Origin: Collinsella sp. An2
Lineage (GTDB): Bacteria > Actinomycetota > Coriobacteriia > Coriobacteriales > Coriobacteriaceae
Reading direction: 5' to 3'
NCBI RefSeq assembly: GCF_002160065.1
Contig: NZ_NFJW01000012.1
Location: 1 to 54,247, forward strand
DNA: 54,247 bases
Shown in pieces: positions 1 through 54,247 of the stretch. A model generated the notes under the pieces. It was not told where the DNA came from and did not search any database. It saw only the letters and a list, made by a program, of their open reading frames with translations. Each line of letters opens with the position of its first letter. Position 1 is the first letter of the stretch. The position numbers were made by a program, and so were the translations under genes.

Positions 1-534
1 TCACGGGCAGCCGGCGGCAAGCTTGAGCTGCTTGTCGAAGAGCTCGATAGGTACCTAACTAATAACCAGCCGAGCTTCTCGGAAGCCTGTGCCTATATCA
101 CGAAGATCGAGCAGAATTCGACGGTGCTGTTCTCGCTCAGCAGCTATGAGAACCTGACCAAATCGGGACGCATGCCCAAGATGGCAGGCATCCTTGCTAA
201 CAAGCTCAACATTCGCATGCTCGGTACCGCGAGCAACGAGGGAACGATCAAGATCGTCGGACCCACGCGCGGACAGAAGAAGACCTTCGAGAAGATCGTT
301 GCAGCCATGAAGGCCGACGGCTTTACGGGCGGCATCGTGTATATCGACCATGTTGCCAACGAAAAGGGTGCTGAGGCCCTGAAGGACCGCATCCTTGCCG
401 CATGGCCCGAGGCCGAGGTGCGGGTGCTGCCATGCGGTGGCCTGTGCTCGTACTACGCGGAGCGCGACGGGTTCATCATCGGGTACGGCTGGCCGGCCGT
501 ACAGGACGAGAAGTATTTTACGATCGAAGGCTAA
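1..534 (+). CDS. DegV family fatty-acid-binding protein (3' part)
   Basis: This is the C-terminal 177 codons of a gene whose start lies outside the window; frame 1 is open from the first base to the TAA at 532-534. The segment LFSLSSYENLTKSGR followed by a long GGLCSYYAERDGF tail is typical of the DegV C-terminal lobe. DegV/FakB proteins bind a single fatty acid between two alpha/beta domains and present it to the FakA kinase for phospholipid synthesis. The N-terminal lobe cannot be seen. A hairpin terminator follows directly, so this is the last gene of its transcript. It converges on trxB. Family assignment is firm; the specific ligand is unknown. Confidence 0.85.
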   Translation, partial: SRAAGGKLELLVEELDRYLTNNQPSFSEACAYITKIEQNSTVLFSLSSYENLTKSGRMPKMAGILANKLNIRMLGTASNEGTIKIVGPTRGQKKTFEKIVAAMKADGFTGGIVYIDHVANEKGAEALKDRILAAWPEAEVRVLPCGGLCSYYAERDGFIIGYGWPAVQDEKYFTIEG

Positions 535-558
535 TGAATTTCGACACATGAAAGAGGA

Positions 559-593
559 GGGGCTGCCCGAAGCAAAAATCGGACAGCCCCTTT
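559..593. terminator. Hairpin terminator between degV-like gene and trxB
   Basis: The 12-nt arms at 559-570 (GGGGCTGCCCGA) and 579-590 (TCGGACAGCCCC) pair with one mismatch around an A-rich loop. A short T tract follows on the plus strand and a T-rich stretch on the minus strand. The hairpin lies between converging genes, so it probably ends both transcripts. The AT-rich remainder up to 694 holds no gene. Confidence 0.7.
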
Positions 594-694
594 GTCATTT
601 CCTAACAACTTTACATAAGATATATTATCAGGAATCGTCATATTCTAAGTTAGGAGCTCGAATTCTATGGCGAGCAACGGAGCCTTACGTAAGC

Positions 695-1636
695 CTACCG
701 TGCGCTCACATACTGATACGCCGCATTGCCCGCAATGGCGCCGTCTGCCGCAGCCGTAATAACCTGGCGCAGCGCCTTCGTACGAACATCACCTGCGCAG
801 AACAGCCCCGGAGTCTTTGTAGCCATGTTCTCATCGGTGAGCACACCGCCGTCGGGACCCAGATCTACCAGATCGGCAATGAGGTCCGTCTCGGGTTTTG
901 TGCCTGCAAAGACGAAGATGCCAAACGAGCCTTCCGGATAGTCCTCTTCGTAGGTCTCACCCGTTGCATTGTTCCGAAACGTCACGTGCCCCAAAAGCGA
1001 GCCGCCCTCTGCCTTCACCACCGAGGTGGCATATTTCACGGAAATCTTCGGGTTTGCGAGCATCCGGTCTACGACGCCCTTAGGAGCCCTGAATTGGTCG
1101 CGCCGGACCACCACGACGACCTCGCTGGCAAAGTTCGTCAAGAACATGGCCTCCTCGCAGGCCGCGTTGCCGCCGCCAATCACAAAGACCTTCTTGCCGC
1201 GATAGAACATCCCGTCACAAGTGGCGCAGTACGAGACGCCACGACCACGATACGTATCCTCGCCCTCGAAGCCCACGGTGCGCGGCGTGGCCCCGGTGGC
1301 CACGATGAGGGACGGAGCCTTCAGCTCGTCCTGGTCGGTCACCACGGTGAACGTACCGTCGTCTTCCCGACGAATCTCGGTCACCATGGCATAGCATGTC
1401 GTAGCGCCGAGCGCCTCGGCATGCTCCTGGAAACGCTGGCCCAGCTCGGCACCGGAAATCTTTGCGATGGCCGGATAGTTCTCCACCTCATCGGTTGTGG
1501 CGATTTGCCCGCCTGGCATACCCTGTTCGACCACAAGCACGCGAAGGCTCGCGCGTGCAGCGTATACCGCGGCGGCATATCCTGCAGGTCCTCCGCCAAC
1601 GATAATCACATCGGGATAATCCATCGTATCCGTCAT
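695..1636 (-). CDS. trxB: Thioredoxin-disulfide reductase
   Basis: A 313-residue protein of normal length for bacterial TrxB. It is an FAD enzyme that passes electrons from NADPH to thioredoxin in the cytoplasm. Visible motifs are the N-terminal FAD-binding GGGPAGY (residues 14-20), the redox pair CATC (137-140) and the NADPH-binding GGGNAA (154-159). A late FAD motif, GLFCAGDV, lies near the C terminus. The ATG at 1636 has an AAAGGA ribosome site 7 nt upstream. The gene is monocistronic here and diverges from the glycosyltransferase at 1769 across a 132-bp gap. It could act on a thioredoxin-like partner other than TrxA. Confidence 0.95.
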   Translation of the reverse strand: MTDTMDYPDVIIVGGGPAGYAAAVYAARASLRVLVVEQGMPGGQIATTDEVENYPAIAKISGAELGQRFQEHAEALGATTCYAMVTEIRREDDGTFTVVTDQDELKAPSLIVATGATPRTVGFEGEDTYRGRGVSYCATCDGMFYRGKKVFVIGGGNAACEEAMFLTNFASEVVVVVRRDQFRAPKGVVDRMLANPKISVKYATSVVKAEGGSLLGHVTFRNNATGETYEEDYPEGSFGIFVFAGTKPETDLIADLVDLGPDGGVLTDENMATKTPGLFCAGDVRTKALRQVITAAADGAIAGNAAYQYVSAR

Positions 1637-1768
1637 CGTCTATCCTTTCAGTCCAGGCACGCATGCCGAGCGCCTATATTGGTTTCTATCTGCTCCTACC
1701 CAAAACAACCCATCTCGTTCACCGGGTGACGTAAAATAGGCACGCTGGAGGCTCACAGAACAGGAGGC

Positions 1769-3085
1769 ATGGTGACCGTCGAAGAGCACACAGAACTCAC
1801 GCCGCTTTCACCAGACTCCCCCACCACAACTATTGTTGAGGTACCTCATCAAGAGCTGGAACAGCGTGTTTGCCCAGTCATCACGGTCATGCACGCATCG
1901 GTGGGATCCGGCCACAAGGCCGCAGCGAACGCCATTGCACAGGCCATCGACCATATGCGCGGCACGCATAACATCCCCGAGGATGTTGAAATCGACGTGC
2001 TCGACGTGCTCGATTACGGGCGCATCCACTTCGACGGCAACAAGACGGCGGCCTCGTTTACCGGCGCCACCCGACCGCTCTATGACATCACCTGGCGATA
2101 TACACTCACGGGACGTCTGCTCTGGGGCGGTGGCTCCGGCTGGTCGCGCATCATGTTCCCCAGCTTCAACGCCTACGTCGAGCAAAAGCGACCACTGGCT
2201 ATCATTGCCACACACATCACTGCAGCCAACGTCGCCGTTGGAGCGCGCATGATCACCGGTGTCGAATATCCCATCGTGTGCGTCCCCACCGACTACGAGA
2301 CCGAGGGCTGGTGGCCTCACCACGAAGCAGACCTGTTTTGCGTGGCCACCGAATCCATGGCGGAGACGTTACGTGCGCGACGCGTCGAAGAGTCGCGAAT
2401 CGCCATTACCGGCATCCCCATTCGCTGGGGATTCACCGAGACCTCCGACGCCGCCTCGACCCGCGCTCTCTACGGCATACCGCAGGACAAGATCGCGGTT
2501 CTTGTTATGGCGGGGGCAAGTCTCCCCCAGCCGTACGTTCGCTTTCGGGCAGCCATTGAGCAGACTATCCCCTATCTGCGTGGATTCGAGGATGCTCACT
2601 TTATCTTTCTGCCGGGCAAAGACGCCGAATACGCCAGCCATCTGCGCGCCGTGTTCTCGGGTATGAAGCTTGAAAACGTGGGCGTTCTTGACTATGTCGA
2701 CGACATGCCGGCGCTCATGCATGCGGCCGACTTGGCAATTCTTAAGTCCGGTGGTCTTACGGTCACTGAATGCCTCTGTGCGCACCTACCCATGATCCTT
2801 TTAGGAAAGTCCTATGGCCAGGAAAAGGTCAACACCATCTTGCTGACCTCTTGGGGTGCCGGCATGCACGTGACGACCGCACGCGAGCTCATCATGACGC
2901 TTCGGCATCTACATAACAACCCAGCTTCGCTCGAGGCCCTGGTCATCAACGGCGATGCGCTGAGGCGACCCAACGCTGCCGAAGATATCGTGGCCGCAAC
3001 GATGAAGCTCGTCGGCGTTCCTAAGAAGCGCCATATGCACTTTGCCGAGTTCTACTGGGGACACAAGCCTGCTCACACCCGATAG
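1769..3085 (+). CDS. MGDG-synthase-type (GT28) lipid glycosyltransferase
   Basis: A 438-residue protein of the monogalactosyldiacylglycerol synthase family, which includes bacterial UgtP. These enzymes transfer a sugar from a nucleotide donor to diacylglycerol at the inner face of the membrane. The MGDG-synthase N-terminal domain starts with the signature HASVGSGHKAAANA (about residues 48-61). The C-terminal GT28 domain has the donor-site stretch KSGGLTVTECLCAHLPMIL. No membrane segment is evident, as expected for a peripheral enzyme. AGGAGG lies only 1 nt before the ATG, so the in-frame GTG one codon later may be the true start. The product (glucolipid or galactolipid, mono- or processive) cannot be told. 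Confidence 0.85.
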   Translation: MVTVEEHTELTPLSPDSPTTTIVEVPHQELEQRVCPVITVMHASVGSGHKAAANAIAQAIDHMRGTHNIPEDVEIDVLDVLDYGRIHFDGNKTAASFTGATRPLYDITWRYTLTGRLLWGGGSGWSRIMFPSFNAYVEQKRPLAIIATHITAANVAVGARMITGVEYPIVCVPTDYETEGWWPHHEADLFCVATESMAETLRARRVEESRIAITGIPIRWGFTETSDAASTRALYGIPQDKIAVLVMAGASLPQPYVRFRAAIEQTIPYLRGFEDAHFIFLPGKDAEYASHLRAVFSGMKLENVGVLDYVDDMPALMHAADLAILKSGGLTVTECLCAHLPMILLGKSYGQEKVNTILLTSWGAGMHVTTARELIMTLRHLHNNPASLEALVINGDALRRPNAAEDIVAATMKLVGVPKKRHMHFAEFYWGHKPAHTR

Positions 3086-3179
3086 TGTTCTTACCGCCTT
3101 GAGCGGCTTGGACTCTTTATCCCTACCACGCACTCGTTCAAAGAACGATTCCTGCAACGAATATCCGAACCATAAATAA

Positions 3180-3212
3180 GGCTCCGGCCAGAGCGGTCGG
3201 AGCCTTTTCTTG
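3180..3212. terminator. Bidirectional terminator between convergent genes
   Basis: The 10-nt arms GGCTCCGGCC (3180-3189) and GGTCGGAGCC (3195-3204) pair with one mismatch. TTTTCTTG follows on the plus strand and TTATTTATGG on the minus strand. It sits between the converging glycosyltransferase and permease genes and can serve both. Confidence 0.85.
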
Positions 3213-3238
3213 AAACCTGTTGCTGTAAACGCAGAGGT

Positions 3239-4552
3239 TTAGAGAAGCAGGAAGTACAGCAGGAATGCCACGGCGGCAACCCACATGAGCGGACGGATCT
3301 GCTTGACCTTGCCGGTCACGATGGCGACGATCACATAGGTGATGAAGCCGAGGCCGATGCCGTTGGAGATCGAGTAGGTCATAGGAATGCCCGCGATGAT
3401 CATGAACGTCGGGAAGCCCTCGAGCACGTCGGACCAATCGATGTCCACAACGTCGCTCATCATGAGGAAGCCGACGAACACGAGCGCGCCGCAGGTCGCA
3501 GCCGACGGAATGCAGCTGATGATCGGCGAGAAGAACGCCGCAAGGATGAACAGAACGCCAGCGACGATGGAGGTCAGGCCAGAGCGGCCGCCGTCAGCGG
3601 CGCCGGAGGCAGACTCGACGAACGTGGTGACCGAAGAAGCGCCAAAGAAGCCACCGACAGCAGCTGCGATGGAGTCGACGATAAGGATCGGGCGGATGTC
3701 CTCGACCTTGCCGTCCTCGGTCAGGAAGTTGCCCTGCTTAGCGACGGCCATAGCGGTGCCCATGGTGTCGAAGAAGTCGCTCATCATGAGCGAGAAAGCA
3801 AAGAGCAGCAGCGAAGGCGTGGTGATGGCCTCAACGATACCCATAACGCCGTCAGGGCTGGTCTGGAACGGGGCAGCCATGGTCGTGAAGTCAAGCGGAG
3901 CCACGATGCCGGTCGGGATGGGGGTGACACCAAGAGGAATGCCGATGATGGCGGCAATCAGGATGCCCCACAGAAGCGAGCCCTTGACGTTCATGGAATA
4001 CAGGATGACCGTGAGCACGATTGAGATGATGCCGACGATGAACGTAGCAGAGGTCACATCGCCAAGCGCAACCATAGTGGACTCGTTAGCAACGATCACG
4101 CCGCCGTCCTTCAGGCCGATCATAGCGATGAAGAGGCCAAGGCCGATCGAGATGCCGTGACGCAGCGAGACCGGAATGGCGTCCATGATGGCCTCACGCA
4201 GGCCACAAAGCACGAGAATAAGAATCGCAATGCCTTCGATGAAGATCACGGCCATAGCGGTCGGCCAGCCGTAACCCATGGCGCCGCAGAGCGTGAACGC
4301 GACGATCGAGTTAATGCCCATGCCGGACGCGCACGCAAGAGGACGGTTGGAGAACAGGCCCATCGCAATGGTCATAATGCCGGCGCCGAGGCAAGTCGCC
4401 GTGACGGCAGCAGCGGCAGGAACGCCACCGGCCGACAGGATGCTCGGGTTCACCACGATGATGTACGCCATGGCCAGGAAGGTGGTCAGACCGGCGCGCA
4501 CCTCCGTAGCAGAGCTCGACCCGCGTTCGGACAATTTGAAGAACGTATCCAT
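3239..4552 (-). CDS. NCS2/AzgA-type purine permease
   Basis: A 437-residue, very hydrophobic protein with about 12-14 membrane segments. It starts MDTFFKLSERGSSSATEVRA, the usual opening of AzgA-like hypoxanthine/guanine/adenine transporters (PbuG, GhxP, PurP). The conserved first helix stretch TFLAMAYIIVVNPSIL and the substrate-region ACASGMGINS are present. Family members are proton symporters that import nucleobases for salvage. The ATG has AAGGGGAG just upstream. The gap to dut is only 53 bp, so there is no room for the purine riboswitch that precedes pbuG in Bacillus. It is probably transcribed with dut and nrdR. The exact base transported is not decidable. Confidence 0.9.
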   Translation of the reverse strand: MDTFFKLSERGSSSATEVRAGLTTFLAMAYIIVVNPSILSAGGVPAAAAVTATCLGAGIMTIAMGLFSNRPLACASGMGINSIVAFTLCGAMGYGWPTAMAVIFIEGIAILILVLCGLREAIMDAIPVSLRHGISIGLGLFIAMIGLKDGGVIVANESTMVALGDVTSATFIVGIISIVLTVILYSMNVKGSLLWGILIAAIIGIPLGVTPIPTGIVAPLDFTTMAAPFQTSPDGVMGIVEAITTPSLLLFAFSLMMSDFFDTMGTAMAVAKQGNFLTEDGKVEDIRPILIVDSIAAAVGGFFGASSVTTFVESASGAADGGRSGLTSIVAGVLFILAAFFSPIISCIPSAATCGALVFVGFLMMSDVVDIDWSDVLEGFPTFMIIAGIPMTYSISNGIGLGFITYVIVAIVTGKVKQIRPLMWVAAVAFLLYFLLL

Positions 4553-4605
4553 CTACTCCCCTTTTCCTTCAGATGTTTACCCTTCTTCTATATGTGCTCG
4601 GATGC

Positions 4606-5046
4606 CTATTGGGCACCGCTAGAGCCAAATCCGCCGCTTCCGCGTTCTGTCTCGTCGAGCTCATCGACCTCAAGGAGGTTGACGAGCGGGACCTGCTGAA
4701 TGACAAGCTGGGCGATGCGCTCGCCGCGCTCGATATGGATGGTCTCATGGGCATCGAGATTGATAGCGATGACCTTGAGCTCGCCGCGATAGCGGGCATC
4801 GATGAGACCGGGGGTGTTCACAATGGAAAGACCGCGCTTCAGCGCCATGCCGCTACGGGGCTGCACGAAGCCGGCGTACCCGTCGGGCAAAGCGATCGCC
4901 AAGCCGGTAGGAATGAGCACACGCTCAAACGGCGCGATATCGACCGTCGCATTCGCGCGAAGGTCGAGGCCCGCGTCACCAGGATACGCATAGCTCGGCA
5001 GCTCAACCGAGGGGTCGAGACGTTTGATCGGAACGGTGATAGACAT
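4606..5046 (-). CDS. dut: dUTP diphosphatase
   Basis: A homotrimeric-type dUTPase of 146 residues. It hydrolyses dUTP to dUMP and pyrophosphate, which keeps uracil out of DNA and supplies dTMP synthesis. The family motifs appear in order: DAGLDL, PRSG, GLIDARYRGE (uracil-site), RIAQLV and the Gly-rich tail GSGGFGSSG that closes over the active site. I chose the ATG at 5046 because GAGGTG lies 8 nt upstream. A GTG at 5055, overlapping the nrdR stop, would add three residues but has a weaker ribosome site. The gene is translationally coupled to nrdR, pairing dNTP-pool control with dUTP removal. Confidence 0.95.
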   Translation of the reverse strand: MSITVPIKRLDPSVELPSYAYPGDAGLDLRANATVDIAPFERVLIPTGLAIALPDGYAGFVQPRSGMALKRGLSIVNTPGLIDARYRGELKVIAINLDAHETIHIERGERIAQLVIQQVPLVNLLEVDELDETERGSGGFGSSGAQ

Positions 5047-5051
5047 GGAGG

Positions 5052-5495
5052 TCACCTCAGCTTGTCCAACTCTTCTAGAAACTCATCGATATCTTTGAAA
5101 TCGCGGTAGACCGAGGCGAACCGGATATAGGCAACCTTATCGAGCTTTTCAAGACGCTTGAGCACCATGTCACCGATCTCGTGGGAGGTGACAGCCGTAA
5201 GCGTACGGCCCCGAAGCTCTAGCTCTATATCGTCGATAAGGCCATTGAGCTGCGCAAGATCGATATCACGCTTGGAAGTGGCCCGCATGAGGCCCACGAG
5301 CAGCTTGTTCCGGTCAAAAGGTTGCGTAGAGCCATCGCTCTTGATGACCTCGATAGGGTCTTCGCAGCGTTCGAATGTCGTAAAACGATATCCGCATGAA
5401 CGGCACTCACGGCGCCGCTTGATAGCATTGGTTGCATCCTGCATGCGCGAATCGACGACCCGCGTGTCCTCACCACCGCATTTAGGACAGCGCAT
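5052..5495 (-). CDS. nrdR: Transcriptional repressor NrdR
   Basis: A 147-residue protein of standard length. NrdR senses ATP/dATP through an ATP-cone and represses ribonucleotide reductase genes at NrdR boxes. The N-terminal zinc ribbon has cysteines at 3, 6, 31 and 34 (MRCPKCGG and CRSCGYRF), followed by the ATP-cone beginning VIKSDGSTQPFDRNKL. GAGGAGG lies 5 nt before the ATG. It lies between the LysM gene and dut. The order lexA / LysM / nrdR is conserved in actinobacteria (for example Rv2720-Rv2719c-Rv2718c of M. tuberculosis). No nrd genes are in the window, so its targets lie elsewhere. Confidence 0.96.
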   Translation of the reverse strand: MRCPKCGGEDTRVVDSRMQDATNAIKRRRECRSCGYRFTTFERCEDPIEVIKSDGSTQPFDRNKLLVGLMRATSKRDIDLAQLNGLIDDIELELRGRTLTAVTSHEIGDMVLKRLEKLDKVAYIRFASVYRDFKDIDEFLEELDKLR

Positions 5496-5578
5496 CCAAC
5501 CTCCTCAGGTTTAGGAACCGGTCCAGAATACCACAGTTTGAGGAACGGAACGCGCTGGATACTAGATGTAGTAAAGTG

Positions 5579-5610
5579 GAAACCTCGGAGCGTTACCGCA
5601 CCGAGGTTTC
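5579..5610 (-). terminator. Hairpin after the LysM gene
   Basis: A perfect 10-bp stem, GAAACCTCGG (5579-5588) with CCGAGGTTTC (5601-5610), has a 12-nt loop. It starts just after the LysM stop codon (minus strand) and before nrdR. The T tract is poor (CACTTTACTA), so it may only reduce read-through or stabilise the mRNA 3' end. Confidence 0.55.
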
Positions 5611-5619
5611 TCGTTATCG

Positions 5620-6039
5620 CTATGCCGCAGGAACAAGCAGCGTGTCGCCCGGCTGGAGCATGGCGCCATCGAGGCCGTTCCACGAAGCGATAAGGTCGCT
5701 TGTCTGCTCGGAGGTAAGGCCGTCGACCGCATGCTCCTGTGCCAGCGACCAGAGCGAATCTCCTGGCTGAACACGCACCTCCATACGATCGGCGGAGGCG
5801 ATGGCGTCTTGCAAGGCCACATCCTGAGCACCCATGGCAGAGCTTCCAACCGCAACGAAGACCACGAACATGAGAGCAACCGCGACGGCGGCGAGTACAA
5901 CGGCAATGCTCGGGCGTGTTTCCTGCTGAGGCGCGGAGGCAGCCTGACGACCTCCGCGGATGACCGTAAACGCGGGACGGGTATTGCAGGACAGGTCGAG
6001 GGCGGCGTTACCATCCATATACATGCTGATCGGGGACAT
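5620..6039 (-). CDS. LysM membrane protein, probable SOS cell-division inhibitor
   Basis: A 139-residue protein with an N-terminal cytoplasmic stretch of about 45 residues and one membrane helix (roughly residues 46-68, IAVVLAAVAVALMFVVFVAVG). A LysM peptidoglycan-binding domain fills the C terminus (EVRVQPGDSLWSLAQEHA to LQPGDTLLVP). This is the layout of YneA of Bacillus and of Rv2719c/DivS-type proteins in actinobacteria, which block septation during DNA damage. Like them it is divergent from lexA. Its promoter has a consensus TTGACA with a LexA box filling the spacer and a second box just downstream. AGAGGAG precedes the ATG. The division-inhibitor role is inferred from layout and context, not from a diagnostic residue. 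Confidence 0.8.
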   Translation of the reverse strand: MSPISMYMDGNAALDLSCNTRPAFTVIRGGRQAASAPQQETRPSIAVVLAAVAVALMFVVFVAVGSSAMGAQDVALQDAIASADRMEVRVQPGDSLWSLAQEHAVDGLTSEQTSDLIASWNGLDGAMLQPGDTLLVPAA

Positions 6040-6106
6040 CTGAACTCCTCTCTTCGTTCGGTGTCCAGAGTTATATCGCGCCGTGGGGACAAAAAGTTCT
6101 GGCTCA

Positions 6107-6120
6107 AGAACGGATGTTCG
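6107..6120. promoter_or_regulatory. LexA (SOS) box 1
   Basis: AGAACGGATGTTCG contains GAAC-N4-GTTC, the Gram-positive LexA operator core. It falls at about +1 to +14 of the transcript toward the LysM gene. Confidence 0.85.
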
Positions 6121-6126
6121 TCTATT

Positions 6127-6154
6127 ATTATGTTCGAACAGTTGTTCCTGTCAA
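6127..6154 (-). promoter_or_regulatory. Promoter of the LysM gene with embedded LexA box
   Basis: Read on the minus strand, the -35 TTGACA (6149-6154) is a full consensus match. The -10 CATAAT (6127-6132, 5 of 6) follows after a 16-bp spacer. LexA box 2 occupies almost the whole spacer, so LexA would directly exclude RNA polymerase. Confidence 0.75.
6135..6148. promoter_or_regulatory. LexA (SOS) box 2
   Basis: CGAACAGTTGTTCC matches GAAC-N4-GTTC exactly. It lies between the -35 and -10 of the LysM promoter and near the likely -35 region (TTGTTC, 6142-6147) of lexA. Confidence 0.93.
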
Positions 6155-6162
6155 GAAGAAAT

Positions 6163-6176
6163 CGAACAATTGTTTG
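6163..6176. promoter_or_regulatory. LexA (SOS) box 3
   Basis: CGAACAATTGTTTG has one deviation from GAAC-N4-GTTC. It overlaps the probable lexA -10 (AACAAT, 6165-6170), which fits autorepression. It starts exactly 28 bp after box 2, which in turn starts 28 bp after box 1. Confidence 0.88.
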
Positions 6177-6194
6177 GTTCAGAAAGGGAACGCC

Positions 6195-6833
6195 ATGGCA
6201 CGAAAGATCTCAAAGCGCCAGCAGCAAATCTATGACTTCATTCGTTCCTATCAGCTTGAGAAGGGCTATCCGCCCAGCGTTCGCGAGATGGCCGCAGCCG
6301 TTGGATTGTCATCACCCTCCACGGTCCACGCCCACCTGAGCGTCCTTGAGGAACATGGGCTCATCAAGCGTGACGCTACGAAGCCCCGCGCCCTTGAGGT
6401 CTTCAATGAGGACGGTTCGTCCGCTTCCCTTGCCGCCGTCAAGGAATCGCCCGATCGCGGAACTATTACCTTGCCGCTCGTAGGACGCGTCGCCGCCGGC
6501 CTGCCCATTCTTGCCGAGCAGAACGTGGAAGACTCCTTTACCGTCCCCACCGAGATAGCGACGGACTCCAGCTCGTTCGTGCTTGAGGTCCATGGCGACT
6601 CGATGATCGGCGTCGGCATCTTTAATGGCGACTACATCATCGTGCGCGAGCAGAAGAGCGCCATGAACGGAGAGATTGTCGTCGCCCTCATCGATGGCGA
6701 GGCGACGGTCAAGACCTTTTACAAAGAACAGGGCCGCGTGCGCCTGCAGCCCGAAAACCCTGCCATGGAGCCCATCTACGCCGAGAACCCGACGATTTTG
6801 GGTAAGGTCGTCGCCCTGATGAGACGCTTCTAG
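6195..6833 (+). CDS. lexA: SOS repressor LexA
   Basis: A 212-residue LexA of normal size. The N-terminal winged helix runs from ARKISKRQQQIYDFI through PPSVREMAAAVGLSSPSTVHAHL (about residues 2-48). The self-cleavage bond is Ala101-Gly102 in VGRVAAGLP. The catalytic dyad is Ser136 (HGDSM) and Lys173 (EATVKTFY), within the S24 peptidase fold. It represses DNA-damage genes until RecA filaments trigger cleavage. The start at 6195 gives the standard MARKISKRQ opening with AAAGGG upstream; an upstream ATG at 6114 would run through the LexA boxes and is rejected. The acyltransferase gene follows after 2 nt. Confidence 0.97.
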   Translation: MARKISKRQQQIYDFIRSYQLEKGYPPSVREMAAAVGLSSPSTVHAHLSVLEEHGLIKRDATKPRALEVFNEDGSSASLAAVKESPDRGTITLPLVGRVAAGLPILAEQNVEDSFTVPTEIATDSSSFVLEVHGDSMIGVGIFNGDYIIVREQKSAMNGEIVVALIDGEATVKTFYKEQGRVRLQPENPAMEPIYAENPTILGKVVALMRRF

Positions 6834-6835
6834 CC

Positions 6836-7549
6836 ATGTCAGAGAACACCGGTGGCCGCATTGCGGTCTTTGACACGCTTCGAGGGCTCACCATTATATC
6901 TATGGTGCTCTTCCATGCCACCTATGACATCGCCTACATCTATGGCGTGTCGCTACCCTGGTTCACTACGGGACCGTTCCAGGACATATGGCGTTGCTCT
7001 ATCAGCTGGACCTTTTTGGCCCTCGCAGGCTGGATGACCAGCTTGTCGCGCAACAATCTCAAACGCGGTGCCGTCTATGCGGCGGCAGCGCTTCTTGTCT
7101 TTGTAGCGACGACCGTGGCCTCTGTCGACACGGCGGTCAATTTTGGCATCCTGTTCTGCATGGCCGGCTGCACGTTTATCTACACCGCGCTGCGACCACT
7201 CATAAACAGGATCAACCCAGTTCTCGGAGTCCTTGCCGCGCTTGCCCTGTTTGCACTTACCTATGGCATTCCTCGTCACGACTATGCCATCGAAGGTCTG
7301 GCCTGGCTTGGCTTTCCGTCGCCGACCTTCACGTCGGGAGACTACTACCCCCTGCTCCCCTACCTGTTCATGTATCTAGCAGGGGCATTCGGCGCACGGG
7401 TTTTCCAAACTTATATCCACGAAGGATATCCGACGTGGATGCGACGCGACTGGTGCCCGCCCCTAAGCGCGATTGGCAGGCACAGCCTCGTCATCTACCT
7501 TGCACACCAACCGCTACTCATCGTCCTCTTCACGCTGCTTCTCGGCTGA
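6836..7549 (+). CDS. DUF1624 / heparan-alpha-glucosaminide N-acetyltransferase-like membrane protein
   Basis: A 237-residue integral membrane protein with about seven hydrophobic helices. The opening RIAVFDTLRGLTIISMVLFHATYDI matches the DUF1624/HGSNAT-catalytic family, where an early Arg and a His in the first helices are thought to serve acyl transfer. The ending GRHSLVIYLAHQPLLIVL is the usual last-helix motif of this superfamily. Bacterial members are uncharacterised; modification of envelope glycans is plausible but unproven. It starts 2 nt after lexA, so it is probably co-transcribed and SOS-influenced. Its last 36 bp overlap the end of hflX on the other strand. Confidence 0.8.
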   Translation: MSENTGGRIAVFDTLRGLTIISMVLFHATYDIAYIYGVSLPWFTTGPFQDIWRCSISWTFLALAGWMTSLSRNNLKRGAVYAAAALLVFVATTVASVDTAVNFGILFCMAGCTFIYTALRPLINRINPVLGVLAALALFALTYGIPRHDYAIEGLAWLGFPSPTFTSGDYYPLLPYLFMYLAGAFGARVFQTYIHEGYPTWMRRDWCPPLSAIGRHSLVIYLAHQPLLIVLFTLLLG

Positions 7550-8854
7550 GCCGTCCTCAGTAGACGCAAGATAGCCCTTGCGCTCCAACCGACGTGCAAT
7601 ACGAAGGGGCACTTTTGCAACAATGTGTACTCCACGATCCTCAAAGTCCTCGGCCAGAACCGAGCCTTGGTCGTGGAGCATCTTGACCAAAGCGGCCTCT
7701 CGATAGGGCACAAGCACTTCGAGCAGTCGGTCGCCCGCAGAGGCCTCTCGGGAAATATGCTCAACAAGATCGTCGAGCCCCTCGCCGGTGCGCGCGGAGA
7801 ACTGGACGCCTTCAGGGAATTGGCGCCATAGGTCTCGCCGACCGACCTCGTCGACTTGGTCGATCTTGTTGAGCACGATCATAGTCGGGACTTCGCCCGC
7901 GCCGATCTCTTCCAGCACATCATCCACGGCGCGAATGTGACGACGATAATCCTCATCGGACGCGTCTACTACGTTCAGAATAAGATCGGCCTCACGCACC
8001 TCCGAAAGTGTGGACTTGAACGCGTCGACCAGGCCGTGGGGAAGCTTCTGGATGAAACCGACGGTGTCGGTAATGGTCATGGTGCGGCCGCCGGGAAGAC
8101 GCCAGCTGCGCGTGGTGGGGTCAAGCGTCGCAAACAACTTATCCTCTGCAAGCACATCAGCACCAGTCAGGCGGTTGAGCAGTGTCGACTTGCCCGCATT
8201 GGTATAGCCGGCGAGCGCCACACGGTACGCAGGCGAAGAGATGCGCTCCTTCGACTGAACGCCACGCCTGCGCTCGATGCCCTCAAGCTCGCGCCGAAGG
8301 GTCGAGATGCGCTTTCGAATCAGACGGCGGTCGACCTCAAGCTGGCTTTCGCCCTGGCCAAACCTCGAACCGATGCCGCCGCGCGTCTGCTCCTTGGCAA
8401 GGTGACTCCACATGCCGCGCAGGCGGGGCAGCAGGTATTGAAGCTGTGCGAGCTGGACCTGCAGCCTGCCCTCACGCGTGCGCGCGTGCAGGCCGAATAT
8501 ATCGAGAATCAGCGCGGTACGGTCGATAATCTTGACCGGCTCACCGACAGCTCGCTCAAGATTAGCCTGCTGAGACGGTGTCAGATCATCGTCGAAGACC
8601 ACGACGTCCGCATCAAGGCGCCGCACGAAGCCACAGACCTCCTCGACCTTTCCCGACCCGATGAACGTGCGGGGGTTGGGGCGATCAAGTCGCTGTGTCA
8701 GACGGGCGACCGTCTGCGCACCTGCAGTGTCGACGAGACGCTCGAGCTCGTCTAAAGACCGCTCCACCGGCCAGCCGCCTTCGCGCCACTCTACGCCAAC
8801 GAGCACTGCACGCTCTGGCTCGGGCGCTGTCGGAACCAAGGGAAACCGCGGCAT
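7514..8854 (-). CDS. hflX: GTPase HflX
   Basis: A 446-residue ribosome-associated GTPase that splits stalled 70S ribosomes under stress. The N-terminal HflX domain has RLDRPNPRTFIGSGKVEEV and the family-defining VFDDDLTPSQQANLE. The G domain has G1 GYTNAGKST, G3 DTVGFIQKLP and G4 NKID. The C terminus is short and charged (EKQREEDDE) and overlaps the convergent acyltransferase gene by 36 bp. The start ATG shares one base with the miaA stop (TAATG), so translation is coupled. The miaB-miaA-hflX order links tRNA-A37 modification with ribosome rescue. Confidence 0.96.
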   Translation of the reverse strand: MPRFPLVPTAPEPERAVLVGVEWREGGWPVERSLDELERLVDTAGAQTVARLTQRLDRPNPRTFIGSGKVEEVCGFVRRLDADVVVFDDDLTPSQQANLERAVGEPVKIIDRTALILDIFGLHARTREGRLQVQLAQLQYLLPRLRGMWSHLAKEQTRGGIGSRFGQGESQLEVDRRLIRKRISTLRRELEGIERRRGVQSKERISSPAYRVALAGYTNAGKSTLLNRLTGADVLAEDKLFATLDPTTRSWRLPGGRTMTITDTVGFIQKLPHGLVDAFKSTLSEVREADLILNVVDASDEDYRRHIRAVDDVLEEIGAGEVPTMIVLNKIDQVDEVGRRDLWRQFPEGVQFSARTGEGLDDLVEHISREASAGDRLLEVLVPYREAALVKMLHDQGSVLAEDFEDRGVHIVAKVPLRIARRLERKGYLASTEDGSAEKQREEDDE

Positions 8855-9774
8855 TATCGATCACCTACCGAAGACAGAATCGCGTCGACCGCTCCGTCCA
8901 CGTCCAACTCATCCATGTCCAGCCAGGCAATGCGCATATCGCGCCTAAACCAGGAAAGCTGGCGCTTGGCATAGCGGCGCGAGCGCATCTTGATAAGCTC
9001 GACGGCCTCCTCAAGTGTGCAGGAACCATCAAGGTAGTCGAAGAGCTCCTTGTAGCCGATAGCCTGACGCGACGTAATGGCGTCCGCATACCCCGCTTCC
9101 TTGAGACGCTTCACCTCATCGAGCAGCCCGGCCTGCATCATGCCGTCAACACGCCTCTCGATGCGACGATACAGATTGGCGCGATCTCGCGTGAGGCCGA
9201 AATAGGACGTCTCGATCCACGCGGGAACGTGCGAGAACCGCTCCTGCTGCCGAGCGTATGACACGCCCTCGTCACACATCTCAAGCGCACGGATGACACG
9301 CTTGACGTTATGTGGGTGAATGCAGGCAGCACTCTCAGGATCCCGTTCGGACAGCAGGGCATACAGCCCGTCGGCACCATGCTGCTCGAGGTACTCCGTG
9401 TAGCGAGCTCGACGGTCATCGCCGACCTCTCCACGCGGAAACGTCATGTCGTCGAGGGCGGCACGCACATAGAGCCCGGTTCCGCCACAGATAACGGGCA
9501 CCTTGCCTTCGTGGCAAAGCGCGCCGATGGCCGCGCGGGCGTCACGCTGATAGAGCGCCGCAGAATACGAAATGTCGGGGTCGACCATATCGATCAGGAG
9601 AAGCGGGGCATGACACTCCTCGGGGCGCATCTTGCCCGTCCCGATGTCCATATGGCGATAGATCTGCATGGCATCGGCAGAAATAACCGACGTGCCCAGG
9701 CGCTCCGCAAGGCGGTCGGCAACGTCGCTTTTTCCTACCGCCGTAGGCCCAACGATCGCAATGGCCTGTGTCAT
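8854..9774 (-). CDS. miaA: tRNA dimethylallyltransferase
   Basis: A 306-residue MiaA, which adds a dimethylallyl group to N6 of A37 in tRNAs that read UNN codons. The P-loop GPTAVGKS is at residues 9-16, followed by ISADAMQIYRHMDIGTGKM, the conserved substrate-binding stretch. The tail RRYAKRQLSWFRR is the tRNA-binding signature. The start overlaps the miaB stop by 4 nt (ATGA) and the end overlaps hflX by 1 nt. MiaB, encoded just upstream in the same operon, modifies the product further. Confidence 0.97.
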   Translation of the reverse strand: MTQAIAIVGPTAVGKSDVADRLAERLGTSVISADAMQIYRHMDIGTGKMRPEECHAPLLLIDMVDPDISYSAALYQRDARAAIGALCHEGKVPVICGGTGLYVRAALDDMTFPRGEVGDDRRARYTEYLEQHGADGLYALLSERDPESAACIHPHNVKRVIRALEMCDEGVSYARQQERFSHVPAWIETSYFGLTRDRANLYRRIERRVDGMMQAGLLDEVKRLKEAGYADAITSRQAIGYKELFDYLDGSCTLEEAVELIKMRSRRYAKRQLSWFRRDMRIAWLDMDELDVDGAVDAILSSVGDR

Positions 9775-11141
9775 CGAGGCTCGCCGACCACAGAGCCGGA
9801 AAGATACCAGGTGCGTGCGGTGTCAACCTTGACGTCGACGATGCGGCCAACGACGTCCTGCTCGGTCCAACCTTCGGGAAGCGGAGCGTGAACGGTCTGG
9901 TTCTTGGGGCTCTTGCCCTGAAGCTTGTGCTGGTCCTTCTTGGAAACCCCTTCAACAAGTACAGGGATCGTGCGGCCCAGCGCCTGCTGATTAAAGTCAT
10001 GCGCAGTCTGCTCGATCACCTTTACCAGACGATCGAAGCGGTCCTGGATAACCGAGCGGGGCGTCGGGTCCTCGATGCGAGCCGCAGGGGTGCCCTCGCG
10101 GCGCGAATAGATGAAGGTGAACGCCTGGGCGTATCCCACCTCCTGTGCGAGCGAAAGGGTCTCAAGGAAGTCCTCCTCGGTCTCGCCCGGGAAGCCGACG
10201 ATGATGTCGGTGGAAAGCGCGATGCCGGGAATGCGGTCGCGAATCCGCGAAATCAGATCGAGGTACTGCTCGCGCGTATAGCGACGGTTCATCTCCTTCA
10301 GGATACGGCTCGAACCGGACTGAACCGCCAGATGCAGATGAGGCATGACGGCAGGCACCTCGGCCATGGCGTCGATGGTCTCGGGCAGGAGGTCTTTGGG
10401 ATGCGACGAGGTGAAGCGGATGCGCTCGATGCCCGTCTCTCCCACCAGACGCAGCAGCTCCGCGAAGCGGGGCGAGCCATAGCGGTCGCGTCCGAAAGAG
10501 TTCACGTTCTGGCCCAAGAGGGTTACCTCACGGACACCGGCGCGAACGAGGCCCTGCACCTCGTCGACAACCTCTTCTATGGAACGGCTCTTCTCCCGGC
10601 CGCGCACATAAGGAACGATGCAGTAGCTGCAGAAGTTGTTGCATCCGGTCATGATGGGTACCCAGGCGTGATACGAGACAGCGCGATGCCACGGCATCGA
10701 GGTCGCGGCATCCTCACCTTCCTCGGGTGTAAGCACCTGCCGCGTGCCGTCCAAAAACGCACGGGCAATGAGCTCGGAGACGTGCGTCAGCGAGTGTGTA
10801 CCAAAGATGACGTCCACATTGTCGACATTAGTAAGCAGGCCTTCGCCATCGCGCTGAGCGATGCAGCCGCCCACCGCAATGACGCGCTTGCCGCCCGGAG
10901 GGGTCGGAAGGCTTTTCATGGACGAGCACTGACCATAAAGTCGCTGATCGGCCGCCTCGCGAACGCAGCACGTCATGAAGACGACGATATCGGCGTCCTC
11001 GGGGCCCGAAGCCTCAAGGCAGCCACACGAATCGAGCAGACCGCTCACACGCTCTGCATCGTGAAGGTTCATCTGGCAGCCGAAGGTGCGAATGAAATAC
11101 GTTTTGCCGGCGAGCGCGGCACGAATGTCAAGCTGTTCCAC
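9771..11141 (-). CDS. miaB: tRNA-2-methylthio-N6-dimethylallyladenosine synthase
   Basis: A 456-residue radical-SAM methylthiotransferase that converts i6A37 to ms2i6A37. The N-terminal UPF0004 domain opens KTYFIRTFGCQMN and carries the three auxiliary-cluster cysteines (Cys22, one of Cys58/59, Cys93). The radical-SAM motif CNNFCSYC has cysteines at 167, 171 and 174. A C-terminal TRAM-like region (TIPVLVEGVSKK onward) completes the family layout. It is the first of three such enzymes in the window. It follows spoVS after 15 bp, so the two are probably co-transcribed. Confidence 0.96.
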   Translation of the reverse strand: MEQLDIRAALAGKTYFIRTFGCQMNLHDAERVSGLLDSCGCLEASGPEDADIVVFMTCCVREAADQRLYGQCSSMKSLPTPPGGKRVIAVGGCIAQRDGEGLLTNVDNVDVIFGTHSLTHVSELIARAFLDGTRQVLTPEEGEDAATSMPWHRAVSYHAWVPIMTGCNNFCSYCIVPYVRGREKSRSIEEVVDEVQGLVRAGVREVTLLGQNVNSFGRDRYGSPRFAELLRLVGETGIERIRFTSSHPKDLLPETIDAMAEVPAVMPHLHLAVQSGSSRILKEMNRRYTREQYLDLISRIRDRIPGIALSTDIIVGFPGETEEDFLETLSLAQEVGYAQAFTFIYSRREGTPAARIEDPTPRSVIQDRFDRLVKVIEQTAHDFNQQALGRTIPVLVEGVSKKDQHKLQGKSPKNQTVHAPLPEGWTEQDVVGRIVDVKVDTARTWYLSGSVVGEPR

Positions 11142-11156
11142 AGGTACCTCTCGTTA

Positions 11157-11465
11157 TCACAGGGAATCGGGACGCTCGGGAATGTCGGCGTTGAACGGAG
11201 AAAGATGGTGGACATAAACCGAAAGCCGAATTGCCGTACGGGATTCACCGTTGATCAAAATATCGGAAAAGACCGGTGCACAGGAGATATCGCAGCCGGT
11301 TGGAATGAGGAAGCCGCGCGCGATGGCGATGGCCTTGATCGCTTGGTTAACGGCTCCGGCGCCAACGCATTGCAGGTTGACGGGCACGCCGTCCTTCACC
11401 ATGCCTGCGATGGCGCCCGCAACCGACGCGGGCGATGATTTGCTAGAAACCTTGAGACAGTCCAT
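11157..11465 (-). CDS. spoVS: Stage V sporulation protein S family protein
   Basis: A 102-residue SpoVS homologue: the family core LKVSSKSSPASVAGAIAGMV and VNLQCVGAGAVNQAIKAIAIARG is very well preserved. SpoVS is a small Alba-like protein needed for spore coat and septum events in Bacillus. Here it sits in the same neighbourhood as in Bacillus (recA, rny, spoVS, miaB) but no sporulation genes are present. Residues after about 85 (HHLSPFNADIPERPDSL) extend past the usual length of about 86. A role in RNA or nucleoid biology is possible but not shown. Confidence 0.93.
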   Translation of the reverse strand: MDCLKVSSKSSPASVAGAIAGMVKDGVPVNLQCVGAGAVNQAIKAIAIARGFLIPTGCDISCAPVFSDILINGESRTAIRLSVYVHHLSPFNADIPERPDSL

Positions 11466-11529
11466 CGACGTTTCTCCTGCGTGTATGGTACAGATGATAA
11501 TGTTGCAGCCCTTTGACTTTAGCGTAAGA

Positions 11530-11550
11530 AAATACCTGCGGCAAGCAGGT
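11530..11550 (-). terminator. Short terminator after the GHKL ATPase gene
   Basis: A 6-bp stem ACCTGC (11534-11539) / GCAGGT (11545-11550) is followed on the minus strand by ATTTTCTTA. It begins inside the stop codon of the ATPase gene and lies ahead of spoVS. The stem is short, so termination may be partial. Confidence 0.55.
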
Positions 11551-12632
11551 CACTCTTCCTTGCCAACGGGGAACGTCACGGTGATCTTGTCGCCCGAGAC
11601 GCGAATCTTGGGCTCTCCCGACAGCGTAAGGTAGTAGTGCGATGCGAGCTCTGCAAACCCGCGCTCCATGCTGCGCGAAAACGCCTGTAGGTCGTCTTTC
11701 GAGATCTTGAGACCGCGGTGGTCGCGCGAAAGGTCGACCTTACCCGAAGAACGTGCAGGGCCACGTGTGCGAAGCAGGCGCTCTGCCACGCTGCGCAACG
11801 GAGCGATCGAGCCGGCAAGGATGCGGTGTGCAGTGCGCTCGGATATGACAATGCCCATCTCGGATGCAATCTCGATGAAATCGGCAGCGTCGCTCGCATA
11901 GCCAAGGCGGTCCACGACGGGGAGCTCTTGCTGCGAGTCGATGAACAGCAGGCGCGAGGCATCCAGGTGAGAAACCGCCTGCGCATACATGGTCGCGGCG
12001 ATCTCGGTCGGCGTGCCTACGTAGACGCTGCACCCCCTGCGCTCCTCAAGCGAGAACTCGCATGCGGCGCGAATGATGTTATGCGGTCCCTTGACGCACA
12101 CGAATACGCCGTCCTCGTCCTTAGCCGCCTGAGGCCAGGTGGATTGGTCGGCGCGCTCTGGAAGCTCCGAGAGGTCGACGACAACCCGAAAGACCGAACC
12201 CAGGCCCGGCGCCGACGTAAGAACCGAAGCCTCGCGCACGTTCTGCTTGATCGAGAACAGGGCCATGCCACGCCCGTGAACGCCCCAGCGGTCCATCTTC
12301 ATGGACTCGAGCTTCGAGGTGACGCGAGCATCGAAGACGCGCTCATGCATGTCGGTCGGAATACCGCAGCCGTCATCGAGGAAGAGGAGGGTGCGAACAC
12401 CCTCCTCTTTGCTGGTAGCAAGATAGATGTGCGCGGCGCCTGCATCGCGGGCGTTGCGGAGCATCTCGATGACGATATCCTCGACATGCTGGATATCGTG
12501 CTTTGCCTGACGACGCTCGGCCTCAGAGACCCGCAGGCGCACAAAGCCCTCGCCGAGGTTCTCCTCGACTCGCAGGTTCCCCTCGCCGGACATAGAGGCG
12601 ATAAAGGAGATGAGGTCGTTCGCGTCGTTCAT
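11550..12632 (-). CDS. GHKL-family ATP-binding protein of unknown function
   Basis: A 360-residue protein. Its N-terminal half carries the GHKL (HSP90/MutL/histidine-kinase) ATP site: the N box IEMLRNARDAGA (about residues 55-66), the G1 box DDGCGIP and the lid motif WGVHGRGMALFSIK. There is no kinase phosphoacceptor domain, no membrane segment and no MutL C-terminal domain. The C-terminal half has a helical, possibly DNA-binding stretch (EMGIVISERTAHRILAGS) and an SRSMERGFAELA helix. It sits between rny and spoVS, the slot that holds ymdB in Bacillus, and starts 12 nt after the rny stop. It is likely co-expressed with RNase Y. I do not recognise a named function. Confidence 0.8.
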   Translation of the reverse strand: MNDANDLISFIASMSGEGNLRVEENLGEGFVRLRVSEAERRQAKHDIQHVEDIVIEMLRNARDAGAAHIYLATSKEEGVRTLLFLDDGCGIPTDMHERVFDARVTSKLESMKMDRWGVHGRGMALFSIKQNVREASVLTSAPGLGSVFRVVVDLSELPERADQSTWPQAAKDEDGVFVCVKGPHNIIRAACEFSLEERRGCSVYVGTPTEIAATMYAQAVSHLDASRLLFIDSQQELPVVDRLGYASDAADFIEIASEMGIVISERTAHRILAGSIAPLRSVAERLLRTRGPARSSGKVDLSRDHRGLKISKDDLQAFSRSMERGFAELASHYYLTLSGEPKIRVSGDKITVTFPVGKEE

Positions 12633-12644
12633 GGACAGAAATCC

Positions 12645-14201
12645 TTACTTGGCGATATCCACGGCACGGCTCTCGCGGATCACGACGACGCGCACCTGAC
12701 CGGGATACTCCATCTCCTCCTCGATCTGGTGAGCGATGTCGTGGGCGAGCACGGTCGCTTCGGCATCGGAGATCTTCTCGGGCTGGACCATGACGTGGAC
12801 CTCGCGGCCGGCCTGCATGGCGTAGGTGCGCTCGACGCCCTCGTGCGAGTTCGCGATCTCCTCAAGCTTCTCAAGGCGCTTGATGTAGTTCTCAGCCGAC
12901 TCACGACGAGCACCCGGACGCGACGCCGAGATGGCATCGCCAGCCATGACGAGCACGGCAAGGACGGACGACGGATCGACGTCGCCGTGATGCGCCTCGA
13001 TGGCATGAACGATAGCGGGCTTCTCACCATAGCGGCGGGCAAGGTCGGCGCCGATGACGGCATGCGGGCCCTCGACCTCGTGGTCGATGGCCTTGCCCAG
13101 GTCATGCAACAGGCCGGCACGACGTGCGATCACCGGATCCAGACCAAGCTCGGAGGCCATGATGCCGCAGAGATCGGCCACCTCGATGGAGTGCTGAAGC
13201 ACGTTCTGACCGAACGACGTGCGATAGCGAAGCGCACCGAGGGTCTTGATGAGCTCGGGATGCAGGTCATGGATGCCGGTATCGAAGGCGGCCTGCTCGC
13301 CAGCCTCGCGCACGCGCTGCTGAACGAGGTTCGATGCCTTCTGATACATCTCCTCGATGCGGGCGGGATGGATGCGACCGTCCGCGATGAGGTTCTCGAG
13401 CGCTACGCGCGCCGTCTCGCGGCGAACCGGGTCGAAACTCGAGAGCACGACCGTCTCGGGCGTGTCATCGATAACCAGGTTCACGCCAGAGACCTGTTCG
13501 AAGGTGCGGATGTTGCGGCCTTCGCGACCGATGATGCGACCCTTGAGGTCATCCGAAGGGATATGCACGGACGTGACCGTGACCTCGGCGGTGTGGTCGG
13601 CCGCGCAACGCTGAATCGCAAGGGAGATGATCTTCTGAGCGGTCTTCTGGCACTCGCTCTTCACACGCTGCTCGGACTCGCGAATGATGCCGGCGGCCTC
13701 GTGGGTAACATCCCCGCGGACCTTGTCCAGAAGCTCCTGATGGGCATCGTCACGCGAAAGCTCAGAGATGCGCTCGAGCTCGGAGGTCTGCTTGGCGTAG
13801 AGCTCCTCGAGTTCGCGGCTGCGCTTCTCGACCTGGCCGGCCTGGCTGGACAGCTGGTGCTCACGCTTGTCGAGGGCGTCGTTGCGGCGGTCGAGCGATT
13901 CCTCGCGCTGCATGACGCGGTTCTCAAGCGCACGAAGCTCGCGCTTGCGCTGCTTCTCTTCCGCCTCTGCGGCCTGCTTGTTCTGGATGATCTCCTCTTT
14001 GGCCTCGAGCAAGGCCTCCTTCTTCATGGTCTCGGCTTGACGCTGTGCGTCCTCAAGCACCTGGCCAGCCTGGGCGCGAGCAGACTCGAGCTGAGAGTCC
14101 GCCTCACGCAGGCTACCCTGCTTTGCCGAGCGCATGGCGATGACGGCGGCGACGGCACCGATAATCAGGCCGAGGATACCGAATACTACCTCCATAGGCA
14201 C
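12645..14201 (-). CDS. rny: Ribonuclease Y
   Basis: A 518-residue RNase Y of standard length, the membrane-anchored endonuclease that starts mRNA decay in many Gram-positives. It has an N-terminal membrane helix ([19 protein letters not shown]), a long coiled coil (about residues 30-200, with repeats such as [16 protein letters not shown]-like charge patterns), a KH domain ([15 protein letters not shown]) and an HD domain ([19 protein letters not shown]). The catalytic HD pair is in LLHDLGKA. It has its own consensus-type promoter about 150 bp upstream. The PMEVVFG start is preceded by AAGGAG. Confidence 0.97.
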
Positions 14202-14506
14202 TCCTTGTCATTTCATCAGCAGGTAGGGTGACGCCGCGGAAGCAGCGCCAGACATTTGCGTGGTATGGTCACACTCCTATGAAAATGAATACAACGAACC
14301 TATCAATCTCATCGATGATGAGCGCATATCACAGTACAAATGACGGTTTCATCCTACGTGGAAGCCGGGATACTGTCAATTGCAAGGAAGGATCGCGTAA
14401 GGGAACGGTATGAATAACTCCGCAGGTTGTAGCAAGAAAGCTGCATGATGTCACGTCGGCGACGCCGAGAGGTCTGCTCGCTTTGTCAGCAAAGTTTCCA
14501 GAGGGT
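14202..14506. other. Non-coding gap between recX and rny
   Basis: About 305 bp without a credible gene; the small open frames here lack a ribosome site and coding character. It holds the rny promoter (14351-14379), a roughly 150-nt rny leader, and a weak 5-bp hairpin just after recX (CTTTG-CTGA-CAAAG on the minus strand). No riboswitch fold was recognised in the leader. Confidence 0.6.
14351..14379 (-). promoter_or_regulatory. Probable rny promoter
   Basis: On the minus strand the -35 TTGACA (14374-14379) is a full consensus match. The -10 TAGGAT (14351-14356) follows after a 17-bp spacer. It gives a leader of about 145 nt before the rny start. Confidence 0.7.
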
Positions 14507-15187
14507 CTATAAGTCCTCATCGCCCTTGAGGCGTTCCTTTACCACCTCGCTTGCAACCCCATAGCTGAACCCCTTGGACATCAGATGCCGAACGAGTTTC
14601 TCGTATGCTCGCTCATCGGGAATGCGCCGGCGCGCGATCACCTGTCGGGCCCGCTCGCGTTCGGCATCCTCAGAGAGGTGTTCGGCCGCCTCATCGAGAA
14701 GTTCCTCGGAGCGTACGCCACGCTGGGCAAGCTCGCGCTCAATCTTTCTACGCCCCCAGCCCCGACGCTTACGCTCCTCAACAAAGCTTGAGACAAAGCG
14801 GCGGTCGTCAAGGAATCTGAGGTCGCGGGCACGCTCCACGGCCGCATCGATCGCGTCCGCATGATATCCATAGGTGGCAAGCTTGCGGCGAACCTCAGCT
14901 TCGGCGTGTTCGCGACGCGAAAGCATCTCGACAAGATGGGCAAGGCAACAACGCCGCTCAAGCGCGAACAAGGCATCGCGCGCTCGGTCAAAGGATACGG
15001 GAAGATCAGGCTCGTCCTTCTGAAAGGCCTTCGCAACACGCGTAGGCACCTGAAAGGTTCGAGAGCGCCCCTGCTCGCAGGTAAACGTCACCTGAGCCTG
15101 AGGCCGCCGTGCGGAGGGACCTTGGGTAAACCCTGACGCACGGCGGTTAGGAAGCGTGATGAGGATGTCGACGACGGAGTCGTCCAT
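14507..15187 (-). CDS. recX: Regulatory protein RecX
   Basis: A 226-residue RecX, an alpha-helical repeat protein that binds the RecA filament groove and limits its activity. The three-helix repeats are visible: LARREHAEAEVRRKL..., DLRFLDDRRFVSSFVEERKRRGWGRRKIERELAQRGV (the strongest family signature) and RAYEKLVRHLMSKGFSYGVASEVV. An N-terminal stretch of about 70 residues before the repeats is longer than in short RecX proteins. It starts 2 bp after the recA stop and should share recA's SOS promoter. Confidence 0.92.
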   Translation of the reverse strand: MDDSVVDILITLPNRRASGFTQGPSARRPQAQVTFTCEQGRSRTFQVPTRVAKAFQKDEPDLPVSFDRARDALFALERRCCLAHLVEMLSRREHAEAEVRRKLATYGYHADAIDAAVERARDLRFLDDRRFVSSFVEERKRRGWGRRKIERELAQRGVRSEELLDEAAEHLSEDAERERARQVIARRRIPDERAYEKLVRHLMSKGFSYGVASEVVKERLKGDEDL

Positions 15188-15189
15188 GG

Positions 15190-16284
15190 CTAGGCCAGAG
15201 GCGCGGCGTCGTCAAGGTTTACGACATCGCCTGTGGGCTCATCGGAAAGCTCGAGGCCGCAAGCGACACGAACGCGATGCTCGATCTCGTCGGACAAATC
15301 TGGGTTCATGCGCAGGAACTCCTTTGCCGCCTCGCGGCCCTGCCCCAAACGTTCGGACTCATAGGTATACCAGGCACCAGACTTGGTCACGATGCCGTAC
15401 TCGACACCCATGTCCAGAATCGAGCCTTCCTTTGAAATACCGGTACCGTACATGATGTCGAACTCGGCGGCCTTAAACGGAGCTGCCACCTTGTTCTTGA
15501 CCACCTTGCAGCGCACGCGGCTGCCGACGATCTCGGAACCCTGCTTGATGCTGTCGATACGGCGAATGTCGATACGAACCGTCGAGAAGAATTTAAGCGC
15601 ACGGCCACCGGTCGTCGTCTCGGGGTTGCCGAACATGACGCCGATCTTCTCGCGCAGCTGGTTGATGAAGATGCAGGTGGTGTTCGACTTCGAAAGCGAA
15701 CCCGCAAGCTTACGGAGCGCCTGACTCATGAGGCGGGCCTGGAGGCCGACCGTCGTGTCACCGATCTCGCCCTCGATCTCGGCACGCGGGACGAGTGCGG
15801 CGACCGAGTCGATGACGACGGCATCGATCGCACCCGAGCGCACGAGCATGTCGCAGATCTCGAGGGCCTGCTCGCCCGTGTCGGGCTGCGAGATCAGCAC
15901 CTCGTCGATGTCGACGCCGATGCGTGCCGCATAGGCGGGGTCAAGCGCGTGCTCGGCGTCGATGAACGCGACGACGCCGCCGGCCGCCTGGGCTTCCGCC
16001 AGAATCTCGAGTGACAGGGTCGTCTTACCCGAGGATTCGGGACCATAAATTTCGACGATGCGGCCTCGGGGAACGCCGCCGATGCCGAGGGCGGCATCGA
16101 GCGAGAGCGCGCCCGTGGGAATCGCCTCGATTTCGAGCTCGGGACCACCGTCTCCGAAGCGCATGATGGAACCCTTGCCGAACTTCTTCTCGATCTCGGC
16201 GGTGGTAACATCGATCATCTTGTCGCGTTCCTCGCCGGTGGTGCGCTCATGAATGACGCGCGCCGGCCCTGAGCTCTTAGCCAT
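15190..16284 (-). CDS. recA: Recombinase RecA
   Basis: A 364-residue RecA, the strand-exchange ATPase that also activates LexA self-cleavage. Walker A GPESSGKT is at residues 81-88, Walker B is [10 protein letters not shown], and the L2-loop [19 protein letters not shown] is intact. The C-terminal tail is acidic and short ([13 protein letters not shown]). I chose the ATG at 16284 because AAGGAGGA lies just upstream and it follows the SOS promoter; the frame is open further upstream but that would cross the promoter. recX is 2 bp downstream. The pgsA-cinA-recA order is conserved widely in Gram-positives. Confidence 0.98.
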
Positions 16285-16312
16285 GCGAATCCTCCTTGAA
16301 TTGACCGACCTC

Positions 16313-16341
16313 ATCATAGGCGAACAGCTGTTCGCGGTCAA
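16313..16341 (-). promoter_or_regulatory. recA promoter with LexA box filling the spacer
   Basis: On the minus strand the -35 TTGACC (16336-16341) and the -10 TATGAT (16313-16318) are separated by exactly 17 bp. Sixteen of those bases form the perfect palindrome GCGAACAGCTGTTCGC (16320-16335), which contains the LexA core GAAC-N4-GTTC. LexA binding would block polymerase directly. The 5' leader would be only about 20 nt. Confidence 0.92.
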
Positions 16342-16494
16342 GCGGCTCGTCCTTATCGTACCGAGGCTGTCTGAACGAATTCTTACAGGAATCTCGCATG
16401 AGCCTTCCCGCAATCTCTCCGGAATCTTTCACGCGGGCGCATCAGGCGATGCGGAAGCACCTCGCACTGCATATACCCTGGTCAGAGACGGTAC

Positions 16495-16535
16495 GTACGC
16501 ACCTATTGACACGCCTCGTACCTGTCGGTGCGTAC
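16495..16535. repeat. Inverted repeat between cinA and recA
   Basis: A perfect 9-bp inverted repeat, GTACGCACC (16495-16503) and GGTGCGTAC (16527-16535), encloses a 23-nt loop. Inside and beside it are further GTAC-centred partial repeats. No T run follows on the minus strand, so it is a poor intrinsic terminator for cinA and could be a protein site. Confidence 0.5.
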
Positions 16536-16581
16536 AAAGATCAGCACTCGCGATGAGCGGGCCAACAAGACAGCACAGGCT

Positions 16582-17079
16582 CTACACAAGCTCGTCGCGC
16601 GCAAGCTCCAAGGCGCACAAAGCAGCAGCTAGACGAACCTCTTGGCGCGCGCCGGGAAACACATGGCGCTCGGACCGGACGCCGCGGGCGGAGGCTACAC
16701 CGATGTATACCGTGCCCACCGGGTCGTCTTCTGTGCCCCCGCCGGGGCCGGCATACCCGGTTACGCTCACCGCGACATCGCTCTGAAAGAGCTCGCGCGA
16801 ACCCTGGGCCATTTCGCAAGCCGTCTCGTGGGAGACAGCGGTGTGCTCCTCGAGGGTCTTCGCCGAGACGCCGAGCACGCGCTGCTTAATCGCCTCTGTA
16901 TAGGTGGCAGCGCCTCCCTGGAGCACCTCCGACGCGCCCGGAACAGACGCCACGGCTGCACTCACCATGCCTGCCGTGCACGATTCCGCCGTGCTTACCG
17001 TACAGTGCAGGCGCCGGCCTGCCTCGACGACCTCGACAGCCGTAGCACCAAGGCGGCCTTCAAGCTCAGAGGACTCCAT
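16582..17079 (-). CDS. cinA: CinA C-terminal domain protein (nicotinamide-nucleotide amidase)
   Basis: A 165-residue protein that consists only of the PncC amidase domain of CinA; the N-terminal molybdopterin-binding-like domain is absent, as in E. coli YgaD/PncC. The enzyme deamidates nicotinamide mononucleotide to nicotinate mononucleotide for NAD recycling. Motifs are TAESCTAG (with the catalytic Ser), the GGAATYTEAIKQRVLGV stretch and VTGYAGPGGG. It starts 12 bp after pgsA and precedes recA, the classical pgsA-cinA-recA cluster. In competence-proficient Gram-positives cinA is often damage- or competence-linked; here recA has its own promoter. Confidence 0.93.
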   Translation of the reverse strand: MESSELEGRLGATAVEVVEAGRRLHCTVSTAESCTAGMVSAAVASVPGASEVLQGGAATYTEAIKQRVLGVSAKTLEEHTAVSHETACEMAQGSRELFQSDVAVSVTGYAGPGGGTEDDPVGTVYIGVASARGVRSERHVFPGARQEVRLAAALCALELARDELV

Positions 17080-17091
17080 ACGTATGCCTCC

Positions 17092-17712
17092 CTACACGCG
17101 AAAGACGATCTTGCGCGCGTTCCAGAAATACTGCAGGCCCGAGATGACCGTGAGCACCACCGCAGCGATCATAAGCGCCTGAGAAATACCCAAAAACCAG
17201 CCAGTGAGCTCGACCACGCCGACCGATTCGAGCGCAAACGCGATGTTGAACCCACAAAGAGAGACCATGGTGACCGCCGTCTTTGCCTTGCCAAGGCTGT
17301 CCGCAGCAATCACCTCGCCGGCTGCGCTCGCCACCATACGGAGCGCGCTCACCAAAAACTCGCGGAACAGGATGATGAAGACGACCCACACGCTCACATA
17401 GCCCTGGTCAAGCAGCAGAAGCAGCGCCGAGAACACGAGCAGCTTGTCGGCGATGGGATCGAGGAACTTGCCGAAGTCGGTGATCTCGTTGCGCTTGCGC
17501 GCAAGCGACCCGTCGAGCTTGTCGGTCAAGCTCAACAGGATATACAGCACGCAGGCACCGATTGCGCATTCAGGACTCACCAGTGCGCCGGCCGCATCGC
17601 GGGCGGCTATCGCGAGCCCCATGAAACAGGGGATGAAGACGATGCGAACAACCGTGATAATGTTCGCAGGCGTCCAAATACTCGTTAGTTCCCCTTGCTC
17701 GTTTCGAGCCAT
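17092..17712 (-). CDS. pgsA: CDP-diacylglycerol-glycerol-3-phosphate 3-phosphatidyltransferase
   Basis: A 206-residue membrane enzyme of the CDP-alcohol phosphatidyltransferase family. It makes phosphatidylglycerol phosphate, the committed step to phosphatidylglycerol. The family motif DG-x2-AR-x8-G-x3-D-x3-D is seen in DGSLARKRNEITDFGKFLDP and the IADK that follows it. Several membrane helices surround it. It opens ANIITVVRIVFIPCFMGLA, the usual PgsA first helix. It starts 9 bp after the rimO stop, so rimO-pgsA-cinA look like one transcript. Confidence 0.94.
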   Translation of the reverse strand: MARNEQGELTSIWTPANIITVVRIVFIPCFMGLAIAARDAAGALVSPECAIGACVLYILLSLTDKLDGSLARKRNEITDFGKFLDPIADKLLVFSALLLLLDQGYVSVWVVFIILFREFLVSALRMVASAAGEVIAADSLGKAKTAVTMVSLCGFNIAFALESVGVVELTGWFLGISQALMIAAVVLTVISGLQYFWNARKIVFRV

Positions 17713-17721
17713 CGCTCTCCC

Positions 17722-19074
17722 CTAACCAATCACATGTCCGACAAGCTCATAGCAGAAGCTGTCGGTGAACTCAACCTGCAGGATATCACCGACCGCAGCC
17801 TCCTTGACATCAAGATGCACGGCGCCGTCGCAGTCGGGAGCCTGGAACCATGCGTGCCCGATGAGCTCGGGACCATCATCGGTCTCCTCGACGCCGTCGA
17901 CGATCACCTCGGCCTGCTCGCCCACATGCGCTGCAGTGGCGGCGAATCCAAGCGACTCGGCCAGATCCATAGCCGCCTGGGTACGCTCAAGCTTCTCGTC
18001 CTCGTCGAGCTGACCCTCCATGCGAGCCGCACGCGTCCCATCTTCGGGCGAGAACGCGAACACGCTGGTGTAGTCAAACCCGGTGCGGTCCATGAACGCC
18101 AGCATGCGCTCGTGCTCTTCCTCGGTCTCTCCGGGGAACCCGACCAGATAGGTCGTGCGAATGATCATGCCGGGAATCTCGCGGCGCAGGCGGGCGAACA
18201 GCGCGTCGAGCTCTTCCTCGGAGCCGCTGCGGTTCATGGCCTTAAGCACACGGCCGCAGCAGTGCTGTACCGGGATATCGATATAGGGCAGCACCTCGGG
18301 CGTGTCACGGATGGCTGCAATGAGCTCGTCGGTCATGCCTTCGGGCTGCAAGTAGAGAACGCGCACCCACACGTGCTCGGGACGCGCGGTCTCGGAAACG
18401 GCCACGAGCAGCTGGGCCAGATTGTGCGGCCCGGGGCCCTCCTGCGGAAGGTCCTCGCCCCAGATACCGGTATCCTGGCCGATGAGCACGAGCTCGCGAA
18501 CACCGGAGTCAACGAGGTCACGAACCTCTTCACGAATCTCGGACCAGGGACGGCTACGATAGCGCCCACGGATATAGGGGATTGCACAGAAGCTGCAGAA
18601 CCGGTCACAACCGTCGGAGATCTTCACGTATGCAACGGCGCCCTCAACCGTGCGCTTCACCTCGGGCACGAACACCGGCGCGCCGCGATGAACGCCCAGA
18701 AGGCCATCGACGACGCTCACGATCCCATCCTCCTCATCGGTGCGCACAAATGCGGCGACCTCGGGAAGTTCGGCTGGCAGGTCTGCCCCGTAGCGGGAGG
18801 GAACGCAGCCACACATGACGATCGGCACCGACCGGACGCCGTCAGCGACCTCTTCGGCAAGCGACAGCGTTGCCTCGATGCTCTCCTCGGTAGCAGATGC
18901 CAAAAACGAGCAGGTGTTCACGATGGCAAGGTCGGCCTCGGAGACCTCGTCGGCGACCTCATAGCCGGCAGCCAGAAGCAGCGAGCGCATACGGTCGGTA
19001 TCGACCTCGTTTTTCGCGCAGCCCAGCGTGATGTAGTAAATGGAGCCGAAAGCATCTTCGAACTGTTGGGACAT
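17722..19074 (-). CDS. rimO: Ribosomal protein S12 methylthiotransferase
   Basis: A 450-residue radical-SAM enzyme that methylthiolates the conserved Asp of ribosomal protein S12. The opening SIYYITLGCAKNEVDTDRM is diagnostic for RimO over MiaB. Auxiliary-cluster cysteines are at 19, 55 and near 90; the SAM motif CDRFCSFC has cysteines at 156, 160 and 163. A C-terminal TRAM domain ends in DSFCYELVGHVIG. I chose the ATG at 19074 because AAGGA lies 9 nt upstream; the ATG at 19101 adds nine residues without a good ribosome site. It heads a run with pgsA and cinA. Confidence 0.94.
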   Translation of the reverse strand: MSQQFEDAFGSIYYITLGCAKNEVDTDRMRSLLLAAGYEVADEVSEADLAIVNTCSFLASATEESIEATLSLAEEVADGVRSVPIVMCGCVPSRYGADLPAELPEVAAFVRTDEEDGIVSVVDGLLGVHRGAPVFVPEVKRTVEGAVAYVKISDGCDRFCSFCAIPYIRGRYRSRPWSEIREEVRDLVDSGVRELVLIGQDTGIWGEDLPQEGPGPHNLAQLLVAVSETARPEHVWVRVLYLQPEGMTDELIAAIRDTPEVLPYIDIPVQHCCGRVLKAMNRSGSEEELDALFARLRREIPGMIIRTTYLVGFPGETEEEHERMLAFMDRTGFDYTSVFAFSPEDGTRAARMEGQLDEDEKLERTQAAMDLAESLGFAATAAHVGEQAEVIVDGVEETDDGPELIGHAWFQAPDCDGAVHLDVKEAAVGDILQVEFTDSFCYELVGHVIG

Positions 19075-19170
19075 GGACACATCCTTGAAGATACGAGGCA
19101 TGGATCAGCCTCATGTGACATGGACAGGAGGGGACGTCAGCAGCAAGAGCCAAGCGTCCCGTCGCGCAGC

Positions 19171-19668
19171 TTAGCGATAGTTGGTGAACTGTAGCGGCTG
19201 GCCGTAGTCCTGGCCGTGCAGGAACTGGATGACCTCCTGCAGCGCATCCTTCGAGGCGGACGCCACGCGAAGCTTGTCGGACTCAATCGTGACCTTGACC
19301 TTGAGCTTGAGGTCCTTCACGTCCTTGTTGATCTTTTTGGCCGTCGGCTGGTCGATGCCCTGCACGACGTGCCCCACGACGCGGACCTTGCCGCCCGAGG
19401 CAGCCTGCGGCGCATCCCAGGAGAGCGCCTTGATGTCGATGCCACGCTTGATGAGCTTTGAATTCAGCACGTCGGCGATCTGCTTTGCCACAAAGTCGGC
19501 GGGCGCAAGCACCGTGAAGACGCCGTCGGAGCGCGAGAACTCGATGGACGAGCCGGAGTCCTTCAAGTCGTAGCGCTGAGAGATCTCGCGGACGGTCTGC
19601 TGATAGGCGTTGTCGACCTCCTGCAAGTCGACCTGCGAAACAACGTCAAAGCTGGAATCTTTAGCCAT
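19171..19668 (-). CDS. YajQ family nucleotide-binding protein
   Basis: A 165-residue YajQ/UPF0234 protein made of two ferredoxin-like domains. It opens SSFDVVSQVDLQEVDNAYQQTVREISQRYDLKDSGSSIEF, the family signature, and ends VIQFLHGQDYGQPLQFTNYR. Some members bind cyclic di-GMP and act with transcription factors; others were reported to bind nucleotides or tRNA. No function can be assigned from context. AAGGGGAG precedes the ATG. It lies 37 bp after rodZ in the same direction. Confidence 0.92.
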   Translation of the reverse strand: MAKDSSFDVVSQVDLQEVDNAYQQTVREISQRYDLKDSGSSIEFSRSDGVFTVLAPADFVAKQIADVLNSKLIKRGIDIKALSWDAPQAASGGKVRVVGHVVQGIDQPTAKKINKDVKDLKLKVKVTIESDKLRVASASKDALQEVIQFLHGQDYGQPLQFTNYR

Positions 19669-19705
19669 AGAACTACTCCCCTTTCACCCTGGGATGTGTT
19701 GGTCG

Positions 19706-20977
19706 TTACTCTGTCGCCGAGGCGCTATCGTCGGAGCCGTCATCGCCCGTGGTATCGGTCGTCGCAGCCGCGGGCGTCTGCGGCGCGGTGATGCTCACAC
19801 GCGCGACGCCGGCAATCGAGGTATCCCAACGGACATCCTCGCCGTTTTGCGTGACCCGGACGTTCCCCGGCTCGTTCACCGTGATCTCGATAGACGATGT
19901 CACCGTGTACTCCTGCGTAAGCGGTCCGACCACATTGTTGGCGAAAATGGACTGACCGTTGAGCTTGATCTCGAGCCAGGACTGAGCCCCATCCTCCACC
20001 GTGATGGCGATGACGGTCTGCTGCGGCTCCTGAGCGGTCTCCGGGGACTCAGGATTATCGGTTGAAGCGGCGCCGTCCTCATCCGTATCGGTCTCGGGCG
20101 TCGTAGGCGACTCTGGCGAGGTCGTGCTCGCAGGAGTCGTCGCCGCCTGGCTCACCGGAGAGGTGGCCGCCGAGACATCGGAGGTCTCGGGTGTCGAGGC
20201 ACAGCTTCGTACGAGCAAGAACACCAACGCGGCAACGATGGCCAGCGCAGCGATGACGCCGCCGATCAAAAGCCGCGGGTCGATGCCGCCGCCCGAAGGA
20301 CGGCGTCCTCCCCTATTGCCCGATCCTCCCGAGGAACGAGGACCACGGGGCGGCGCACCCGCGCCCGAGCGGCGAGACGCCATCTGCCCGCGGGAGGAAG
20401 AGGCGTCAGAGCGATACGACGACGTGCGGGCACGCGGCTGAACCCTCGTGCGATCAAGGTCGCCGCCCGACATCACGCGGGTATCCTGGTACCCTCGGCG
20501 AGCAGGGCTGCCCGAGGCAAGCGTGCGACCAGGCTGGCGCGTATCAGTAATACGCACAGGCTCATGCCCCGACGTGGCGTCGGAGACATAGCCTGCCTGC
20601 GGAGGCCGTTGGGCATAGCGCGAGCTGATGCGCGAGTTGTCCACGATCATGAAGCGGCCCGTCGCCGTAGCCGACCGCGGGCTCACATACCCCGCAGCGT
20701 CCTGAAAACGACCTCCGGCATGTGCCGTCTGGCGCTCGTACTCATAGAGCTCGTCAAAGTAGGTGTTCACGACTTCGCGCGGGTTGAGCCCCAGATAGCG
20801 TGCATAGCTTGAAATCATGCCCTGGGCATAGCCCCGAGGAGGCATGGAGGCGAAGTCGCCCATCTCGAAGTACTCGATGATCTGCGGGCGAATCTTGATG
20901 ACGTTGGCGACCTGCTGGATGGACATGCCCATATGACGACGCCTGTTCATGAGCATCTCGCCAAACCGTGCAGCCAT
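19706..20977 (-). CDS. RodZ-like helix-turn-helix membrane protein
   Basis: A 423-residue protein with three parts. The N-terminal HTH_25 domain (MGMSIQQVANVIKIRPQI through YARYLGLNPREVV, residues 16-68) is cytoplasmic in RodZ. A long low-complexity Arg/Gly/Ser linker follows, then a single membrane helix (LLIGGVIAALAIVAALVFLLV). Outside there is a Thr/Ser/Glu-rich linker and a DUF4115 C-terminal domain (QSWLEIKLNGQSIFANNVV). RodZ anchors MreB for cell-shape control; no mre genes are in the window, so the role here may be different. The start shares one base with the ftsK stop. The linker is more extended than in E. coli RodZ. Confidence 0.85.
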   Translation of the reverse strand: MAARFGEMLMNRRRHMGMSIQQVANVIKIRPQIIEYFEMGDFASMPPRGYAQGMISSYARYLGLNPREVVNTYFDELYEYERQTAHAGGRFQDAAGYVSPRSATATGRFMIVDNSRISSRYAQRPPQAGYVSDATSGHEPVRITDTRQPGRTLASGSPARRGYQDTRVMSGGDLDRTRVQPRARTSSYRSDASSSRGQMASRRSGAGAPPRGPRSSGGSGNRGGRRPSGGGIDPRLLIGGVIAALAIVAALVFLLVRSCASTPETSDVSAATSPVSQAATTPASTTSPESPTTPETDTDEDGAASTDNPESPETAQEPQQTVIAITVEDGAQSWLEIKLNGQSIFANNVVGPLTQEYTVTSSIEITVNEPGNVRVTQNGEDVRWDTSIAGVARVSITAPQTPAAATTDTTGDDGSDDSASATE

Positions 20978-23808
20978 CAGAAGCCTCCCATTCCATCATC
21001 TTCGCCCATACGCGCCTCAAGGGACTCAAGCTCTTGCAGGCCCTCCTCGTCAAGCAGCACCTCGCGCGGCTTGGAACCGTCGGGCGGACCCACGATGCCC
21101 TTCTCCTCGAGCATGTCCATGATTCTACCCGCGCGGGCATATCCCACCTTCAGTCGTCGCTGAAGACCCGAGGTAGAACCAAGCTGCGACTCGACCACGA
21201 TGCGCGCCGCCTCCCACAGCAGCGGGTCGTCGTCGGAGGAATCGTGTCCTCCTCCCCCGCCACCAAGTGCGGCCGGAGAGACGGCCGACAGGATCTCGGT
21301 GTGGTATTCGGCCGGGCTCTGCTCCTTCACAAAGGCGACGACCGAGAAGATCTCCTCGTCAGAGACGTAGCAGCCCTGGATGCGCTTGGGCTTGCCCCAG
21401 TCGACGCGGGAGAACAGCATGTCGCCCTGGCCGATGAGCTTCTCGGCGCCCGTCTGGTCCAGGATGACGCGACTGTCGATGCCCGTCGCGACCGTAAGTC
21501 CGATACGGTTCGTGATGTTCGCCTTGATGAGACCGGTCACGACGTTGGAGCTCGGGCGCTGCGTGGCGACGATCATATGGATGCCCGCCGCGCGGCCGAG
21601 CTGCGCAATGCGTACGATCGACGCCTCGACGTCCTTGCCCGCGACCATCATGAGGTCGGAAAGCTCGTCGATGACGATGACGAGGTAGGGCATCTTGGCC
21701 GGGGGGTTGTCGTACTTCTCGAACTCGCCGGCGGCTTGCTTCTCGTTGAACGTCGAGATCTTACGAACGCCGATGCGCTCGAAGACTTTGAGGCGCCGCT
21801 CCATCTCGGAGACCGCCCACTGCAGGGCGCTCGCGGCCTGCTTGGGCTCGGTGACGACCGGCACGTAGAGATGGGGCAGCCCGTCGTAGGGAGCGAACTC
21901 CACGCGCTTGGGGTCGATCATGATGAGGCGCACGTCCTCGGGGAAGGTGCGCATGAGCAGGCTCATGAGGATGGAGCTGATGACCACCGACTTACCCGAG
22001 CCGGTGGTACCGGCGATGAGCAGGTGCGGCATCTTGGCGAGGTCGGCCACCATGGGCTGCCCCTCGGCGTCGCGGCCGAGCGCGAATTCGAGCGGGCCGC
22101 CGGTGACGTAGGGCAGGATGTCGCCGAACGCGACCGTCTGGCGGGTGCGGTTAGGAATCTCAATACCTACGAGCGAGGTGCCCGGGATGGGCGCGAAAAT
22201 ACGCACCGAGTCGGTCGCGAGCGACAGGGCGATGTCGTCCTCGAGGTTGGTGATGCGGCTCACGCGCTCGCCCTCGCCCGGCTGCACCTTGAACGTGGTG
22301 ACGGTAGGGCCGGCGATCCAGCCGACAACGCGCGAATGCAGGCCGAACTCCTGCAGGGTGGACTGCAGGCCCTCGGCCGTCTGCTCGAGCTCCTTGTTGG
22401 ACGAGGTCGCGCTCGCCGAATTGGGATTGTGACGCAACATGGAGGCCGGAGGGAGCTTGCGCCCCTCCTCCTCACCGGTGACGCCATCAGCGGGCTGGAT
22501 ACCGCGCGCAGGCGCACGGTCGATCACGCGGGTCGCAGAGCCGTCGTCCGACTTGGAAGACGCCTCCTCGTTAGGCTGCGGCAAGACGACGGTCTTAGCG
22601 GTTTCCGCGGAACCGTTCGACTTAGGATGCAGCAAAAACGACGGAATGGGCTGGTCCGTGGCTGCGGCGCTCCCGTTTGAAGACGCCGCTGTATCGGGCA
22701 TGTCGAAAGGCGGAAGATCGTCCTCATCGACGCTCTGGTTCGAAGTAGCAGTGGACACGGTCGCGGCAGGGGCCTCCTGTACTGCCGCCTCATCGGAAGA
22801 AACGTCCGCAACCGGCTCTGGGGCCTTGTCCGCAACGGCGCTCTGCGCTGCACGAGAACGACGCCCCTTGCGGGCACCGCGGCCGACAGCCGGCGGGATA
22901 AGCGTCGTCTCGGCGCGCTCGGCGGCAAGCTGCTCGGAGAGGTCGACGAAGGGGTCCTCGTCCTCCTCCTGGCCGTCTTCGAGAACAGTCGTCTCACGAC
23001 TACCCAAAAACGTAGTCTCGGCCGTTCCATCTTCATCGAAGAGGCTGGCCTGTGCTCCCCGAGCGACCTTGGCCGCAGCCGGACGGGCCGCAGGGGCAGC
23101 CGGCGCCTCGTCGCCCCAGGGACGCTCGTTCACATCCACATGGCGACGCTCGGCAAGGCGCTCGGCACGCTCTGCCGCGGCGCGTACAACACCGCCCACC
23201 GAGAAGCCGATGAGCACAAACCCCATGACCAGAACGCCCACGAGCACCACCATGGCAATAGTCTTACCAAGGGCCCCTGCCAACACCGACGCGATCGCGT
23301 ACCCAACGTAGCCACCGCTTGCAGCCAGTTCGTACTCCCCCACCGTAACGCCCCAGACCATAGGGTCGGGCGTTAAGGCGAGCACGAGAATCGATATGAC
23401 GGAAAGAAAGATCACGCAGACGCCCGCAAGCGTGCGAACGTCGATAAAGGAGCGGTCGCGCAAAAACAGTGAGGCCGAGAGCACCAGCAGACCGAGTGGC
23501 AGCACGTAGCCACCCAGGCCGAAACCCAGGTGGTAGAACGTGGCCAACGCGCGCGTGACCGGCGCGGTGCCCGGAGAAAGCACGGCGATAAAGGACGCCA
23601 CGGCGAAGACGGCAACGACCACGCCTGCGATGTCGCGGCCTGCGGAGGCCGTCATGAGCGGCTCGGGCGACTCCTCGGGAGCAGCCTTGGCCGCCGGACG
23701 GCTTCCGTTGGCACGAAGCTTGGCCTTGCCGCCCTTCGAGGCGGTCTTGGATGCGGCCTTCTTTTGTTTCGATCCGGAGGATGCGGATGCAGCTGCGCGA
23801 CGTGCCAC
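20977..23808 (-). CDS. ftsK: DNA translocase FtsK/SpoIIIE
   Basis: A 943-residue DNA pump that clears chromosomes from the division septum. It has a basic Ala/Lys-rich N terminus, four membrane helices (about residues 55-215), a long acidic and Ala-rich linker (about 230-480), the motor domain with Walker A GTTGSGKS near residue 600 and Walker B VIVIDELSDLM, and a winged-helix gamma domain (LLWEAARIVVESQLGSTSGLQ) that reads KOPS-type sequences. The start is GTG, and the AAAGGA just before it touches the codon, closer than usual; no other start exists before the next in-frame stop. It follows rnj by 4 bp. Confidence 0.96.
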   Translation of the reverse strand: MARRAAASASSGSKQKKAASKTASKGGKAKLRANGSRPAAKAAPEESPEPLMTASAGRDIAGVVVAVFAVASFIAVLSPGTAPVTRALATFYHLGFGLGGYVLPLGLLVLSASLFLRDRSFIDVRTLAGVCVIFLSVISILVLALTPDPMVWGVTVGEYELAASGGYVGYAIASVLAGALGKTIAMVVLVGVLVMGFVLIGFSVGGVVRAAAERAERLAERRHVDVNERPWGDEAPAAPAARPAAAKVARGAQASLFDEDGTAETTFLGSRETTVLEDGQEEDEDPFVDLSEQLAAERAETTLIPPAVGRGARKGRRSRAAQSAVADKAPEPVADVSSDEAAVQEAPAATVSTATSNQSVDEDDLPPFDMPDTAASSNGSAAATDQPIPSFLLHPKSNGSAETAKTVVLPQPNEEASSKSDDGSATRVIDRAPARGIQPADGVTGEEEGRKLPPASMLRHNPNSASATSSNKELEQTAEGLQSTLQEFGLHSRVVGWIAGPTVTTFKVQPGEGERVSRITNLEDDIALSLATDSVRIFAPIPGTSLVGIEIPNRTRQTVAFGDILPYVTGGPLEFALGRDAEGQPMVADLAKMPHLLIAGTTGSGKSVVISSILMSLLMRTFPEDVRLIMIDPKRVEFAPYDGLPHLYVPVVTEPKQAASALQWAVSEMERRLKVFERIGVRKISTFNEKQAAGEFEKYDNPPAKMPYLVIVIDELSDLMMVAGKDVEASIVRIAQLGRAAGIHMIVATQRPSSNVVTGLIKANITNRIGLTVATGIDSRVILDQTGAEKLIGQGDMLFSRVDWGKPKRIQGCYVSDEEIFSVVAFVKEQSPAEYHTEILSAVSPAALGGGGGGHDSSDDDPLLWEAARIVVESQLGSTSGLQRRLKVGYARAGRIMDMLEEKGIVGPPDGSKPREVLLDEEGLQELESLEARMGEDDGMGGF

Positions 23809-23812
23809 TCCT

Positions 23813-25480
23813 TTAGACCTCCATGACGACCGGGATGATCATCGGGCGGGTGTGCGTGTGGTTCCAGATGTAGTTGGAGACCGAGTCGCGCAGCGCCTTG
23901 CGCAGGGCATCGGTGCCGCTGCTGGTGAAGTTGAAGGAGCCCTTCTCGACCATCTTCATGATGGCGGCCGTAGCCTGCGAGGAGAACTCGTCGTCGATCG
24001 TGAACGAGACGCCACGGCTGGAGAACTCCACCGCGTCGATGCGCTTGCGTTTAAGCGAAACGATTGCCACAGCGGTGACCATGCCGTCATTCGCGAGCTT
24101 CTGACGGTCGCGCAGGACGATGGGGTTGGTATCGCCGATACGCAGGCCGTCGACGTAGACGATTCCGGACTCGACCGAGGGACCGGTCGTGACGACGCCG
24201 CCGCGCATCTCGAGCGACTCGCCGTTGTCCAGGATAAAGATGTGATCCTCCGGGATGCCCATCTTGCGTGCCAGGCTAGCGTGCGCGCGAAGATGAACGG
24301 CCTCGCCGTGAACCGGCATGAAGTAGGTGGGCTTGGCCATGGCGAGCATGAGCTTGAGCTCCTCCTGGCTGCCGTGGCCCGACACGTGCACGAGTGTGCG
24401 GCTCTTGTCGTAGACATCGCAGCCCAGCTTGGCCAGGCTGTTGATGACCTGCTGTACCGCCTTCTCGTTGCCCGGAACAGGCGTCGCGGAGATGATCACG
24501 GTATCGCCCTCGTGAATGGAGAGCGTCTTGTGCTCGCCGTTGGCCATGCGCGAAAGCGCCGAGAGCGGCTCGCCCTGCGACCCGGTGCACATGACGACGA
24601 TCTGGTTCTCGGGGATGTTGTTGATCTCGTAGGCGTCGATGAGGTCCTGCTCGTCGATCTTGAGGTAGCCAAGCTCACGCGCGACGCGCGTATTCGTGAG
24701 CATGGAGCGGCCCGTTACCACGATCTTGCGGTTGCAGGCGCGAGCGGCGTCGCAGATCTGCTGCAGACGATGGATGTGGCTCGAGAACGAAGCGACGAAC
24801 ACACGTCCCGGAGCGTTCTTGATGGCGTGGAGCAGAGACGGACCGACCTCGGCCTCGGACTTCGTGAAGCCAGGAATGGTGGCGTTGGTGGAGTCGGAAA
24901 GCAACAGGTCGACGCCGGATTTCGCAAACTTGTTGATGGACGCGTAGTCGGGTGTGACTCCGTCGATGGGCGTCTGGTCGAGCTTGAAGTCGCCCGTGTG
25001 CATGACGGTGCCCTGCGGCGTGCGGATGTAGACGCCAAGAGCGCCGGGGATGGAGTGCGTCATGGAGAAGAAATCGATGGAGATGCAGCCCAGCTGAATG
25101 TGCGAGCCGCCCTGCACCTCGCGGAACTTCGGGGCGCGAATGCGGAACTCGGCCAGCTTACCCTCGATGAAGCCCAGGGTAAGCTTGCTCGAGAAGATCG
25201 GCACCTTGTTGTTGAGGTCCTGAAGAAGATACGGAAGCGCGCCGGTATGGTCCTCGTGACCGTGGGTGACCACGATGCCGCGGAGCTTGTCCTCGTTTTC
25301 CAGAACGTAGGTATAGTCGGGCAGCACCAGATCGATGCCCGGCTGGGAGTCGTCGGGGAACATGAGACCGGCATCGATAAGGACCATGTCCGGACCGCAC
25401 TCGATGACCGTCATGTTCTTGCCGATGCCGTCAAGGCCGCCGAGGGGAATGACGCGCAGGGGCGGTTTCTTTTTTGCCAT
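23813..25480 (-). CDS. rnj: Ribonuclease J
   Basis: A 555-residue RNase J, a beta-CASP metallo-beta-lactamase with 5'-exonuclease and endonuclease activity on RNA. The zinc site HGHEDH is at residues 73-78, the later metal ligands lie in MHTGDFKLDQTP, and the beta-CASP region has STNATIPGFTKSE and the SGHGSQEELK motif. The C-terminal domain is complete. No long unstructured tail is present, unlike in Streptomyces RNase J. It heads the rnj-ftsK-rodZ run. Together with rny and pnp, three main RNA-decay enzymes lie in this window. Confidence 0.97.
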   Translation of the reverse strand: MAKKKPPLRVIPLGGLDGIGKNMTVIECGPDMVLIDAGLMFPDDSQPGIDLVLPDYTYVLENEDKLRGIVVTHGHEDHTGALPYLLQDLNNKVPIFSSKLTLGFIEGKLAEFRIRAPKFREVQGGSHIQLGCISIDFFSMTHSIPGALGVYIRTPQGTVMHTGDFKLDQTPIDGVTPDYASINKFAKSGVDLLLSDSTNATIPGFTKSEAEVGPSLLHAIKNAPGRVFVASFSSHIHRLQQICDAARACNRKIVVTGRSMLTNTRVARELGYLKIDEQDLIDAYEINNIPENQIVVMCTGSQGEPLSALSRMANGEHKTLSIHEGDTVIISATPVPGNEKAVQQVINSLAKLGCDVYDKSRTLVHVSGHGSQEELKLMLAMAKPTYFMPVHGEAVHLRAHASLARKMGIPEDHIFILDNGESLEMRGGVVTTGPSVESGIVYVDGLRIGDTNPIVLRDRQKLANDGMVTAVAIVSLKRKRIDAVEFSSRGVSFTIDDEFSSQATAAIMKMVEKGSFNFTSSGTDALRKALRDSVSNYIWNHTHTRPMIIPVVMEV

Positions 25481-25740
25481 GTTTGAGATGGTTCCTTTCT
25501 CGTATTCGATCTATAACGCGCGGATATACCGCAAACACATGCCATGGAATTGTTCGACGAGGATCGAGGGAGCAGGTAGGTCCATACGCCGAACACACAG
25601 ATTTAAGTATTGTATACCGACGGCAACACCGCCATGCCCCCAGAGGGCGATTCCACCGATTGAGCGTGATTGGATGGAGGGGCAACGTATAGTCAGCCGA
25701 ATGTAGAGTGTCGATATGCCGCCCAGCGGAACCGGGAATT

Positions 25741-25890
25741 GCGGCAAATCACACGCTCGGATCCTATAGTGTGGCAATCCACACGCTCAGATTCTAAAGT
25801 GCGGCAAATCACACGCTCAGACCCCTGTAGAGGCACCCTGAGCGTGTGGATTGCCACAATTGAGAGGGCAAGCGTGCGAAATGCTACAAA
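25741..25890. repeat. Cluster of 30-bp-period repeats, three direct and two inverted
   Basis: Three head-to-tail units of 30 nt start at 25741, 25771 and 25801. The conserved part is GYGGCAAWYCACACGCTCRG and the last 9-10 nt vary. A fourth copy is inverted: 25838-25858 is the exact reverse complement of 25770-25790 (21 bp). A fifth, degenerate inverted copy lies at about 25869-25888, again about 30 nt on. Unit 2 can form a small hairpin (GTGTGG-CAAT-CCACAC). Variable parts are far shorter than CRISPR spacers. Function unknown. Confidence 0.8.
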
Positions 25891-25914
25891 ACAACATGCG
25901 GAAGCTGCCTTGCA

Positions 25915-25950
25915 CACAAAAGGCGAGCCGCCCGTGGGCAGCCCGCCTTT
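25915..25950 (-). terminator. pnp terminator
   Basis: The 15-nt arms at 25919-25933 and 25936-25950 pair with two mismatches. On the minus strand the stem is followed by TTTTGTGTG. It lies 46 bp past the pnp stop. Confidence 0.88.
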
Positions 25951-25996
25951 CAGGTACGCATGATGTACGAGAAATCTATCTCGTGAACGTCAACTC

Positions 25997-28243
25997 CTAC
26001 TCGCCATCGTGGTGGCGACGGGGCCTGCGGCCACCGTTATCGCCCGGAGCACGACGCGGACGATCCTCGCGGGAACGACCGTGTCCATGGCCGTGGTCGC
26101 GGGACTCACGGCGCTGGCGACCCTCGCCCTCGCCCCCGGTCGGCGCGGGAGCCTCGGGCTTGTCGAGGCGATCGAGCGAAATCTTGCCACGGTCATCGAC
26201 CTCGAGGACGACGACCTTGACCTCATCGCCCACATTGAGGACATCCTCGACCTTCTCGACGCGGCCCTTGGCCACGCGCGAGATATGCAGCAGACCGTCC
26301 TTGCCCGGGGTAAGCGACACGAAAGCGCCAAACGGCTGGATGGAGACGACGCGGCCCGTGTACTCCTCGCCCGGCTCGGGCACATGCACGATAAGCTTGA
26401 TGCGGTCGATGGCCTGCTCGACCGACTCGCCGACGCCGCCAACGTAGACGGTGCCGTCTTCCTGGATGTCCACCGAGGCGCCGGTGTCGTCCTGGATGCC
26501 GCGGATGGTCTCGCCACCCTTGCCGATGACCTCGCGAATCTTGTCCGTAGGAATCGTGATCGAGGTGATACGCGGAGCGGTGGGGCGGGTCTCCGTACGC
26601 GGGCCGGAGACGACGTCGAGCATCTTGCCCAGGATGAAGGCGCGGCCCTGCTTGGCCTGCTCAAGAGCCTGGGTAAGGATCTCGGGCGTGAGGCCGGTGG
26701 CCTTGTTGTCCATCTGCATGGCGGTGATGCCGCGCTCGGTACCCGTCACCTTGAAGTCCATGTCGCCCAGGAAGTCCTCGAGGCCCTGGATGTCGGACAG
26801 GACCACGGTCTTGCCCTCCTCCTGGATGAGGCCCATGGCGATGCCGGAGACGGGGCGCTTGATGGGCACGCCGCCGTCCATCAGAGCCAGGCAGCTTGCG
26901 CAGGTAGACGCCATGGACGAAGAGCCGTTGGACTCCATGACCTCGGAGACGACGCGAATGGCGTAGGGGAACTCGTTCTCGTCGGGCAGCACAGGCAAGA
27001 GTGCGCGCTCGGCAAGGTTGCCGTGGCCGATCTCGCGGCGCTTAGGCGAGCCGATACGGCCCGTCTCACCGGTGCAGTACGGCGGGAAGTTGTACTGGTG
27101 CATATAGCGCTTGCCGTCGACGGGCTCGATGGTGTCGAGACGCTGGGCCTCGTTGAGCATGCCGAGCGTAAGGACCGAAAGCACCTGCGTCTGACCGCGC
27201 TGGAAGAGGCCGGAGCCGTGCACGAGGGGAAGGTAGTTGCCCTTCACCATGATCGGACGGATCTCGTCGGCGCGACGACCGTCAACGCGCTCGCCGGTCT
27301 CGACGACCATCGTGCGCATGGCCTTCTTCTCGAGCGCCTTGAGCTCGACCGGGATCTCGCGCTCCCACTCGAGCTGCTCGTCCTCGGTGAACTCGGCCTT
27401 GATGCGCTCCTTGAGGTCCTCGACCTTGGCGATGCGGCTCAGCTTGTCGGCGTCGTCCAGGGCGGCGTACATCTCGTCGTAGTGCGCAAAGACGCGCTCG
27501 TGAACCTCGGGGACCGGCTCGTCGAGCGGATACTCCTTGGGCACGATGGGGCCGTTGACCTGCTCCCACTCCTTAACGAACGCCAGCTGGGCGTCACAGA
27601 ACGCGCCGATGGCCTCCTGGCCGAACGCCATGGCGGCGAGCATGTCCTCTTCCGAGACCTCCTCGGCCGACGCCTCGAGCATCGAGATGAAGTCACGGGT
27701 ACCCGCGAGCTCAAGATCGAGGTCGGAGTTCTCGCGCTCCTCGTAGGTGGGGTTCACGATGAACTCGCCGGTCTCCTTGTTACGGCCGATGCGCACGCAC
27801 GCAAGCGGGCCCTCGAAGGGCACGCCGCCGAGCGTGAGGGCAAGCGAAGCGCCCATGGTGCAGATGACATCAAAGGGGTTCACCTGGTCGCACACGAGCG
27901 AGGTGGCCACGATCTGGACCTCGTTGCGGAATCCATCCGGGAAGCTCGGGCGAATGGGGCGGTCGATCATGCGAGCCGTAAGGGTAGCCTTCTCGGTGGG
28001 ACGGCCCTCACGCTTGAGGTAGCCGCCGGGGATGCGGCCCACGGAATAGAGCTTCTCGTTGAAATCGACCGTCAGCGGGAAGAAATCGTAGTTCTTGCGC
28101 TCCTTGGACACGACGACCGTCATGAGCATGGTGGTATCGCCCTGCTTGACGACGACGGCGCCGGTCGCCTGCTTGGCGAGCTCACCGGATTCGAGCGTGT
28201 AGGTCTTGCCATACAGTTCGAAAGTCTTGGATACGAGTGACAT
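25997..28243 (-). CDS. pnp: Polyribonucleotide nucleotidyltransferase (PNPase)
   Basis: A 748-residue phosphorolytic 3'-5' exoribonuclease. Two RNase PH domains are seen (first opening FELYGKTYTLESGELAKQATGAVVV; second with the catalytic-region MESNGSSSMASTCASCLALMDGGVP and SDIQGLEDFLGDMDFKV). A KH domain (IREVIGKGGETIRGIQDDTGAS) and an S1 domain (GEEYTGRVVSIQPFGAFVSLTPG) follow. The last 50 residues are a basic Arg/Gly/His tail. The ATG has AAGGAG upstream. The gene lies after rpsO, the order seen in E. coli and many bacteria, and is preceded by three hairpins in its leader. Confidence 0.98.
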   Translation of the reverse strand: MSLVSKTFELYGKTYTLESGELAKQATGAVVVKQGDTTMLMTVVVSKERKNYDFFPLTVDFNEKLYSVGRIPGGYLKREGRPTEKATLTARMIDRPIRPSFPDGFRNEVQIVATSLVCDQVNPFDVICTMGASLALTLGGVPFEGPLACVRIGRNKETGEFIVNPTYEERENSDLDLELAGTRDFISMLEASAEEVSEEDMLAAMAFGQEAIGAFCDAQLAFVKEWEQVNGPIVPKEYPLDEPVPEVHERVFAHYDEMYAALDDADKLSRIAKVEDLKERIKAEFTEDEQLEWEREIPVELKALEKKAMRTMVVETGERVDGRRADEIRPIMVKGNYLPLVHGSGLFQRGQTQVLSVLTLGMLNEAQRLDTIEPVDGKRYMHQYNFPPYCTGETGRIGSPKRREIGHGNLAERALLPVLPDENEFPYAIRVVSEVMESNGSSSMASTCASCLALMDGGVPIKRPVSGIAMGLIQEEGKTVVLSDIQGLEDFLGDMDFKVTGTERGITAMQMDNKATGLTPEILTQALEQAKQGRAFILGKMLDVVSGPRTETRPTAPRITSITIPTDKIREVIGKGGETIRGIQDDTGASVDIQEDGTVYVGGVGESVEQAIDRIKLIVHVPEPGEEYTGRVVSIQPFGAFVSLTPGKDGLLHISRVAKGRVEKVEDVLNVGDEVKVVVLEVDDRGKISLDRLDKPEAPAPTGGEGEGRQRRESRDHGHGHGRSREDRPRRAPGDNGGRRPRRHHDGE

Positions 28244-28258
28244 CTTTCTCCTTCATCT

Positions 28259-28342
28259 CCGTGCGGCCCTTCCGCACGGGTCCTCTCTGGTCGGCGTGGC
28301 CGGTACCCGCCGACGGTGTAGGGTCGCCCTTGCGACCCCTAC
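28259..28342 (-). promoter_or_regulatory. Structured pnp leader with three hairpins
   Basis: Three perfect or near-perfect stems lie in a row between the rpsO terminator and the pnp ribosome site: CCGTGCGG/CCGCACGG (28259-28266 with 28272-28279), GTCGGCG/CGCCGAC (28290-28296 with 28308-28314) and GTAGGGTCGC with GCGACCCCTAC (28318-28342, one bulged C). In E. coli a leader stem is cut by RNase III and PNPase then represses its own mRNA. A similar role here is inference. Confidence 0.6.
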
Positions 28343-28344
28343 AT

Positions 28345-28370
28345 GAAAAGGAGCCCCCGAAGAGGCTCCT
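28345..28370 (-). terminator. rpsO terminator
   Basis: A 7-bp stem AGGAGCC (28349-28355) / GGCTCCT (28364-28370) is followed on the minus strand by TTTTCATG. It lies 12 bp or less after the rpsO stop, and some read-through into pnp is likely because no clear separate pnp promoter was found. Confidence 0.8.
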
Positions 28371-28382
28371 GCATGCACAACG

Positions 28383-28661
28383 CTACTGGATGTTGTCGCG
28401 AATGCCGAGCTTCGCGATGAGCTCACGGTACTCCAGGATGTCGTTCTTCTTGATGTAGGACAGAAGACGACGACGGCGACCGACGAGCATGAGCAGACCG
28501 CGGCGGGTGTGGAAGTCCTTCTGGTGGGACTTCATGTGCTCGGTGAGCTCACGAATGCGCTCGGTGAGGATGGCAACCTGAACGCGGGGGTTGCCGGTGT
28601 CCTGCGGGGTGGCGCCAAACTCAGCGGTGAGCTCGGCCTTGCGCTCCTTGGAAACAGTCAT
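28383..28661 (-). CDS. rpsO: Ribosomal protein S15
   Basis: A 92-residue small-subunit protein that binds 16S rRNA early in 30S assembly. It shows the family's [21 protein letters not shown] and the rRNA-binding stretch [26 protein letters not shown], and ends [15 protein letters not shown]. The open frame extends upstream to 29222, but the ATG at 28661 with AAAGG before it gives the standard length. A GNRA-capped hairpin just upstream may serve autoregulation. It lies between recO and pnp. Confidence 0.98.
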
Positions 28662-28679
28662 GGTTTCACCTTTCGTCCG

Positions 28680-28697
28680 GGCGGAATCGCTTCCGCC
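28680..28697 (-). promoter_or_regulatory. Hairpin in rpsO leader, possible S15 autoregulation site
   Basis: On the minus strand GGCGGAA-GCGA-TTCCGCC forms a perfect 7-bp stem with a GNRA tetraloop, 18 nt before the rpsO start codon and just ahead of its AAAGG site. S15 represses its own translation through leader structures in several phyla; the link here is inferred from position. Confidence 0.5.
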
Positions 28698-28839
28698 ACC
28701 ATTCGCCCCAAACTGGGAGGCCGCCGGTGCAGCGCGCATCCAAGTCAGGGGTACCAACAGGTCCGAATGATACCACATGGCTCCCGCTTCACCAGAACTG
28801 CACGTGTTCCGCAGGGTGCCAGCCCCCTCCTGAGGCAGC

Positions 28840-29598
28840 TTAGCGGCCAAGAAGGAACTCGAAGGCGCGTAGGCGGCAATCGAGATGCGTCGCCGCCCAC
28901 ACATGTGCAAGCGCAAGGATATAGACGGCGCACGGGGCATCGATCGGGTCCGCCGCAAGCTCGTCGAAGCGACGGGCCATGAGCGCACGCAGCCACGACA
29001 CGATTCCGGCCGGCACCTCCTCGGCCCCGGGAACGGACGAGGCGCAGGACGCACAGAGCGCGCCGCCTGCCGCCGCCGAGAAGTACGAGACGGCCTCGTC
29101 CCCACAGGACACGCATCCCGAAAGCTCGGGCCAATAGCCCTCGTGAGAGAGCAACTTGAACACGTAGGCGGCCACCAACAGGTCCAAGTGCGCGCCGTCG
29201 AGCTCGCCGCACAACCCGCCAAGCACGGCGAAGGCTTTCTCGGTCAGAGGGAAAATGAAGTGGTCCTCGGCGTCTTCGAAGCTGCAGACGCGGGCGACCT
29301 CGGCGATGGCACTGGCGGCGCTCAGCAGCTCGAAGCTCGGCGCGGGCCCCAACGGCGCGGAGACGAGGTCGGCCTCGGCCACGACGTCGAGCGAGCGGCC
29401 ATGCGCCAGAAGCAAGTCGACCGAGCACCCGAGCTCGCAACGTGCGGCCAAGCGGCTTCCCGGCTTGCGCGCGCCTTTGCCGACGGCGCGGATCTGGCGG
29501 CCGTCCTGTGCCAGCAGGGTGAAGATGAGGTCGGTCTCGCGCAGCTTCGTCTTGTCCAGCACGATCGCACGCGTTCGATACGTCTTGCCGCCCGGCAC
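28840..29598 (-). CDS. recO: DNA repair protein RecO
   Basis: A 252-residue RecO, which loads RecA on SSB-coated single strands in the RecFOR pathway. The N-terminal OB fold opens [40 protein letters not shown]. The central helical domain holds a zinc finger (CVSCGDEA and CASC) typical of Gram-positive RecO. It lies just after era, the common era-recO order. The far C terminus is a little longer than average. Confidence 0.94.
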
Positions 29599-29667
29599 TG
29601 CTCTTCCCTTCCCAACCTCGCCTTGTCTACCCCTACAACGGCACTCCGCCGCTCGGCTACCAGAAGC

Positions 29668-30681
29668 CTAGTCGTCGGCCGCGTATCCCATACGATGAAT
29701 CTCGCGCACGTCGCTGCGCCAGCCGGGGCTCACCTTGACCTCGAGCTCAAGGAACACCTGACGCCCAAAGACGCGCTCAAGGTCGCGGCGGGCATCGCTG
29801 CCGATGTGCTTGACCATGCTGCCGCCCTTGCCGATGATGATGCCCTTCTGACCCTCACGCTCAACCAGAATGGTGGCGTGAATGGCAAGAACCCGGCCAC
29901 CCTTCTTGGACTCGATCGAGTCGCAGACCACGCCGACGGCGTGCGGCACCTCCTGATTCGTGCGCAGCAAGACCTTCTCGCGCACGAACTCGGCCACAAG
30001 CATCTCGTCGCTCTCATCGGTGGTCATGCCCTCGGGGAACCAGCGCGGCCCTTCCGGCAGGTAGCTCGCAACAAGCGAGCAGAACCCATCCACGTTGAAG
30101 CCGCTCGTCGCCGACACCACGATCTCGTCATCGAAGTCCATGAGGGCATGTGCGCCCTCAAGCTGCGTCGCGACGGCTTCGGGCGACGCCAAATCGAGCT
30201 TCGTCAAGACGAGCACCTTCTTGGCATGGCTCTTCTTCACACGCTCCGCGACCCAGGCGTCGCCACGCCCCACGGGCTTTGTGGCATCGATGAGCATCGC
30301 GACGACATCGACGTCGTCGAGCTCCATGAGCGCGCTTCGGTTGAGCTCGCCGCCGAGCGAGTCCTGAGGCTTATGCAGGCCCGGCGTGTCCACGAATACG
30401 ATCTGGCAGTCCTCGCGGTTGAGGACGCCGCGCATGCGACGGCGCGTGGTCTGCGCTACCGGCGAGGTGATAGCCACCTTTTCCCCAAGGCATGCGTTGA
30501 GCAGCGTCGACTTGCCGGCGTTCGGGCGTCCCACAAGGGCGACAAAGCCGCTGTGGAACCCCTCGGGGACGTCTGCGACGGGCATGGCCGCTGCGCTGTC
30601 GCCCTGCTCGTCCACAAAGGCATCGAGTTCTTCGTCGGTCATGTTCTCAAAGGGATCGAATTCCTCCACGGGATCCTCCAT
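29668..30681 (-). CDS. era: GTPase Era
   Basis: A 337-residue Era, a GTPase that binds the 3' end of 16S rRNA and aids 30S maturation. G1 GRPNAGKS is at residues 51-58, G3 DTPGLHKPQ and G4 TKLD follow, and the C-terminal KH domain has GQKGIIIGKGGSMVKHIG. The N terminus carries an unusual acidic extension of about 43 residues (MEDPVEEFDPFENMTDEELD) before the G domain. I chose the ATG at 30681, with AGAGGG upstream; a TTG at 30732 overlapping the dgkA stop is less likely. It sits in the ybeY-dgkA-era-recO order. Confidence 0.95.
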   Translation of the reverse strand: MEDPVEEFDPFENMTDEELDAFVDEQGDSAAAMPVADVPEGFHSGFVALVGRPNAGKSTLLNACLGEKVAITSPVAQTTRRRMRGVLNREDCQIVFVDTPGLHKPQDSLGGELNRSALMELDDVDVVAMLIDATKPVGRGDAWVAERVKKSHAKKVLVLTKLDLASPEAVATQLEGAHALMDFDDEIVVSATSGFNVDGFCSLVASYLPEGPRWFPEGMTTDESDEMLVAEFVREKVLLRTNQEVPHAVGVVCDSIESKKGGRVLAIHATILVEREGQKGIIIGKGGSMVKHIGSDARRDLERVFGRQVFLELEVKVSPGWRSDVREIHRMGYAADD

Positions 30682-30728
30682 CTCAAACGTCCCTCTACAG
30701 GCAGCCTCGTAGCCACCGGAAAACCAGG

Positions 30729-31109
30729 TCAACCAAGCAGGCCGAGAGCGCGGGCAAACACGATGATGCCCACGATGGCCGCAGTAATGGACAGGGTGTA
30801 CACGCTTGCCGCGGCGATGTCCTTCGCTCGCTTGGCAAGCGGATGCAGCTCCTGCGTCGCCAAGTCGACGACGGCCTCAATCGCGGTGTTCACAAGTTCA
30901 GCGAACAGCACGAGGCCCACACAGAGCGCGACCAAGCACCAGCTGAGCAGGTCGATCTGAAGCACCACGCCCGCGATGATGGCGAGGATGCCCATCGTAA
31001 TCATGACCTTGATGTTGCGCTCGGTCTTGACTGCCGTGCAAAACCCCTCGATGGCATAGCCGAACGAGCGAAGAAACGACGGGTGGTCTTTGTTCGATCC
31101 GGGAATCAT
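30729..31109 (-). CDS. dgkA: Undecaprenol/diacylglycerol kinase family protein
   Basis: A 126-residue membrane kinase with three helices. The family motif FAELVNTAIEAVVDL carries the catalytic Glu and Asn. Gram-positive members phosphorylate undecaprenol rather than diacylglycerol, feeding the lipid carrier for cell-wall synthesis. The N terminus FLRSFGYAIEGFCTAVKTERNIKVM is typical. It starts 11 bp after ybeY stops and lies in the conserved phoH-ybeY-dgkA-era cluster. The substrate is inferred from phylogeny, not from sequence. Confidence 0.93.
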   Translation of the reverse strand: MIPGSNKDHPSFLRSFGYAIEGFCTAVKTERNIKVMITMGILAIIAGVVLQIDLLSWCLVALCVGLVLFAELVNTAIEAVVDLATQELHPLAKRAKDIAAASVYTLSITAAIVGIIVFARALGLLG

Positions 31110-31120
31110 GGCAGCTCCGC

Positions 31121-31630
31121 TCAGTCAGCGCGATGCCGCGTCGTGGGGCCGATGCGCACCGCATCCGGGTCGTCGCCGCGATGGACGGCAAGCGCGCGCA
31201 GGATGCGTTCCTCGCAGGCTTCCATCTCTCGCGCCTCATCGTCTTCCATATGGTCATGTCCCAACAGATGAAGCAGACCATGGACCAGCATGAGCCGGCA
31301 TTCCTCTGCAGGCGTCGCGTCGAACTCGGGCGCCTGCCCGGAAATCACCTCGGGCGCAAGGATCACATCCCCCAGCTCCACCGCCTCCCCATCGGGAAGA
31401 TCGGCATCAAACGGAGAGTCGCACTCAAAGGAGAGGACGTCGGTCGGGGCGTCGATGCCGCGCCACTCCTTGTTGAGCCCCTGCATCTCCGCCGAGTCAA
31501 CAAACGAAACCGAGACCTCGACGGGACGCGTGACGCCTTCGGACGCGAGGGTCTCAGCGACCGCAGCCTCGATCTCGTCCGTGCCGATCAGGGTGTCCAG
31601 GAACCCGTCATTGCTGATGAGGACGCCCAT
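31121..31630 (-). CDS. ybeY: Endoribonuclease YbeY
   Basis: A 169-residue YbeY, a zinc-dependent RNase needed for 16S rRNA 3'-end maturation and ribosome quality control. The zinc motif HGLLHLLGHDH is intact. The upstream TDVLSFECDSP stretch is also family-typical. I chose the ATG at 31630, which has AAGGAGG 7 nt upstream; the open frame begins much earlier inside phoH. Its start overlaps the phoH end by 23 bp, so the two are coupled. Confidence 0.96.
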   Translation of the reverse strand: MGVLISNDGFLDTLIGTDEIEAAVAETLASEGVTRPVEVSVSFVDSAEMQGLNKEWRGIDAPTDVLSFECDSPFDADLPDGEAVELGDVILAPEVISGQAPEFDATPAEECRLMLVHGLLHLLGHDHMEDDEAREMEACEERILRALAVHRGDDPDAVRIGPTTRHRAD

Positions 31631-32636
31631 AGGCGCCTCCTTCCCGCTTGTCGTTTCGTCCACGGCGGCTGTTCGCGGCGCGCTCCTGGCGCTCCTCGAA
31701 CGCATCATACGCCTCGACGATGCGTCCCACGAGCGCATGGCGCACCACGTCGGTACGATCGAGGTGGATGAAGGCAACGTCCTCGACGCCGTCAAGAATC
31801 TCTTCGATGTCGGTGAGGCCGCCTCTGCGGCCCGTCAAGTCGCGCTGGGTCGTGTCGCCCGTAATGATGAAGGTCGAGTTGAATCCCAGGCGGGTCAGGA
31901 ACATCTTCATCTGCTCGGGAGTGGTGTTTTGAGCCTCATCGAGGACCACGAACGCGTCGTTCAGCGTACGGCCGCGCATGTAGGCGAGCGGGGCGATCTC
32001 GATGATTCCCTGCTCGACCAGCTCGCTGCCGCGCTCCATGTCGGTCATGTCGAAGAGCGCGTCAAAGAGCGGCCGCACGTATGGATCGATCTTCTCCTGA
32101 AGCGTGCCGGGAAGAAAACCGAGGTTCTCGCCCGCCTCGACGACCGGACGGGTCAGCACGATTCGACCCACCTCGTGGCGCTTCAACGCTGCGACTGCCA
32201 TCGCCATGGCCAGATAGGTCTTACCCGTGCCAGCAGGTCCCAGGCAGAACGTCACGGTGTTCGAGCGGATGGCGTCGATATAGCGCTTTTGGCCGATCGT
32301 CTTGGGCCGAATGGCCTTGCCGCGATAGGTCAGCAGGATATCGTCGCGAAAACTTGCGGCGTCGACCGCGCTCTCGCGCAGCGCCGCCATCATGCGGCAG
32401 ACGTCGTCCTCAGAGGGGGTGCCGCCTGCGGAGGCCTCCTTGATAAGATGTGAGAAGAGCCTGGTGAGCAGCTCAACTTCGTCCGGCGTGCCCGAAAGCG
32501 AGATGGTGCCGCCCCGCACCACGACGTCCCCTGTCGTGCGACGCTCAATCGCACGCAGCAGCGCGTCTCCCCCGCCGGTGATGCGCACCGGATCAACCGT
32601 GTCGGGAATGCTCAGCCGAACCTTCGCCGTGTCCAT
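31608..32636 (-). CDS. PhoH family ATPase
   Basis: A 342-residue PhoH-like protein. A short N-terminal KH-like stretch (RITGGGDALLRAIERRTTGDVVVRGG) precedes the P-loop GPAGTGKT at residues 133-140 and Walker B VVLDEAQN. Family members are RNA-linked helicase-like ATPases, often beside ybeY. The name comes from phosphate-starvation induction in E. coli, which need not hold here. It starts 14 bp after mtaB. Confidence 0.95.
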   Translation of the reverse strand: MDTAKVRLSIPDTVDPVRITGGGDALLRAIERRTTGDVVVRGGTISLSGTPDEVELLTRLFSHLIKEASAGGTPSEDDVCRMMAALRESAVDAASFRDDILLTYRGKAIRPKTIGQKRYIDAIRSNTVTFCLGPAGTGKTYLAMAMAVAALKRHEVGRIVLTRPVVEAGENLGFLPGTLQEKIDPYVRPLFDALFDMTDMERGSELVEQGIIEIAPLAYMRGRTLNDAFVVLDEAQNTTPEQMKMFLTRLGFNSTFIITGDTTQRDLTGRRGGLTDIEEILDGVEDVAFIHLDRTDVVRHALVGRIVEAYDAFEERQERAANSRRGRNDKREGGAYGRPHQQ

Positions 32637-32650
32637 CGAACTCCTTGTCG

Positions 32651-33934
32651 TCAGGGGCGCTCGTCACGCGCCATGCGGCACACGAGCACACCGGAATCAT
32701 CGACTCCCATGATATCAGCCTCGACGATCGTCGGAGCGGCATCGATGGGCGCATCGGCCACGGCTGCCCGATGGAACGACTCGGTCGTGCCATGACGTCC
32801 ACTCTCCAAGACGACGCGCTCACGCGAACCCACGCGGCGCCTACGGTCCTCGAGCGCCATACGCTCGGCAAGGTCGCGCATCTCGCGGGAACGCTCCGCC
32901 ATCACTTCGGGCGGAATCTGGTCGGGCATGGTCGCCGCCGGGGTACCCGGACGTGCGCTATAGCGAAACACGTGCATGCGGGAAAAGCCGACGCGCTCGC
33001 AGAGCTCCCGCGAGGCGCAGAACTCCTCCTCGCTCTCGCCGGGAAACCCGACGATGAGGTCGCATGAGAGCGACGCGGTGGGCAAAAACTCACGAATGCG
33101 ACAGGTGAGCTCGAGGAACTCCTCAGCCGTATAGGGCCGGGCCATGCGCCGGAGCGTCTCCGTGCAGCCCGACTGGACGGGAAGGTGCAAAAACGGCGTG
33201 ATGCGATCGCTATGGGACGCCATGCAGGCAAGCAGCCGATCACTCACATCCATGGGTTCGATTGAAGAAAGCCTCACCTGGGGGATGTCGGTCTGGTCGA
33301 GGATGATCTCGAGCAACTCGTCGATCTCGACGTGCTCGTCTCCCGGACGAACGCCGTCGTAGGCGCCCAGGTTCACGCCGGTGAGGACGACTTCGGGAAT
33401 CCGGGCAGCACAGGCATCGCGCACCTGTTCCAGCACGGCCTCCACCGGGACCGAGCGCTCGGCGCCGCGCGCCTTCCACACGATGCAATACGTGCAGCGG
33501 TTGTTGCATCCGTCCTGAACCTTGATGCCAAGGCGTGCCCTGCCAAGCGCGGCCAGGTCGGGCGCAGGCGCGTCGTCGTCATCGTCTTGCTCGAAGCCCA
33601 AAAGCTCGCAGGCGCGATCGACCACATGGACCTTGGAGGGCTCGACGACCACGCGGTCCGAAAGCTCGCGGAGCATCTCCCCGTGCAAGTTGGCAGCGCA
33701 GCCAGTTGCGACCACCCACGGCTTCCTGGCGCGACCGAGCGCATGGCGAACCGCCTTGCGCGTCTTCGCCTCGGCCTCGCCGGTCACAGCGCAGGTGTTG
33801 ATGACGATGAGCTCTGCCTCGTCGGGGTCTACCAAGGTGAACCCGGCTTGGTCGAGGTCGCAAGTCATGCGGTCGGACTCGACGCGATTGACCCGGCAGC
33901 CCAAATTGACGACGGAAACGAATGGATTCGACAC
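32651..33934 (-). CDS. mtaB: tRNA t6A37 methylthiotransferase MtaB
   Basis: A 427-residue radical-SAM enzyme that makes ms2t6A at A37 of ANN-decoding tRNAs. It opens SVVNLGCRVNRVESDRM, distinguishing it from MiaB and RimO. Auxiliary-cluster cysteines are 13, 48 and 79; the SAM motif CNNRCTYC has cysteines 143, 147 and 150. An acidic run (EQDDDDDAPAPD) precedes the SAM domain. A short TRAM-like C terminus is present. It is 9 bp after dnaJ, matching the dnaJ-(prmA/rsmE)-mtaB neighbourhood of Gram-positives without the intervening genes. Confidence 0.95.
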   Translation of the reverse strand: MSNPFVSVVNLGCRVNRVESDRMTCDLDQAGFTLVDPDEAELIVINTCAVTGEAEAKTRKAVRHALGRARKPWVVATGCAANLHGEMLRELSDRVVVEPSKVHVVDRACELLGFEQDDDDDAPAPDLAALGRARLGIKVQDGCNNRCTYCIVWKARGAERSVPVEAVLEQVRDACAARIPEVVLTGVNLGAYDGVRPGDEHVEIDELLEIILDQTDIPQVRLSSIEPMDVSDRLLACMASHSDRITPFLHLPVQSGCTETLRRMARPYTAEEFLELTCRIREFLPTASLSCDLIVGFPGESEEEFCASRELCERVGFSRMHVFRYSARPGTPAATMPDQIPPEVMAERSREMRDLAERMALEDRRRRVGSRERVVLESGRHGTTESFHRAAVADAPIDAAPTIVEADIMGVDDSGVLVCRMARDERP

Positions 33935-33943
33935 GGGCCCGCC

Positions 33944-35089
33944 TTAATCAAGGATGTCATCGATGGCGTCGCGGATGCGGTCGCCAACCGACTTGCGGCC
34001 GTGCGTGTAGTCATCACCCTGGAGGTCGGCGAACTTTTCGAGCAGCTCGCGGGCCTCTCCGGTCAACTTGGTAGGAATGGTGACGCGCACCTGGGCGACC
34101 GCGCGGCCACGCGTGGCGCCGCCCGTACGCGGCATGCCCATGCCGTCGACCGCGACGGTGTCGCCATACTGCGTCCCGGCGGGAATGGCAAACGTGATGA
34201 CCTCGTCGGGAAGAATGCCCTCGACCTCGACGGTGCAACCGAGGGCGGCCTGCGCCATGGAGACCTCGACCTCGCAGTAGAGGTCGTCGCCGGAGCGGCG
34301 GAAGCGCTCGTGTGGAGCCACCTGCACGTTCACGATGAGGTCGCCCGCCGTCGCGCCGCGATAGCCTGCCTCGCCGTAGCCGGTAACGCGCAGCTTGCGA
34401 CCAGAAGAGATACCCGCCGGAATCTGGATGTCCAGGCGCTCATGGTTAGGCGTGCGGCCCTGACCGCCGCACATCTCGCAGGGATGGTCGACGATCGTTC
34501 CCTCGCCGTTACAATCGGGGCAGGGAGAGGACGACTGAACCTGGCCGAAGATCGAACGCTGAACCGTAGTGACAAAACCCGTCCCGTGGCAGCGGGGGCA
34601 CTGCTTTTCCTGAGCGCCCTCCGGCATGCCGGTGCCGTGGCAATCCTCGCAAGGAGCCAGGCGATCATAGCTGATAGTCTTGGTGCAGCCCTGCGCCGCC
34701 TCCTCAAGCGTGATGGTCATGGAGATGGACATATCGCGTCCCTGACGGCGTGCCTGGCGTCCGCGCGCACCGCCGCCTGCGCCGCCACCAAAGAACGACG
34801 AGAAGATATCGTCGAAGCCGGAGCCTCCAAAGATGTCGCTAAAGTCGACGTATCCGCCACCGGCGGGACCGTCGGCCGTTCCGAAGCGGTCGTAATTCGC
34901 GCGCTTCTGCTCATCGGAGAGGACAGAGTAGGCCTCGTTCAGCTCCTTGAACTTCTCTTCGGCATGGGGGTCGTCGGAGACGTCTGGATGCACCTGGCGA
35001 GCCTTCTTCAAAAACGCGCGCTTGATCGTACGCTGGTCGGCATCATGGTCGACGCCCAACACCTCGTAGTAATCTCTCTTGTCCGACAC
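33944..35089 (-). CDS. dnaJ: Chaperone DnaJ
   Basis: A 381-residue full-length type I DnaJ. The J domain has HPD at residues 34-36, then a Gly/Phe-rich linker (FFGGGAGGGARG). Four zinc-finger repeats are present (CEDCHGTG, CPRCHGTG, CPDCNGEG, CEMCGGQG), and both C-terminal substrate domains follow (IPAGISSGRKLRV... through IPTKLTGEARELLEKFADL). It stimulates DnaK ATP hydrolysis and holds unfolded clients. dnaK, grpE and hrcA are not in the window, and no CIRCE element is seen. A truncated-type paralogue lies 183 bp upstream. Confidence 0.96.
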   Translation of the reverse strand: MSDKRDYYEVLGVDHDADQRTIKRAFLKKARQVHPDVSDDPHAEEKFKELNEAYSVLSDEQKRANYDRFGTADGPAGGGYVDFSDIFGGSGFDDIFSSFFGGGAGGGARGRQARRQGRDMSISMTITLEEAAQGCTKTISYDRLAPCEDCHGTGMPEGAQEKQCPRCHGTGFVTTVQRSIFGQVQSSSPCPDCNGEGTIVDHPCEMCGGQGRTPNHERLDIQIPAGISSGRKLRVTGYGEAGYRGATAGDLIVNVQVAPHERFRRSGDDLYCEVEVSMAQAALGCTVEVEGILPDEVITFAIPAGTQYGDTVAVDGMGMPRTGGATRGRAVAQVRVTIPTKLTGEARELLEKFADLQGDDYTHGRKSVGDRIRDAIDDILD

Positions 35090-35272
35090 CTCTCGAACCT
35101 TCCCCCATAGACGTTGTACGGAAAAGTGCCGGCACGCTGGCCGGCTGTGTGAATGGTACCCCTTGACTCGCAGGTGTAATCCGTTGGGGCTTCACGTCGG
35201 CGCGTCCTCTTGACGCGGCGCGCCGACCAAAGGCCCATCGGGACGCAGCGCGAGCGGCCACGCCCCGTCACC

Positions 35273-36397
35273 TTACAGCCATAGATAGGGACGATAGAAC
35301 ATGCCGCTCGAGCAGCTCACGAACATCACGGCGATGAGCGCGTAGAGCAGCGCGTTGCCCACACCGGTGAGCATCCGCGAAAAGCCCCGCTTCCACCAGA
35401 GCGACGAACGGTGCAGCACGTCGTCTTTCAGCACCTGGTACACACCGACCACGAACGGCACGAGGCATATGAGCGCGAAGAGCGAGATGACGCCGCTCAC
35501 CGCAGAAAGCAGCAGGAACGGAATCACGAAACCGATGATATAGAAGCCGCGATAGGCGCTCCCCTCAAGGCGCTCGGCTGCTACATGGGCCCGTCCGATG
35601 AGGTCGCCCGAGGAGGCGCCGTTCGTACCCGCGTGGCCCATGCCCTTGATGCGAACCGTGTCGCCGTCGTGGACGCCGGCGGGAAACTCAATGACCGCCT
35701 CGGACATGACCTGGCGCCGACCAGACCCTCCGCAGTCGGGGCACGGGTCGGCAACGACCTTGCCGCTGCCGTTGCACTCGGGACAGACCATCTGGAACAT
35801 GCCGCCGCCGAACAGGAACGACATGTCGACGCCGATGGAGCCCGAGCCGCCGCAGCTCGGACAGGTGTGAGCATGCTCGGAGGAGACGGAGCCGGAGCCG
35901 CCGCAGTGAGAACACGGTTCGTAGCGGCGATACTTCACGCCCTTGCGAGCGCCGTGCTTCACCTGGTCGGGCGTAAGGTCCACGTCCACCACCACGTCGG
36001 AGCCGGCCTCGGGGTTGTATGCCGAGCCCCTGCCCGCACTCGAACGCTGGGACCACGATCCGCCAAAAGGCGAGCCGCCGAACGGAGAACCCCCAAACGG
36101 AGACCCGTAGCCGCCAGCATATCCACCCGCAGGGGATCCGCCGTACGAAGAGGACGCCCCGCCCGCAAAGGGGGAACCGGAGCGCATGGCATCGTAGCGG
36201 GCGCGCTTCTGCTCGTCGGAGAGCACCGCGTACGCCTCGGAGACTTCCTTGAACTTCTCCTCAGCATCCGGCGCCTTGTTGACATCGGGGTGCAGCTTGC
36301 GCGCCTTCTGCTGGAACGCCTTCTGAATTTCCTTTCGCGAGGCGTCTTTCGAAACGCCGAGAATGGCGTAGTAGTCTTTCTCGTTCATCGTTGCCAT
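35273..36397 (-). CDS. DnaJ-like protein with C-terminal membrane segments
   Basis: A 374-residue paralogue of DnaJ. The J domain is intact (HPD at 36-38). The Gly-rich linker holds tandem GGSPF repeats. Four zinc-finger repeats follow ([32 protein letters not shown]), then the start of the substrate domain ([20 protein letters not shown]). Then, where DnaJ has its second C-terminal domain, three hydrophobic helices appear (about residues 285-304, 305-323 and 349-367). A membrane-anchored co-chaperone that recruits DnaK to the membrane is the simplest reading. No frameshift is evident. It lies directly upstream of dnaJ. Confidence 0.85.
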
Positions 36398-36525
36398 GAG
36401 GCGACGGTACCTCCCAGTGGGTTTCTGTGTAGTCGTCCTATTGTACCGAACTGCACAGACTTTATGCGCACCCCACGATACCTGCAGACAAGATGAAACG
36501 CGAACGTCTGACGAGATGCGATACG

Positions 36526-36825
36526 CTATACATGGTCGACGGCGCGGTCTTGCTCGGCGGCCGCTGCGATGACGCTCCGAATTGACGCCAGCACCTCATC
36601 TGAAGAGTATCGCGTGCCCGTCACTTCGGCCTCGCGCTCCGCTTCCTGCAGCTTCGTGTAGACACGGCTATCGAATTCCAAGGACTCGAACGCCTCCATG
36701 CTCATCACAACCATATCGCCCACGCCGTTTTTGGCGAGAAATACAGGCTGACCGCTTTCGTGAACATCGCGCGATACCTCGGCAAACTTGTTTCGCAGAT
36801 CAGAGACGGGACGAATGCTCTGCAT
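36526..36825 (-). CDS. Phd/YefM family antitoxin without a visible toxin
   Basis: A 99-residue protein with the YefM/Phd DNA-binding N-terminal half ([47 protein letters not shown]). The C terminus is the usual region that wraps a toxin, here Glu-rich. No RelE-, Doc- or PIN-type toxin follows in the 128 bp before the DnaJ-like gene or precedes it. AGGGGG lies 5 nt before the ATG. A perfect 20-bp palindrome upstream looks like its operator. It may be an orphan antitoxin or a plain autoregulator. Confidence 0.82.
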
Positions 36826-36847
36826 GGTGGCCCCCTAAACGCTCATC

Positions 36848-36867
36848 GCTATCATAATTATGATAGC
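36848..36867. promoter_or_regulatory. Operator palindrome upstream of the antitoxin gene
   Basis: GCTATCATAATTATGATAGC is a perfect 20-bp palindrome 23 bp before the antitoxin start. It holds -10-like TATGAT sequences on both strands, so the regulator would cover the promoter. Phd/YefM proteins bind such sites. Confidence 0.75.
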
Positions 36868-36874
36868 TTGTGCA

Positions 36875-38125
36875 TCAGCACGCCCCCAGGTCCCACATGA
36901 GGCCGTAGAGCTCATTTCCCAAGAGCCACCCGTCGTGCGTAGGCGCCAGGCGCCGCTCGCTCTCAGCTTCCACCCATCTTGCCAGGCCGCGTGAGAGCGC
37001 CTCATCGACTGCGCGATCAACCTGCCCCGCGCCGACAATCGTACGAGCTTGCGCGAGCAGGTCCTCGCCTACGCCGCGCGACATGCGCATGCCGAGCATG
37101 AGGTCCTCCGCGACGGCCTCGCGCTCCGACAGCGCCTCAAGCTCGTAGCGAGGTTGCCCCGTCCCCGGAAGCTCGTCTGTCGTCTGCACGAAGCGCAGGC
37201 GTGCCGCGCCGTCATCGGGGACCGCCGGCAGACCCAAGACTCGCGCGAGGGCGTCGTAGCTTTCCCGGTCGAGCATACTTGCCGCCGAACGCCCCAGCCC
37301 CAAATAGGACACACCGGTCCAATACGCAATGTTGTGCCGACAGGCGTGGCCGGGCGCGGCGTAGCTTGCAACCTCATAGGGAACAAGGCCGGCATCGCGC
37401 AGGCGGCACCGCGCCGTCTCCATACACCAGGCCTGAACGTCCTCATCGGGCTCGGGAATCGCACCGCGCGCAACCTTTCGCGCAAGGGGCGTGCCTTCTT
37501 CGATCGCAAGCGGATAGACCGAAACGTGTTTCACCCCAAGGGCAAGCGCTGCCCCTAGCGTAGCGTTCCAGCTTTCCTGGGTCTGGAGCGGAATACCGCA
37601 CATGAGGTCGATCGATACGTCCAGCCCCGCCTCCTGTGCTGCGCGCACGGCACATCGGGCGCGCTCGGCGTCATGAAGGCGCCCCAAGGCATGGAGCTCC
37701 CCGTTGTCAAAGCTCTGCACGCCAAGCGATACGCGCGTCGCGCCGGCCGTGCGCAGGGCAAGAGCAAGGTCGCTCGTAAACGATTCGGGATTAGCCTCGC
37801 AGCTGAACTCCTCGATGCACGGCGCAGCCCGCCTGACGCTCTCGACCAAAGAAACTAAGCCCGCACCCAGCACACTCGGCGTTCCCCCGCCGATATACGC
37901 TGTGCGGCAGGCATCCAGAACACCTGCCTCCCGCAGCCGGTTTATACACGCGACCATGTGCGCCACGTACGCATCAAAACGCGCGGCGTCCCGACATGCG
38001 CGGGAGTCGAAATCACAGTACAGGCAGCGAGACGAGCAGAACGGCACGTGTATGTAGAGCGCGCGAACAGACGTTGTAGCCACCTTCCCCTCAGACGCTC
38101 CCCTATCCCCGAGTTCGTGACCCAT
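36875..38125 (-). CDS. hemW: Heme chaperone HemW (radical SAM, coproporphyrinogen-oxidase-like)
   Basis: A 416-residue HemW. The SAM motif CSSRCLYC has cysteines at 30, 34 and 37, next to the family IHVPFC and DFDS. GGGTPS and GVQSFDNGELHALGR are typical of the family, as is the HNIAYWTG stretch. HemW binds and inserts heme rather than making porphyrin; it lacks some HemN-specific residues. The start is uncertain: an ATG at 38125 gives 20 residues before the conserved LYIHVPF and has a weak ribosome site. It follows dusB by 21 bp. Confidence 0.9.
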   Translation of the reverse strand: MGHELGDRGASEGKVATTSVRALYIHVPFCSSRCLYCDFDSRACRDAARFDAYVAHMVACINRLREAGVLDACRTAYIGGGTPSVLGAGLVSLVESVRRAAPCIEEFSCEANPESFTSDLALALRTAGATRVSLGVQSFDNGELHALGRLHDAERARCAVRAAQEAGLDVSIDLMCGIPLQTQESWNATLGAALALGVKHVSVYPLAIEEGTPLARKVARGAIPEPDEDVQAWCMETARCRLRDAGLVPYEVASYAAPGHACRHNIAYWTGVSYLGLGRSAASMLDRESYDALARVLGLPAVPDDGAARLRFVQTTDELPGTGQPRYELEALSEREAVAEDLMLGMRMSRGVGEDLLAQARTIVGAGQVDRAVDEALSRGLARWVEAESERRLAPTHDGWLLGNELYGLMWDLGAC

Positions 38126-38146
38126 GGAACAAAACCGGGCTGGACG

Positions 38147-39124
38147 CTACGCGACGTCCGCCTCGATCTCGTCCACGAGTGCCATGAACTCCTCGTACGT
38201 GGTGCACTGCACCACGCGGCCACGCCATTGGGCGGCGTGCGGCATACCCTTCAGATACCACGTCGCAAAGGTGCGGGCGCGCGCCATGAGGGGCAGATGC
38301 TCGTGCACGAGGGTCAGGTGCTCGCGCAGCGCGGCAAGACGCTCGCGGGCGTCACGCACAGGCGGGGTCACGCCGTCGCGATAGAGAGCGAGGGCATCCT
38401 CGAAGATCCAGGGATTCCCATAGGACCCACGCGCCACGAAGACGGCGGAGGCCGCGGTCTCGCGCAACATGCGTACCGCAGCATCGGCCGTAAACACGTC
38501 GCCGGACCCCACGACGGGAATGGACACCGCCTGCGCCACCTCATCGATGGCCGACCAGTCCGCCTGTCCCGTATAGAGCTGCTTGGCCGTACGACCATGA
38601 ACGGCCACCGCCGCCACGCCGGCGTCCTCGAGCCTTCGCGCAAGCTCGGGGGCGTTGCGGGCGTCGGAGCGAAACCCGATGCGCATCTTTACCGTCACGG
38701 GCACCTGGGCACGGGCAACCGCGGCCCGCGCAATCTCTTCAGCGAGCTCGGGGGTCTCCATGAGCGCCGAGCCCTCGCCTTTGGTGATGACCTTGCGCGC
38801 CGGGCACGCCATGTTGATGTCGATGAGTGTCAGGCGGTCCCCCACCCGCTCCTGAACCGCTTCGACGGCGGAGGCGAACTGCTCAGGCTTTGAGCCAAAC
38901 AGCTGCACGCAGATCTGCGGCTCCTCATCCGCCGGAACGACAAGGCGCCAGGTCTTGTCGTTCGCATAGGCGAGACCAGCGACGCTCACCATCTCGGAAA
39001 ACGCAAGACGAGCACCCCGGCGGCGGCACATGATGCGATAGGCGGCATCGGTCACGCCCGCCATGGGCGCAAGCAAAATCGGCTGCTCGGCATAGAGCTT
39101 TCGCAGATCGTCCGAGAACGACAT
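38147..39124 (-). CDS. dusB: tRNA-dihydrouridine synthase DusB
   Basis: A 325-residue flavoenzyme of the Dus family that reduces uridines in the tRNA D-loop. It opens PILLAPMAGVTDAAYRIMCRRRGA, has the catalytic-Cys motif DINMACPARKVITKGEGSALM, and the FMN-site GSGDVFTADAAVRML. The MACPARK and VHGRTAKQLYTG motifs favour DusB over DusA. I chose the ATG at 39124; the open frame continues upstream only as an accidental read of the lepA region. It lies 182 bp after lepA and 21 bp before hemW. Confidence 0.95.
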   Translation of the reverse strand: MSFSDDLRKLYAEQPILLAPMAGVTDAAYRIMCRRRGARLAFSEMVSVAGLAYANDKTWRLVVPADEEPQICVQLFGSKPEQFASAVEAVQERVGDRLTLIDINMACPARKVITKGEGSALMETPELAEEIARAAVARAQVPVTVKMRIGFRSDARNAPELARRLEDAGVAAVAVHGRTAKQLYTGQADWSAIDEVAQAVSIPVVGSGDVFTADAAVRMLRETAASAVFVARGSYGNPWIFEDALALYRDGVTPPVRDARERLAALREHLTLVHEHLPLMARARTFATWYLKGMPHAAQWRGRVVQCTTYEEFMALVDEIEADVA

Positions 39125-39306
39125 CGGTTTCCCCTCAGAGAATCGAGCGCGGATGCAGCTACGGTCGCCTGTCGCGGCGACGCTATGGGCAGCGAGGCGT
39201 CCGCGCGTCTTAACACCAACGGCCCCTCGACGAGCCGTTCCAACGAATGAAGTGGGCGCGGGGCCGGGCGGCTTGCCAAACCGTCCCCGCGATAGCTGAT
39301 TGAGCG

Positions 39307-41115
<1,809 letters not shown>

Positions 41116-41130
41116 GTCGCCTATCTTATC

Positions 41131-41159
41131 AAAGAAAAAGGCCCTGCAGCGCAGGGCCT
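41131..41159 (-). terminator. rpsT terminator ahead of lepA
   Basis: A 9-bp stem AGGCCCTGC (41139-41147) / GCAGGGCCT (41151-41159) has a 3-nt loop. On the minus strand it is followed by TTTTTCTTTG. It lies between rpsT and lepA, only about 25 nt before the lepA start, so lepA depends on read-through or a promoter not seen. Confidence 0.88.
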
Positions 41160-41214
41160 CAAACACTCACGATGGGGTGCGGGCAGATGCCGTCACACAA
41201 CTGTGAAGAGCGAC

Positions 41215-41478
41215 CTAGTTGAGGCCCTTCAGGATCAGAGCGACGCCTGCCTTGCGGTTCGCAGCCTGGTTCTTGTGGATGATGCCCTTGGCAGCAGCCT
41301 GGTCAAGGCGCTTGTACGCGCGGGAGGCAGCGGCCTTGGCAGCCTCGGCATTGCCCTCCTCAACCGCAGCGTTAACGTTCTTGATGAGCGTCTTGAGCTC
41401 GGAGCGCACGGCGCGGTTGCGCACGCGGGCCTTCTCATTGGTGCGGATACGCTTCTTCTGAGACTTGATGTTTGCCAC
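41215..41478 (-). CDS. rpsT: Ribosomal protein S20
   Basis: An 87-residue S20 with the usual opening [32 protein letters not shown] and ending [21 protein letters not shown]. The start is a GTG at 41478 with AAAGGA 9 nt upstream; the frame extends further but not sensibly. Rare start codons are known for rpsT in other bacteria, where S20 limits its own synthesis. It has a promoter of its own and a terminator after it. The comEC-holA-rpsT-lepA order is conserved in Gram-positives. Confidence 0.97.
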
Positions 41479-41555
41479 TTCTGGTGATCCTTTCGAGTTA
41501 TTTCTACCAGCTTCACTATCCGGCCTCTGAGACACGGTTGAGGTCACAAGCGGTG

Positions 41556-41564
41556 AGTATAGCA
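41556..41564 (-). promoter_or_regulatory. Extended -10 promoter of rpsT
   Basis: On the minus strand TGCTATACT is an extended -10 element (TGn plus TATACT). No good -35 is visible. It would give a leader of about 70 nt before the GTG start. Confidence 0.65.
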
Positions 41565-41676
41565 TGTTTAAGCAGGTGAGAGAAGTGGTTATGCTGTGAA
41601 AATACCGTACCAAGCAGGACGGACACACCCAGACCACGAGTGCGGCGTGCCAGATGAGCGCGGTGCGGACGCGTCG

Positions 41677-42636
41677 CTACCTAGAGACGATGTCCACAAC
41701 CCACGTGAGAAGCGCCGTCTCGGAATCTTTCGAGCCCTTGAGGGATTCCTCGACCTGCACGGCTCCACGCAGCGCGTCCACGAGCTCCTCGGTCGAGAAG
41801 CGCCGGGCCCACGTGAGGTGGTTTTTCACCTGCCAGGACTGAACGCCCAGATGGGAGGCCAAATCCCTCCCCTGTCCTCGCGCGTCGAGAGCCTTCGCGA
41901 CCAAAAGTTCTCGCAGGCGTGAACAGACAAGCGAGTAGGTGCGGATCTCGCTGCGCGGAGGCAGCAGGTGCAGCAGTTCCAACGTGCGCGGAAGGTCGCG
42001 GGCGCTCATGGCATCCAGAAAATCCCACGGCTTGACCTCGGCCGTCCGCACAACAAGGCGTTCGACGTCGGCACGCTCGATTTGAGGAGCCTCCACCATC
42101 TGAGACAGCTTTTTGAGCTCGTTATCGAGCATGCGGGTGTTCTCGCCCACACGGGAGACGAGTTCTTCCGCGGCTGCCGTCGATATGGTCTTCCCATAGC
42201 GGCGAACCATGCCCTGCACCTGGCGCGGGACCTCCCAACGCTTCTTGGAGGCGCAGTCGATGATGGCCTTGGGACCCACCTTCTGGATGGCTTTGTACAG
42301 GCGGGTGTTCTTTGCCAAGGAACCGGCGACAACGAGGCAAACCGTCGTCGGCGCTGGATCGGCGAGATACGAGACGAGCATCTCGCTCATGGGCTTAGGG
42401 AGCTTGTCGCAGCCCCGCAGGATCACCAGGCGGAAATCCGAGCCCATGGGAAAGGTGTTGAGCGACGACAGGACGTCGTCCGGCTCCTGGTCGCGCTGCA
42501 TGTCGCGCTCATCGAGGTTGAAGTCGGCCATACCGGACGCTGCCAAGCGATCCTTGAGGCGCGCTATGGCGGTATCGCGCTTGACCTCGTCGGCGCCGAC
42601 GATGAGATATGCCGGGAGCAGGGCGGTCTCTGCCAT
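41677..42636 (-). CDS. holA: DNA polymerase III subunit delta
   Basis: A 319-residue clamp-loader delta subunit. The N-terminal AAA-like domain opens PAYLIVGADEVKRDTAIARLKDRL (lacking a P-loop, as expected for delta), with the beta-clamp-binding region NTFPMGSDFRLVILRG. The C-terminal collar domain has the helical stretch FLDAMSARDLPRTLELLHLL. I chose the ATG at 42636 because AAAGGAGG lies upstream. It follows comEC by 112 bp, the common comEA-comEC-holA order. Confidence 0.94.
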   Translation of the reverse strand: MAETALLPAYLIVGADEVKRDTAIARLKDRLAASGMADFNLDERDMQRDQEPDDVLSSLNTFPMGSDFRLVILRGCDKLPKPMSEMLVSYLADPAPTTVCLVVAGSLAKNTRLYKAIQKVGPKAIIDCASKKRWEVPRQVQGMVRRYGKTISTAAAEELVSRVGENTRMLDNELKKLSQMVEAPQIERADVERLVVRTAEVKPWDFLDAMSARDLPRTLELLHLLPPRSEIRTYSLVCSRLRELLVAKALDARGQGRDLASHLGVQSWQVKNHLTWARRFSTEELVDALRGAVQVEESLKGSKDSETALLTWVVDIVSR

Positions 42637-42748
42637 GCCGCCTCCTTTCGCACGAAACAAAGACATGAGGATACGAGCCATTCTACCCCGCGCCCACCGC
42701 ACCATCACGCCACGACGTCACCTGGAAAAGATTTCCAAGAGCCGATTC

Positions 42749-45097
42749 CTATGGCCGGGCACGTCGCATCGTAAAGCCGGAGCCTGAGGGGCAAAGCGTC
42801 ACGTCGCCAGCGTCGATGGTGCAGACGAATAGAGCCCCCGCATCCTCGACCGCCTCGACGGTGGCAGGCGCAGGGTGTCCGTACGAGTTGTCCTCCCCGG
42901 CGCTCGCCACGGCAACGCGGGGCTGCAGGCTCACCAGGAGCTCTCCGTCGACCGAAGCAGCCGAGCCATGATGGCCGAGCTTTAGCACATCGACCTTCCC
43001 CACCTCTTCTGCGACCTCCTCGAGCTCATCTGCCTCCGCGTCTCCGGTCAACAGCGCAGAGAACTCCTTTCCATAGCGCACTGCCAGCACAAGAGAATCC
43101 TCGTTGTCCTCCCCCGCCACGGTGCGTTCGGGCCACACGGCCTTACAGCAGAACCCTCCCACCTGAAGCGCATCTCCATACGCAATCTCGACCGCGTCCA
43201 GATCGCGGGCGTCAAGCTCATCGGGGACGTGCTCTGCAGCGCCACGGGCGACGATCAAGCGATTGACCGGCATGAGGTCGAGAATCGCCGGAAGCCCTCC
43301 CCAGTGGTCGCGGTCCCAATGCGTCACCACAATCGCATCGAGCGCATAGACGTTGTTACGCACGAGCGCCGCGGCCGTCGCCTCGTCGACGCCCGCATCC
43401 ACCAGCACCGTCGAGGCCCCTTCGCGCAGCAGGATCGCGTCCCCTTGCCCCACGTCGAGAACGGTGAGGGACGCCGGAGCAAACAGCGACCATCGCACGA
43501 AATGCCCCACCACCAACAAAGCTGCGATGCCGCATGCACGCCGGGCGGGCAGACGCCACAGCACAAACACTGCCGCACCCAGCGCATAGAGCGCCATAAG
43601 CGACAGCCCCGAAAGCTCCATGGGAACCGACGAGAAGGGAACCCTCGCCAACGCCCGTGCGAGGAATACGGACACGTTTGAAAGCGCAAGCGCCGGAACA
43701 AGGACGCCCGTGAACGCCGGCACAAGCGCGGCGACCGCGACACAGGGCAGCCCCACAACCAAAAGCGCGCTCATGGCGGGGCCAAGCAGGAGGTTGGCTA
43801 CCGGGGCGATCAGGGAAAGCTCTGAAAAGACCGGTACTGTGATGGGCAACGTCGCCCACTGGGCGCAGAGCGTAAGCGCCAGCGCCGAGGCGACCGCATT
43901 CGGAAGCCCAACATGCTCCAGAAGAAACGTCACATAGCTTCCGAAGACCAAAATGAACAGCACGCTTGCTGCCGACAGCTGAAACCCCAGGTCATACACG
44001 ACACCGGGGTCAGCTATTGAGAGCGCCATCACAGAGAGCATGAGGCCCGAGATGCCGTGCGCGCGCCTCCCCAGCAACCCGGCTCCCAGCGACGACCCAA
44101 CCATGATGAGCGATCTCAACGCCGAAGCCGCCCCGCCGGTAAACACCACGTAGCCAGCCATGACGCTCAGCAAGATGCCGGCGCGCACGCGCCTGCTCCA
44201 CGACAGATGCCCCAGCACCCCGTCGACGAGCGCCGCCACAAGCGCAAGATGGCTACCCGAGACGGCCACAAGATGCGTGGTGCCGGTACGAGAGAACGCG
44301 TCTGAGGCATCCGACGCGTTGAGCTCTGTCGTTCGCCCACACACGATGCCCGCAACGAGTGCCCGCGCAACTGAGGCGGCAGGGTCTATGGCGTCAAGCG
44401 CCGCCCGACGCAGCCCGCCGATGGGATCGGGCAGCGTCGATGAGGAGACGTTGCGTATGTACACGGCCTGGACCTCGACGACCTCTCCGGCCATATAGGA
44501 GCGCTTGCCCCAGGCATCGGGCGCAAGATCCTCAAAGCGGCCGATCAGCGAAACGACATCGCCGTCCTCGAAGGCCTCATCGCTCGACAGGCTCACCGTC
44601 GCCACCGTCGTGCCGCCTGCATCGAGCGCGCGTGCCGATGCGCGGGCGCCAAAGGCGCTCATCGAGGGGTCGCCCGCCACGACATAGACAAACGATGCCG
44701 CCGGCCCGGATCGAAGCGTCTGGTATGCCACGCTTCGCGCATGCACGGCAGCGGCCGCTCCCGCCCCGGCTCCCAAGGCTGCCGTTCCCGCCCAGAGAAG
44801 CCATGCAGCCACCAGGCACGCCGAGCGCACGCAACGTCGCCCGCCATAGCGCCAAAGCATCATCCCCGAAGCGAGCAGAAGCACCGCGACAGCCGCGACG
44901 CACCCCAGAGCCTGCCACGGCGAGAGAGGCGCAGCCGCACCGGCCGTCGCGGTCCCGCAGGCGCTCAGGTGCGCGCCCCATCCCGACTCCATGACCACGG
45001 CAGCCGCTACAAGCGCCCCGATGGCACCCCCGCACGATGGCGGCAGATAGGGACGCGGCGGCATCGATCGCTCTGTGCGACTCCCCTTCACACGCAT
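42749..45097 (-). CDS. comEC: DNA-uptake channel ComEC/Rec2
   Basis: A 782-residue protein with an N-terminal membrane region and OB-like domain, the Competence domain with many helices (starting near PAASVARALVAGIVCGRTTELNASDASDAFSRTGTTH), and a C-terminal metallo-beta-lactamase domain (LTVLDVGQGDAILLREG, then THWDRDHWGG). ComEC forms the pore for single-stranded DNA entry, and the nuclease-like domain may degrade the other strand. The first ligand position of the metal motif is Thr-His rather than the commoner Ser-His. It overlaps comEA by 10 bp. Pilus and ComFA/ComGA genes are not in the window. Confidence 0.93.
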   Translation of the reverse strand: MRVKGSRTERSMPPRPYLPPSCGGAIGALVAAAVVMESGWGAHLSACGTATAGAAAPLSPWQALGCVAAVAVLLLASGMMLWRYGGRRCVRSACLVAAWLLWAGTAALGAGAGAAAAVHARSVAYQTLRSGPAASFVYVVAGDPSMSAFGARASARALDAGGTTVATVSLSSDEAFEDGDVVSLIGRFEDLAPDAWGKRSYMAGEVVEVQAVYIRNVSSSTLPDPIGGLRRAALDAIDPAASVARALVAGIVCGRTTELNASDASDAFSRTGTTHLVAVSGSHLALVAALVDGVLGHLSWSRRVRAGILLSVMAGYVVFTGGAASALRSLIMVGSSLGAGLLGRRAHGISGLMLSVMALSIADPGVVYDLGFQLSAASVLFILVFGSYVTFLLEHVGLPNAVASALALTLCAQWATLPITVPVFSELSLIAPVANLLLGPAMSALLVVGLPCVAVAALVPAFTGVLVPALALSNVSVFLARALARVPFSSVPMELSGLSLMALYALGAAVFVLWRLPARRACGIAALLVVGHFVRWSLFAPASLTVLDVGQGDAILLREGASTVLVDAGVDEATAAALVRNNVYALDAIVVTHWDRDHWGGLPAILDLMPVNRLIVARGAAEHVPDELDARDLDAVEIAYGDALQVGGFCCKAVWPERTVAGEDNEDSLVLAVRYGKEFSALLTGDAEADELEEVAEEVGKVDVLKLGHHGSAASVDGELLVSLQPRVAVASAGEDNSYGHPAPATVEAVEDAGALFVCTIDAGDVTLCPSGSGFTMRRARP

Positions 45098-45828
45098 ATG
45101 AGGTCCTTGAGATTGGCGAATTTCTTCTCACCGATGCCCGAGACACGCATGATGTCCTCGATTGAGGCAAAGGGCCCATTCGCCTCGCGGTCCTCGATGA
45201 TGGCCTGAGCCGTCGCCGGTCCCACCCCTGGCAGCGCGTCAAGCGCCGTTGCATCGGCGGAGTTGATGTTCACCAGACCTGATGACGCCCCTGCCGGCGA
45301 CGCCCCCGACGACGTCACCTCCCCCGGCGACGCAGCACCGCCCGAGGAGGTCACGGCCTCGCCCACGCGGGGAACGTGCACCTTCTGGCCGTCCGTTAGC
45401 GGAGCGGCCCTGTTGAGGGCGGCTAGCTCGGCGTCCTCGGTAACGCCTCCGGCGGCGCGCAGGGCGTCTTCCACGCGCGACCCCGCCGGCAGCGTCACCA
45501 CCGAGGGCGTGGCGACCGCTCCTGTGACATCGACCACGATCGTGTCCTGTGCCGGGGCCTCTGCGGCCTCAGGCGATGTTGCGCGATCGCCCTCGGAGTC
45601 CCCTGTGGGCGCGGCATCGTCAGCCTCATCCTCTTGAGCGATATCCGTCGTCTCGGCACGGTCGATGAACACCTGCTCTCCTGTCGCCGCCACGCCGCCC
45701 AAAAGCACGCTTGCAAGACAGGCGAGCACAACGAGCACCACCGCAGCGGCAAGCGCGGGTCGCTGTCGCAACGCACGCGCCAGGCACACCTTTTCCGACT
45801 TCGAGCCATCATGCTGAATCTGCGCCAT
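45088..45828 (-). CDS. comEA: DNA-binding competence protein ComEA
   Basis: A 246-residue protein with an N-terminal membrane helix (PALAAAVVLVVLACLASVLLGGVAA), a disordered Ala/Glu/Asp linker, an SLBB domain (DVTGAVATPSVVTLPAGSRVEDALRAAGGV) and a C-terminal helix-hairpin-helix DNA-binding domain (VNINSADATALDALPGVGPATAQAIIEDREANGPFASIEDI). It binds incoming double-stranded DNA at the surface and passes it to ComEC. The ribosome site AAGGGGG lies inside the second arm of a perfect 12-bp hairpin, which may hold translation low. Confidence 0.94.
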   Translation of the reverse strand: MAQIQHDGSKSEKVCLARALRQRPALAAAVVLVVLACLASVLLGGVAATGEQVFIDRAETTDIAQEDEADDAAPTGDSEGDRATSPEAAEAPAQDTIVVDVTGAVATPSVVTLPAGSRVEDALRAAGGVTEDAELAALNRAAPLTDGQKVHVPRVGEAVTSSGGAASPGEVTSSGASPAGASSGLVNINSADATALDALPGVGPATAQAIIEDREANGPFASIEDIMRVSGIGEKKFANLKDLICV

Positions 45829-45834
45829 ACCAAG

Positions 45835-45874
45835 ACCACCCCCTTACCCATGCTGACACGGCTAAGGGGGTGGT
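45835..45874 (-). promoter_or_regulatory. Hairpin that can bury the comEA ribosome site
   Basis: Perfect 12-bp arms ACCACCCCCTTA (45835-45846) and TAAGGGGGTGGT (45863-45874) have a 16-nt loop. On the minus strand the 3' arm TAAGGGGGTGGT contains the comEA ribosome site, about 10 nt from its ATG at 45828. When folded it would block initiation. No T run follows, so it is not a terminator. Confidence 0.75.
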
Positions 45875-45982
45875 GAACGGCTCATCGCCACATTCGAAAA
45901 CGCGACCTTACAGGATTCTTGTCGCAATCTAACAAAACCTGGAAGCCGTCAATATACCTGCAAGCAAAGGGATACCCACATG

Positions 45983-47215
45983 CTACCGGTCCCGCGGAGC
46001 AAGCTCCTCGTGGCGCTCCCGAAGCAGGCGCGGCGGACGATACGATCCGCTCTCGAAGTCGATGTATTCAACCGCATCGACCAAGCGATCGATCATCGCC
46101 TCGTGATCAAAAAGATCCCATGCGGCATGCACGTCGTCGAGCTTCGCGTGCGTCTCGGGACGACGCGGCATAAACAGCGTGCAGCAATCGGGCGCGGTCT
46201 CGCAGGAGATGTCATAGGTCCCAATCTCCTGGGCGCGCGCAATGATCTCCTGCTTGTCCGAGCCGATCAGCGGACGGAAGACCGGCAGGTCGACGACCTC
46301 GTTGACCGCCATAATGTTCTCGAGCGTCTGAGACGCGACCTGTCCGAGCGACTCGCCGGTCACGATGGCCTTTGCACCCTCGATGCGGGCGATGCGCTCC
46401 GCGACCGAATACATGATGCGGCGATACATGATGACGCGCAGGGAGCTGGGGCACGTAAGCGAAATCTCACGCTGACAGTCACCGAAGGGAACGACATAGA
46501 GACGCCCCACCTGAATGGCCGGGGCGAAGGCGCGCACGATATCCTGGCACAGATACTCGCTCGTGTCTGCAGTCTGCGGGCGCCCCGAGAAATGGACGGG
46601 GACGCACACGGCACCGCGACGAGCAATCATCCAGGTAGCGACCGGAGAGTCGATGCCCGAGGACAAAAGCGTCACGACCTTGCCGGCACTGCCGACAGGC
46701 AGGCCGCCGACGCCGCGGCGAGAGCGCGCATACACATAGACGCTGCCCTGCACCACCAGGACATGCACGATCGCATCCGGACCATGCATCTGCACGCGCT
46801 TCTCGGGGAAGGCCTCGCAGAGCACCTCGCCCACCTGGGCGTTGAGCTCAAGCGACGTCAGCTCATAGTCGGTGTTGGAGCGTTTGGCCTGCACTTTGAA
46901 CGATTCGAACTCGCCGAACTCCCGCAGCGCGGTCACCGCGGCCCGACAGTATTCCTGCGGGTCGCGATTGGTGTGGAAGGCAAGCGAGACGCGTGCGACG
47001 CCCGGCACGCGCAACAGCGTGTCAAAGGCCCGCTCCGCCTCGCCCGGCTGCGAGAAGGTCACGAGAATGTGCCCCGAGATGCGGGTCACGCACGAGACGG
47101 AAAAGGCGGCCAAGGCCGCCTTGATGGAATCCATGAGGATGTGCTCGAAGTGCGAGCGATTCTTGCCTTTGAGGCCCACCTCATGGTAGTGGACCAGGCA
47201 GACGCGGCTCGCCAT
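45983..47215 (-). CDS. thiI: tRNA 4-thiouridine sulfurtransferase
   Basis: A 410-residue ThiI with an N-terminal ferredoxin-like and THUMP domain (about residues 60-165) and a PP-loop ATPase with SSGIDSPVATW, which adenylates U8 of tRNA. The C-terminal rhodanese domain of E. coli ThiI is absent, as in many Gram-positives, so the sulfur must come through a separate IscS-type partner. Motifs YHEVGLKGKNR at the start and GESLGQVASQTLENI are clear. The ATG at 47215 lies 1 nt past the rpoZ stop. Confidence 0.95.
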   Translation of the reverse strand: MASRVCLVHYHEVGLKGKNRSHFEHILMDSIKAALAAFSVSCVTRISGHILVTFSQPGEAERAFDTLLRVPGVARVSLAFHTNRDPQEYCRAAVTALREFGEFESFKVQAKRSNTDYELTSLELNAQVGEVLCEAFPEKRVQMHGPDAIVHVLVVQGSVYVYARSRRGVGGLPVGSAGKVVTLLSSGIDSPVATWMIARRGAVCVPVHFSGRPQTADTSEYLCQDIVRAFAPAIQVGRLYVVPFGDCQREISLTCPSSLRVIMYRRIMYSVAERIARIEGAKAIVTGESLGQVASQTLENIMAVNEVVDLPVFRPLIGSDKQEIIARAQEIGTYDISCETAPDCCTLFMPRRPETHAKLDDVHAAWDLFDHEAMIDRLVDAVEYIDFESGSYRPPRLLRERHEELAPRDR

Positions 47216-47216
47216 G

Positions 47217-47498
47217 CTACGCGTCAGCCACCTTGTGGCCGAGCGCGCGCTCGAACTTCTCGTGGTCATAGGAGATGTCGCCGTCCACGATCTCTTCCAT
47301 GGCCATGGAGATGGTGTCCTTGCCGGAAAGCGCAATAGTGATGTCATCGATGTCTTGCGCCGCAAGCACGCGGTTGTGCTGTCCGCGCAGCATGCTGTTG
47401 ATGTCGCAGGCTCGCTTGGAGGCCAGGGCGGCCAGAAGGAACCGGTTGTTATCGGTCTTGGCGAGCAGATCATCGATAGGCGGCTTGACGACAGACAT
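47217..47498 (-). CDS. rpoZ: RNA polymerase omega subunit
   Basis: A 93-residue omega subunit. It opens SVVKPPIDDLLAKTDNNRFLLAALASKRACDINSML, the family signature for the beta-prime-binding segment, and keeps KDTISMAMEEI. Omega helps fold and hold the beta-prime subunit and contributes to ppGpp binding in some phyla. It is 3 bp after gmk and 1 bp before thiI. The gmk-rpoZ pair is common in bacteria. Confidence 0.95.
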   Translation of the reverse strand: MSVVKPPIDDLLAKTDNNRFLLAALASKRACDINSMLRGQHNRVLAAQDIDDITIALSGKDTISMAMEEIVDGDISYDHEKFERALGHKVADA

Positions 47499-47501
47499 GC
47501 C

Positions 47502-48071
47502 TCAGATCCTTTCGTACGATTGAAGTATGGATACAAGCTCTTCGCAGGCCCGCTCGCGATCGTCGTTGACGAGCACCTTGTCGTAGCGATCGGCAAGGGC
47601 CAACTCCTTGCGGGCGTTGGCAAGCCGCAGCTCGATAGACTCGGGCGTCTCGGTGCCGCGCCCAACTAGACGGGCGCGCAGCTCCTCAAGCGACGGTGGC
47701 TTGATGAAGATCAAAATGGCCTCGGGGAAACGCTCCTTAACCTGAAGCGCCCCCTGGACATCGATCTCCAAAATAACCGATGCGCCAGCGGAAAGGCGGC
47801 TTCGCACCTCGCTTACCAGCGTGCCATAGCAGTTGCCGTGGACATGTGCCCACTCGACAAACTCCCCGGCGTCGACGCGACGCTGGAATTCCTCGGGGGT
47901 AAGGAAATGGTAGTCCACACCGTCAACCTCGCCAGGGCGCGGAGAGCGCGTGGTAGCCGAAACCGTCAGGCCCAGCCCGGGCATGCGGTCGCGCGTCATC
48001 GCGACCAGCGTACCCTTACCGGCACCTGACGGTCCAGAAACAACGAAAAGCTTTGGATTGGTGCTACCCAC
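47502..48071 (-). CDS. gmk: Guanylate kinase
   Basis: A 189-residue guanylate kinase, ATP plus GMP to ADP plus GDP. The P-loop GPSGAGKG is at residues 13-20, and the GMP-binding stretch SATTRSPRPGEVDGVDYHFL is complete. The start is a GTG that shares its last base with the mihF stop (TAGTG), so translation is coupled. It lies in the conserved mihF-gmk-rpoZ order of actinobacteria. Confidence 0.97.
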   Translation of the reverse strand: MGSTNPKLFVVSGPSGAGKGTLVAMTRDRMPGLGLTVSATTRSPRPGEVDGVDYHFLTPEEFQRRVDAGEFVEWAHVHGNCYGTLVSEVRSRLSAGASVILEIDVQGALQVKERFPEAILIFIKPPSLEELRARLVGRGTETPESIELRLANARKELALADRYDKVLVNDDRERACEELVSILQSYERI

Positions 48072-48379
48072 TATTTCGTAAGCGCCTCGAGCAGCTGCTC
48101 GCGCTGACGGACACCAAGGCCCTGGACGCGACGGGTGGCGGAGATGCCAAGCTCGTCCATGATCTTAGCGGCCTTGGCCTTGCCATACCCGGGGAGAGAC
48201 TCGATGAGGGTGGAGACCTTCATACGAGAGGCGATGGGGTCATCCGAGTTGAGAACGGACTCGAGGGTGACCTCGTTCTTCTTGATCTTCTCGCGGAGCT
48301 CGGCACGGGCGTGACGGGCGGCAGCAGCCTTCTCAAGTGCGGCCTTGCGCTGCTCGTCAGTGAGCTGGGGAAGCGCCAT
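48071..48379 (-). CDS. mihF: Actinobacterial integration host factor mIHF
   Basis: A 102-residue helical nucleoid protein. It has the helix-two-turn-helix stretch ASRMKVSTLIESLPGYGKAKAAKIMDELGISATRRVQGLG, which is near-universal and restricted to actinobacteria. mIHF bends and compacts DNA and aids phage integration in mycobacteria. The ATG at 48379 with GGAGG upstream gives the standard MALPQLTDEQRKAAL start. A promoter lies about 90 bp upstream. It separates the pyr operon from gmk-rpoZ. This gene is the clearest phylum marker in the window. Confidence 0.96.
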   Translation of the reverse strand: MALPQLTDEQRKAALEKAAAARHARAELREKIKKNEVTLESVLNSDDPIASRMKVSTLIESLPGYGKAKAAKIMDELGISATRRVQGLGVRQREQLLEALTK

Positions 48380-48468
48380 TAGAACCTCCAATTACGTGAT
48401 GGAATACATACGATTTCATATGGTCGGACGCATCAAGAGTGCGCGTCCAATCAAAACCGGAACCATAC

Positions 48469-48496
48469 CTTATACGATTGACCTGCAAAGTTCAAG
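48469..48496 (-). promoter_or_regulatory. Probable mihF promoter
   Basis: On the minus strand the -35 CTTGAA (48491-48496) and the -10 TATAAG (48469-48474) are 16 bp apart. It gives a leader of about 85 nt. It lies past the pyrF terminator-like hairpin, which supports a separate transcript start. Confidence 0.6.
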
Positions 48497-48548
48497 AGAA
48501 TCGCTGGTAAAGACCATAGAGAAACGTCCTATTTCATAGAACGTACGC

Positions 48549-48579
48549 GGCGGGCGCACCAAAGAAGGCGTCGCCCGCC
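48549..48579 (-). terminator. Hairpin after pyrF
   Basis: An 8-bp GC stem GGCGGGCG (48549-48556) / CGCCCGCC (48572-48579) has a 15-nt loop, 7 bp past the pyrF stop. The T tract is poor. It probably ends most of the pyr transcript. Confidence 0.6.
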
Positions 48580-48586
48580 ACGATCG

Positions 48587-49306
48587 TTAGACAGAAAGAA
48601 GCTCCTGCACAATGGCCTCATAGGCTGCCACGGGATCCTCTGCGGCGGTGATGGGGCGACCGATGACCAGGTGGCTCGCACCGGCGGCAATGGCGTCGGC
48701 AGGCGTGGAGACGCGGCTTTGATCGCCCAGGTCAGAGCCGGCAGGACGCACGCCAGGCGTGACGATGAGGGCATCGGGGCCAAGCAGCTTTCGCATATCG
48801 GCTGCCTCGCGCGGAGAGCATACGACGCCGTCGATGCCGTTGGCCTTCGCAAGCCCAGCCAGGCGAGCAGCCTCCTCCGCAACGGGAAGCGAGACGCCAA
48901 TCTCCTCCAAGGAGTCCTGATTCATGCTGGTCAGGACCGTAATGGCCAGCAGTCGCGTACGCGAGGAGCGCTCCTGGGCAGCCTGGTCGGCGCCCTCGCG
49001 CGCGGCGGCGAGCATAGCGCCGGACCCCATCCCGTGCACGGTCAGCAGATCGGCTCCCGTAAGCGAGGCCGAACGGGCCGCCCCGCGCACCTGATGCGGA
49101 ATATCGTGGAGCTTGAGGTCAAGGAAGACCTTAAATCCCCGGTTGATGAACTCCTGCACGATGCTGGGACCTTCGGCATAGAACAGCGTCATGCCCACCT
49201 TGAGCCACACGGCATGGCCGGAGAGGCGGTCGGCAAGGCTCAACGCCTCGTCGCGTCCGCAATCGATGGCGACGATGATGCGCTCGCGCGCTTCCTGGTC
49301 TAGCAT
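48587..49306 (-). CDS. pyrF: Orotidine-5'-phosphate decarboxylase
   Basis: A 239-residue type I OMP decarboxylase, the last step to UMP. The catalytic motif DLKLHD has Asp63, Lys65 and Asp68. The phosphate-binding loop near the end is SHLVIGRPITAAEDP. The ATG at 49306 (MLDQEARERI) overlaps the pyrD stop by 7 nt; the longer frame from 49360 lies inside pyrD. It closes the pyr operon. Confidence 0.96.
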   Translation of the reverse strand: MLDQEARERIIVAIDCGRDEALSLADRLSGHAVWLKVGMTLFYAEGPSIVQEFINRGFKVFLDLKLHDIPHQVRGAARSASLTGADLLTVHGMGSGAMLAAAREGADQAAQERSSRTRLLAITVLTSMNQDSLEEIGVSLPVAEEAARLAGLAKANGIDGVVCSPREAADMRKLLGPDALIVTPGVRPAGSDLGDQSRVSTPADAIAAGASHLVIGRPITAAEDPVAAYEAIVQELLSV

Positions 49307-50223
49307 TCGAGGGCTCCGATCAGCTCGTTGATGTCGGAGACGCCCTGAGAGGCGGCCCACTCCTCAAGCTCGTCGACGATGCGCGGCGCAGAGGTCGGGT
49401 CGACGAAGTTGGACATGCCGACCGAGACGGCCGTAGCACCCGCGAGGATGAACTCTGCGGCGTCCTCGCCGGTCATGACGCCGCCCACGCCACACACGGG
49501 GATGTCGACGGCGTTGGCAACCTCCCAGACCATGCGCACGGCGATGGGATGCAGCAAGGGGCCGGAAAGACCACCCGTGGGCTTGGAGAGCTTGGAGCGA
49601 CGCGTATGGACGTCGATGGCCATGCCAGGAATCGAGTTGATGACGGTCAAGCCGTCGGCGCCCTCGGCCTCAAGGGCACGGGCGATCTCGGGAAGGCGGA
49701 CAGGGGCCATCTTGACGAGCAGCGGACGCTTTGTGATGGGACGGCAGGCGCGCATGACCTCGGCAGCCCCCTCCGGGGTGGAGCCGCAAGCCGCGCCGCC
49801 GGCGGCGATGTTCGGGCAGCTCACGTTGAGCTCGAAGCCGGCTGCCCAGGGGCAAAGCTCCTCGAAAAGCTCAAGCGCGGCCACATATTCCTCGGTGGAA
49901 TGGCCCGCCACCTGGCAGATGACGGCCGTACCCTTCGAGGCGAGGTCGGCAAGGTAGTCGCCGGACTCTGCAACAAGGCCGCGAACGCCGGGGTTCTGAA
50001 GGCCGACGGAGTTCATCATGCCGCCGCGCACCTCGGTCATGCGGGGCTTGGGATTGCCGGGCCACGGCTCGGAGGCGCAGCCCTTCGTCGTGATGGCGCC
50101 CAGACGCGACACGTCAAAGAAGTTCTCGAACTGCCATCCGAACCCGAACGTGCCGGACGCCGTATTGATGGGGTTCTTCATAGGGATGCCGGCAAAATTG
50201 ACGGCCATGGAAACGCGGCTCAC
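49300..50223 (-). CDS. pyrD: Dihydroorotate dehydrogenase 1B, catalytic subunit
   Basis: A 307-residue FMN enzyme of class 1B, which needs PyrK and uses NAD. The active-site Cys lies in FELNVSCPNI, FMN contacts in GVGGVMTGEDAAEFI, and the opening GIPMKNPINTASGTFGFG is class 1B-like. I prefer the GTG at 50223: AAGGAGG lies 7 nt upstream and the GTG overlaps the pyrK stop (GTGA). The ATG at 50208 lacks a ribosome site. The pyrK gene is directly upstream. Confidence 0.95.
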   Translation of the reverse strand: MSRVSMAVNFAGIPMKNPINTASGTFGFGWQFENFFDVSRLGAITTKGCASEPWPGNPKPRMTEVRGGMMNSVGLQNPGVRGLVAESGDYLADLASKGTAVICQVAGHSTEEYVAALELFEELCPWAAGFELNVSCPNIAAGGAACGSTPEGAAEVMRACRPITKRPLLVKMAPVRLPEIARALEAEGADGLTVINSIPGMAIDVHTRRSKLSKPTGGLSGPLLHPIAVRMVWEVANAVDIPVCGVGGVMTGEDAAEFILAGATAVSVGMSNFVDPTSAPRIVDELEEWAASQGVSDINELIGALEC

Positions 50224-51011
50224 CAGACGACCTCCTTCGCATCGAAGACGGGCCCGCACATGCAGGCGCCCTTCATTCCTCCCGTGGTCTCGACCGCGCA
50301 CGTGGCGCAAGCGCCGAAGCCACAGCTCATCATGCGCTCGAGCGACGCCTCGCACGGCACGCCGGCCTCGGCGGCCGCAGCGGCCACCTTGGCCATCATG
50401 GGCTCGGGACCACAGGTGGCGACATAGCCGTATTCGCCCTGGGCGAGCAGCTCAGAGGCAGGATCGGTGCAGAAGCCGCAGGCGCCTTCGGACCCGTCAT
50501 CGGTGCAGACGTGCACCGATGCGGCACCCAGACGCTCGAAATCCGCGACGCCCACCAGCTTGCCAGCCGTAGCGGCGCCCAGGCACACATCGAACGCCAC
50601 GCCCGCAGCAGCAAGCTCGCGAGCCAGACAGAGCACCGGCGGCACGCCGATGCCGCCCGCGACCAAGAGTGCTCGCTTGCAGCCCTCGGGAATGGTCCAG
50701 CCGTGTCCGCCGGGGCCCAGCAGGTCGGAGCGGTCGCCCGGCTGCATCTGCGAAAGCCGGTTCGTGCCGTCTCCCACCACCGCATACCAAATGGTCACGG
50801 TGCCGGCCTCGGGGTCGACCGACTCAAAGCTCAGCGGGATACGCAAGAGCGACATGGCGTTTCCCGGCACGGCGACGTTCACAAACTGACCGGGTTGAAT
50901 GGCTCGAGCAAGGTCGGGGGCCGAAATGACGAGCGAGAAGATGCCGTCGGCGATCTTCTCGTTCGACACGACCTCGAACTCATGCATGCGAGCAGGAGAA
51001 GGCGTAGGCAT
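50220..51011 (-). CDS. pyrK: Dihydroorotate dehydrogenase electron-transfer subunit
   Basis: A 263-residue ferredoxin-reductase-like subunit that carries FAD and a [2Fe-2S] cluster and passes electrons from PyrD to NAD. The FAD-site stretch IPLSFESVD is of the RxYS type. The NAD region is LLVAGGIGVPPVLCLAREL. The cluster cysteines lie in SCGFGACATC and a later Cys in GACMCG. The ATG at 51011 has AGGAGCG upstream. It couples to pyrD by a 4-nt overlap. Confidence 0.94.
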   Translation of the reverse strand: MPTPSPARMHEFEVVSNEKIADGIFSLVISAPDLARAIQPGQFVNVAVPGNAMSLLRIPLSFESVDPEAGTVTIWYAVVGDGTNRLSQMQPGDRSDLLGPGGHGWTIPEGCKRALLVAGGIGVPPVLCLARELAAAGVAFDVCLGAATAGKLVGVADFERLGAASVHVCTDDGSEGACGFCTDPASELLAQGEYGYVATCGPEPMMAKVAAAAAEAGVPCEASLERMMSCGFGACATCAVETTGGMKGACMCGPVFDAKEVVW

Positions 51012-51100
51012 TGACGCTCCTATCCCCATGCGGCCGCATGGAATCGAGAATGAACGGCACGGCCCACCTTCGGGCCGTGCCGAGCTGTTGTATAGCGATG

Positions 51101-52390
51101 TTAGCAGATGACGCCGTCCGTGAGCGTGCGCTTGCCGCCAACAAAGACGTCGGTGGCGCGGCCGGTGACCTCGGTGCCAGCGAACCCGCAGTTGTTGGCC
51201 TTGGACTCATAGCCATCGGCACCCACGGTCCAGGTAACCTCGGGGTCGAAGACGGTGATGTCGGCCAGCGAACCCGGCTGGATGCTCACCGCGTCGACGC
51301 CCAGTATGCGACGAGGAGCGATGGACATGAGCTCGACCATGCGGCCGTAATCGATCTTGCCGGTCTTGACCAGGTTGGTGTTCACCAGGGCGAGCGACGC
51401 CTCGATGCCCGTCATGCCGAAGGGGGCGAGCTCGAACTCGCGCGCCTTCTCCCAGTCGGCGTGCGGCGCGTGGTCCGTGACGATGGCGTCGACCGTGCCA
51501 TCGATGACACCGGCGACGATCGCGGCAGCATCCTCGGCGGTGCGCAGCGGCGGGTTCACCTTGAGCGACGTGTCATAGGTCTCGCCAATCGCGTCCTCGG
51601 TCAGGAACATGTGGTGCGGCGTGGCCTCGCAGGTGACCTCGAGCCCCTCAGCCTTCGCGGCGCGCACGAGCTCAAGGCCGCGTGCGGTGGAGATGTGCTG
51701 GATGTGCAGCTTCGCGCCGGTGAGTCGAGCAACGGCGATATCGCGCGCGATCTGAATCTCCTCGCCCTCGGCGGGCCAACCCAGAAGTCCCAGGCGCGTA
51801 GAGACGACGCCTTCGTTCACCTGGCCGTCACCGACGAGATCCTCGTCCTGGCAGTGGCTCATGAACACCTTGCCGAACATCTTGCCGTAATCCATGGCGC
51901 GGCGAAGCATGCCGGCACCCTGAACGCCGCGACCGTCATCGGTGAAGGCGACCGCGCCGTGAGCGACCATGTCGCCCATCTCGGAGATGATCTCGCCCTT
52001 GAGACCGCGCGTCATGGCGCCGGAGGGGAACACGCGGCAGTGGCCCTCGCGCTCGGCGACGGACTTCACGTACTCGATGGTCACGCCGTTATCGGTGACC
52101 GGATCGGTGTTGGGCATGGAGCATACGCCGGTCATGCCGCCCTTGGCAGCGGCACGGGTCTCGCTCTCGATGGTGCCCTTGTGCTCATAGCCGGGCTCGC
52201 GCAGGTGGACATGCATGTCCACGAGGCCGGGAACGAGCACCTTGCCGGAAAGGTCCAGCACCTCGGCTCCGTCGGCGGAAAGGTCCTCCCCCACCTCGAC
52301 GATGCGGTCGTTCTCGATCTTCACGTCAACGACGCCGTCGATGCCGGCGGCAGGGTCGACGACATGGGCGGATTTAAGCAGAAAGGCCAT
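51101..52390 (-). CDS. pyrC: Dihydroorotase
   Basis: A 429-residue class I dihydroorotase. The metal ligands begin with His60 and His62 in DMHVHLREPG; further family motifs are ATPHHMFLTED and VTDHAPHADWEKAREFELAPFGMTGIEASL. It closes carbamoyl-aspartate to dihydroorotate. The ATG at 52390 overlaps the pyrB end by 17 bp, so the two are coupled. The 89-bp gap to pyrK downstream is the widest in the operon. Confidence 0.95.
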   Translation of the reverse strand: MAFLLKSAHVVDPAAGIDGVVDVKIENDRIVEVGEDLSADGAEVLDLSGKVLVPGLVDMHVHLREPGYEHKGTIESETRAAAKGGMTGVCSMPNTDPVTDNGVTIEYVKSVAEREGHCRVFPSGAMTRGLKGEIISEMGDMVAHGAVAFTDDGRGVQGAGMLRRAMDYGKMFGKVFMSHCQDEDLVGDGQVNEGVVSTRLGLLGWPAEGEEIQIARDIAVARLTGAKLHIQHISTARGLELVRAAKAEGLEVTCEATPHHMFLTEDAIGETYDTSLKVNPPLRTAEDAAAIVAGVIDGTVDAIVTDHAPHADWEKAREFELAPFGMTGIEASLALVNTNLVKTGKIDYGRMVELMSIAPRRILGVDAVSIQPGSLADITVFDPEVTWTVGADGYESKANNCGFAGTEVTGRATDVFVGGKRTLTDGVIC

Positions 52391-53318
52391 TATCGGCACC
52401 TCCAAGCAGCAGATACAGGGCAGCCATGCGCACGCAGATGCCAGCGTAGACCTGGTCCAGGATGACCGAGCGCTCGGGATGGTCGGCCATGTAGGAGTCG
52501 AACTCCACGCCGCGGTTGATGGGACCGGGGTGGCAGATGATGGCATCGGGCTTCATCAGGTGCTCGCGGCGCTTCGTGAGGCCGAAGAGCTCGTGATACT
52601 CGCGCAGGCTCGGGAAGGGTGCGCCCTCGAGGCGCTCGCGCTGGATGCGCAGCATGTAGACCACGTCCAGCTCGGGCAGGACGTCGTCGAGCGAGTAGCT
52701 CACGTGGTCGGCGCCCAGAATGTCGGGGCGGGCAGGAAGCAGCGTGCCCGGCGCCACGACGGTGACCTCGGCTCCCATGATCTTAAGTGCGGGAATGAGC
52801 GAACCGCATACGCGGGAGTGCCCGATATCGCCCACGATGCCCACCTTGAGGCCCTCGAAGCTGCCCTTGCGCTCCCAGATGGAGTACAGGTCGAGCAGCG
52901 CCTGGGTGGGGTGACCATGCTTGCCGTCACCGGCGTCGATAACGTGCGCCGGAGAATGCTGCGTGAGGATGTAGGGAGCGCCTGCATGCTTGTCGCGCAC
53001 GATAATCATGTCGATCTTGTAAGCGTTGAGCGTCATGACCGTGTCGATGAGGCTCTCGCCCTTCACCGTCGAGGTCGAGGAGCCGCCGAAGTTGAGGCTG
53101 TCGGCCGACAGGCGCTTCTCGGCGAGCTCGAAGGAGCTGCGGGTACGGGTGGACGGCTCGTTGAACATGTTCACGATCGTCTTGCCCTTAAGGGTGGGGA
53201 CCTTCTTGATGGCGCGCTCGTTGACCTCGGAGAACGCTTTCGCGGTCTCGAGGATGGTCATGATGTCGGTGTCGGAATACTCGGTGATGTCGATCAAGTG
53301 CTTGTGGTTGAAGGCCAT
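52374..53318 (-). CDS. pyrB: Aspartate carbamoyltransferase catalytic chain
   Basis: A 314-residue ATCase, first committed step of pyrimidine synthesis. The carbamoyl-phosphate loop STRTRSSFE begins at residue 56, and HPTQALLDL and VGDIGHSRVCGS are the usual later motifs. There is no pyrI gene beside it, so it is probably controlled through PyrR rather than an allosteric chain. It starts 3 bp after pyrR with GGGAGG upstream. Confidence 0.97.
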   Translation of the reverse strand: MAFNHKHLIDITEYSDTDIMTILETAKAFSEVNERAIKKVPTLKGKTIVNMFNEPSTRTRSSFELAEKRLSADSLNFGGSSTSTVKGESLIDTVMTLNAYKIDMIIVRDKHAGAPYILTQHSPAHVIDAGDGKHGHPTQALLDLYSIWERKGSFEGLKVGIVGDIGHSRVCGSLIPALKIMGAEVTVVAPGTLLPARPDILGADHVSYSLDDVLPELDVVYMLRIQRERLEGAPFPSLREYHELFGLTKRREHLMKPDAIICHPGPINRGVEFDSYMADHPERSVILDQVYAGICVRMAALYLLLGGADNGLSA

Positions 53319-53321
53319 CGC

Positions 53322-54125
<804 letters not shown>

Positions 54126-54148
54126 CTACGTTTGATTTGCAAGTTCAT

Positions 54149-54204
54149 CGAAACGCTTCCAGGACTCAGCGGGACATGTCCCGCTGAGTCCTGGAAGCGT
54201 TTCG
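54149..54204. repeat. Perfect 56-bp palindrome
   Basis: The arms 54149-54176 and 54177-54204 are exact reverse complements (28 bp each, no spacer). The arms begin CGAAACGCTTCCAGG and meet at GGGACATGTCCC. The arm ends hold AAACG/CGTTT, so it could act as a bidirectional terminator for the pyr side and an unseen gene to the right, but neither strand has a clear T run after it. A mobile palindromic element is the other option. Confidence 0.9.
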
Positions 54205-54247
54205 CGCTAGCCTCCCGGACGGGGGCCGGATCGGCCGGCCCGCGAAG
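54205..54247. other. Very GC-rich tail at window end
   Basis: The last 43 bp are strongly GC-rich, unlike the AT-rich pyr promoter side, and hold a small GGCCG-GAT-CGGCC hairpin. No gene can be called; it may be the edge of the next feature. Confidence 0.4.

Follow-up and report, generated by a model that had tools for sequence, protein, structure and literature searches.

The perfect 56-bp palindrome upstream of the pyr operon of Collinsella sp. An2 almost certainly belongs to the left end of an insertion sequence. Taken as a whole, it is probably best explained as a subterminal left-end palindrome of an IS30-family element, whose arms would be additional transposase sites, a reading drawn from sequence comparison. 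The window (the whole stretch of DNA analysed, 54,247 bp) was the whole of contig C4, which ended inside a repeat, 43 bp past the palindrome. The features found there are listed in Table 1.

Table 1. Features at the palindrome-bearing end of the window
Feature	Position	Strand	Remarks
13-bp target-site duplication CCAAAAACGCTAC, left copy	54117..54129	none	right copy starts contig C30
Left 118 bp of IS30-family insertion sequence	54130..54247	+	remainder outside window
Left terminal inverted repeat (IRL) GTTTGATTTGCAAGTTCATCGAAACGC	54130..54156	+	aligns with right end GGTTGATTTTCAACCTCAGCGAAACGC
IRL inner motif TCATCGAAAC	54145-54154	+	
Perfect 56-bp palindrome	54149..54204	none	centre 54176/54177
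Internal transposase-site-like motif TCAGCGGGAC, left dyad half	54166..54175	+	21 bp inward of IRL motif
Internal transposase-site-like motif, right dyad half, mirror of TCAGCGGGAC	54178..54187	-	
Second, G+C-rich hairpin GGGCCGG-ATCGG-CCGGCCC	54223..54241	+	fold; position in relatives

A repeat search confirmed the geometry given in a preliminary description of this DNA: the arms (54149-54176 and 54177-54204) were complementary at 28/28 nt with a spacer of 0 nt. Over the whole window this was by far the longest perfect palindrome lacking a spacer, and the chance of a 28-of-28 arm match is about 4^-28 per position. On the minus strand a pyr promoter could be read (TTGACA at 54091-54086, 16 bp, TAGAAT), whose -35 was indeed 58 bp from the start of the palindrome; the pyr genes point away from the palindrome. 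Elsewhere in the window, at 25739-25889, there was a cluster of imperfect inverted TGTGGCAATCCACACGCTCAG-like copies, 73-75% complementary.

The genome comprised 46 contigs (2.54 Mb), and all 92 contig ends were compared, with contigs C32-C33 and C35-C41 consisting of N. A genome-wide search with the arm, as the preliminary description had proposed, gave 10 occurrences, amounting to five full palindromes at unrelated loci. These five perfect copies were at ends of contigs C4, C10, C11, C43 and C45, each within 45 bp of the end. They had in common a block of 19 bp, the 56 bp and a further 41-44 bp, and the flanks beyond it were unrelated, indicating that the assembly was broken in a repeat. Five other contig ends carried GGTTGATTTTCAACCTCAGCGAAACGCTT..., aligning with the palindrome-side tip GTTTGATTTGCAAGTTCATCGAAACGCTT. 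By their unique flanks the 10 contig ends could be paired as five insertions, each between direct repeats of 13 bp (CCAAAAACGCTAC, GTCGTCTCAGCGC, ACTTCTTGAACGC and GGCAACCGTCTTT) or 14 bp (GAAACCACGCTGAG); CCAAAAACGCTAC, for example, was common to the C4 end and the C30 start, which adjoined opposite element ends. Terminal inverted repeats were found at both element ends (GTTTGATTTGCAAGTTCATCGAAACGC and GGTTGATTTTCAACCTCAGCGAAACGC), the latter being present at five other contig ends. The paired ends and direct repeats indicated that the element was an insertion sequence, with the palindrome at positions 20-75 of its left end. Its full length, judged from relatives, is expected to be about 1.64 kb. 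Most other contig ends of this genome also formed groups, with 100-130 bp in common, indicating the presence of several multicopy mobile elements.

The preliminary description had allowed for an assembly artefact. This was ruled out by the five different flanks and by unrelated assemblies (long contigs of genome G047 among them), in which a homologous palindrome occupied the same place in homologous elements; a fold-back of the assembly was excluded by the same agreement of independent flanks and independent genomes. The edge of an rRNA operon was also considered for the repeat and rejected, as the sole 5S match was inside C13 with other surroundings and the ends bore target duplications.

The palindrome does not belong to the pyr operon, whose site is one of five insertions. 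It arrived with the insertion between 54129 and 54130, refuting a pyr-specific role, and the other four copies were at loci unrelated to pyr. At the pyr leader of two genomes of the same genus, neither palindrome nor insertion was found and the leader itself was present. Absent from pyr in these two genomes and lying at five unrelated loci in its own, the palindrome was rejected as a pyr attenuator or operator. Among the options first offered, a mobile palindromic repeat came closest: the mobility held, the free-standing nature gave way to a subterminal part of an insertion sequence. A protein-binding site is also probable, putatively for the transposase of the element and not for a pyr regulator.

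Related ends were present in 10/67 genomes of the taxonomic family (query genome counted). Full-length relatives encoded a transposase of ~425 aa with an N-terminal HTH_38; three of them scored 96-109 bits against NCBIfam NF033563 'IS30 family transposase' (cut-off 80) and also matched HTH_38, and L157, a second family member of the query genome, scored 606 bits against a profile of those three. Read from these relatives, the transposase of the window element, which is probably encoded on short contigs of the assembly, is predicted to be of the IS30 DDE type. Scanning GTDB genomes yielded 36 loci, almost all of them Coriobacteriia by title, and a relative was present in 68/398 genomes of the class Coriobacteriia. 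A 13-bp target duplication with 0 mismatches was found at 29/29 relative loci with both ends located, a figure in which one element can be counted at several sites and which comes from a search favouring low-mismatch solutions. The 13-bp duplication was also read directly, including in the query genome (14 bp in one case). Short duplications of 2-3 bp, as in IS30 itself, where the length is 2 bp (PMC9333248), were not seen. A search of the accessible literature, ISfinder excluded, brought up nothing relevant on IS30-family elements with a subterminal palindrome or with duplications of 13 bp.

Several relatives had unusual structures. In Collinsella sp. 4_8_47FAA the repeat at the left tip of L144 (L110 on the reverse strand) was that of the right end (GGTTGATTTTCAATCTCAACGCAACAG), and the palindrome after it was the usual left-end one; this is a converted, hybrid end, reminiscent of the sequence conversion reported for IS30. 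L124 and L161, ~1635 bp apart, formed a direct tandem with 14 bp (GGTGCGTGGAAAGG) from right tip to left tip, about the length of a target duplication, an arrangement that, as sequence, is compatible with copy-out-paste-in through IR-IR junctions. Four elements of 1093-1367 bp (L148, L151, L152 and L156), with intact ends and 13-bp duplications, are internal deletion derivatives and probably non-autonomous. The transposase copies of L181 at 1464 and 3255 had identical 200-bp upstream flanks, 1791 bp apart, and are a tandem duplication taking in host sequence.

Nearly every transposase gene of this Coriobacteriia clade of IS30-family elements was preceded by a dyad, perfect or imperfect, between the left terminal repeat and the gene. 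Perfect dyads were found in Collinsella ihumii (58 bp, GCGAGACGCCTCCAGGACTCAGCGAAACA then its mirror), in Collinsella 4_8_47FAA/G047 (42 bp, ...GGACTCAGCGCAACG then its mirror) and in L157 (G000:C12:13961-15208, minus strand; 58 bp, GGCTACGCGTTCCAGGACCCAGCGCAACG then its mirror), which is a diverged clade member. Sequence changes between the palindromes of the clade affected both arms. The dyad pattern was lacking in the more distant IS30-like elements of the class.

The arms resembled the terminal repeats. Positions 16-25 of the terminal repeat bear the motif [CT]CAnnnnnAC, and the palindrome core consists of two mirrored copies of it around a 2-bp centre. The left arm motif agreed with the IRL motif of its own element at 8.38/10 positions, compared with 1.76-3.69 for windows shifted by 1-8 bp. 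Over the five variable positions, 3.57/5 agreed, versus 2.38 with shuffled IR partners, and 0/20,000 shuffles were as high, a count that is inflated by kinship and is not a probability, the tree holding 2-3 independent contrasts per position. Examples of IR/arm pairs are TCAGCGCAAC / CCAGCGCAAC, TCATCCGAAC / TCATCCGCAC and TGAGCGAGAC / TCAGCGAAAC. In the imperfect palindromes of L173, L174 and L125 the motif was still present in both arms. At the right end, one further copy in direct orientation was found 54-63 from the tip in 14/16 distinct right ends.

The distance from the IRL motif to the first arm motif was 21 bp in 18 elements, 31 bp in seven, 41 bp in three and 20 bp in one (n=29 distinct); three irregular dyads missed by the pattern were measured by hand (31, 32 and 41). 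Distances of 21, 31 and 41 bp correspond to two, three and four turns of the helix. In a tree of the transposases the 21-bp class was one clade and the 41-bp class another, and only ~3 changes are needed to account for the spacing classes, two by exactly 10 bp and a third by 1 bp. Within a class, spacing stayed constant despite long divergence, and this is as telling as the 10-bp steps. The IR match, the spacing steps and the dyad symmetry suggest that the palindrome is quite probably a mirrored pair of putative transposase sites.

The IS30 transposase binds its terminal repeats. In the mechanism proposed here, an IS30-family insertion sequence landed upstream of the pyr operon, bringing the palindrome with it. 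Each arm carries a copy of the terminal-repeat recognition motif, mirrored and placed whole helical turns inward of the terminal motif, and a transposase dimer would bind the palindrome, facing the same side of the helix as the subunit that occupies the left repeat. Such binding could mark the left end as unlike the right end when the transposition complex assembles, could repress the transposase gene, which starts 40-150 bp downstream, or could do both; a role of the putative sites in complex assembly is a tentative proposal, and one in autoregulation a slightly more tentative one. The outer, sequence-variable parts of the arms were probably made or kept perfect by template-switch correction of a quasipalindrome, and selection for a hairpin possibly helps to keep them so.

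The strongest rival explanation, though an unlikely one, is an RNA hairpin, in which read-through RNA from a neighbouring promoter would fold at the palindrome and stop or dampen transposase expression. As RNA, the left end of the window element (119 nt) was predicted to fold very stably (-78.8 kcal/mol), and the palindrome was always upstream of the transposase gene. Watson-Crick pairs occupied 482/580 cells at positions 1-20 from the centre, dropping to 9/29 at position 21. Positions 11-20 were mostly paired though little of their sequence was conserved, with complementary changes in both arms, indicating that a binding motif alone is insufficient as an explanation; a hairpin possibly makes some contribution to the pairing. 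A second hairpin was found in relatives just before the transposase start codon, touching the ribosome-binding site (L105:582-626), with a stem of ~19 bp in C. ihumii; a hairpin there could shield translation of the transposase. However, neither the 21/31/41 spacing nor arms that copy the IR motif of the same element are predicted by an RNA hairpin, and several elements tolerate imperfect pairing. The non-standard pairs comprised 22 sense-strand G.U and 38 A.C, indicating no mRNA-strand wobble preference. The absence of a T tract from either side of the palindrome, already remarked in the preliminary description, was confirmed and does not fit an intrinsic terminator (G+C-rich stem plus U tract); an ordinary terminator, one of the options first raised, is made unlikely by this together with the IR match, the stepwise spacing and the lack of G-U bias. 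A promoter under the dyad was sought by eye, and only weak TAnnnT-like hexamers, not conserved, were seen.

A mutational by-product is quite unlikely as the full account: template switching would perfect a quasipalindrome of adjacent inverted motifs, leaving long arms without a function of their own. The correction of quasipalindromes by template switching is documented as a maker and keeper of perfect hairpin arms (PMC8794818; also PMC7202029), and arms perfect over >20 bp were confined to a handful of elements (L157, L187, L105 and the window element), whose arm sequences are private. This process would account for the symmetry and would leave the conserved position, the IR match and the stepwise spacing unexplained; it can thus cover the outer arms only. 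It is very improbable that the palindrome is a built-in target site drawing further copies into tandem elements: IS30 prefers near-palindromic and IR targets (PMC9333248) and the clade has tandem copies (L124/L161 with the 14-bp spacer, and L127), but the observed tandem junctions were at element ends and not within the palindrome, and the resolved 13-bp duplications were not obviously palindromic.

With the paired-site reading preferred, the clade was compared with known systems. It resembles IS30 of Escherichia coli, the type element of the family, in the IS30-family transposase with HTH_38 of its relatives, in terminal inverted repeats of about 27 bp, and in tandem copies and converted ends comparable to IS30 dimers and IR-targeting (PMC9333248). 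It differs from IS30 in duplications of 13 bp instead of 2 bp and in its extra internal motif copies, of which the left end has a mirrored two and the right end one. The ends of phage Mu (attL/attR) and Tn7 each carry several asymmetric transposase sites. The clade likewise has multiple transposase-site-like motifs per end, unlike in number and arrangement between left and right; here, however, they belong to a single-gene insertion sequence, the left pair can form a perfect palindrome, and the sites are putative. IS10, IS50 and IS200 have outer-end hairpins against read-through. ISPpu9 is reported to have a structured 5' leader (PMC8450116). What these four elements share with the clade is a strong inverted repeat close to the left end and ahead of the transposase gene; in contrast, the clade arms match the terminal-repeat motif, are spaced by helical turns and lack sense-strand wobble. 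Palindromic interspersed repeats such as REP are likewise scattered through genomes, whereas this palindrome was found only within complete element ends with target duplications.

As first framed, a palindrome linked to pyr, the finding dissolves; what is left is a variant within the known IS30 family. A broader and more tentative reading is that the clade has redesigned the ends of the family, with asymmetric internal sites that are helix-phased and co-evolve with the terminal repeats, a 13-bp stagger, and one complex that both tells the two ends apart and governs the transposase gene; if true, the left end in this design would have a mirrored pair of sites and the right end one copy in direct orientation. 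A promoter-adjacent palindrome at a contig end may, as a warning, be the edge of a mobile element. An isolated oddity has become a testable rule: left-end palindromes look like paired transposase sites, whose sequence would follow the terminal repeats and whose distance would follow the helix. If true, the rule would make the left-right asymmetry and autoregulation of a one-gene element directly testable, and it would explain how palindromes that look unstable persist in many copies.
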